This document shows positions 1 through 39,272 of a stretch of 39,272 nucleotides of DNA, piece after piece (positions within the stretch are counted from its first letter, which is position 1; each line of letters opens with the position of its first letter). A program made the position numbers and the translations under genes. Source of the stretch: Bacillota bacterium (GTDB lineage Bacteria > Bacillota > Limnochordia > DTU087); assembly GCA_012735435.1 (NCBI GenBank), contig JAAYHH010000154.1:1-39272 (forward strand), given 5' to 3'. The notes below the pieces were generated by a model. The model saw nothing but the letters and a program-made list of their open reading frames with translations, was not told where the DNA came from and did no database searches.

Positions 1-92
1 AAAGGAATTAGCACTTCGATAGTTAATATAGTAAGTAGCAGCAGCAAAATATGGCATGGATCGCAATCTCGCCAAGGAGGCTAAGGACAGAA

Positions 93-347
93 GTGCTGAA
101 AGTATCCTCAAGATCTAACCCAAATTCTGTAGCCGGAGCTTTAGCAGGTGTTTTGCGAGAGCGGGGTTCAGCTGAGATGCAGGCTATTGGTGCAGGGGCA
201 ATCAACCAGGCGGTCAAGGCTGTTGCTATTGCCCGCGGGTTTGTAGCCCCCAGCGGCATCGATCTCATCTGTATTCCCGCATTCACCGACATCGAAATCG
301 ATGGTGAAGAGAGAACTGCTATCAAAATCATAGTGGAACCTCGCTAG
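93..347 (+). CDS. spoVS: Stage V sporulation protein S (SpoVS)
   Basis: VLKVSSRSNPNSVAGALAGVLRERGSAEMQAIGAGAINQAVKAVAIARGF matches the SpoVS family. The GTG at 93 follows an AAGGAGG Shine-Dalgarno, so it is preferred over the ORF-track start at 51. Confidence 0.95.
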   Translation: MLKVSSRSNPNSVAGALAGVLRERGSAEMQAIGAGAINQAVKAVAIARGFVAPSGIDLICIPAFTDIEIDGEERTAIKIIVEPR

Positions 348-376
348 TGTCCTAGCAATGAACATGTGTTGATTTG

Positions 377-419
377 CCTGCCCAGACATTGGCTGCCGCC
401 AATGGGGGCAGGTTTTTTT
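377..419 (+). terminator. Rho-independent terminator after spoVS
   Basis: CCTGCCC-AGA-CATTGGC-TGCC-GCCAATG-GG-GGCAGG followed by TTTTTTT. Confidence 0.85.
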
Positions 420-462
420 GTCCAAAATAAGTCCGAAGTCAAGTGAACTGGAGGTAAGAAGT

Positions 463-1443
463 GTGACAAAGGAAGGCATGAAATGGTATCGAGAAACGCT
501 GATGGTTGATGCCCATAATGATGTCATTTCCAGGATGAGGGATGGGGGCCTGGATTTTTGTCAGCGGGAGTCTGCTACCCACAGTGACCTGCCCAGGCTG
601 CTGGAAGCAGGGGTAAACCTGCAGGTTTTGGCTCTTTTTGCGCCGCCTAATTCCAATAAGAGCATAACACTGCAGAGGATCCTGTCCTATGCTGAGTATG
701 CCCTGGATTGTATTGACCGGGATTCCAGGCTGCACCTTGTTAGAACAAAGGCAGATCTGGCAGCAGCAGCGCCGGGAGAAGACAAACTGGGGGTAATCTT
801 GGGGGTGGAAGGCGGAGACTGTTTAGGTGAGGAATTGTGGATTCTGCGGCTCTTGTTTCGGCTGGGGGTTCGGCTGCTGACCATAACCTGGAGCAATCGC
901 AATGCACTGGCTGACGGGATCTGGGAAAAGGATACAAAGGGCGGTCTTACTGTCTTTGGTAAGGAAGTTATCAAAAAAATGGAAGCCTTGGGCATGATCA
1001 TCGACGTATCCCACCTAGCGCCAGCGGGCTTCTGGGATGTTGCCCAGGTGACTGCAGGACCATTTATTGCCTCCCATTCCAATGCTGCGGCAATTTGTCC
1101 CCACCCCCGGAATTTGACCGATGAGCAGATCCGGTGTATTGCCGATCGAGGCGGGGTAGTTGGTGTCAATTTTTGCGGACCTCATCTGACGGAGGCCGGC
1201 AGGGCCGCCATAGATGATGTCATCCAGCATATTGAGTATTTGTGGAAAGTGGCGGGAGAAGACCATGTTGGTTTGGGTACTGATTATGACGGCATCGATG
1301 TTCCGCCCAGGGGGCTGGAAGATGTAACAAGCTTACCCCGGCTGATTGAAAACCTAAAGCAAAGAGGCCACTCAGAGAAACGCCTGGAAAAATTCATGGG
1401 AGGCAATTTCCTTCGGGTTTTCAAGACGGTGCTGCCGGATTAA
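463..1443 (+). CDS. Membrane dipeptidase (peptidase M19, renal dipeptidase family)
   Basis: Motifs VDAHNDVISR, GVEGGDCL, DVSHLAPAGFWDV, ASHSNAAAICPHPRNLTDEQI and VGLGTDYDG. GTG at 463 preceded by GGAGG; the track gives 418 as an alternative start. Confidence 0.93.
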   Translation: MTKEGMKWYRETLMVDAHNDVISRMRDGGLDFCQRESATHSDLPRLLEAGVNLQVLALFAPPNSNKSITLQRILSYAEYALDCIDRDSRLHLVRTKADLAAAAPGEDKLGVILGVEGGDCLGEELWILRLLFRLGVRLLTITWSNRNALADGIWEKDTKGGLTVFGKEVIKKMEALGMIIDVSHLAPAGFWDVAQVTAGPFIASHSNAAAICPHPRNLTDEQIRCIADRGGVVGVNFCGPHLTEAGRAAIDDVIQHIEYLWKVAGEDHVGLGTDYDGIDVPPRGLEDVTSLPRLIENLKQRGHSEKRLEKFMGGNFLRVFKTVLPD

Positions 1444-1592
1444 AGAATGACAGCATCCATCAGCACAGCTCCCAGTCTCCTAAACCTCATCTGCTAGCTG
1501 GAAGGTGGAGCAGGGGCCAGGTATGAAAAGTCGTCTAGTGTTAAATAATATCAAGCGAAGAGTGAGGCCCGGTTCCACCGGGGAAAGGAGGC

Positions 1593-1808
1593 GTGTATGT
1601 GACTGTTGTCAAGGTGGTAGAATTGGTGGGAGAATCTACTACCGGCTGGGAGGATGCCGTTCAGACCGCTGTCAAGGAGGCCTGCAAGACCATTAGGAAC
1701 ATCACCGGCGTTCATGTGAAAAACATGACTGGGACGGTAGACTCCAACGGTAATATTGTTGAGTACAAAGCCAACGTGGAACTAGCCTTCGCGGTAGAGG
1801 GAAGCTAG
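1593..1808 (+). CDS. Dodecin family protein
   Basis: 71 aa: VTVVKVVELVGESTTGWEDAVQTAVKEACKTIRNITGVHVKNMTGTVDSNGNIVEYKANVELAFAVE. GTG start after AAAGGAGG. Confidence 0.93.
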   Translation: MYVTVVKVVELVGESTTGWEDAVQTAVKEACKTIRNITGVHVKNMTGTVDSNGNIVEYKANVELAFAVEGS

Positions 1809-1850
1809 CCGTAACATCCGATTGAGCTGTATTGGTATCGGCGAGAAGAG

Positions 1851-2192
1851 GTGATGGAGATGGATTGGGTAGGTGCAGTCGTTCGTTTCATCGTGTCGGC
1901 ATTGGTGCTGATGCTGGTGGGGTATATTGTGCCCGGTTTTGAAGTTATGGGGTTTACCAATGCCCTGCTGGCAGCAGTTGTCATTGCTGCCATTGGATGG
2001 GTGATAGAAGCCACATTAGGTAAGGACGTTTCTCCCTACAGCCGGGGGATCGTTGGATTTCTAGTATCAGCGGTGGTAATCTGGGCTGCCCAGTTTATCG
2101 TTCCTGAGATGCAGGTCTCGGTACTTGGAGCTCTCCTGGCGGCTTTTGTCATCGGGATCATCGATCTGTTCGTACCTACTACAGTAAGGTAA
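1851..2192 (+). CDS. Phage holin family protein (4-TMS, superfamily IV / YvlD-like membrane protein)
   Basis: 113 aa with four hydrophobic segments; FIVSALVLMLVGYIVPGFEVMGFTNALLAAVVIAAIGWVIE resembles this family. Confidence 0.8.
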   Translation: MMEMDWVGAVVRFIVSALVLMLVGYIVPGFEVMGFTNALLAAVVIAAIGWVIEATLGKDVSPYSRGIVGFLVSAVVIWAAQFIVPEMQVSVLGALLAAFVIGIIDLFVPTTVR

Positions 2193-2253
2193 TAACCCCT
2201 CGTTGACATTGGCTTCGAGGCCGCATGCTGAACATGAAGGCAAACGGCCCTTG

Positions 2254-2286
2254 GAAGGCACCCTCCTGGGTGCTTTCCTTTTTTTG
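2254..2286 (+). terminator. Putative Rho-independent terminator
   Basis: AAGGCACCC-TCCT-GGGTGCTTTCCTTTTTTT. Confidence 0.7.
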
Positions 2287-2380
2287 CCGCAAAACTGCAT
2301 AAAGTCCCTCAGTGCAGCGCATGATTCTAATAATGATTGCAAATGCCTGGGGGTGAGGGGCTCTGCAGCTAGATAAGGCT

Positions 2381-3973
2381 TTGGATAAGAACTTGTCACT
2401 ACTTAATGAGCAGCTGGGTATTGATGTTAGTTTTGACGTCATCTTGCGGGAGATCAGGGTCGGCAGCAAAGATGCAGCCCTTCTCTTTCTCGATGGCTTT
2501 GTCCACGACTTGGCAACACAACAAGTGATATCAAGCCTCATGGAAGTCAAGCCTCAGGAGCTTGCCCCCCAAGCTGTCCAACGGCTTCTGGAAGAACATA
2601 TTCCCCATTTTGAAACCTTTACCGTCAGTGACTTTGACGAACTTATCCACACTGTTCTATCTGGTCCCATGATTCTCTTGATTGATGGGGCAAGAGAGGC
2701 AATAGTAATCGATGTGCGGCAGTATCCCTCCCGCAGTATTGAGGAGCCGGAGCTTGAGCGGGTTACCAGAGGCTCCCGGGAGGGATTCTTGGAGACCGGC
2801 CTCTTTAATGCCAATCTCATCCGCCGACGCCTGCGGGATCCGGGACTGCGGTTCGAGGCCTTTCAGGTGGGCAAGCGCTCAGCCACAGATGTCTTTGTAG
2901 GCTACATCAAAGACATTGTAGACCCGGAGCTGCTCTCGGAGGTAAGACGGCGCCTTAATAGGATCAACGTATCGGCCTTGCCGCTAGGGAGCAAGAGTTT
3001 GGAAGAGTATCTGTTTGGAACAAAGCGCAATCCCTTTCCCGTGGTGCGGTATACAGAACGTCCCGATGTGGTGGCCGCCCATTTGCTGGAGGGTCATATA
3101 GTAATTATCACCGACACAACTCCCGCGGCCATGATCGTCCCGGTGACTGCTTGGCACTTCACTCAACATGCCGAGGATTACTTCAATAACCCTGTTGTCG
3201 GTACCTATATCCGTTGGCTGCGGTTTTTCGCCTTTCTCACAGCCTTTCTGCTGACACCTGTGTGGCTGGCCCTTGTTCAAAACCAAAGCGCGCTGCCGCC
3301 GATGCTGAGTTTCATCGGTCCCAAGGAGGAAGCTGCTGTTCCCCTATTTGTCCAGTTTGTGATCCTTGAGCTGGCCATCGACATGACGAGGATGGCCTTT
3401 ATCCATACACCATCAGCGGTAGCTTCTTCATTGGGTTTGATAGCTGCTATTCTGCTAGGTCAGTTTGCCGTGGATGTGGGGCTGTTTGTCCCTGAAACCA
3501 TTTTGTATCAGGCAGTGGCGGCCCTGGCCTTTTTCGCTATTCCCAATTATGAGTTTGGAATGGCTACCCGGTTATTCCGCCTTCTGGTCTTGATTTTGAC
3601 CGGCTTGTTCTCCTTTTGGGGGCTAGCGGCGGGAGTGTTGGTGACGGTACTGGTAATGGCTTTTACCAAATCCTTGGGGCTTCCCTATCTCTGGCCGCTG
3701 ATTCCTTGGCACTGGCCGAGCCTAAAGCGGCTGCTGTTTAGGTATCCCATTCCAACAGTCTCCAAGCGGCCTCCCTTCACCCGTCCTGTTGACGCCGATA
3801 TCAAGGCAACTGAAGAGCAGCAAACAGGAAGTTCCGGCTCCGAGGAAGGCTCTGGATCCAAGGAGAACTCGCCTCAGCCTAGTGAAGGGAAGCGAGCACC
3901 AAAGCGGCCCAGGAAGGTCGGCAGGCGCACCGATGGGTCAACTGACCAAAGAGAGAACGGAGAGGACAGCTGA
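2381..3973 (+). CDS. spoVAF: Spore germination protein, GerA family, SpoVAF-like
   Basis: GerA-family N-terminal domain (FDVILREIRVGSKDAALLFLDGFVHD, GPMILLIDGAREAIVIDVRQYPSRSIEEPE, RGSREGFLET), multiple TM segments, hydrophilic C-terminal tail. The nearby downstream lysA echoes the B. subtilis spoVAF-lysA order. TTG start. Confidence 0.82.
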   Translation: MDKNLSLLNEQLGIDVSFDVILREIRVGSKDAALLFLDGFVHDLATQQVISSLMEVKPQELAPQAVQRLLEEHIPHFETFTVSDFDELIHTVLSGPMILLIDGAREAIVIDVRQYPSRSIEEPELERVTRGSREGFLETGLFNANLIRRRLRDPGLRFEAFQVGKRSATDVFVGYIKDIVDPELLSEVRRRLNRINVSALPLGSKSLEEYLFGTKRNPFPVVRYTERPDVVAAHLLEGHIVIITDTTPAAMIVPVTAWHFTQHAEDYFNNPVVGTYIRWLRFFAFLTAFLLTPVWLALVQNQSALPPMLSFIGPKEEAAVPLFVQFVILELAIDMTRMAFIHTPSAVASSLGLIAAILLGQFAVDVGLFVPETILYQAVAALAFFAIPNYEFGMATRLFRLLVLILTGLFSFWGLAAGVLVTVLVMAFTKSLGLPYLWPLIPWHWPSLKRLLFRYPIPTVSKRPPFTRPVDADIKATEEQQTGSSGSEEGSGSKENSPQPSEGKRAPKRPRKVGRRTDGSTDQRENGEDS

Positions 3974-4956
3974 TGGGCATTACAGTTGGTATCCCAAGGG
4001 CTCTTGCTTACCATGATTATTTCCCACTCTGGAAAGTGTTCTTATCTAGTCTAGGAGCCGAATTGGTGGTATCACCGCCTACCAACCAGGCCATTGTCAA
4101 TGATGGCGTCCGCTTGGCGGTGGACGGCACCTGTTTGCCGGTGAAGATTTTCTACGGCCATGTCAGTTGGCTGAGTAAGGCCGGCGTAGACAGCATCTTC
4201 CTGCCCCGGCTAATCAGCGTAGCGCCAAAGGAATACATATGTCCCAAATTCATGGGATTGCCGGATATGATGGCTGCTGCCTTTCCCAATGGGCTGCGGT
4301 TTATTAGTCCAGTGATTAATCTGACCCATTCCTCCAGGTTGTTCTACCAGGAACTGGAAAAGGTGGGAAAGTGGCTGGGATGCACAGCCCCGGATACCCG
4401 GAGGGCTTGGGATAAGGCACTTGCTGCCCAGGAGAGTTACCAATCTTTCTTACAGGGTGGAAACTGGCCGGCTGAATACGAGACTCAACAGGATAAAGAA
4501 GCAGAGTTGACCGTCAGCAGGCCCCTGGATACTCCTAGCCTCCGTATCGGACTTCTGGGCCACAGCTATGTTGTCTATGACAAACTTGCCAGCATGGACG
4601 CTGTAAACCGCTTGCAGGGCATGGGAGTTGAGGTATTAACTGTGGACATGCTGCCTCCTGCCAGGATAGAAGCACAGGCTGCCCGCTGGCCAAAACGGAT
4701 GTTTTGGACCTCCGGGCGGCGGATTCTCGGCGCCGCCTGGGAGTATACAGAGATGTCTGTTGACGGCATCATCTACATAACTGCCTTTGGGTGCGGTACA
4801 GATTCCCTAACTGCTGAGCTGGTAGAGCGCACTGTCCGCCGCCGGTCCCATATTCCCCAGCTGATTCTCAACATTGATGAACATACCGGCGAAGCCGGTG
4901 TCGTCACCCGCTTAGAAGCTTTTGTGGACATGCTCAGGTGGAGGCGAGGGCGATGA
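3973..4956 (+). CDS. Acyl-CoA dehydratase activase-related protein (DUF2229-like), paralog A
   Basis: GIPRALAYHDYFPLWKVFLSSLGAELVVSP, DGTCLPVKIFYGHV, KEYICPKFMGLPD and IDEHTGEAGVVTRLEAFVDML. Start overlaps the upstream stop (TGATG at 3971-3975). Confidence 0.85.
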   Translation: MGITVGIPRALAYHDYFPLWKVFLSSLGAELVVSPPTNQAIVNDGVRLAVDGTCLPVKIFYGHVSWLSKAGVDSIFLPRLISVAPKEYICPKFMGLPDMMAAAFPNGLRFISPVINLTHSSRLFYQELEKVGKWLGCTAPDTRRAWDKALAAQESYQSFLQGGNWPAEYETQQDKEAELTVSRPLDTPSLRIGLLGHSYVVYDKLASMDAVNRLQGMGVEVLTVDMLPPARIEAQAARWPKRMFWTSGRRILGAAWEYTEMSVDGIIYITAFGCGTDSLTAELVERTVRRRSHIPQLILNIDEHTGEAGVVTRLEAFVDMLRWRRGR

Positions 4957-6089
4957 AAGTTACCTTCCCCCATATGGGGACCGCATACATTCCCTTTCGG
5001 GCATTAATTGAAGGCTTGGGTCATGAGGTCATCGTGGCACCTGCCTGTACCCAAAGGACCTTAAGTTTAGGAACCCGCTATGCACCGGAATCGGCCTGTC
5101 TGCCCCTCAAGATCAATATTGGCAACTACCTGGAAGCAGCGGAACTGGGCGCGGAAGCCATCGTCATGGCCGGAGGTATCGGACCCTGCCGGTTCGGATT
5201 TTATGCTTACGTCCAGCAGGAGATTTTGCGGGATATAGGCTGTGACATGGAGATGATCATTTTAGAACCCCCTGCCAGCGGGTGGCGGCCGCTCCTTGCC
5301 AGGCTCAAGTACTTGACCCAGGGTGTGAGTGCAGCCCAGATCACCCGCACCTTGCGGCTTACCTGGGCAAAACTGGTTGCCTGCGACCGCCTTGAACAGC
5401 TGAGTCTAACTGTAAGGGCCTATGAGATAAGGAAGGGCAGTACCACCAAGGCCTTGCAGCAGGCGTATCGAGAGGTGGATAGGGCAGACAGTGTAGATAT
5501 GGTCAGAAGAGCCCTAGAAGAAGGCATCGCCAATCTCCAGTCGGTGCCGCAGGACCGGCAGCGCTCTGTTCTAGCCATCGGTGTAGTAGGAGAAATCTAC
5601 ACCATTTTAGAACCCTTCGTAAATTTCCGTCTCGAGGAGCAGCTGGGGGAAATGGGTGTTGTGGTCCGGCGGAAAATCTGGTTAAGCGACTGGATTTTCC
5701 ATCATCTGGTGCTGTCGGCCTTCCGGAAACAGAGGGAGGCTCAGCTGGTTAGCTTGGCAAGACCGTACCTTCAGCATTTTGTCGGCGGGCATGGGCTGGA
5801 GTCAGTTGCCCACACGGTTCAATTGGCCCGTGGGGGCGTTGACGGCATCGTCCACATACTGCCCTTTACCTGCATGCCGGAAATCGTGGCCCAAAGTATA
5901 CTGCCCTCGGTGGGTGAGGACTATCAGCTGCCGATTCTCACCGTGGTGGTCGATGAACACACCGGTATTGCCGGCATTCGCACTAGGCTGGAGGCCTTTG
6001 TGGATCTATTGGCAAGCAGCCGGGCGAAGGCCGGATCCCGATCAGAGAAGGGGAGACTTCTTACCCCGGCGGCAAGCCGCAGCAGCTGA
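4953..6089 (+). CDS. 2-hydroxyacyl-CoA dehydratase/activase-related protein (DUF2229/HgdB-like), paralog B
   Basis: MKVTFPHMGTAYIPFRALIEGLGHEVIVAP, ESACLPLKINIGNYLEAAELGAEAIVMAGGIGPCRFGFY and VDEHTGIAGIRTRLEAFVDLL. ATGA overlap with the previous gene (4953-4956). Confidence 0.83.
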   Translation: MKVTFPHMGTAYIPFRALIEGLGHEVIVAPACTQRTLSLGTRYAPESACLPLKINIGNYLEAAELGAEAIVMAGGIGPCRFGFYAYVQQEILRDIGCDMEMIILEPPASGWRPLLARLKYLTQGVSAAQITRTLRLTWAKLVACDRLEQLSLTVRAYEIRKGSTTKALQQAYREVDRADSVDMVRRALEEGIANLQSVPQDRQRSVLAIGVVGEIYTILEPFVNFRLEEQLGEMGVVVRRKIWLSDWIFHHLVLSAFRKQREAQLVSLARPYLQHFVGGHGLESVAHTVQLARGGVDGIVHILPFTCMPEIVAQSILPSVGEDYQLPILTVVVDEHTGIAGIRTRLEAFVDLLASSRAKAGSRSEKGRLLTPAASRSS

Positions 6090-6130
6090 GGGGATAAGCT
6101 GGGAGAAATACTCAGAAGAGAGGTTAAGCT

Positions 6131-7165
6131 TTGACGAATATGAGAGCATCTTACGGCAAGCACGATGTTTATCTGGGGATTGACGTGGGATCTGTCAGCA
6201 CCAATTTAGTGGTGATGAGCGGTGCAGGGGAGGTGTATCACAAGGAATATCTCCGTACCCAGGGAAGGCCCATACCGGCGGTGCAGGCAGGGCTGGCCCG
6301 GGTCTACCAAAAGCTGCCGGACATCCAGATAAAGGGAGTGGGCACCACCGGCAGCGGCCGCCGCTTAGCCGCGGCCATTGCCGGCGCGGATATTGTCAAA
6401 AACGAGATCACCGCCCACGCGGCGGCAGCCACCCACTTCCACCCCGATGTCCAAACTGTCATTGAGATTGGGGGACAGGATTCTAAGATTATCATCTTGC
6501 GGGAAGGTGTAGTTACAGATTTTGCCATGAACACTGTCTGTGCAGCCGGCACCGGTTCGTTCTTGGATCAGCAGGCTGCTAGGCTTGGGATTCCCATCGC
6601 CGAGTTTGGCGAAATTGCCCTTCAGGCAAAGAATCCCGTGCGGATTGCAGGCCGCTGTACCGTCTTTGCCGAATCGGACATGATCCACAAACAGCAAATG
6701 GGCCACAGTGTTCCGGATATTCTAGCCGGTTTATGTGCAGCCATGGTGCGGAACTACTTGAACAATGTGGGAAAGGGCAAGGAAATCCGCCCGACGGTGC
6801 TTTTCCAGGGAGGGGTCGCAGCCAATCGGGGTATGTGCAAAGCCCTGGAAGATGAGCTGGGATATCCCATAATCGTACCGCGGGCCTTTGATGTGATGGG
6901 AGCTGTGGGAGCAGCCTTGCTAGCCAGAAGGCACATAGAAGAAAGCGGTCAAGAAACTAACTTCCGGGGATTTGCCGTAAGTCAAGCCCGCTACAGTGCC
7001 GGCAGCTTTGAATGCTCCCATTGTGCCAACCGCTGCGAAATTGTCAATATTTCCATGAATGGCAAGCTCGTCGCCCGCTGGGGATCCCGCTGCGGACGCT
7101 GGGAACAGGATGAGATTGCGTACCATAGTCCGATTGACCACCTTCAGGAGCTATGTTATCATTAG
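6131..7165 (+). CDS. Acyl-CoA dehydratase activase (BadF/BadG/BcrA/BcrD ATPase family) with C-terminal Cys motif
   Basis: YLGIDVGSVSTNLVVM, GTTGSGRRLAAA, VIEIGGQDSKII and MNTVCAAGTGSFLDQQAARLGI are ASKHA/BadF signatures. The C-terminus has CSHCANRC...SRCGRW. The start may be the ATG at 6140. Confidence 0.92.
   Translation: MTNMRASYGKHDVYLGIDVGSVSTNLVVMSGAGEVYHKEYLRTQGRPIPAVQAGLARVYQKLPDIQIKGVGTTGSGRRLAAAIAGADIVKNEITAHAAAATHFHPDVQTVIEIGGQDSKIIILREGVVTDFAMNTVCAAGTGSFLDQQAARLGIPIAEFGEIALQAKNPVRIAGRCTVFAESDMIHKQQMGHSVPDILAGLCAAMVRNYLNNVGKGKEIRPTVLFQGGVAANRGMCKALEDELGYPIIVPRAFDVMGAVGAALLARRHIEESGQETNFRGFAVSQARYSAGSFECSHCANRCEIVNISMNGKLVARWGSRCGRWEQDEIAYHSPIDHLQELCYH
7134..7162 (+). promoter_or_regulatory. 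Candidate sigma-A type promoter for lysA
   Basis: TTGACC (7134-7139), 17 nt spacer, TATCAT (7157-7162), inside the 3' end of the activase gene. Confidence 0.5.
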
Positions 7166-7208
7166 ACGTAAATTGTTCTTGCAGTTGGGAGAACGAGGGG
7201 GCCAGAGG

Positions 7209-8573
7209 ATGAGACTGCGGGGGACCATGAGCATTGACCAAAGGGGTCATTTGCTCATCGGTGGTTGTGACACGGTGGAACTAGCCCACCAGTACGGGAC
7301 ACCGCTTTATGTAATAGATGAAGCCGCATTGCGCCAGAAAGCCAGGGAATACCGCCGGGCTTTCGGTCATTATATACCTGGTAGTGAAGTAATTTACGCA
7401 GGCAAAGCACTGCTTACTTCTGCAATCTGCAGGATCATAGATGAAGAGCAGCTCTCCTTAGATGTGGTATCTGGCGGGGAACTCTATACTGCATTAGTTG
7501 CCGACTTTCCACCTGAGCGGATCTACTTCCATGGAAATAATAAATCTCCTTCCGAATTGGCCATGGCTGTTACCCATAGGATAGGCCGGATCGTAGTTGA
7601 TAATCTCCATGAACTTAAGCTGCTCCAGGAGATTGCTGCTGCTCTGGGCGCTGAGGTCAAGATCCTCATGCGGATCACGCCCGGTATCGAGACCAATACC
7701 CATGCCTATATCCAAACGGGCCAATTCGATTCCAAGTTTGGTTTCCCCCTGGGTACTGAGGAAACCATGGCTGCCATAGAATGCGCGGCGCGGCGCATGC
7801 CCAATATCCGCCTTATGGGCCTGCACTGCCATATAGGTTCTCAAGTCATGGATCTTCGGTCCTTCGGGCTTGCCGCAGAGTACATGGTGGGGTTTATGGC
7901 GAAAATCCGGGATGAATTGGGGTTGGAGCTGGAAGAACTGGATTTAGGCGGTGGACTGGGAATTCGGTACCGTGGGGATGATGAGCCGCCGGAACCTGAA
8001 GAGTATGCCCGGATCATCAGCCAAACTGTCACCTCTGCCTGCAGTGAACTAAACCTGCCGATACCGAAGATTATGGTCGAACCAGGCCGGTCCATCGTAG
8101 GGGAAGCCGGTACGACTCTCTATACCGTGGGGGCTGTGAAGGATATTCCCAATGTGAGGCGGTATGTGGCCGTTGACGGGGGGATGACGGACAATCCCCG
8201 GGTAACTTTGTATCAGGCGGTTTACGAAGCGTGTCTAGCCAATAAGGCAGCAGAAGAGCCCAGGGATTTGGTCACCGTTGCCGGCAAGTGCTGTGAATCC
8301 GGTGATGTGCTGATCAAGGACATCATGCTGCCTCCTGTTGAGCCGGGAGATATCTTAGCGGTTTTTTCCACCGGTGCATACAACTATTCAATGGCCAGCA
8401 ATTACAATCATCTGCCCAGACCGGCCATGGTTACAGTTTACCAGGGCATGAGTGAGGTCATTGTTGAGCGGGAGACATACGCAGATCTGATCCGGTTGGA
8501 TCGCATACCGCCGAGGCTCGCGGCTTCCCGGAAAACTGCAGCGGAAATCACGAAATCGGCAGCAGCTAAATGA
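7209..8573 (+). CDS. lysA: Diaminopimelate decarboxylase
   Basis: PLYVIDEAALRQKAREYRRAF, VIYAGKALLTSAICRI, LDVVSGGELYTAL, GLHCHIGSQ, ELDLGGGLGIRY, VEPGRSIVGEAG and CCESGDVL. ATG at 7209; the track ORF at 7059 is an upstream extension. Confidence 0.96.
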   Translation: MRLRGTMSIDQRGHLLIGGCDTVELAHQYGTPLYVIDEAALRQKAREYRRAFGHYIPGSEVIYAGKALLTSAICRIIDEEQLSLDVVSGGELYTALVADFPPERIYFHGNNKSPSELAMAVTHRIGRIVVDNLHELKLLQEIAAALGAEVKILMRITPGIETNTHAYIQTGQFDSKFGFPLGTEETMAAIECAARRMPNIRLMGLHCHIGSQVMDLRSFGLAAEYMVGFMAKIRDELGLELEELDLGGGLGIRYRGDDEPPEPEEYARIISQTVTSACSELNLPIPKIMVEPGRSIVGEAGTTLYTVGAVKDIPNVRRYVAVDGGMTDNPRVTLYQAVYEACLANKAAEEPRDLVTVAGKCCESGDVLIKDIMLPPVEPGDILAVFSTGAYNYSMASNYNHLPRPAMVTVYQGMSEVIVERETYADLIRLDRIPPRLAASRKTAAEITKSAAAK

Positions 8574-8611
8574 ATTCGGCCCGGCCTGAATCCACGGAGG
8601 GGAGATTCTAA

Positions 8612-9226
8612 GTGAATATTCGACAACTGATCTTGACGGTTCCGGCCATCCTCTTTGCTATATCTATCCATGAGTTTTCCCATGGGATGGCGGCATACAA
8701 GCTGGGAGATCCTACCGCCAAGTACCAAGGGAGGCTGACATTAAACCCGCTGGCCCATCTTGATCCGCTGGGTGCCCTGATGCTGGTGCTTTTTCGATTT
8801 GGCTGGGCTAAACCGGTAATGGTCAATCCCTATTATTTTAAAGACCCCCGCCGGGGCATGATGCTGGTCAGTTTAGCTGGTCCCATGGCTAATATAGCCG
8901 CCGCCTGGTTCTTTCGCATCTTGCTCATGTTTCTGCCGTATCAGTTTCCCGGACAAGTGGGTTCGGTGGTGTACTTGTTCCTCTGGTTGAATATTGTCAT
9001 CAATATCGGCCTTGCTGCCTTCAACCTCCTTCCCATACCGCCCCTGGATGGCTCGAAGATCCTGGCAGGTATATTGCCGGCCCGCTATGAGTTTACTTTC
9101 CAGCAGCTGGAGGCTTACGGCCCCGTAATCCTGCTGCTGCTTCTGGTAAGCGGCATTGCCGGCAGGCTCATGGCGCCAATAGTCGCTTTCCTGAGCCGCT
9201 TGATCTCCATTTTTCCCGTGGTGTAG
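8612..9226 (+). CDS. Site-2 protease family protein (peptidase M50)
   Basis: HEFSH (HExxH) in the first TM segment, NLLPIPPLDGSKI motif, hydrophobic profile. Confidence 0.93.
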   Translation: MNIRQLILTVPAILFAISIHEFSHGMAAYKLGDPTAKYQGRLTLNPLAHLDPLGALMLVLFRFGWAKPVMVNPYYFKDPRRGMMLVSLAGPMANIAAAWFFRILLMFLPYQFPGQVGSVVYLFLWLNIVINIGLAAFNLLPIPPLDGSKILAGILPARYEFTFQQLEAYGPVILLLLLVSGIAGRLMAPIVAFLSRLISIFPVV

Positions 9227-9338
9227 GTATGCAGCCGGGGCTCGATAAGAGAGTCTGCCGCAGCTCCTTGAGTTCAGCCGGGGAGTCCAGCGGCTAAACC
9301 TTTTGCTTGAGGCGGCATCCGTCCGGGGGTCAGTATCT

Positions 9339-10070
9339 ATGAGCTATCGTGTACAGTTAGATGTTTTTGATGGTCCTCTCGAGCTGCTTCTCCACCTATT
9401 GGAACAGGAAAAGCTGGATATCCGGGATATTGAGATCTCCCGAATAACCCGGCAGTACCTGGATTACTTAGCAACCATGCAGGAGTATGACCTAGAAGTA
9501 GCCGGCGATTTCCTGGTTATGGCAGCAACACTCCTTCAGATTAAGGTGGGAGCACTTCTGCCGGATGCAGAGACCGAACTGGAAACTGAGGACCAAGAGA
9601 TAATCTACAGCCGGGATGAGCTTATCCGGCGGTTATTGGTTTACCGTCAGTTTCGGGAAGCAGCTAGGCAGCTTGCAGATTTGGCCCGTATCCGCCGGCA
9701 GGTCTACCCTCGGCCCATATCCCTTTTAGGTCCCAAAGGGCCGCTGGTGTATACCAATCCAGTTGGAGATGCCACGGTGCAGGATCTAGCTTCTATCTAT
9801 GCCAATACCTTGCTCAACTGGCAGGCCCGGGAAGAGGTTAGGCAGATTAAGCGACGGGCAATTGATTTGAATGCAAAGATCGGCGAGGTGGCCCTCTTAG
9901 TTCAGAAACACTCACGGCTGATGTTTGATGAGCTTTTGGGGAGACAGCCGACCAAGACTGATGTTGTGTATACCTTCCTAGCTGTCTTGGAATTGGTCAA
10001 GCAGGGAATTGTTCGGGTGTCTCAATCCGGTATAGATGAACCTATTATTATTTCTTTCGATAAGGAGTAG
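9339..10070 (+). CDS. scpA: Segregation and condensation protein A
   Basis: YRVQLDVFDGPLELLLHLLEQEKLDIRDIEISRITRQYLDYL and AGDFLVMAATLLQIK; followed by scpB. ATG at 9339 preferred. Confidence 0.96.
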   Translation: MSYRVQLDVFDGPLELLLHLLEQEKLDIRDIEISRITRQYLDYLATMQEYDLEVAGDFLVMAATLLQIKVGALLPDAETELETEDQEIIYSRDELIRRLLVYRQFREAARQLADLARIRRQVYPRPISLLGPKGPLVYTNPVGDATVQDLASIYANTLLNWQAREEVRQIKRRAIDLNAKIGEVALLVQKHSRLMFDELLGRQPTKTDVVYTFLAVLELVKQGIVRVSQSGIDEPIIISFDKE

Positions 10071-10077
10071 CTAGACT

Positions 10078-10599
10078 ATGTCGCCTCAAAGGGCCAAGGC
10101 TGTTTTGGAAGCCATTATATTTGCAGCGGCTAAGCCAGTTCCCCTCAAGAATTTGGCAGCTGCCATCGGCTGGGAAGAGCCGATGACAGAACTGCTGCTG
10201 GCAGAGATGATGCGGGAGTATCAACAGCCCCGGAGGGGTATTGAACTCTGCAAGGTCGCTGGAGGTTATCAGTTTGCCACCAAGCCGTGGATGGCACCGT
10301 ATCTTGAAGCCTTTCAGCGGCCTGAGGTAACCAGCGGCTTATCCCAGGCTGCCCTTGAGACCTTAGCCATCATCGCCTACCGCCAGCCGGTAACCAAGGT
10401 GGAGATTGAAAATATTCGAGGAGTCAGGTCGGATTCGGCCATCAACAGCCTTCTGGAAAGGGAGCTTATTGAGGAAAAAGGACGGCAGGACGCACCGGGA
10501 CGTCCCATTTTGCTGGGTACTACCCAGCGGTTTCTCGAGTGTTTTGGTCTCGCGGATCTGGGAGACCTGCCTCCTCTACCCAAAATACCTAATAAGTAG
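10078..10599 (+). CDS. scpB: Segregation and condensation protein B
   Basis: LEAIIFAAAKPVPLKNLA, ALETLAIIAYRQPVTKVEIENIRGVRSDSAINSLLERELIEEKGR. Confidence 0.96.
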   Translation: MSPQRAKAVLEAIIFAAAKPVPLKNLAAAIGWEEPMTELLLAEMMREYQQPRRGIELCKVAGGYQFATKPWMAPYLEAFQRPEVTSGLSQAALETLAIIAYRQPVTKVEIENIRGVRSDSAINSLLERELIEEKGRQDAPGRPILLGTTQRFLECFGLADLGDLPPLPKIPNK

Positions 10600-10613
10600 T
10601 AAATCGCGGCAAA

Positions 10614-11327
10614 TTGAGCAAGCTAAACCGGGTGAGGCAGATGTACCTCTATGTCGGTTTAGCTTTTTTTGTCGTTTGTGTGCTGTTCCTTTCGATTCCC
10701 TTCCGGATTATCCTCAATTACCATTTGCAGCAGGGGGAGGATCTTCTCTGGGTGGAGGTGTCCTGGCTGGGTCTTCCGCTGGTCCGGAGGTTCATCCCAG
10801 TATTGTCGGACGCGGATTCTCCATCAGAGGAAGATGAAGCAGGGGAAGCTGAGTTAACATCAATCATCAATGCTCTGGCTCGCTGCTATCATTTCGTCTT
10901 TGACACTGCCCATGTAATCATGCATGGGGAGCATCCTATGGGCAGCCGCCACAATCCCCTGTACCATTGGGTTTTGAAGTATTTTTCTCGAGATACGGTC
11001 CGCTTCATGCGGCAAATAGAGGAGCTCAAGTGGTCAACTACCATCGGGCTCGGCGATGCCGCGGCTACCGCCATTCTTGCCGGTGCACTCCTGGGGCTGA
11101 AGGGTGCAGGATTTGCTTGGCTGCAGCGGAAAATTCAGATAGACCCAGCTAGGCTCAACTGGCAAGTTCTTCCCCATTATGGAGGCCTGTGGATAGAAGT
11201 CAGCATCCACTGCATATTAAGGGTCAATACCGGTCATATTATCATCACAGGTATCGCAAAGTCTTTTCAGTCCCTATTCCAGAAAGCGGCCTGGTGGAGA
11301 AAGCAGTTGGCCGCTGTAGAGGAGTGA
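10614..11327 (+). CDS. DUF2953 domain-containing protein
   Basis: N-terminal TM and a pattern resembling clostridial DUF2953 proteins; located between scpB and ytfJ. The start could be the ATG at 10641. Confidence 0.75.
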   Translation: MSKLNRVRQMYLYVGLAFFVVCVLFLSIPFRIILNYHLQQGEDLLWVEVSWLGLPLVRRFIPVLSDADSPSEEDEAGEAELTSIINALARCYHFVFDTAHVIMHGEHPMGSRHNPLYHWVLKYFSRDTVRFMRQIEELKWSTTIGLGDAAATAILAGALLGLKGAGFAWLQRKIQIDPARLNWQVLPHYGGLWIEVSIHCILRVNTGHIIITGIAKSFQSLFQKAAWWRKQLAAVEE

Positions 11328-11333
11328 GTTCCG

Positions 11334-11795
11334 TTGAGCAGTGGGTCCGGTCATCCCATTGAAGGCCTGATGCAGACCGTGATGGACAGCCTAAAAGAAA
11401 TAGTGGATGTCAATACCATCCTCGGCGACCCGGTAGAGACCCCCGATGGAGCGGTAATCCTGCCGGTTTCCCGGGTATCCTTTGGGTTTGTGGCTGGCGG
11501 TACCGATCAGCCTTACATAGGTGAACAGGAAAAGAACGCCAAGGATACCCAGTCTTCAGCTGAGACCCGTCCCTTCGGCGGCGGCAGCGGTGCCGGCATA
11601 TCGGTAAGTCCTGTAGCTTTCTTGGTGGTGCGCCAGAATGAGGTTAGATTGATGCCGGTGGACAGCAACGCAATTTATGACCGCTTGCTTGATCTTGCTC
11701 CGAAGCTCCTTGACCAGCTCCAGGGGACGGTGAGTCGAAAGCAGTATACGGAAAAACCGGCCTGGGCATACGACGGCGGGCGCAACAATCACTAG
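11334..11795 (+). CDS. ytfJ: GerW family sporulation protein (YtfJ)
   Basis: HPIEGLMQTVMDSLKEIVDVNTILGDPVETPDGAVILPVSRVSFGFVAGG and GGGSGAGISVSPVAFLVV are diagnostic. Confidence 0.95.
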   Translation: MSSGSGHPIEGLMQTVMDSLKEIVDVNTILGDPVETPDGAVILPVSRVSFGFVAGGTDQPYIGEQEKNAKDTQSSAETRPFGGGSGAGISVSPVAFLVVRQNEVRLMPVDSNAIYDRLLDLAPKLLDQLQGTVSRKQYTEKPAWAYDGGRNNH

Positions 11796-11851
11796 GGCAT
11801 TTTGTTCGATGCCTTTAGTTGATGAAGTGTCCATCAGGATAAGCAGGAAAG

Positions 11852-13036
11852 ATGACTAGAATGAAGAAAAAACTGGTTTGCTGCGTTGTTGGATGGCTTG
11901 CTGCATGTTGTTTGCTGCTTTCGGGAAGCCCTTTTGTGTTATGCAGTGAAGCTGGCGAGAAGCTGAACATTTCTGCCAGCGCGGCAGTTGTCATGGATCA
12001 GCAAACAGGCCAGGTGCTTTGGGCCAAAAACCCCAATTGGCGGCGGCCTATGGCCAGCTTGACCAAGATCATGACAGCGGTGCTGGTCCTTGAGCACTGC
12101 GATCTCAATGAACCGGTGTTAGTCAGCAGGGAGGCGGCCAGGACGCCGGGCTCCTCCATGTATCTGCGGGCTGGCGCCAGTTATTCGGTTCAGGATCTGC
12201 TGTGGGGTCTGATGCTGGCTTCCGGCAATGATGCGGCAGAGGCATTGGCCCAGCATGTTGCCAAAACTACCGGTGACTTTGCAGTTTTTATGAACAAGAA
12301 GGCTGCCCTCTTAGGTGCCCATAACACCCAATTTACCAATCCCCACGGGTTGCCAGATGACAACCATTACTCCACTGCCTATGACATGGCACTGATTACC
12401 CGCTATGCCATGTCCATTCCGCAGTTTGCAGCGATTGTCGCTTCCCCGAGAAAAGTGATCTCCGAACCTATGTCAAGGGAGGAAGCGGGGGAGACCAGCC
12501 GTCCCATCTACAACAAGAATCGGCTCCTTTGGCAGTATGAAGGAGCCAACGGTGTCAAGACCGGATATACTGCGGCTGCCGGCCGGTGCTTGGTAGCATC
12601 AGCTGCCAAGTACGGCAGGCAGGTAATTGTGGTAGTCCTTGATGCTCCCCGCATGTGGGAGGATGCAGCGGCTCTTTTGACCTACGGCCTTGAGGAATTT
12701 GAAAACCTGCGGGTAGTGGAGAAGGGGCAGAGCGTTGGAACCATTGGAGTTGCCCAAGGGCTAAGTGACATCATACCGGCGGTCAGTGCTCAGGATGTGT
12801 GGGTGACAGTTCCTAAATCCCAGCGGGATGCTTTAGAAGTTGACTATATCATCTATGAAGGGATCACCGCTCCTATCCAAAAGTGGGCGCCGGTAGGCAA
12901 GCTCCAGGTCAAGACCGGAGATGATGTGTTGGCTGAAGTTCCCCTGCTGGCCGGCAAAGAGGTAGCGGACCGCACCTTAGGCGGATTCCTTAAGCATTTT
13001 TCCCGCCGCCTGCACCGGCTCTTGTTGGCTCCCTAA
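11852..13036 (+). CDS. dacF: D-alanyl-D-alanine carboxypeptidase (peptidase S11, DacF-like)
   Basis: Signal peptide; SLTKIMTA (SxxK), SGNDAAEALA (SxN), ANGVKTGYTAAAGRCLVASA (KTG). Confidence 0.93.
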   Translation: MTRMKKKLVCCVVGWLAACCLLLSGSPFVLCSEAGEKLNISASAAVVMDQQTGQVLWAKNPNWRRPMASLTKIMTAVLVLEHCDLNEPVLVSREAARTPGSSMYLRAGASYSVQDLLWGLMLASGNDAAEALAQHVAKTTGDFAVFMNKKAALLGAHNTQFTNPHGLPDDNHYSTAYDMALITRYAMSIPQFAAIVASPRKVISEPMSREEAGETSRPIYNKNRLLWQYEGANGVKTGYTAAAGRCLVASAAKYGRQVIVVVLDAPRMWEDAAALLTYGLEEFENLRVVEKGQSVGTIGVAQGLSDIIPAVSAQDVWVTVPKSQRDALEVDYIIYEGITAPIQKWAPVGKLQVKTGDDVLAEVPLLAGKEVADRTLGGFLKHFSRRLHRLLLAP

Positions 13037-13062
13037 GTGAAACAGGGGGCCTTTGACAGGGT

Positions 13063-13091
13063 TTGACACTTAAAGAGCAGTATAGTATACT
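13063..13091 (+). promoter_or_regulatory. Sigma-A type promoter upstream of rluB
   Basis: TTGACA (13063-13068), 17 nt spacer, TATACT (13086-13091): full -35 match and 5/6 -10 match. Confidence 0.75.
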
Positions 13092-13162
13092 TGGCCCCAG
13101 ATCGCCAGCCAGTTTTTGGTTAGGGGATATTGGGGATTGTTTTTTGTAAACCAGGGCGGGTG

Positions 13163-13921
13163 ATGGTTGTGGCAATGGAACGGCTGCAGAAGGTGCTGGC
13201 CCGCTGTGGAGTTGCTTCCCGGAGGGCCAGTGAAGAACTAATTACAACTGGCAGGGTGAAGGTTAACGGCAAAGTAATTACAACCTTGGGAGTGAAGGTC
13301 GATCCGGCCGTTGACCGGATTGAGGTGGATGGTCGGCTGATTCGGCCTTCTTTTTCTAAAGTCTATTATATTCTGTACAAGCCCACCGGTGTAATTTCAT
13401 CCTGCCGAGATCCCCAAGGAAGGGTCACAGTGCTGGACCTGCTCCATGGGGTCAAAGAACGGGTGTACCCGGTGGGGCGCTTGGATTATGATAGTGAAGG
13501 TCTGGTGTTTCTCACCAATGACGGTGAAACTGCCCAGATTTTAGGCCACCCCCGTTATCAAGTGCGGAAAAGCTATTTAGTAGAGGTCCAAGGTTTTCCC
13601 AGCGAGAAGGCAATTTCCCGCCTCCGTCGGGGGATTAAGCTTTCTGACGGCTGGACTGCCCCTGCCCAGGTGAAGATCCTTCAGCGGCTGAAGGATACGA
13701 CGATTTTGACCTTTGATATCCACGAAGGTAGGAATCGGCAGATCCGCAGGATGTGTGAGGCAATAGGTCATCCAGTGGTATCTTTGAAGCGCTTTCGCAT
13801 GGGTCCCCTTGACCTGGAGGGTCTGGAGCCCGGCCAGTTCCGGCGGCTTAAGCCTCGGGAGGTTAAAGAGCTCCTTTCCTTCGCGGCCAAAGCAAAGGAA
13901 GCTTTCCGAAGGAGAAAGTAA
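13163..13921 (+). CDS. rluB: rRNA pseudouridine synthase, RluB/RsuA family
   Basis: ERLQKVLARCGVASRRASEELI (S4 domain), YPVGRLDYDSEGLVFLTNDG, EGRNRQIRRMCEAIGHPVVSLKR. Start at 13163 or 13175. Confidence 0.95.
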   Translation: MVVAMERLQKVLARCGVASRRASEELITTGRVKVNGKVITTLGVKVDPAVDRIEVDGRLIRPSFSKVYYILYKPTGVISSCRDPQGRVTVLDLLHGVKERVYPVGRLDYDSEGLVFLTNDGETAQILGHPRYQVRKSYLVEVQGFPSEKAISRLRRGIKLSDGWTAPAQVKILQRLKDTTILTFDIHEGRNRQIRRMCEAIGHPVVSLKRFRMGPLDLEGLEPGQFRRLKPREVKELLSFAAKAKEAFRRRK

Positions 13922-13930
13922 GGTGAATCC

Positions 13931-15199
13931 ATGGGTAGAGTGGTTGTGATAGGCGGCGGGGCTGCTGGGATGATGGCGGCGGGAACAGCCGCCCAGACAG
14001 GCTGTGAAGTGGTTCTCTTGGAGAAGAACAGTATTTTGGGCAAGAAGCTGCTCATTACCGGCAAGGGACGGTGCAATTTGACCAATGCCTGCGAAATTGA
14101 AGAGGTGATAGGCCGCTTCGGCGGAGGAGGCAAATTCCTGTACAGTGCGTTACACGCCTTTCCTCCCCTGGCAGCTTGGCAGTTTTTTACCGACCGGGGC
14201 CTTGAACTGGTAGTGGAACGGGGACGGCGGGTGTTTCCCGCCTCGGGAAAGGCTGCAGACGTTGTGAAGGTGCTGATGGATTATCTTCGGCAGGAAGGTG
14301 CAGCTGTTAGACTCAATTCCCCGGTTGCGGAAATCGTCACACGGGGCGCAAAGCCCCGGCACATCACTGGAGTGAAGTTGGCCGATGGGAGCTTTTTATC
14401 TGCTGATGCTGTGATTTTAGCCTCCGGCGGAGCCTCATATCCCGGCACAGGCTCCACCGGCGACGGCTATATCATGGCAGAAAGGCTGGGGCACACCCTT
14501 CAGCCCCTTTACCCTGGTCTGGTACCCCTTAAGGCGAAGGAGGAGTGGGTCAAAGAAGCCGCGGGGCTGAGCCTTCGCAATGTGCGGGCAAAGCTTTTGG
14601 ATGGTGAAGAGCTGCTTGGGTCGGAATTCGGGGAGATGGACATTACCCATTTTGGGGTCGGTGGTCCGATTATTCTTACTTTAAGCCGCTTTGTGGCGCC
14701 CCGGGTACAGCAGGGAAAGACCCTGCGGTTGGAGATTGACCTAAAGCCTGCCCTTGATGATGAACGTCTCGATGCTCGGCTGCAGAGAGACTTGCAAAAG
14801 TATACCCGGAAATCCCTCAAGAATGCTCTCAAAGATCTTTTGCCCAAGGTCCTGATACCTGTAGTCATTACTTTATCCGAGATTCCCCCAGATCGACCTG
14901 CCCACCAAATTACCAGGGAGCAGCGGTACCGGCTCCTGCGGCTGCTGAAAGGGCTGCCTCTGACTATCACCGGAACCCTTCCCCTGTCGGCGGCCATAGT
15001 CACCCAAGGGGGCGTCACGTTAGCTGAAGTTGATCCCCGCACAATGGCCTCCCGGCTGGTGAAGGGGCTGTTTTTTGCCGGTGAGGTCCTTGACCTTGCT
15101 GCAGACACAGGGGGGTTCAACCTGCAGGCCGCGTTTGCCACCGGCTATGTGGCGGGCCGCCATGCAGCCCGGGCTGCCGGTGCAAAAGCTTTGCATTGA
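13931..15199 (+). CDS. NAD(P)/FAD-dependent oxidoreductase, HI0933 family
   Basis: VVVIGGGAAGMMAAGTAAQTGCEVVLLEKN, GKKLLITGKGRCNLTN, PGTGSTGDGYIMAERLGH, TQGGVTLAEVDPRTM. Confidence 0.93.
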   Translation: MGRVVVIGGGAAGMMAAGTAAQTGCEVVLLEKNSILGKKLLITGKGRCNLTNACEIEEVIGRFGGGGKFLYSALHAFPPLAAWQFFTDRGLELVVERGRRVFPASGKAADVVKVLMDYLRQEGAAVRLNSPVAEIVTRGAKPRHITGVKLADGSFLSADAVILASGGASYPGTGSTGDGYIMAERLGHTLQPLYPGLVPLKAKEEWVKEAAGLSLRNVRAKLLDGEELLGSEFGEMDITHFGVGGPIILTLSRFVAPRVQQGKTLRLEIDLKPALDDERLDARLQRDLQKYTRKSLKNALKDLLPKVLIPVVITLSEIPPDRPAHQITREQRYRLLRLLKGLPLTITGTLPLSAAIVTQGGVTLAEVDPRTMASRLVKGLFFAGEVLDLAADTGGFNLQAAFATGYVAGRHAARAAGAKALH

Positions 15200-15219
15200 T
15201 TTTACCCCTGTGGTAAGAT
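15191..15219 (+). promoter_or_regulatory. Candidate sigma-A promoter for the aromatic operon
   Basis: TTGCAT (15191-15196), 17 nt spacer, TAAGAT (15214-15219), just upstream of the aroH-hisC fusion. Confidence 0.5.
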
Positions 15220-15254
15220 ATCTCTAAATCTATCGGCAGATGGAGGTCAGATAA

Positions 15255-16751
15255 ATGCTGTCATTGCCTATGACTCGGGGAATCCGGGGCGCAATAACTG
15301 TAGACGAAAACACGGAAGCTGCCATTACCGGTGCAGCCTGGCGTCTTACCCAGGCGATGATGAGTGCCAACCAGGTTGAGGTTGGGGAAATTGCCTGCAT
15401 TATTTTCTCCGTCACCCCAGATTTGGATGCTGCCTTCCCCGCAACTGGGGTCAGGCTGGCAGGTCTAACAACAACTCCGCTGTTTTCTACCAGGGAGATT
15501 CCGGTTCCCGGCAGCCTCCCCCGCTGCATCAGAGCTTTAATGCTGGTTTCAACTAACCTCAAGCAAGATGAGATACGGCATATATACCTGGGAGAAGCAG
15601 CCAAGCTGCGGCCGGACCTAGATGGCGGACAAGCTGATGAGGCTGATAGACCAGGGGATGGGATGCCAAGTTATCGAAAAACCATTCTGGATATTGCTCC
15701 ATACCAGCCGGGCAAGCCCATCAGCGAACTGAGGCGGGAGAAGGGCCTGACTGATATCATCAAACTGGCTTCCAATGAAAACCCCCTGGGACCGTCCCCG
15801 AAGGCTGTAGCGGCGGTGCAGCAGTCCTTGACTTCATTACATATTTATCCAGACGGTAACTGCTTTGAGCTGCGGGAATCGCTGGCCAAGAGGTTGGGCG
15901 TTGAGGATATGGAGCTGATCTTCGGCAATGGTTCCGATGAAGTGATCAAGATGCTGGGCCTGACTTTCTTGGAACCGGGAGATGAGGTCTTGGTCTGTGA
16001 GCCCACCTTTAGTGAATATGCCTATGCCGCCAACTTAATGGGGGCAAAGCTTAGAACTCTGCCCCTCAAAGACCATGCCTTCGATCTAGAAGGGATGCTG
16101 GCGGCGATTAATCCTAAGACTAAAATGGTGTTTATTTGCAATCCCAACAATCCTACCGGCGCCTATGTAAAACAAGGGGCAGTAGACGATTTTCTGACTA
16201 AGATTCCGGAGCATGTCCTCGTGGTCTTTGATGAAGCCTATTATGAATATGTGACAGCCGCTGACTATCCGGACACCATCAGCTATGTAAAAGAAGGACG
16301 CAACGTCGTGGTTCTTAGAACTTTTTCCAAGATCTACGGGTTGGCTGGCCTCAGAATCGGCTATGGTGTGGCTCCTGGACATATAGCCCAGCTGGTTCAC
16401 CGGGTTAGAGAACCCTTTAATGTCAATGCGGCAGCTCAAGTCGCTGCTCTAGCTGCCCTGGAGGATGAGGAGCATGTCGCTAGGAGCCGTGAGCTGAATG
16501 AAGCCGGCAAGGCTTGGTTGTATCAGGAGCTGGCCAAGCTAGAGCTGGATTATGTCCCAAGCCAAACGAACTTTATCTTTATCGATCTTAAGCAGGACAG
16601 TCAGATTGTTTACCAGCGCCTCTTGGACCGGGGGGTTATTGCCCGCAGCGGAGGTGTGTTTGGATGTCCTACTTGGCTTAGGGTGACTATTGGTACTGAA
16701 GAGGAAAACCAGAGGTTCATAGAGGCCTTGGCAGAAGTCGTGGGAAGATAA
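15255..16751 (+). CDS. AroH-type chorismate mutase fused to HisC-type (class I/II) aminotransferase
   Basis: About residues 1-120 resemble B. subtilis AroH (TRGIRGAITVDENTEAAI, SVTPDLDAAFPATGVR, LPRCIRALMLVSTNLKQDEIRHIYLGEAAKLRPDL). From about residue 137: MPSYRKTILDIAPYQPGKPISELRRE, KLASNENPLGPSP, CNPNNPTGAYV, FDEAYYEY, RTFSKIYGLAGLRIGYG. One uninterrupted frame. Confidence 0.9.
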   Translation: MLSLPMTRGIRGAITVDENTEAAITGAAWRLTQAMMSANQVEVGEIACIIFSVTPDLDAAFPATGVRLAGLTTTPLFSTREIPVPGSLPRCIRALMLVSTNLKQDEIRHIYLGEAAKLRPDLDGGQADEADRPGDGMPSYRKTILDIAPYQPGKPISELRREKGLTDIIKLASNENPLGPSPKAVAAVQQSLTSLHIYPDGNCFELRESLAKRLGVEDMELIFGNGSDEVIKMLGLTFLEPGDEVLVCEPTFSEYAYAANLMGAKLRTLPLKDHAFDLEGMLAAINPKTKMVFICNPNNPTGAYVKQGAVDDFLTKIPEHVLVVFDEAYYEYVTAADYPDTISYVKEGRNVVVLRTFSKIYGLAGLRIGYGVAPGHIAQLVHRVREPFNVNAAAQVAALAALEDEEHVARSRELNEAGKAWLYQELAKLELDYVPSQTNFIFIDLKQDSQIVYQRLLDRGVIARSGGVFGCPTWLRVTIGTEEENQRFIEALAEVVGR

Positions 16752-16791
16752 AAGGCCGGCCCTGGGCTTTAGGTAAGGGAGTGGGTAAGAA

Positions 16792-17823
16792 ATGATTATA
16801 GTCATGGAACGGAACGCATCTCCCAAGCTGGTGGATTCAGTAACCGCTAGGCTTGAACAACTGGGGTTCAAGGTTCACCTTTCTGTGGGTGTTGAGCGAA
16901 CCATTATTGGAGTCATCGGGGAAAAGCGGCCTGAGTACATGGAACAGCTGGCTGCCATGGCAGGAGTTGAAAGTATTGTCCCCATCCTCCGTCCCTTTAA
17001 GCTGGCCAGCCGAGAATTTCATCCCGAACCCACAAAGGTGCAGGTTGGGAATGTAACCATCGGCGGTGAGGAGATAGTTGTCATGGCTGGTCCCTGTGCC
17101 GTGGAGAGCGAGGAACAGATCTTGACCATCGCTAGAAAGATTAAGGCGGCCGGTGCCCAAATTTTGCGAGGAGGCGCCTTTAAGCCCCGCACATCCCCCT
17201 ATTCCTTCCAAGGGTTAGAAGAAGAGGGTCTTAAGCTCCTAGCCCTGGCCAGGGAGGAGACAGGACTGCCGGTTGTTACGGAGGTCGTTAATCCCCGGGA
17301 CATTGAACTGGTGGAAAAGTATGCAGATATGCTGCAGGTCGGTGCCCGCAACATGCAAAATTTTACCCTTTTGCGGGAGATAGGGCAGTCAAAGAAGCCT
17401 GTTCTCCTCAAGCGGGGTCTAGCTGCCACTGTTGAAGAATGGCTCATGGCTGCAGAATACATAATATCCGGCGGCAACAGCAATGTAGTCCTGTGTGAGC
17501 GGGGGATTAGAACATATGAAACAGGTACCCGCAATACTCTGGACCTAAGTGCTGTCCCGGCGGTCAAGCATTACAGCCACTTGCCCATTATCGCCGATCC
17601 CAGCCACGGAACCGGCCGGTGGCGGTATGTTAAGCCAATGGCTAAAGCTGCCATTGCCGCCGGTGCCGATGGACTGATGATAGAAGTACATTGTCGGCCG
17701 GAGGAAGCTCTCTCCGATGGTGCTCAATCCCTGACACCGGACAATTTCCGGCAGCTGATGGCGGAAATCAAGGCGGTGGCAGAGGCCGTAGGCCGGAAAA
17801 GCACTGAACCAGTGGTGGTCTGA
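16792..17823 (+). CDS. aroF: 3-deoxy-7-phosphoheptulonate synthase (DAHP synthase with N-terminal ferredoxin-like domain)
   Basis: [91 protein letters not shown]. Confidence 0.95.
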
Positions 17824-17826
17824 GTC

Positions 17827-18927
17827 ATGGAAAGACAAACAATAGCAGTCATTGGGCTGGGATTGATCGGGGGCTCTTTGGCATTTCGCTTGAGGAACAA
17901 AGGGTACCGGGTCATCGGGTATGACGTATCGGAGGAACGGACACAGACGGCCTTTCACCTGGGAGCCATCAGCGAAGGCCGGAGCAGCGCGGCAGAAGCG
18001 GTAAAAGAATGCGATGTTGTTTTTATCGCAGCACCGGTGGGAGCCATTGTCCCCATAGTTGAGGAGATCATGCCCCACACCCGGCCAGAGGCAATTGTCA
18101 CCGATGTGGGCAGTGTAAAGCGTCCCATCATGGAAAAAGTTGAGCTTCTCAAGCCTTCCTTTACCTTCATCGGAGGCCATCCCATGGCCGGCTCTGAGCA
18201 AGGGGGCATCGAGGCAGCGGATGCCAACCTATTTGAAAACGCTGTCTATGTTCTGACCCCCATCAGTGAAGATGCTGCTCGGGAAGAGTCCCTTAAACAG
18301 CTGGCAGAACTGATTGAATCTGACCTGGGAGCTACCGTGATGTTAATGGAGCCCAAGGTTCATGATGAAGTGGTGGCAGCTGTCAGCCACCTGCCCCATA
18401 TTGTTGCTGCGGCTTTGGTCCATGCCTTGGGCAGAACCGCTGAGAAAACTCCAGCGGCTCTAGCCCTGGCTGCCGGCGGGTTTAGGGATACTACTAGAAT
18501 AGCATCGGGCTTGCCGGATCTTTGGGCAGATATATGCCTTCACAACCGGGCACCGGTGCTCCGTACCATTGCTTTCATACAGGATGCCCTGGAGGAGGTC
18601 CAGGAGGCACTGCTGACCCAGGATGCCGATGGGCTGGAGGAATTTTTTGCCTTTGCCAGAGCTCTGCGGGCTGAAGTTCCGGCAGCCCAGAGGGGCCTGC
18701 TCCCGCCGCTGTTTGATGTCATGGTCCCGGTTCCCGACATGCCGGGAGCCATCAGTGCAGTCACCAGCCTGCTGGCCAGCGCAGAGTTGAATGTAAAGGA
18801 TATCAGCATAGTCCGGCAGCGGGAAGGAGAGGTAGGGGCACTGCGGATCGGGCTGGCCGATGGTCCATCCCGTGACCGGGCCCTGGAGATCCTGCAGGTA
18901 GGGGGATATAAGGCCTATCGGCGCTAG
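17827..18927 (+). CDS. tyrA: Prephenate dehydrogenase with C-terminal ACT domain
   Basis: IAVIGLGLIGGSLAFRLRNKGYRVIGYD, TDVGSVKRPI, GGHPMAGSEQGGIEAA, SHLPHIVAAALV; C-terminal VPDMPGAISAVTSLLASAELNVKDISIVRQREGEVGALRIG. Confidence 0.95.
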   Translation: MERQTIAVIGLGLIGGSLAFRLRNKGYRVIGYDVSEERTQTAFHLGAISEGRSSAAEAVKECDVVFIAAPVGAIVPIVEEIMPHTRPEAIVTDVGSVKRPIMEKVELLKPSFTFIGGHPMAGSEQGGIEAADANLFENAVYVLTPISEDAAREESLKQLAELIESDLGATVMLMEPKVHDEVVAAVSHLPHIVAAALVHALGRTAEKTPAALALAAGGFRDTTRIASGLPDLWADICLHNRAPVLRTIAFIQDALEEVQEALLTQDADGLEEFFAFARALRAEVPAAQRGLLPPLFDVMVPVPDMPGAISAVTSLLASAELNVKDISIVRQREGEVGALRIGLADGPSRDRALEILQVGGYKAYRR

Positions 18928-18941
18928 ATGTCGTTTACCGT

Positions 18942-20300
18942 TTGCTTAGGAAAGCGGGGAAGAAACAGTTGATCTTGGAAGTAAAGCCAAGTCGAGGGCT
19001 TAAGGGTAGAGTGAGGGTTCCCGGCGACAAATCTATTTCCCACAGGGCGGCTTTATTGGGAGCCATGGGCCAAGGGGTAACCAGGATAGAAGGATTCTTG
19101 GAAAGCGAGGACTGCCTCGCAACTTTGCACTGCTTGTCACTTCTGGGAACCCCAATTAAGCGCCTTGGTCCCGGCAGCTATGAGATCCACGGACAGGGCT
19201 GGGATGGGTTTCAGGAACCTAATGATGTGCTGAACTGCGGTAATTCCGGGACCACCATGCGGCTCCTAATGGGAGTTCTTGCCGGTCAGCCCATTTTTTC
19301 TGTGTTGACCGGTGATGCATCTTTGCGCACCCGTCCCATGGGACGGGTGATTGAGCCTCTCCGGAGCATGGGGGCCAAGATCTTCGGTCGAGCAGGGGAC
19401 ACCAGGGCTCCCCTGGTAATTCTGGGCAGCGGAAACCTTGAAGGCAAGACCCACCTCCTGCCGGTGGCCAGTGCCCAAGTCAAGAGTGCTTTGCTCCTTG
19501 CGGGGTTGAGGGCTAAGGGGATTACAGTGGTTACCGAGCCGGGCCCTTCCCGCAACCATACAGAAGTGATGTTGCAGCAGATGGGGGTGCCGGTGAGGGT
19601 CGATGGATTGACAATAGCGGTAGAGGGCGGCACTCTGCCTAGAGGAGGGCAGGTCATTGTCCCAGGAGATATTTCTTCAGCAGCTTACTTGATGGTAGCT
19701 GCTGCTGTTTTGCCCGATTCGGATATCACAATCGAGAATGTGGGCATAAACTCAACTAGGGCAGGCATCATCAAAGTCCTGCAGTCCATGGGGGCTGATC
19801 TGCAAATAGAGCCGCTGCCCGGCGGCGGTGAGCCTAAAGCCAATATCAGGATTCGGACTTCCCATTTGCGGGCCACTGAAATTGGCGGCTCCATTGTACC
19901 CACCCTCATAGATGAACTGCCGGTTCTCGCTGTAGCCGCCGCTTTTGCCCAGGGAACCACCCTTGTTAGAGATGCCGCTGAACTCCGGGTCAAAGAGTGT
20001 GACCGCATAGCTGCCGTTACCCAGGAGCTGGGGCGGTTGGGAGTTGACATTGAGGAGAGAGCCGACGGCTGGGTGATACAGGGAGGTGGAAGTCTCACAG
20101 GGGGAAGGGTAAGCGGCCGGGGAGATCACCGGATTGTAATGGCACTGACGGTGCTGGGTTTAGGGATGAAATCACCGGTTGAAATTAAGGATGCTGAGGC
20201 CATATCAATCTCTTTTCCTGAATTTGTAACCACCTTGAAGGAACTGGGGGCAGAGATAGAGGAAAGAGCTGCCAACCCCCAGGATAGACAGGCTATATGA
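18942..20300 (+). CDS. aroA: 3-phosphoshikimate 1-carboxyvinyltransferase (EPSP synthase)
   Basis: VPGDKSISHRAALLGAM, LNCGNSGTTMRLLMGVLAG, GDASLRTRPM, AQVKSALLLAGL, ELRVKECDRIAAV, GDHRIVMAL. The true start may be the TTG near 18969. Confidence 0.96.
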   Translation: MLRKAGKKQLILEVKPSRGLKGRVRVPGDKSISHRAALLGAMGQGVTRIEGFLESEDCLATLHCLSLLGTPIKRLGPGSYEIHGQGWDGFQEPNDVLNCGNSGTTMRLLMGVLAGQPIFSVLTGDASLRTRPMGRVIEPLRSMGAKIFGRAGDTRAPLVILGSGNLEGKTHLLPVASAQVKSALLLAGLRAKGITVVTEPGPSRNHTEVMLQQMGVPVRVDGLTIAVEGGTLPRGGQVIVPGDISSAAYLMVAAAVLPDSDITIENVGINSTRAGIIKVLQSMGADLQIEPLPGGGEPKANIRIRTSHLRATEIGGSIVPTLIDELPVLAVAAAFAQGTTLVRDAAELRVKECDRIAAVTQELGRLGVDIEERADGWVIQGGGSLTGGRVSGRGDHRIVMALTVLGLGMKSPVEIKDAEAISISFPEFVTTLKELGAEIEERAANPQDRQAI

Positions 20301-20409
20301 TGAAAGGGAATTCTTTCGCAGGACTGCAGGTTGTTCTTGGCGAATAGTACATGGGATTATCTTTGTTTGATAGAACATGCTCCTGATGGGAAGGGGATAT
20401 CTTCAGCCA

Positions 20410-21102
20410 ATGAAATGCAATATCGCCATTGATGGTCCGGCAGGGGCAGGCAAGAGTACAGTAGCAAGGATCCTGGCAGAGCGGCTTGGGTATCTGCATG
20501 TAGATACCGGGGCATTGTACAGAGCACTGACCCTGCTGGTCTTGCGCAAAGGAATAGATCCGACAGACGAATCAGCCATAGCCCAGCTCTTTGATGATGC
20601 TGAGATCGATATGGTTTCAGAGCCGGGCGGGGTGAAAGTCTTGCTAAATGGAGAAGATGTGACCGAAGCCATCAGGGATCCGAAGGTCAGCGAAATCGTG
20701 TCGGTTGTGGCCCAGCACTCCAAGGTGAGGGAGCATTTACTGCACCTGCAGCGTCAGCTGGCCGCCGGCGGTGGAGTAGTGATGGATGGAAGAGACATTG
20801 GTACAGTGGTTCTCCCCGATGCCCAGCTGAAGATATTCTTGACTGCCAGCGCCGAGGAACGGGCCCGAAGGCGGATGAAGGAATTACGCAATCAGGGGCA
20901 TAAAGTTACATACAAGGATATTCTCCTTTCTATTCGGGCCAGGGATAACTTAGATGCAGAAAGACCAGTTGCACCGCTGAGGGCGGCGACTGATGCCATC
21001 CCGTTGGATACTACTGGCAAGGATCTAGATACCGTGGTAGAAGAGATACTAGGATATCTTTCTGAAGTTGGAAGGTGCGATGGGTGCTCTACGGATTTGT
21101 AA
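20410..21102 (+). CDS. cmk: Cytidylate kinase
   Basis: IAIDGPAGAGKSTVARILAERLGYLHVDTGALYRALTLL, MDGRDIGTVVLPDAQLKIFLTASAEERARRR. ATG at 20410 preferred over the track start at 20377. Confidence 0.96.
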   Translation: MKCNIAIDGPAGAGKSTVARILAERLGYLHVDTGALYRALTLLVLRKGIDPTDESAIAQLFDDAEIDMVSEPGGVKVLLNGEDVTEAIRDPKVSEIVSVVAQHSKVREHLLHLQRQLAAGGGVVMDGRDIGTVVLPDAQLKIFLTASAEERARRRMKELRNQGHKVTYKDILLSIRARDNLDAERPVAPLRAATDAIPLDTTGKDLDTVVEEILGYLSEVGRCDGCSTDL

Positions 21103-21728
21103 GAAGCTTATTGAGGTTGATCTGGAAGCTCTATTTTCGATGGGAAGTATATGGGAAAGATAACCTTCCTGCTGCCGGCGGAGCCCTTTTGGCAGCCAAT
21201 CATGTCAGTTATTTGGATCCGCCTCTGATGGGTTGTGCAGTTGACCGCCACGTGCATTTTATGGCCAAGAAGGAGCTTTTTGCCATACCGGGCTTAGGAT
21301 GGCTGATGCGGCGCTTCGGATCTTTCCCAGTGGATCGGGGAGGCGCTGACCGAAAAGCTATCCGGAAAGCACTGGAAGTGCTGCGGTCCGGTCATGTGGT
21401 GGGTATTTTCCCGGAAGGCACCCGGGGTGACGGCAAGACTTTGCTTAAGGCCCAGCCCGGGACGGTGCTTTTGGCGGCAAAGGCAGGTGTGCCCATTGTT
21501 CCCATGGCCATCACCGGTGTAGAGCGGGTTCTGCCGCCGGGACGGTGGTTTCCAAGGCCGGCAAAGATCAGAATATTTATTGGTGAGCCCATTGAGGTCC
21601 CGGCAAATGAATCCGGCACCTCCCGGGAGGTTCTGGAAAAATACAGCTTATTGCTCATGGAAAGAATCGACGGGCTGCGCTCTTTTCACGAACCTGCCGC
21701 TGCGGGGAAAACTGCTGTTAAAGTATAA
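21075..21728 (+). CDS. plsC: 1-acyl-sn-glycerol-3-phosphate acyltransferase
   Basis: NHVSYLDPPLMG (HxxxxD), FPVDRGGADRKAIRKAL, FPEGTRGDGKTL. Overlaps the cmk 3' end by 28 nt. Confidence 0.93.
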   Translation: MRWVLYGFVRSLLRLIWKLYFRWEVYGKDNLPAAGGALLAANHVSYLDPPLMGCAVDRHVHFMAKKELFAIPGLGWLMRRFGSFPVDRGGADRKAIRKALEVLRSGHVVGIFPEGTRGDGKTLLKAQPGTVLLAAKAGVPIVPMAITGVERVLPPGRWFPRPAKIRIFIGEPIEVPANESGTSREVLEKYSLLLMERIDGLRSFHEPAAAGKTAVKV

Positions 21729-21926
21729 AGACAGCTTTCGGCCTTTGGATAAATTCTGGATTTTGCCGTTAGTCGGGTCATTATACAGGGATTTTCATGA
21801 CTTTCTAGGCAAAGAGTGACTCCATAGGGAGGGTTTGGCCCGGCGATAAAGAACAAATAGACCTAAGGGCAAGTGTTTTTTGTTGCCGTCGGTGGCCAAT
21901 ACTACTGGCAGGAGGGAAAAGATGGC

Positions 21927-24146
21927 TTGATTGTTGAGTTAGCGGATAATGCAGGGTTCTGTTTTGGGGTAAAGCGTGCCATCGAGACGGCTATCAAGAC
22001 AGCGGAGGAGAACAAAGGTGTTTCCATCCACACGTTAGGCCCTTTGATCCACAGCCCCCAGACTGTAGCCCGCTTATCTGGACTGGGCATCCAGGTAGCT
22101 GATAAGATAGAAGACATTGACAGCGGCGTGGTCATTATCCGAAGTCATGGTGTGCCCCCCCAGACCATAGAACGTGCCCGAGGAAAAGGCTTACAAGTAG
22201 TGAACGCTACTTGCCCCTTTGTAGTACGAGCTATGACCTGGGCAGCCCAGCTTAGGGAAGATGGCTATCAGGTAGTGATCGTTGGTGACCGGGAACACCC
22301 TGAGGTAATTGCCATCCTAGGGGCAACTGACAACACCGGGATTGTCGTTGGGACCCCGGAAGAGGCTGCTGCACTTCCCACCTGTGAAGCCTATGGGGTA
22401 GTGGCCCAGACAACGCAATCCTTGTCTAATTTCCGGGCTTGTATAGCTGAGTTGGTGGGGAAAGCCCGGGAAGTGAAGTTTTATGACACAATTTGTACTG
22501 CAACCGCCCGTAGACAGCAGGCAGCAAGGGAGTTAGCATCTCGAGTTGATGTCATGCTGGTAGTGGGGGGACGCAATAGCGCCAATACCACTAGATTGGC
22601 GCAGATTTGCCAGGAAAGCGGAGCACGCACTTACCATATCGAAACGGCTGATGAAATTGAACCAAGCTGGTTCCGCCCGGGAGATAAGGTAGGTGTCACC
22701 GCAGGCGCTTCAACGCCTAACTGGCTCATTGAGGAGGTAGTGCAACGGATGACAGAGTTTGACGGAATGCAGGAACAGGAAGTAAAAAATGCCCAGGCGG
22801 CAACGGTGACCGAGGAGGCTGTGGAGGCTAATCCCGAGGTTGAGGCCGATGCAGCTCAGGATGCTGTTCAGGATGCTGCTCAGGAGCAGCCGGTGGAAAC
22901 AGCAGCTGAGGACAATCCGGTTGAACCTGAGGGAGAAGCCGATGCTGATGCCGCAGAGGAGTTTGATGCTCCTACCATGGCCCAGTACGACGAGACCTTC
23001 ATTACTCCCAGTCAGGGGGACATCGTGCGAGGCAAAGTCGTCCAAGTCAGCAGCGATGAGGTGCTTGTACATGTCGGCGGGAAATCTGAGGGGCGGATTC
23101 CCAGACATGAGCTAGGTCTTAAGGGAGACCAGGAGCCGGCAGACATACTGGCTGTGGGCGATGAAATAGATGTCTATGTCGTGCGAACCGATGACAGCGA
23201 AGGCAGTGTTGTATTGTCAAAGCGGCGGGCGGATCAAGCCAAGGCTTGGAAAGAGCTGGAGGAGATCTATGAGAAGGGCGAGATCCTCGAAGCTACCGTA
23301 ACCGAGCGGGTCAAAGGCGGTTTGCTGGTGGATGTCGGGGTGCGGGGATTTGTACCTGCTTCCCATGTGGCCCGCAATTATGTTGAGGACTTGGAGTCCT
23401 ATGTGGGCAAGTCCCTCCGGATGAAGATTATTGAACTGGATAGGCAGCGGAACAATGTGGTTCTCTCCCACAGGGAAGTACTGGAAGAGGAATACCAGAA
23501 GCAGAAGGAAATCATCTTTGATACGTATCAGCCCGGAGACATTGTTGATGGAGTCGTGCGGCGCTTGACCGACTTTGGAGCTTTTGTTGACATCGGCAGC
23601 GGAGTAGAGGGTTTGCTCCATGTTTCCGAAATGGCATACAGCCGAGTCAATCATCCCTCAGATGTTCTCTCTGAGAATCAGGAAATTAAGGTGATGATTC
23701 TGAACTTGGATAAGGAGACGGAGCGCATTTCCCTTGGTCTCAAACAGACTCTGCCTGATCCATGGGATAATATCAGCAGCAAGTATCATGAAGGAGATAT
23801 TGTCGAGGGTGAGGTTACCCGTACCGTCGATTTCGGAGCCTTCGTAAAGCTAGAGGATGGAGTCGAAGGACTTGTTCACATTTCCCAGCTGGCTGACCAC
23901 CACGTAGCTAACACAGAGGATGTAGTGACCGCTGGTCAGCAGGTAAAGGTTAAGATCATCAGTATCGACGAAGAGGCTCGCCGGATAGGTTTGAGCATCA
24001 AAGAAGCTCAGAAGGATGCTAAACCTAAGCCTGAACCTGTACAGGAACCTCAGCCGCAAGAAGAGCCGGAGAGTTCCGGAATCACTATTGGCGAATTAGT
24101 CGGTGATCTGGGCGCACTTTTAAAGGGTAGTGATGATGAGGAGTAG
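21927..24146 (+). CDS. ispH-rpsA: Bifunctional 4-hydroxy-3-methylbut-2-enyl diphosphate reductase / 30S ribosomal protein S1 fusion
   Basis: N-terminus ELADNAGFCFGVKRAIETA, IIRSHGVPPQTIERA, NATCPFVVRA, GVTAGASTPNWLIEEV (IspH); acidic linker; then four S1 repeats (GDIVRGKVVQV..., GEILEATVTERV..., GDIVDGVVRRLTDFGAFVDIG..., GDIVEGEVTRTVDFGAFVKLE...). TTG at 21927 follows AGGAGGG; the track start is 21873. Confidence 0.94.
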   Translation: MIVELADNAGFCFGVKRAIETAIKTAEENKGVSIHTLGPLIHSPQTVARLSGLGIQVADKIEDIDSGVVIIRSHGVPPQTIERARGKGLQVVNATCPFVVRAMTWAAQLREDGYQVVIVGDREHPEVIAILGATDNTGIVVGTPEEAAALPTCEAYGVVAQTTQSLSNFRACIAELVGKAREVKFYDTICTATARRQQAARELASRVDVMLVVGGRNSANTTRLAQICQESGARTYHIETADEIEPSWFRPGDKVGVTAGASTPNWLIEEVVQRMTEFDGMQEQEVKNAQAATVTEEAVEANPEVEADAAQDAVQDAAQEQPVETAAEDNPVEPEGEADADAAEEFDAPTMAQYDETFITPSQGDIVRGKVVQVSSDEVLVHVGGKSEGRIPRHELGLKGDQEPADILAVGDEIDVYVVRTDDSEGSVVLSKRRADQAKAWKELEEIYEKGEILEATVTERVKGGLLVDVGVRGFVPASHVARNYVEDLESYVGKSLRMKIIELDRQRNNVVLSHREVLEEEYQKQKEIIFDTYQPGDIVDGVVRRLTDFGAFVDIGSGVEGLLHVSEMAYSRVNHPSDVLSENQEIKVMILNLDKETERISLGLKQTLPDPWDNISSKYHEGDIVEGEVTRTVDFGAFVKLEDGVEGLVHISQLADHHVANTEDVVTAGQQVKVKIISIDEEARRIGLSIKEAQKDAKPKPEPVQEPQPQEEPESSGITIGELVGDLGALLKGSDDEE

Positions 24147-24195
24147 GGCTGAAGGCAGGTAACTACCCGGCTTTAAATCTATCACTGAAGCGATT

Positions 24196-24219
24196 AGCAG
24201 GCCATTGGCCTGCTTTTTT
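24196..24219 (+). terminator. Rho-independent terminator after ispH-rpsA
   Basis: AGCAGGCC-ATT-GGCCTGCTTTTTT. Confidence 0.85.
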
Positions 24220-24242
24220 CATTCGTATAGGACCCCCAATCC

Positions 24243-25217
24243 ATGGGCAGAATACCTATGAACTCAACTGTAAAAGGAGTGGTCCTCTTGTCCGTCGGCT
24301 TGATCGTCTTATTGGCCACTACAGCTTTGGTTTTCTTTGGCCTGGCCCAGCGGGTCCTGGACCGAATGAACCTCACCGATGGTCAGGCTATCCTTTTCTT
24401 GGGTCTGATTATAGCCGGCAGCTTCTTCGATATCCCCATCGCCCGGGAACCCATCTCTATCTCCATCAATGTAGGCGGAGCGATAATTCCCCTGATATTA
24501 GTCTTTTGGCTGATCAGCCGGGCGGGAACAAGTGTCGAGAAGTGGCGGGGTCTAATCGCCGGTATAGCAACAGGTGTTGTTATTTGGGGTTTCTCCCAGC
24601 TTGTGGGTCAGCAGGAACCGGCAGAGCAGTGGCTTGACCCATTGTGGAGCTACAGCCTGATAGCAGGAATCTTTGGGTATCTTGCTGGAAGGTCCCGGCG
24701 CAGTGCTTTCATCGCGGGAGTTTTAGGCATTATCACAGCAGACCTCATCCATATGGGTATTGCCCTGGCCAGAGGGATTGAAACAACGGTGGCCATCGGG
24801 GGTGCCGGAGCTTTCGATGCAGTGGTTTTGGCAGGGGTGATTGCAGTTGTCTTAGCTGAAGTTTTTGGCGAAGGCCGGGAAAGGCTGGGCGGTGGTCCAG
24901 TCCACCATCAAGACCGGCCCAAGGCACTGGACAACGAAGAATTCTTACTCCATGAATTTGCCGATGAATTGGGCGGCCTCGATGAAGCTGGAGATGACGA
25001 TGGAGACGGGACTTTACTGGATGTCAACGCCGTAGGCATCACCGATGAAGACCTAAGGGCCTTAGGGCGAAGTAAGAAGGCTGCCGCTGCCAGGCGTCAT
25101 GTTTTGCGGGTTGACGCTAGTGGTGAGCTTACGACATGGAGGTCCGATGAAGAAGCCGAGGGTAGGCCTATCATCGTCAATGCTGCTGCTGAGGAGGAAG
25201 AGTCGGATGAAAGCTAA
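24243..25217 (+). CDS. Multi-pass membrane protein, probably DUF1614 family, with long acidic C-terminal tail
   Basis: Several TM segments; FDIPIAREPISISINVGGAIIPLILVFWLI and DLIHMGIALARG resemble clostridial DUF1614 proteins. 11 nt overlap with spoIIP. The start may be the ATG at 24258. Confidence 0.65.
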   Translation: MGRIPMNSTVKGVVLLSVGLIVLLATTALVFFGLAQRVLDRMNLTDGQAILFLGLIIAGSFFDIPIAREPISISINVGGAIIPLILVFWLISRAGTSVEKWRGLIAGIATGVVIWGFSQLVGQQEPAEQWLDPLWSYSLIAGIFGYLAGRSRRSAFIAGVLGIITADLIHMGIALARGIETTVAIGGAGAFDAVVLAGVIAVVLAEVFGEGRERLGGGPVHHQDRPKALDNEEFLLHEFADELGGLDEAGDDDGDGTLLDVNAVGITDEDLRALGRSKKAAAARRHVLRVDASGELTTWRSDEEAEGRPIIVNAAAEEEESDES

Positions 25218-26424
25218 GCTGCTGAACGATCACCTGTGGCGGGGACTTCTGATCCTGTTTCTCATCGGAGCTCATCTTGCTCTCCTTGGTCCCGGATCCC
25301 CGGCGTACGGCCAGGAGATCCTGCCCGACGGACTAGTTGGCATGTTCGAAAGGAATGACGGCGGATACTTCACTTTAGTCGATGAGGCGACAGAAGAAGA
25401 GGTCACTAAAGCGGCCCGGGTGCTGGATATCGGCGATTCCTATATCGACGGTGAGAATCGGTCCTGGGAAGTGACTCGAATTGACGGCGACACGGTATAC
25501 GTACGGAAAACCAGTGACAATGCACTGGAAGCAGTGAAACAAGGGCAAGTTCAAACAAAGGCCGGCTTATGGTCCCGGCTTCAAGGTCTCCTTTCCCAAG
25601 CCGGGAGATCGAGGCCCAGGCGGGTAGCAATTTACGTCACCCACAGTGACGAATCCTATATTCCCACCAGCGGTACCCACACTAAGGAATGGGGTGATGT
25701 CTACAAGGTAGCCGAAGCCCTGAAAGCTGAGTTTGAAAAGCGAGGGTTTACCGTAAGCCTGTCATATAACAACCACAACCCCCATGATTCCCAGGCATAT
25801 GTGCGGTCCCGGCGGACAGCTGCCGAGTTGCTGAAGGAACAGCCCTTAGTCCTCATCGATGTACACAGGGACGCGGTTCCCAGGGATCAATACGAAACTG
25901 TCATTGAAGGGGATGAATTAGCCAAGATCCAGCTGGTGGTTGGACGGCAAAATGAAAACCGGGATGCCAACCTTGAGTTTGCCAAAGCCTTGAAGGCCAG
26001 GGCTGATCAAGAATATCCGGGGTTAGTCAAGGGGATTTTCCACGCCAAGGGCAATTACAACCAGGATCTGGCGCCAAGATCGATTTTGATCGAGTTTGGC
26101 ACCCATGAGACAAGTCTAGATATGGCCACGAAGGCGGCGGACTTGATTGCCGATGTGCTGCCTAAGGCCACCGGTACATCCCAAAAGCCGGTTGAACAGG
26201 CGGCATCAAGGTCGACGGGCTGGATTATTGCCCTGGTGATTGCTGGTGTTATCGCCTTTGTGTTGCTCAACGCTGTAGGCTGGGAGGGAATCCGAGGTTT
26301 CTTCGGCCGGGAATTCAGCAGCGCCATGGGCGTCAAGGGCAGGAAAGAAGGGCAAGACCCTGATGATAATAAGGATCCCGATCGCCATGGAGCCCATACT
26401 TCAAGAAACCGGAAAGGCCATTAG
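25207..26424 (+). CDS. spoIIP: Stage II sporulation protein P
   Basis: RRVAIYVTHSDESYIPTSGTHTKEWGDVYKVAEAL, LIDVHRDAVPRDQYET, LVVGRQNENRDANLEFAKALKA, SILIEFGTHETSLDMATKAADLIADVL (amidase_3-like SpoIIP domain). ATG at 25207 inside the upstream gene's end. Confidence 0.93.
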   Translation: MKAKLLNDHLWRGLLILFLIGAHLALLGPGSPAYGQEILPDGLVGMFERNDGGYFTLVDEATEEEVTKAARVLDIGDSYIDGENRSWEVTRIDGDTVYVRKTSDNALEAVKQGQVQTKAGLWSRLQGLLSQAGRSRPRRVAIYVTHSDESYIPTSGTHTKEWGDVYKVAEALKAEFEKRGFTVSLSYNNHNPHDSQAYVRSRRTAAELLKEQPLVLIDVHRDAVPRDQYETVIEGDELAKIQLVVGRQNENRDANLEFAKALKARADQEYPGLVKGIFHAKGNYNQDLAPRSILIEFGTHETSLDMATKAADLIADVLPKATGTSQKPVEQAASRSTGWIIALVIAGVIAFVLLNAVGWEGIRGFFGREFSSAMGVKGRKEGQDPDDNKDPDRHGAHTSRNRKGH

Positions 26425-26515
26425 CTCTTCTGTCGAGGGCAGCCTTGGTTTCAGAGCGTTCGAAAGCCGCAAGGCCGGTCCCTGCTGACAGGGCGGCTCT
26501 AGAAGGGGTGGAAGC

Positions 26516-27436
26516 ATGGCGGAAATCACCAGTATCTTCACGGCAACAGTGATGGGATTTCTTGCCCGGCTCTACATGCTGCGTACCGATTATCGACAGT
26601 ACCCCAGCTACCCGCAAGGGTATGTTATTCACCTTTCCATCGGCCTAATGGCCAGCTTTCTAGGGGCTGTAGCTGTGCCGGCCCTCTTGGCCAAGAACTA
26701 TGAAGCTGCTACTTTTCTCGCATTGGCTGCTACCCAGTTTAGGGAGGTTCGAAAGATAGAGCGGGAGACCCTCAGCAGTTTGGAGCCCCTGGAACTCATT
26801 CCCCGGGGGAACGCCTATATCGAAGGCATTGCCCGGGTTTTTGAGGCCCGCAATTACCTTGCCGGCGGCACAGCCCTCTTTACCAGTATTGTCTGCCTAG
26901 GCCTTTCCCGTTACTGGCCCCCGAGCACAGCCGTCATCGGCGGAGCAGCGGGGGGCTTCTTGGCTACGTGGTTTCTAAATAGGATGATGGTAGGCCTAAA
27001 GATAGGCGACATCGCCCATGTGCGGTCAGCTGCAGTCCATTTCGATGGACCTTATCTGATGGTGGATGATGTAGTTATCATGAACGTGGGACTAGAGGAG
27101 TCCCGCAAGCGCATCCTCCAAGAGGGCATTGGAGTGATGATTGAACCTATGGATCCCGACAGCAAGGCAACTCTGGCCAATCTGGGACAGCGGCAGGCAA
27201 TTTTGCATGATGTTTCCTCTTTGTTGGGGATTCAGGTAGATGTAGGCGAGCCGGAATTTGTCCCTTTGCTGCGGCGCCACAGCAAGACGGGGGCCCTTGC
27301 AATGGTTATTGTGCCGGCGGAGAAGAATACCGAGGCACTCCTCGAGGCAGTGCGGCGAACGCCGGTCCTGGAAGCCTCCATCAGGAGACCTTTGGCGGCC
27401 CGGGCCGGACGACTGGCTGATTCCCACCGGGAATAA
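26516..27436 (+). CDS. YIEGIA family membrane protein
   Basis: Contains the eponymous motif in NAYIEGIARVFEARNYLAGGTALFTS; several TM segments; lies between spoIIP and a short conserved-looking ORF. Confidence 0.88.
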   Translation: MAEITSIFTATVMGFLARLYMLRTDYRQYPSYPQGYVIHLSIGLMASFLGAVAVPALLAKNYEAATFLALAATQFREVRKIERETLSSLEPLELIPRGNAYIEGIARVFEARNYLAGGTALFTSIVCLGLSRYWPPSTAVIGGAAGGFLATWFLNRMMVGLKIGDIAHVRSAAVHFDGPYLMVDDVVIMNVGLEESRKRILQEGIGVMIEPMDPDSKATLANLGQRQAILHDVSSLLGIQVDVGEPEFVPLLRRHSKTGALAMVIVPAEKNTEALLEAVRRTPVLEASIRRPLAARAGRLADSHRE

Positions 27437-27486
27437 CGGGAGCGGACCTTTGCAGGATGTTAAGGGGCTAGAGGGAGGCGAGGGGC

Positions 27487-27678
27487 CTGAAGGTAGCTTC
27501 TACTGGCAGCATTATAGCAGTCATAGCGGAGGATAAAACTTCGGTCGGGGGAGGTGCTCCTATCTTCTATGTTTCCAGCTCTGAGGAGAGGGAAAGGTTA
27601 GCCCAATACATCAGCCGCATCACCCAGGGTATGGTCCACGATCTGACCAACGGTGTATATATCATTGTCAGACATTAG
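27487..27678 (+). CDS. Short protein (63 aa), probable partner ('capping complex') subunit for YIEGIA; candidate CTG start
   Basis: (M)KVASTGSIIAVIAEDKTSVGGGAPIFYVSSSEERERLAQYISRITQGMVHDLTNGVYIIVRH. Not in the ORF track: there is no in-frame ATG/GTG/TTG between the upstream TAG (27469-27471) and the Met codon at 27631. CTG at 27487 lies 8 nt after GGGAGG. Confidence 0.75.
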   Translation: MKVASTGSIIAVIAEDKTSVGGGAPIFYVSSSEERERLAQYISRITQGMVHDLTNGVYIIVRH

Positions 27679-27686
27679 GTGCTAGT

Positions 27687-28187
27687 ATGCTGATCATCTA
27701 TGCTTGTTACGGCGGAGCCCATACCTCGCCCATGGCGGCGGCTATACATTTGGGCAGGCTTAAAGGGGATCCCCTGCCTTCTTTGGAGGATATCTTGAAT
27801 ATCCAGTATTTTGATGTTTTGGCCACTGGGGATCGGGGCAGGGTGTTTCCCGTCGGTACAGATGAGTTTGGTAACCAAGTGTATATCCTTGGCCGAGGAA
27901 ACCACCTACAACCTATTATTCAGGCGGTGAAGTCTGGTTACATGCTGGCGGGGGGAGATCCCCGTCAAATTATGTTTATCAATACTCTGAAGGGCGTCAA
28001 CTGGCCCATGCGGATAGGCGGCTTTCTCTCCCGGCGGTTGGGGCTGGTTTCCTTGGGACGGCTGGTAGCTGCCGTAGGTGCCAGGCGGGCTTATCCCAAG
28101 CTGGCCGAGATTGTTGCCGAAACCAAGGCCAAATGCGCCGTGGCCGGCAGGATCAATCCAGCTTCTTTTACATTCCGCCAGGAATAA
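27687..28187 (+). CDS. DUF3189 family protein
   Basis: MLIIYACYGGAHTSPMAAAIHLGRL and FINTLKGVNWPMRIGGFLSRRLGL match my memory of this family; position next to YIEGIA is consistent. Confidence 0.8.
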   Translation: MLIIYACYGGAHTSPMAAAIHLGRLKGDPLPSLEDILNIQYFDVLATGDRGRVFPVGTDEFGNQVYILGRGNHLQPIIQAVKSGYMLAGGDPRQIMFINTLKGVNWPMRIGGFLSRRLGLVSLGRLVAAVGARRAYPKLAEIVAETKAKCAVAGRINPASFTFRQE

Positions 28188-28258
28188 GGCCGCCTGTGTG
28201 GAATCTTACACTTTACGGCATAGGAGTGGGCTAGTTCAGCTCCAGACTAGTTTCCTTG

Positions 28259-28288
28259 TTGACTGAGCAGCCCCTTCCAGGGTATGAT
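28259..28288 (+). promoter_or_regulatory. Candidate promoter upstream of der
   Basis: TTGACT (28259-28264), 18 nt spacer, TATGAT (28283-28288). Confidence 0.45.
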
Positions 28289-28389
28289 TCCTACGGGGAT
28301 TTTCTTCAAGCTTTAGGAGCTTTAGGAAGGATTGCAGCCCATAATCTCAGCCGCAGCGGCCAAGACTCAGCAGAAAGGGTGATAAGACC

Positions 28390-29703
28390 ATGGGCAAACC
28401 AGTAGTAGCCATAGTAGGCAGGCCCAACGTGGGGAAATCCGCGTTATTTAACCGCATTGTCGGGGCACGCTTGGCTATCGTGGAGGGGGAGCCCGGTGTA
28501 ACCCGGGACCGCCTGTATGCCGAGAGCCAGTGGCTCAATCGCCCTTTCACCATAATTGATACTGGCGGAATTGATTTTGATGACACAGATGACATTGCGG
28601 TACACGTGCGCAGACAGGCAGAGATCGCCATCGATGAAGCTGATGTAATTCTGTTTGTGGTTGATGCCAGGGAAGGCATTACCGCCGTTGATGAGGAAAT
28701 TGCCAATCTTTTGCGGCGTACCAACAAGCCGGTGATCCTGGTTGTCAATAAAGTGGATCACGGCGAATTGGACACAGCCGTATTTGAGTTTTACCAGCTG
28801 GGATTAGGCGAGCCCATTGGGGTTGCCGCGGAGCATAACCGCAATATCGGTGACCTGCTGGATCTGATGTGTTCCCACTTTCCTCCTGTTGATGTGGAAG
28901 AAGATGATGAAAATGTCATCCGGGTTGCAGTTATCGGCCGTCCCAATGTGGGCAAATCTTCCTTAGTTAACGCGCTGAGCGGAACAGAGCGCAGTATAGT
29001 CACTGATATTCCGGGCACCACCCGGGACGCTGTGGACACATCCTTTGAATGGGATGGGCAGCTCTTTGTAATCGTAGATACAGCGGGGATGCGGCGCCGT
29101 AAGCGGATTACCTGGAATATAGAGCGGTACAGCGTCCTGCGGGCACTGCGGGCGGTAGACCGCTGCGATGTAGCCCTAGCGGTCATAGACGCTGTAGATG
29201 GAGTTACCGAACAGGATAAGAAGATTATCGGCTATGCCCATGAGCAAGGAAAGGCCCTAGTCTTGGTAGTTAATAAATGGGATCTGGTCAAGAAAGACAG
29301 CAAGACAATGGGGCTTTACGAAGAAGACATCCGGCGGGAACTAAGCTTTGTCAGTTATGCCCCTATCGTTTTTGTTTCGGCCCTTACAAAGCAAAGACTG
29401 CCGGAGCTTCTGGATGTTACCAGGTATGTAGCTAACCAGCACAGCCTCAGGATCACCACCGGCCGGCTGAATGAAGTACTGCAGGAGGCAATTCATTTGA
29501 ATCAGCCTCCCAGCGATAAGGGCAAGTCCCTAAAGATCTTCTACATGAACCAACTCGGTGTAAAACCGCCTGTGTTTGCGCTTTTTGTCAACGAACCGGA
29601 GCTTCTGCATTTTTCTTACCGGCGCTATTTGGAAAATCGGCTGCGGGAAGCCTTCGGTTTTCACGGGACTCCGATCTGGTTTAAGGTGCGCAAACGGGGC
29701 TGA
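28390..29703 (+). CDS. der: Ribosome biogenesis GTPase Der (EngA)
   Basis: Two tandem GTPase domains: GRPNVGKSALFNRI...NKVD and GRPNVGKSSLVNAL...NKWD, plus C-terminal KH-like domain (YRRYLENRLREAFGFHGTPI). Confidence 0.97.
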   Translation: MGKPVVAIVGRPNVGKSALFNRIVGARLAIVEGEPGVTRDRLYAESQWLNRPFTIIDTGGIDFDDTDDIAVHVRRQAEIAIDEADVILFVVDAREGITAVDEEIANLLRRTNKPVILVVNKVDHGELDTAVFEFYQLGLGEPIGVAAEHNRNIGDLLDLMCSHFPPVDVEEDDENVIRVAVIGRPNVGKSSLVNALSGTERSIVTDIPGTTRDAVDTSFEWDGQLFVIVDTAGMRRRKRITWNIERYSVLRALRAVDRCDVALAVIDAVDGVTEQDKKIIGYAHEQGKALVLVVNKWDLVKKDSKTMGLYEEDIRRELSFVSYAPIVFVSALTKQRLPELLDVTRYVANQHSLRITTGRLNEVLQEAIHLNQPPSDKGKSLKIFYMNQLGVKPPVFALFVNEPELLHFSYRRYLENRLREAFGFHGTPIWFKVRKRG

Positions 29704-29812
29704 GAGATTTTTAGCAGCGGCATCTGCCGGGGCAAGAACGCCGGCTCCTGACCGGTGCAGGCTGCCAGAGCGGATTCCGCCGTGGAGTTGAGTTAGAGGG
29801 GAGACAACATTT

Positions 29813-30430
29813 ATGTTGGCATCAGTTCTTGTGATTATCATATCTTATCTGGTGGGTTCGATTCCCTTTGGACTAATGATCGGTAAGCTGTGGGCCAATA
29901 TCGATGTAAGGGAATACGGCAGCGGCAATATCGGCACATCCAACGTCCTGCGGACAGTGGGACCGTGGGCTGCTATTACTGTCTTTGCCTTGGATGTGGC
30001 CAAGGGCGCCATCGCCGTTTATTTGGGCACATTGGTCGGCGGCGACTATGTCAGAATCCTGGCAGGGGTGGCGGCCATTGCTGGACACAATTGGCCTATT
30101 TACCTCAAGTTTAAAGGCGGCAAGGGGATCGCCACCAGTTTAGGTGTGGTAATCACTTTGACTCCTGTTGTCGCCCTGATGCTTTTGGGACTTTGGATTA
30201 TTATTGTGGGAATTACCCGCTATATATCTTTAGGGTCGCTGGCGGTGGCATCTTTGTTTCCAATTTTCCTGATTGTATTTAAGGCTCCTTGGACATATGT
30301 ATTGGCAGGGGTCTTGATTTCCGCCTTTGCCATTCACAGGCACCGGGATAACATTAAGCGGCTCTTGGGCGGAACAGAGCATAAAATCGGGGAAAAGGCC
30401 AAGAAAAAAGGCGACACACAAAACTCCTAA
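29813..30430 (+). CDS. plsY: Acyl-phosphate glycerol-3-phosphate acyltransferase
   Basis: YLVGSIPFGLMIGKLWANIDVREYGSGNIGTSNVLRTVG, GHNWPIYLKFKGGKGIATSLG. Confidence 0.96.
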   Translation: MLASVLVIIISYLVGSIPFGLMIGKLWANIDVREYGSGNIGTSNVLRTVGPWAAITVFALDVAKGAIAVYLGTLVGGDYVRILAGVAAIAGHNWPIYLKFKGGKGIATSLGVVITLTPVVALMLLGLWIIIVGITRYISLGSLAVASLFPIFLIVFKAPWTYVLAGVLISAFAIHRHRDNIKRLLGGTEHKIGEKAKKKGDTQNS

Positions 30431-30457
30431 CCCCTTCAAAGTATCTCACCAGTAAGT

Positions 30458-30486
30458 GGGCCCCTTCAGGGGGCCTTTGCTGTTGT
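30458..30486 (+). terminator. Probable terminator after plsY
   Basis: GGGCCCCTTCAGGGGGCC hairpin followed by an interrupted T-rich tract (TTTGCTGTTGTTT). Confidence 0.55.
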
Positions 30487-30638
30487 TTAAGTAATAATTG
30501 CAGCAGAGACCTAATATAGTATTATTGTTAAATCGTGCCTTGCTTGCGGTAGGTCTAGGCTTAAGAGCAAGTCACGGCTGATGGAGACTAAGAGGCACAG
30601 GACCGGGAAACTGGTGAGATGAGGGAGGGAGTTCGTCG

Positions 30639-32117
30639 GTGGAAAAGTTCGATATATTTAAAGATATGGCAGAACGTACAGGGGGCAGTATTTACGTAGG
30701 CGTTGTCGGTCCGGTGCGGACTGGTAAGTCTACATTCATAAAGCGTTTCATGGACCTAATGGTACTGCCTAACATTCAAGATGAGTACGTTCTGGCCCGG
30801 ACCCGAGATGAACTGCCGCAGAGCGGGTCCGGAAGGACCATTATGACTACAGAGCCGAAGTTTGTACCCGATGAGCCGGTGGAACTGACTCTGGGCGAAG
30901 GGATCAATTTCCGGATTCGACTGGTGGACTGCGTTGGGTATGCTGTGGAAGGTGCCTTGGGTTACATGGACGAAATGGGTCCCCGGATGGTTCGGACCCC
31001 CTGGATTGAGGAAGAAATCTCTTTCCAAGAGGCAGCGGAGATCGGCACCCGGAAGGTGATTGCTGAACACTCAACACTGGGCTTGGTGATCTTGACCGAT
31101 GGGTCTATTACAGACATCCCCCGGGAGGGTTATCTAAATGCCGAGGAGAGGGTAATCCGGGAGCTGCAGGAACAGCAGAAGCCCTTTATGGTGCTCCTCA
31201 ATTCAAGATACCCCGAAGCCGATGCTACCCAGGAGCTGGCTCAAGAGTTGGAGCAAAAATACGGAGTCACCGTAATGGCGGTAGACTGTCTCAACCTCTC
31301 CGAGTCGGACATAATGGATATTCTCCATGAGATGCTGTATGAGTTCCCGGTGAGGGAAGTAAGTGTCCGGGTTTCGGAATGGGTCGATGAACTGCCCAGC
31401 GATTACTGGGTAAGGAAGGAATACGATGCCGCTGTCTATCAGATTTTCGATGAGATTGAGCGGCTGCGGGATATCGATGTTGCTGTCCAGAAGTTAGCCG
31501 AATACGATTTTGTCCATCGAGTTACCTTAAGCAGTATGGATCCCGGTACAGGCTCTGCTCTCATTGACGTTGAGGCACCTAGAAGTCTTTTCTATCAAGT
31601 GATGGAGGAGCTTACCGGTTTTGAAGTGACAGGTGATCATCACCTGCTCCGTCTGATGAAAGAGCTTACCCAAGCCAAGCGGGAATACGATAAGGTGGCG
31701 GAGGCTTTGGCCAGCGTTCGGGCCAGGGGCTACGGTATTGTCAATCCCAGTTCTGAAGATATAGCCTTTGATGAGCCTGAGCTTTTCCGGCAGGGGCGCA
31801 ATTTTGGAGTGAGGCTCAAAGCAACTGCTCCCTCTATCCACTTGGTAAGGGCAGAGATTGAGACTGAGGTAACGCCCTTTGTCGGTACTGAAAAGCAGGG
31901 CGAGGAATTGGTCCGCTATCTGACCGATGAATGGGAGAAGGATCCGGCAAAGGTCTGGTCCTCCGAGTTCTTGGGTAAGCCCTTGCAGGAGCTAGTAAGG
32001 GAGGGAATCAACAGCAAGCTGCATCGGATGCCGGATAATGCTCAAATGAAGCTGCAGGAGACATTAAGCAGGATTATCAACGAGGGAAGTGGTGGTCTGA
32101 TCTGCATCATCCTGTAA
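30639..32117 (+). CDS. spoIVA: Stage IV sporulation protein A
   Basis: MEKFDIFKDMAERTGGSIYVGVVGPVRTGKSTFIKRFMDLMVLPNI (Walker A) and C-terminal GGLICIIL. GTG start. Confidence 0.97.
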   Translation: MEKFDIFKDMAERTGGSIYVGVVGPVRTGKSTFIKRFMDLMVLPNIQDEYVLARTRDELPQSGSGRTIMTTEPKFVPDEPVELTLGEGINFRIRLVDCVGYAVEGALGYMDEMGPRMVRTPWIEEEISFQEAAEIGTRKVIAEHSTLGLVILTDGSITDIPREGYLNAEERVIRELQEQQKPFMVLLNSRYPEADATQELAQELEQKYGVTVMAVDCLNLSESDIMDILHEMLYEFPVREVSVRVSEWVDELPSDYWVRKEYDAAVYQIFDEIERLRDIDVAVQKLAEYDFVHRVTLSSMDPGTGSALIDVEAPRSLFYQVMEELTGFEVTGDHHLLRLMKELTQAKREYDKVAEALASVRARGYGIVNPSSEDIAFDEPELFRQGRNFGVRLKATAPSIHLVRAEIETEVTPFVGTEKQGEELVRYLTDEWEKDPAKVWSSEFLGKPLQELVREGINSKLHRMPDNAQMKLQETLSRIINEGSGGLICIIL

Positions 32118-32195
32118 GCGGGTAAGGGAGCCCCTCCATCATTTCTACCGGTTAACGGCAGATAGTCCCGATTAGGCTTATTCAGTCAACTGGAT

Positions 32196-32220
32196 AAAGC
32201 CCCAATGGGGGCTTTTTTTT
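32196..32220 (+). terminator. Rho-independent terminator after spoIVA
   Basis: AAAGCCCC-AAT-GGGGGCTTTTTTTT. Confidence 0.85.
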
Positions 32221-32295
32221 GTTTGGAGGCCGAAAAAGCTTATAAGATGGGGCTTTGCAAGGGACAATAGGATCGACAGGGAAGGGGGTGAAGCT

Positions 32296-32571
32296 GTGAC
32301 CAAGGTGGAACTGGTAAGTCAGGTGGCCGAGAGGACCGGAATGACCAAGAAGGATGCGGGCGCGTGTGTAGATGCCGTTCTTTCTGTGATTGAGGAGGCT
32401 TTGCGGGCTGGTGAAAAGGTACAGCTGACCGGCTTCGGTACCTTTGAGGTCAGGGAGCGGGCAGCCCGCAAGGGCCGCAATCCCCAAACCGGTGCTGAAA
32501 TAGAGATTGCCGCCCGGCGAATGCCGGTTTTCAGGGCAGGGAAACTTCTAAAGGATTCTGTTAATACGTAA
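32296..32571 (+). CDS. hup: HU family DNA-binding protein
   Basis: [66 protein letters not shown]. spoIVA-HU adjacency is common in Firmicutes. Confidence 0.96.
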
Positions 32572-32575
32572 GAAT

Positions 32576-32610
32576 AGACCCCCGGTTTTCGGACCGGGGG
32601 TCTTTGCTGT
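32576..32610 (+). terminator. Rho-independent terminator after hup
   Basis: AGACCCCCGGT-TTTCGG-ACCGGGGGTCTTT. Confidence 0.75.
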
Positions 32611-32655
32611 TATAGAGCTTTCGAACTAATACTTTCTTCCAAGTAAGTCAGATGG

Positions 32656-32661
32656 TATAAT
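32656..32661 (+). promoter_or_regulatory. Candidate -10 element for the hom operon
   Basis: Consensus TATAAT at 32656-32661; the -35 region is weak. Confidence 0.45.
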
Positions 32662-32677
32662 GTATCAAAGCTAGGTG

Positions 32678-32708
32678 GTAGATGCTAGGTTTTCCATACA
32701 GCATCTAC
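32678..32708 (+). promoter_or_regulatory. 9-bp inverted repeat in the hom leader
   Basis: GTAGATGCT (32678-32686), 13 nt loop, AGCATCTAC (32700-32708), just downstream of the -10 element. Confidence 0.5.
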
Positions 32709-32758
32709 TTTTGATTATAGAAAGATTTTTGGAGGGGCGAAGGCGGAAGCCGAAAAAC

Positions 32759-34054
32759 ATGGACAAACCTTTGAAACTGGGACTGTTGGGGTTTGGAACG
32801 GTGGGGACGGGAGTATATAGGATCCTGCAAAGAAACCGGTCAATCATTTCTGCCCGGGCCGGTGCAGATTTTGAAGTGTCCAAGATCCTGGTGCGGGATT
32901 TGGACAAGCCCCGGGCCGTCGAGGTAGACCGCTCCCTCTTGACTACTGACCCCAGGGAGATCCTGGATGATCCCGAGATTGGAATAGTAGTTGAACTGAT
33001 AGGAGGCCTGGACCCGGCTTATCAGTACATCCAGGAGGCTTTGAGCAGGGGCAAGCACGTGGTCACTGCTAACAAGGCCGTGATTGCCACCTACGGAGCC
33101 CGCCTAATCAGTTTGGCAGCAGAAAACGGTGCAGACCTTTACTATGAAGGGGCGGTGGGGGGCGGCATCCCCATTATCAAACCCTTAAGGGAATCGTTGG
33201 TTGGGAACCGTATTGAAGAGATCATGGGGATTGTTAACGGCACAACCAATTACATTTTAACCAGGATGACCCAGGAGAAGGCGGATTTTGCCGATGTATT
33301 AGGTGAAGCCCAGGCTCTGGGCTATGCGGAGGCTGATCCGGCAGCTGATGTTGAAGGTTACGATGCTGCCCATAAACTGGTCATCCTCGCTTCCCTGGCT
33401 TTTCAAAAGCCCATTGCTATTCATCAGGTATATCGGGAGGGGATTACCAAGATATCCCGGGAAGATATCGCCTTTGCCGAGCATTTCGGGTGCACCATCA
33501 AGCTCTTGGCCATCGGTAAACGGCATCCCCAGGGCATTGAAGTCAGGGTCCATCCCACCTTCATTCCTAACCGCCATCCCCTGGCATCGGTCCACGATGT
33601 TTTTAATGCCATCTACGTGCGGGGTGACGCGGTAGGGGAGCTGATGTTTTACGGGAGAGGCGCGGGAGATCTTCCCACCGGCAGTGCAGTAATCGCCGAC
33701 ATTGTGGATGTGCTGAGAAACTGCAAGCAAGGGACCCACCATCGGGTGGAGACCCTTTGGCAGGATGCTCCTGTGTTGTCCATGGAGGATGTTCGCACAA
33801 GGTATTATATCCGCCTGCACGCGGTGGACAAGCCGGGAGTCCTGGCCCAAGTTGCCGCCAGCTTCGGTGCTGAGGGAGTCAGCATCGAATCCATGATTCA
33901 GCAGGGGCGGGGCGAGGATGAGCCGGTACCTATCGTATTTATTACCCACGAGGTGGAGGAGCGCCGGCTGCGGGCAAGTTTGGCTCGGATTGCCACTTTG
34001 CCTGCCGTTAAAGATATAGCCAATGTGATTCGGGTAGAGGGGGGCGGTCGTTAA
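32759..34054 (+). CDS. hom: Homoserine dehydrogenase with C-terminal ACT domain
   Basis: [89 protein letters not shown] at 32759 preferred over the track start at 32675. Confidence 0.96.
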
Positions 34055-35121
34055 TGGCCTGGGAGGGAATTATCAAGGCTTATCGAGAGTTCTTGCCGGT
34101 AACAGAGGAAACTCCCGTGGTAAGCCTGCTGGAGGGCAATACGCCGCTAATCGAGGTGTCCCGCTTTGCCGAAGCAATCGGGAGCGATATTCAGTTATTT
34201 GTCAAATACGAAGGCCTAAATCCCACCGGGTCCTTTAAGGATCGCGGGATGACCCTTGCGGTTTCTAAGGCGGTGGAGGCTGGATCTAAAGCGGTCATGT
34301 GCGCTTCCACCGGCAACACTTCGGCTTCGGCGGCGGCCTATGCTGCCAGAGCTGGCCTAAGGTGCATAGTGCTGCTGCCTGAGGGAGCCATTGCCTTGGG
34401 GAAGCTGGCACAGGCCCTTGTGCAGGGGGCAGAGGTAATTGCGGTTAGAGGGAACTTTGACGATGCTCTGCGCATTGTCCGGGTACTTACTGAGCAGTAT
34501 CCTATTACCCTGGTGAATTCTTTGAACCCTTACCGGCTGGAAGGACAGAAGACCGCGGCCTTTGAAATCGTCGATGTTTTGGGAGATGCTCCAGATTATT
34601 TGGCCATTCCTGTGGGGAATGCAGGGAACATCTCGGCATACTGGCAGGGATTTAAGGAGTACAAAGCTAAAGAACTGAGTAGCCGTTTGCCCAAACTCTT
34701 GGGGTTTCAGGCAGCTGGAGCAGCGCCCATAGTGGAAAATCGGGTCATCGAAAAGCCGGAAACTATCGCTACTGCCATTCGCATCGGCAATCCAGCCAGC
34801 TGGCAGAAGGCCGCGGCGGCTAGGGATGAGTCAGGCGGTTTAATTGATAAGGTGACAGATCAGGAAATCCTGGCCGCGTATCAGCTGCTGGCAGAGACCG
34901 AAGGAATATTCTGTGAGCCTGCCTCTGCTGCTTCCCTCGCGGGTGTTGCTAAATTGGCCGCTGCGGGATATTTCCCCCAGGGAGCCAAGGTGGTGGCGGT
35001 TCTCACCGGCCATGGTCTGAAGGACCCTGACCAGGCTGTTGGTGTATCCCGGGAACCCCTGGTTTTGGAACCCAATCTAGAGGATATTGTCGAAGCGGTT
35101 CTGTCACCCGCCAGAAGCTAG
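34054..35121 (+). CDS. thrC: Threonine synthase
   Basis: [74 protein letters not shown] overlap with hom. Confidence 0.96.
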
Positions 35122-35199
35122 CCCGGTGCCGGCTCAAGGAATGGGACTGTTGATTGTCACCATGCGGCGGAGCTTATCGCTTGACCATATCAATAGCGG

Positions 35200-35220
35200 C
35201 AGGCAGGATAAAGCTGCCTG
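35200..35220 (+). promoter_or_regulatory. 7-bp inverted repeat in the thrC-thrB intergenic region
   Basis: CAGGCAG-GATAAAG-CTGCCTG, no T-tract; function unknown. Confidence 0.35.
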
Positions 35221-35253
35221 AAGAGAAGGATTGAAGATAGATAGGTGGGCAAC

Positions 35254-36171
35254 ATGGGTAAAGGAGTTCGGGTGCTGGTACCGGCTACAACGGCTAACCT
35301 AGGGGCGGGATTTGACTGCCTGGGTATGGCTTTGAACTTATATAATGTCTTTGATTTTGAGCTGGGCTCAGAGGGCTTTACTGCTGCTGGAGAAGGTGAG
35401 GAAAGCTTAAGGGCAAGCAGCGGCCGGTTGATTTATCGAGCATGGCAGGCGGCTTATGAGTATCGCAACCAGGCTGTCCCGCCGGTTAAGATAAATCTTA
35501 AGAGCAATATCCCCATCGGCAGAGGACTGGGAAGCAGTGCTACAGCTATTATCGCTGGCCTCTTTGCTGCCAACTACTTGGGGGAGCTTGCTTTGGATGA
35601 CCAGGAGCTGTTGCTTCTAGCGACGGAGATCGAAGGTCATCCAGATAATGTAGCCCCAGCTTTGCTGGGCGGACTGGTGGTGACGGCTAATGGTGATGGT
35701 GATGGTCAAAGACCGGCACTCCACTACGTGGTTTTAGAGCCCCCCGGCGAGTTACAGGCAGTGTTGGCTGTGCCTGCCTTTGAGTTAAGTACGGCAAAGG
35801 CCCGGAGCGTCTTGCCGAAGAACGTATCTCGCCAAGATGCTGTCTTCAATGTCGGAAGGGCGGCTCTATTGGTAGCTGCATGGAGTTCTAGAAGGTGGGA
35901 CCTCTTGGGAAAGGCAATGGAGGATAGATTGCATCAGCCAATGCGGGCGGCGCTGGTTCCGGGGTTGACCCAGGTCTTAGAAGCAGCTGAAGGGGCAGGT
36001 GCCTTGGGGGCAGCCCTTTCAGGCGCGGGGCCATCGGTGATCGCCCTGACTTTGGAGGAACAGGCTGCTGCCGTATCTGAAGCAATGGAGAGGGCCTTTA
36101 GCGCCCATGGGATTGACTGCAAAATCATTAGAACAACTCCAGCTAGGCAGGGAGCTTATCTGGCTGATTAG
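35254..36171 (+). CDS. thrB: Homoserine kinase
   Basis: VLVPATTANLGAGFDCLGMALNLYN, IPIGRGLGSSATAIIAGL, EGHPDNVAPALLGGLVV (GHMP kinase). ATG at 35254; the track start is 35245. Confidence 0.96.
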   Translation: MGKGVRVLVPATTANLGAGFDCLGMALNLYNVFDFELGSEGFTAAGEGEESLRASSGRLIYRAWQAAYEYRNQAVPPVKINLKSNIPIGRGLGSSATAIIAGLFAANYLGELALDDQELLLLATEIEGHPDNVAPALLGGLVVTANGDGDGQRPALHYVVLEPPGELQAVLAVPAFELSTAKARSVLPKNVSRQDAVFNVGRAALLVAAWSSRRWDLLGKAMEDRLHQPMRAALVPGLTQVLEAAEGAGALGAALSGAGPSVIALTLEEQAAAVSEAMERAFSAHGIDCKIIRTTPARQGAYLAD

Positions 36172-36192
36172 CAGATACGGCTAGGAGGGAGA

Positions 36193-37425
36193 ATGTTGAA
36201 CATTGTAGTACAAAAATACGGCGGCTCATCGGTGGCAGATGTCCAGAAGCTGAAGACGGTAGCCCAGAGGATTATCCGGACTAAGAATGCCGGTCATCGG
36301 GTGGTGGCAGTCGTTTCCGCCCAGGGGGATACCACCGATGAACTCTTGGCCAAGGCTAAAGAAATCTCCCAATCACCGCCTAAGCGGGAGCTGGACATGC
36401 TGTTGTCCACTGGTGAACAGATCTCGATAGCTCTCCTAGCTATGGCGATCGCTGAAGAGGGAGAACCGGTGATTTCCCTTACCGGCGCCCAGGGAGGAAT
36501 TTGTACCGATAGTCTCTATACCAAGGCCAAGATCCTGCGGGTAGATCCTGTTAGGGTCCGCAAGGAGCTGGATGAAGGCAAAATAGTGATCGTGGCTGGG
36601 TTTCAGGGCATCAATGACATGGGTGATATCACCACCCTGGGCAGGGGTGGTTCTGATACAACGGCAGTGGCATTGGCGGCAGCACTGGAGGCTGATGTCT
36701 GTGAGATTTACACCGATGTAGATGGAGTTTACACGGCGGATCCCCGTCTCGTTCCTGATGCCCGCAAATTAGATGAGATCTCCCATGGCGAGATGCTGGA
36801 GCTGGCCAGCCTAGGTGCAGTTATTCTGCAGCCTAGAGCTGTTGAGCTGGCGGCTGCCTGGGGAGTGAATATCCATGTTCGTTCAAGCTTTAGCGATGCC
36901 ACTGGTACACTGGTCAAAGGAGACGATCAAATGGAAAAACAGAGAGTTGTCAGCGGGGTCACCAGGGATATGAATGTGGTAAAGGTGATGCTGGTGGATG
37001 TGCCGGACCGACCTGGGGTAGCCCATGAGATCTTTTCTACATTAGCTGCAGAGGGCATCAACGTGGACATGATCGTCCAGACCACCAAACAGGGTCCGGT
37101 AACTGACCTTTTGTTTACCATTAGCCAGGATGATTATGACCTGACCAAGAAGCTCATCGATGGGGTGCGGCAGAAACTGGGCATCAGCAATGTCCTGTAT
37201 AGTGACCGATTGGCCAAGGTGTCTATTGTCGGAGCCGGCATGATGAGCAATCCCGGGGTGGCAGCTACCATGTTTGGGGTCTTGGCTGAGAACGGCATTA
37301 ACATTGAGGTAATCAGTACGTCCGAGATCAAAGTCTCCTGCCTGATCGAAAAGGACAAGGTTGAGACGGCGGTGCAGGCTATCCATGACCGTTTCAAGCT
37401 GGGAGAAGAGGTCTCCATTGCCTAG
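36193..37425 (+). CDS. lysC: Aspartate kinase with two C-terminal ACT domains
   Basis: [75 protein letters not shown] repeats at the C-terminus. Confidence 0.96.
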
Positions 37426-37479
37426 AGGGCAGGGAAGATAGAGCGTAAGGCAGAGGGCGGGAAGTTCTGAGGTGGTTAA

Positions 37480-38211
37480 GTGATCAGAGCGATACTGTTT
37501 GATCTAGACGGCACCCTAGTTCATTATGAATATGACGACTTTCTCAAGGCTTATCTTGATGGCGTAGCCAAGAAGGTAGCACACCTGATAAACCCCCAAA
37601 GATTTGTCAAGAAACTCCTCAAGGCTACGGAAGCCATGATCGAGTCACTGGATGATGCCCGCACCAATAAGCAGGTTTTTTGGGATCACTTTGCCCAGGG
37701 GTTGGAAGTGCCCTTAGAAGAACTAACTCCTCTTCTGGATGATTTCTACCTGCGGGATTATCCAAAGATCCAGGAGATTATAGGTGTCGCTCCCCATCCT
37801 GCAGCTAGAAGCCTGATGGAGCAGCTGATTGGCAAGGGCTATGAGGTTGTCATTGCAACTAATCCAGTTTTTCCTGCCGTTGCGATCCATGAGCGGATGC
37901 GGTGGGGAGGGATTGAGAATTTGTCTTATGCCTTAGTCACAACCTATGAGAATTCCCGTTTTTGTAAGCCCAATATCCAGTACTATGCTGAGATTTTAGA
38001 GGAACTGGGGCGTTCGCCCCATGAGTGTATGATGATCGGCAACAATACCTGTGAAGACCTGGTAGCCAGGGACCTAGGCATCAAGACCTTCTTGGTGGAG
38101 GATTACCTTTTGGATGATGGACCTTTTTGCAGAGAGCCGGATTACCGGGGCAGTTTTGAGGATATGGTAAATTTCTTGGCAACTGAGGAGTTTCTGAAGA
38201 CAGCTGGTTAG
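37480..38211 (+). CDS. HAD family hydrolase
   Basis: ILFDLDGTLVHYEYDD (motif I), VVIATNPVF, MMIGNNTCEDLVARDLGIKTFLV (motif IV). GTG start. Confidence 0.92.
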   Translation: MIRAILFDLDGTLVHYEYDDFLKAYLDGVAKKVAHLINPQRFVKKLLKATEAMIESLDDARTNKQVFWDHFAQGLEVPLEELTPLLDDFYLRDYPKIQEIIGVAPHPAARSLMEQLIGKGYEVVIATNPVFPAVAIHERMRWGGIENLSYALVTTYENSRFCKPNIQYYAEILEELGRSPHECMMIGNNTCEDLVARDLGIKTFLVEDYLLDDGPFCREPDYRGSFEDMVNFLATEEFLKTAG

Positions 38212-38265
38212 AAGGCTTTCAGCAGATGTGAAAACGGAAGCTTATGCAAAGATTAAAGAGAGGCT

Positions 38266-38305
38266 TGCCCAATGTGGGTAAGCCTCTCTTTTTGCGTTTT
38301 TCTCT
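38266..38305 (+). terminator. Rho-independent terminator after the HAD hydrolase gene
   Basis: AGAGAGGCTT-(A/G)CCC...GGGTAAGCCTCTCTTTTTGCGTTTTT strong hairpin with T-tract; boundaries approximate. Confidence 0.85.
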
Positions 38306-38665
38306 TTGGTTTGTTCAATCTCATAGCGGCAGGGCGCTTCCGCTTTCACTTCCGTTTGCCGCTTTCCATCCCCTTGGGACCCTATGACCGGATAGGTCAG
38401 AAAGAATGGAGCAGTGCAAGGCCTACGTAAAGGAGGCCAAAAGAAGGAAGGAGAAAAAACACAGAGAAGTATAAAAGAAACAAAGAAAACAGAATACTCC
38501 AGCGAAATGAAGTGATCTTTGTACTTGCAAGAGTATCGGGACGTTAGGTTTAGACTTAGGGCACAGTCCCAGAATTGCCTAAGGGGGTGGTGAGTGGAGG
38601 CAGCCTTTGTGCAAACCAGGTTCTAGCATCGAAGGTATCAGAAGGAATCTGAAAGGAGAATACTG

Positions 38666-39272
38666 ATGAGAAAAACCAGTTTCGCTGTCTGGATCGTCTC
38701 GCTGCTGTTTGTGTGCATGGTTGCTGTTCCAGTCCTCAGTGCCCCGGTATTCGGGCCGGAGGCAGAGTTTGAAGGGAAATTAACTATCTACCTTCAGGCC
38801 TATGCACCTCGGGAGAGGCGAGCAACTGACAGGTGGGATCCGCCCCAGTATGCCTGGCAGATTGCAGCTGATTATCAGAAGATCCATCCTAAGGTTGAGA
38901 TCGAGTTCTTAGATGAGACCTCCACTGGAGAAAACTATGACACCTGGCTGCGTACACGGCTCATCGGCAGAAATGCTCCTGATATCTTTTGGGTTCAGAA
39001 CTTCGATGCCAACCAGACCTACGGTCCGCAGGGTCTGTTGGTTGATCTGCGGGAATACTTGAGTTTGCCCAATCCTTATGCAGAAGGATTTGAAACCTGG
39101 GGCGATATCTTCACTCCCCAGACGTGGGATCCAGTTAAAGGTCCCAACGGCGAACATTATGTCGTTGTAGGCGACGTAGTTGTTACTCCCTGGTTCTACA
39201 ACAAAGATATCTTCGCAGCTGCAGGTCTTGACCCGGACCGCACGCCTGAGACCTTTGGCGAATGGCTGGAGA
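38666..39272 (+). CDS. ABC transporter extracellular solute-binding protein (sugar-type), 3' truncated by the window end
   Basis: Signal peptide MRKTSFAVWIVSLLFVCMVAVPVLSA, then LTIYLQAYAPRE, FLDETSTGENYDTWLRTRLIGRNAPDIFWVQN, VVTPWFYNKDIFAAAGLDPDRTPETFGEW. AAAGGAGA SD before ATG at 38666. Missing from the ORF track because it runs off the end. Confidence 0.9.
   Translation, partial: MRKTSFAVWIVSLLFVCMVAVPVLSAPVFGPEAEFEGKLTIYLQAYAPRERRATDRWDPPQYAWQIAADYQKIHPKVEIEFLDETSTGENYDTWLRTRLIGRNAPDIFWVQNFDANQTYGPQGLLVDLREYLSLPNPYAEGFETWGDIFTPQTWDPVKGPNGEHYVVVGDVVVTPWFYNKDIFAAAGLDPDRTPETFGEWLE

Follow-up and report, generated by a model that had tools for sequence, protein, structure and literature searches.

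A reading frame that joins an AroH-type chorismate mutase to a HisC-type aminotransferase raises two questions: whether it encodes a real protein, and which pathways such a protein would serve. The frame lies in a stretch of 39,272 nucleotides from an uncultured Bacillota bacterium (here the window), which is the whole of one contig from a genome assembly that is broken into 203 contigs, totals 1.75 Mb and is 82.7% complete. The answer reached below is that AroH-HisC is a genuine, conserved and recurrent combination of two well-known enzymes, and apparently an undescribed one; no description of such a fusion was found in the openly licensed literature searched. The surprise for a specialist is moderate, as the parts and the neighbourhood are classical and the joining is new; the tie to histidine synthesis is what the first-pass annotation had left undecided.

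Architecture of the fused protein

The gene consists of a single uninterrupted frame of 498 codons, running from ATG to stop with no internal stop (Table 1). A GGAGGT similar to the one 5' of its start is also found 5' of the fusion start in relatives. The N-terminal domain matches Pfam CM_1 (E 1.7e-39, 135.2 bits against a cut-off of 27) and NCBIfam TIGR01796 (112.6 bits against a cut-off of 82), and AroH structures match it by sequence. In an alignment of 23 fused proteins it displays R11, R67, E81, R93, Y111 and R119, which we take to be the positions of Arg7, Arg63, Glu78, Arg90, Tyr108 and Arg116 in Bacillus subtilis AroH. The equivalents of the catalytic residues Arg7, Glu78, Arg90, Tyr108 and Arg116 are all present. 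The C-terminal domain covers the full length of TIGR01141 (profile 1-349/349) at 379.9 bits, against an equivalog cut-off of 276.55, and matches Aminotran_1_2 over residues 166-492 (Pfam, E 6.3e-71). It contains the PLP-lysine motif RTFSKIYGLAGLRIGYG, with the lysine at K359 (16329-16331), as well as D326, Y329, N299, R367, the substrate arginines R464 and R476 and the N-terminal lid tyrosine Y150, all judged by invariance in alignments. The structure predicted for the fused protein has two confident domains (mean pLDDT 91.1), and its best solved fold by Foldseek is 3ffh, the HisC of Listeria. The first-pass annotation's description of a single-frame fusion of AroH-type mutase and HisC-type aminotransferase, complete with its PLP-lysine motif, is thus borne out, both models scoring above curated cut-offs. 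With catalytic residues intact, the protein would be competent in both domains.

Table 1. Positions of the fused gene, its parts and the genes downstream within the window
Feature	Position	Strand	Evidence
GGAGGT, ribosome-binding-site-like, 7 bases 5' of the ATG at 15255	15242..15247	+	sequence
Fused aroH-hisC gene	15255..16751	+	open frame; same frame in at least 22 other genomes
AroH (chorismate mutase type I) domain, residues 8-122	15276..15620	+	PF07736, TIGR01796; conservation in 23 fused proteins
Linker, residues 123-140 (18 residues between domain models)	15621..15674	+	model; codon comparison
In-frame ATG in linker	15663..15665	+	codon alignment; the codon is ATT or GTT in three of the four relatives within the genus
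HisC aminotransferase domain, residues 141-495	15675..16739	+	TIGR01141; residue invariance; Foldseek
DAHP synthase, aroF-type, FXD domain	16792..17823	+	PRK08673 526.6 bits, PF18152
TyrA prephenate dehydrogenase, ACT-like C-terminus	17827..18927	+	PF02153, PF20463; best solved relative 5uyy
AroA (EPSP synthase)	18942..20300	+	TIGR01356 437.8 bits
Cytidylate kinase (cmk), end of conserved gene order	20377..21102	+	PF02224; order in relatives

The linker between the domains had been put at about 17 residues; the linker stands and the count is one higher. It is disordered in the predicted structure (pLDDT <50 at residues 123-135), and linkers across the fused proteins are variable, at about 19-49 residues. 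In a codon comparison within the genus, linker dN is 0.34-0.82 as against 0.04-0.14 in the domains (dS 0.5-2.6), with the frame kept, and both domains are under strong purifying selection. Separate translation of HisC from the ATG in the linker was rejected as a conserved feature, and several fused linkers are without any ATG, GTG or TTG. Because the linker changes fast yet stays in frame, and because the internal ATG is not conserved, the sequence evidence argues that the fusion is made as one polypeptide.

Distribution and origin

The source assembly resembles a metagenome-assembled genome in its fragmentation, so that an error of assembly or sequencing might be suspected. However, the same frame is open throughout the source family, in other families of the class and in the more distant family f23, including one single-contig genome of 3.8 Mb (G066). 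These other genomes refute the artefact reading, to which we give practically no credence. The fusion is full-length in all 11 genomes of the source family, which span six genera, with the ten relatives at 67-89% identity, and this is far beyond chance. Absence from close relatives, which the first-pass annotation had named as evidence against the fusion, is therefore not what is seen. The wider taxonomic mapping that it proposed yielded at least ten fused genomes in four other families of the class (four in f16, three in f13, two in f15 and one of three in f3) and at least two outside the class, in f23. The total is at least 23 genomes among the matches listed, from a sample of 399 genomes of the phylum, many of them incomplete; the counts outside the source family likewise refer to the matches listed.

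Most other members of the class with aroH carry a separate hisC within about a hundred bases 3' of it, or overlapping it, and in several lineages the two are in-frame neighbours split by one stop. As many relatives keep the genes adjacent but separate, the fusion arose when neighbouring genes were joined in frame; the two, already adjacent and probably co-transcribed, would have become one once the aroH stop was lost. An ancestral Gram-positive order of aroG-aroB-aroH-hisHb-tyrA-aroF is given by Song et al. 2005 (PMC1173090). On the tree of HisC domains, six switches between the fused and the separate state are required. Constraining all fused rows to group as one is rejected (p = 2e-8), and with it a single origin of all fusions, while the same constraint on the fused rows of the class is not (p 0.086); the genes were therefore joined independently at least twice, and possibly more often. 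In the independent fusion of f23 (L164 1980-3428, L165 3267-4721) the AroH residue aligned with the catalytic Glu78 of the B. subtilis enzyme seems to be Gln. Because of this apparent replacement, the mutase activity of that fusion is in doubt.

Gene neighbourhood and pathway roles

The genes directly downstream are those that had been named as aroF, tyrA and aroA, and profile matches confirm a DAHP synthase, a TyrA with ACT-like domain and an AroA. The proposal that the fusion heads an aromatic operon holds for the aromatic genes but not overall. Upstream on the same strand are rluB and a flavoprotein gene (TIGR00275), with gaps of 9 and 55 bp, and the best promoter-like match is 5' of rluB (13063-13091) and not 5' of the fusion. 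A search for RNA elements gave no Rfam match within the window. Across the class the conserved order is rluB-(flavoprotein)-aroH-hisC-DAHP synthase-tyrA-(aroA)-cmk.

No AroQ-type mutase (CM_2, PF01817) was found in any of the 11 family genomes, which leaves the AroH domain of the fusion as the sole chorismate mutase found, and probably the only one of known type in the cell. PheA, about which the first-pass annotation had asked, is encoded in all 11, away from the fusion locus. The TyrA is closest to the prephenate dehydrogenase of Bacillus anthracis; the published specificity rule for TyrA residue 222 (PMC5681985) is not safely transferable to the type found here.

The his operon of the source genome and its relatives reads hisZ-hisG-hisD-hisB-hisA-hisF-hisIE, with hisB directly after hisD. 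The separate hisC that was to be looked for is absent from this operon, both in the source genome and in all the fused genomes examined, which come from five families (including f13, f15, f16 (partial) and f23). In a control genome (G386) hisC sits between hisD and hisB. HisD is present in 11/11 family genomes, whose fused copies all reach 357-381 bits against TIGR01141. The fused copy is the only match above the cut-off in G008, which is 98% complete, and likewise in G000. The remaining nine genomes have a second HisC-like gene above the cut-off (313-334 bits; L114 5236-6360 and equivalents), which is without the lid tyrosine. This gene was rejected as a his-operon hisC, as it lies next to genes for a glycerol-dehydrogenase-like protein and a taurine/Sao-like ABC transporter and not next to his genes. 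A further genome of the same order, G011, retains hisC at the locus (L173, rluB-flavoprotein-hisC-cmk), where aroH, tyrA, aroA and the DAHP synthase gene are absent; its his operon also has no hisC. This organism is possibly an aromatic auxotroph. The his operons without hisC, the single copy in G008 and the retention of hisC in G011 indicate that the HisC domain is very likely also the histidinol-phosphate aminotransferase of histidine synthesis. A specificity call from the Mycobacterium tuberculosis tetrad (PMC4703992) was dropped: F252 and F388 do not vary among the fused, unfused and second-copy proteins, so the tetrad does not separate aromatic from histidinol-phosphate enzymes here. In two of the his operons (L155 2867-7135 and L156 10268-14539) there is no hisH between hisB and hisA, within the operon only.

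Competing explanations and known fusions

The gene shows the linkage of the Bacillus-type dual-function HisC (HisHb), being linked to aroH, tyrA and aroA and missing from the his operon. We consider it likely that the fusion is a bifunctional polypeptide of AroH and such a dual-purpose HisC, serving histidine and, by extension, phenylalanine and tyrosine synthesis. The AroH domain would convert chorismate to prephenate, from which TyrA and PheA would form 4-hydroxyphenylpyruvate and phenylpyruvate. The PLP-dependent HisC domain would carry out the histidinol-phosphate step, for which the his operon has no gene, and would probably also transaminate the two aromatic keto acids, by analogy with B. 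subtilis HisC. The enzymes of B. subtilis and Thermotoga maritima are reported to be bifunctional HisP and aromatic aminotransferases (PMC9309667). Of the earlier suggestion that the aminotransferase acts on aromatic keto acids instead of, or in addition to, its histidine substrate, the second form is thus probable, and the first is made unlikely by the his operons without hisC. The benefit of joining would likely be fixed stoichiometry and co-regulation and not channelling, since another enzyme acts between the two domains unless prephenate itself is transaminated. Against this dual-role reading, the second HisC-like gene could perform the histidine step in the nine genomes that have it, and other fold-I aminotransferases in each genome could make phenylalanine and tyrosine.

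It is also possible, though we hold this only tentatively, that the joining brings nothing, the domains remaining independent after a neutral read-through that occurs where overlapping genes share a frame. Unfused relatives with aroH and hisC overlapping or within tens of bases, in-frame neighbours split by one stop and the disordered, variable linker all agree with such an origin. However, the fusion has been kept in every genome of a six-genus family and gained at least twice. This explanation is compatible with the dual-role reading and differs from it only in benefit. Aromatic and histidine synthesis might also be physically coupled in a particle, evolved at least twice, whose domains communicate through ligands or transaminate prephenate directly. 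AroH is usually a trimer and HisC a dimer, and a chain containing both is therefore predicted to form a hexameric or larger particle, an assembly open to test; the coupled particle as a whole we think unlikely.

The fused HisC may instead be a specialised phenylalanine and tyrosine aminotransferase, with histidine made by another enzyme. The aromatic neighbourhood and the second HisC-like gene would fit this, but neither G008 nor G000 has another TIGR01141 match above the cut-off, G011 keeps hisC at a locus without aromatic genes, and the lid tyrosine is kept in the fused protein and missing in the second copy; the specialisation is decidedly unlikely. More improbable still is that AroH hands its prephenate straight to the HisC domain, giving arogenate and then tyrosine, perhaps also phenylalanine, through a channel. 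Fusion to the mutase beside aroF and tyrA, its recurrence and a TyrA substrate not settled from sequence speak for it. HisC-family enzymes are not known to be among the prephenate aminotransferases (Graindorge 2014, Dornfeld 2014), which counts against it, as do the affinity of TyrA to the B. anthracis enzyme and a his operon whose lack of hisC accounts for the domain without prephenate. The mutase-transaminase channel of the first-pass annotation is a weak idea because, where TyrA and PheA use prephenate, the mutase reaction does not lead straight into the final transamination; the linker is moreover disordered and fast-evolving, and it is common for relatives to have the two genes apart. Even in fusions of mutase and CDT (CM-CDT), whose steps are consecutive, no channelling and no catalytic benefit from tethering were seen (PMC10520331).

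Those exported proteins are likewise rare natural mutase fusions, but they are of the AroQ-gamma type and known from nine species. The better-known AroQ fusions (the PheA P-protein, the TyrA T-protein and AroQ-DAHP synthase) also combine chorismate mutase with another enzyme of aromatic synthesis. Here, as first claimed, the mutase in the aromatic cluster is instead AroH, of unrelated fold, its partner is an aminotransferase, and the steps are not consecutive. The aro(-trp) supraoperon of B. subtilis and Listeria has the same aroH and hisC (hisHb) families in the order aroH-hisC-tyrA-aroA(EPSPS) (PMC1173090), but as two genes, whereas here they form one polypeptide with the DAHP synthase gene directly after it. 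In the hisHb-tyrA fusion of Rhodobacter sphaeroides, too, an aminotransferase of the HisC family is joined with an adjacent aromatic gene from its own linkage group; the partner there is TyrA and not a mutase, and the survey that describes the fusion has it as one recent case (PMC1173090). AroH-HisC adds an AroH-based, repeatedly arisen fusion to a field in which nearly all descriptions concern AroQ fusions. With two amino-acid pathways on one polypeptide, loss of the gene should cost phenylalanine, tyrosine and histidine together, and automatic naming as just 'histidinol-phosphate transaminase' or just 'chorismate mutase' would create a false pathway gap.

Three other arrangements were observed. 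At two loci of family f14 (L105 and L113) hisC is missing from the same cluster and the DAHP synthase gene is directly 3' of aroH. The cluster in the window contains a second fusion of neighbouring genes (21873-24146), with IspH (LytB; LYTB 317.5 bits) and ribosomal protein S1-type domains (four S1 stretches) in one 757-aa frame; IspH-S1 fusions are known in Clostridia. Ahead of a decarboxylase-like gene (7059-8573), positions 3973-7165 encode two DUF2229 proteins related to CoA-enzyme activases, together with an ATPase of the BcrAD/BadFG type.
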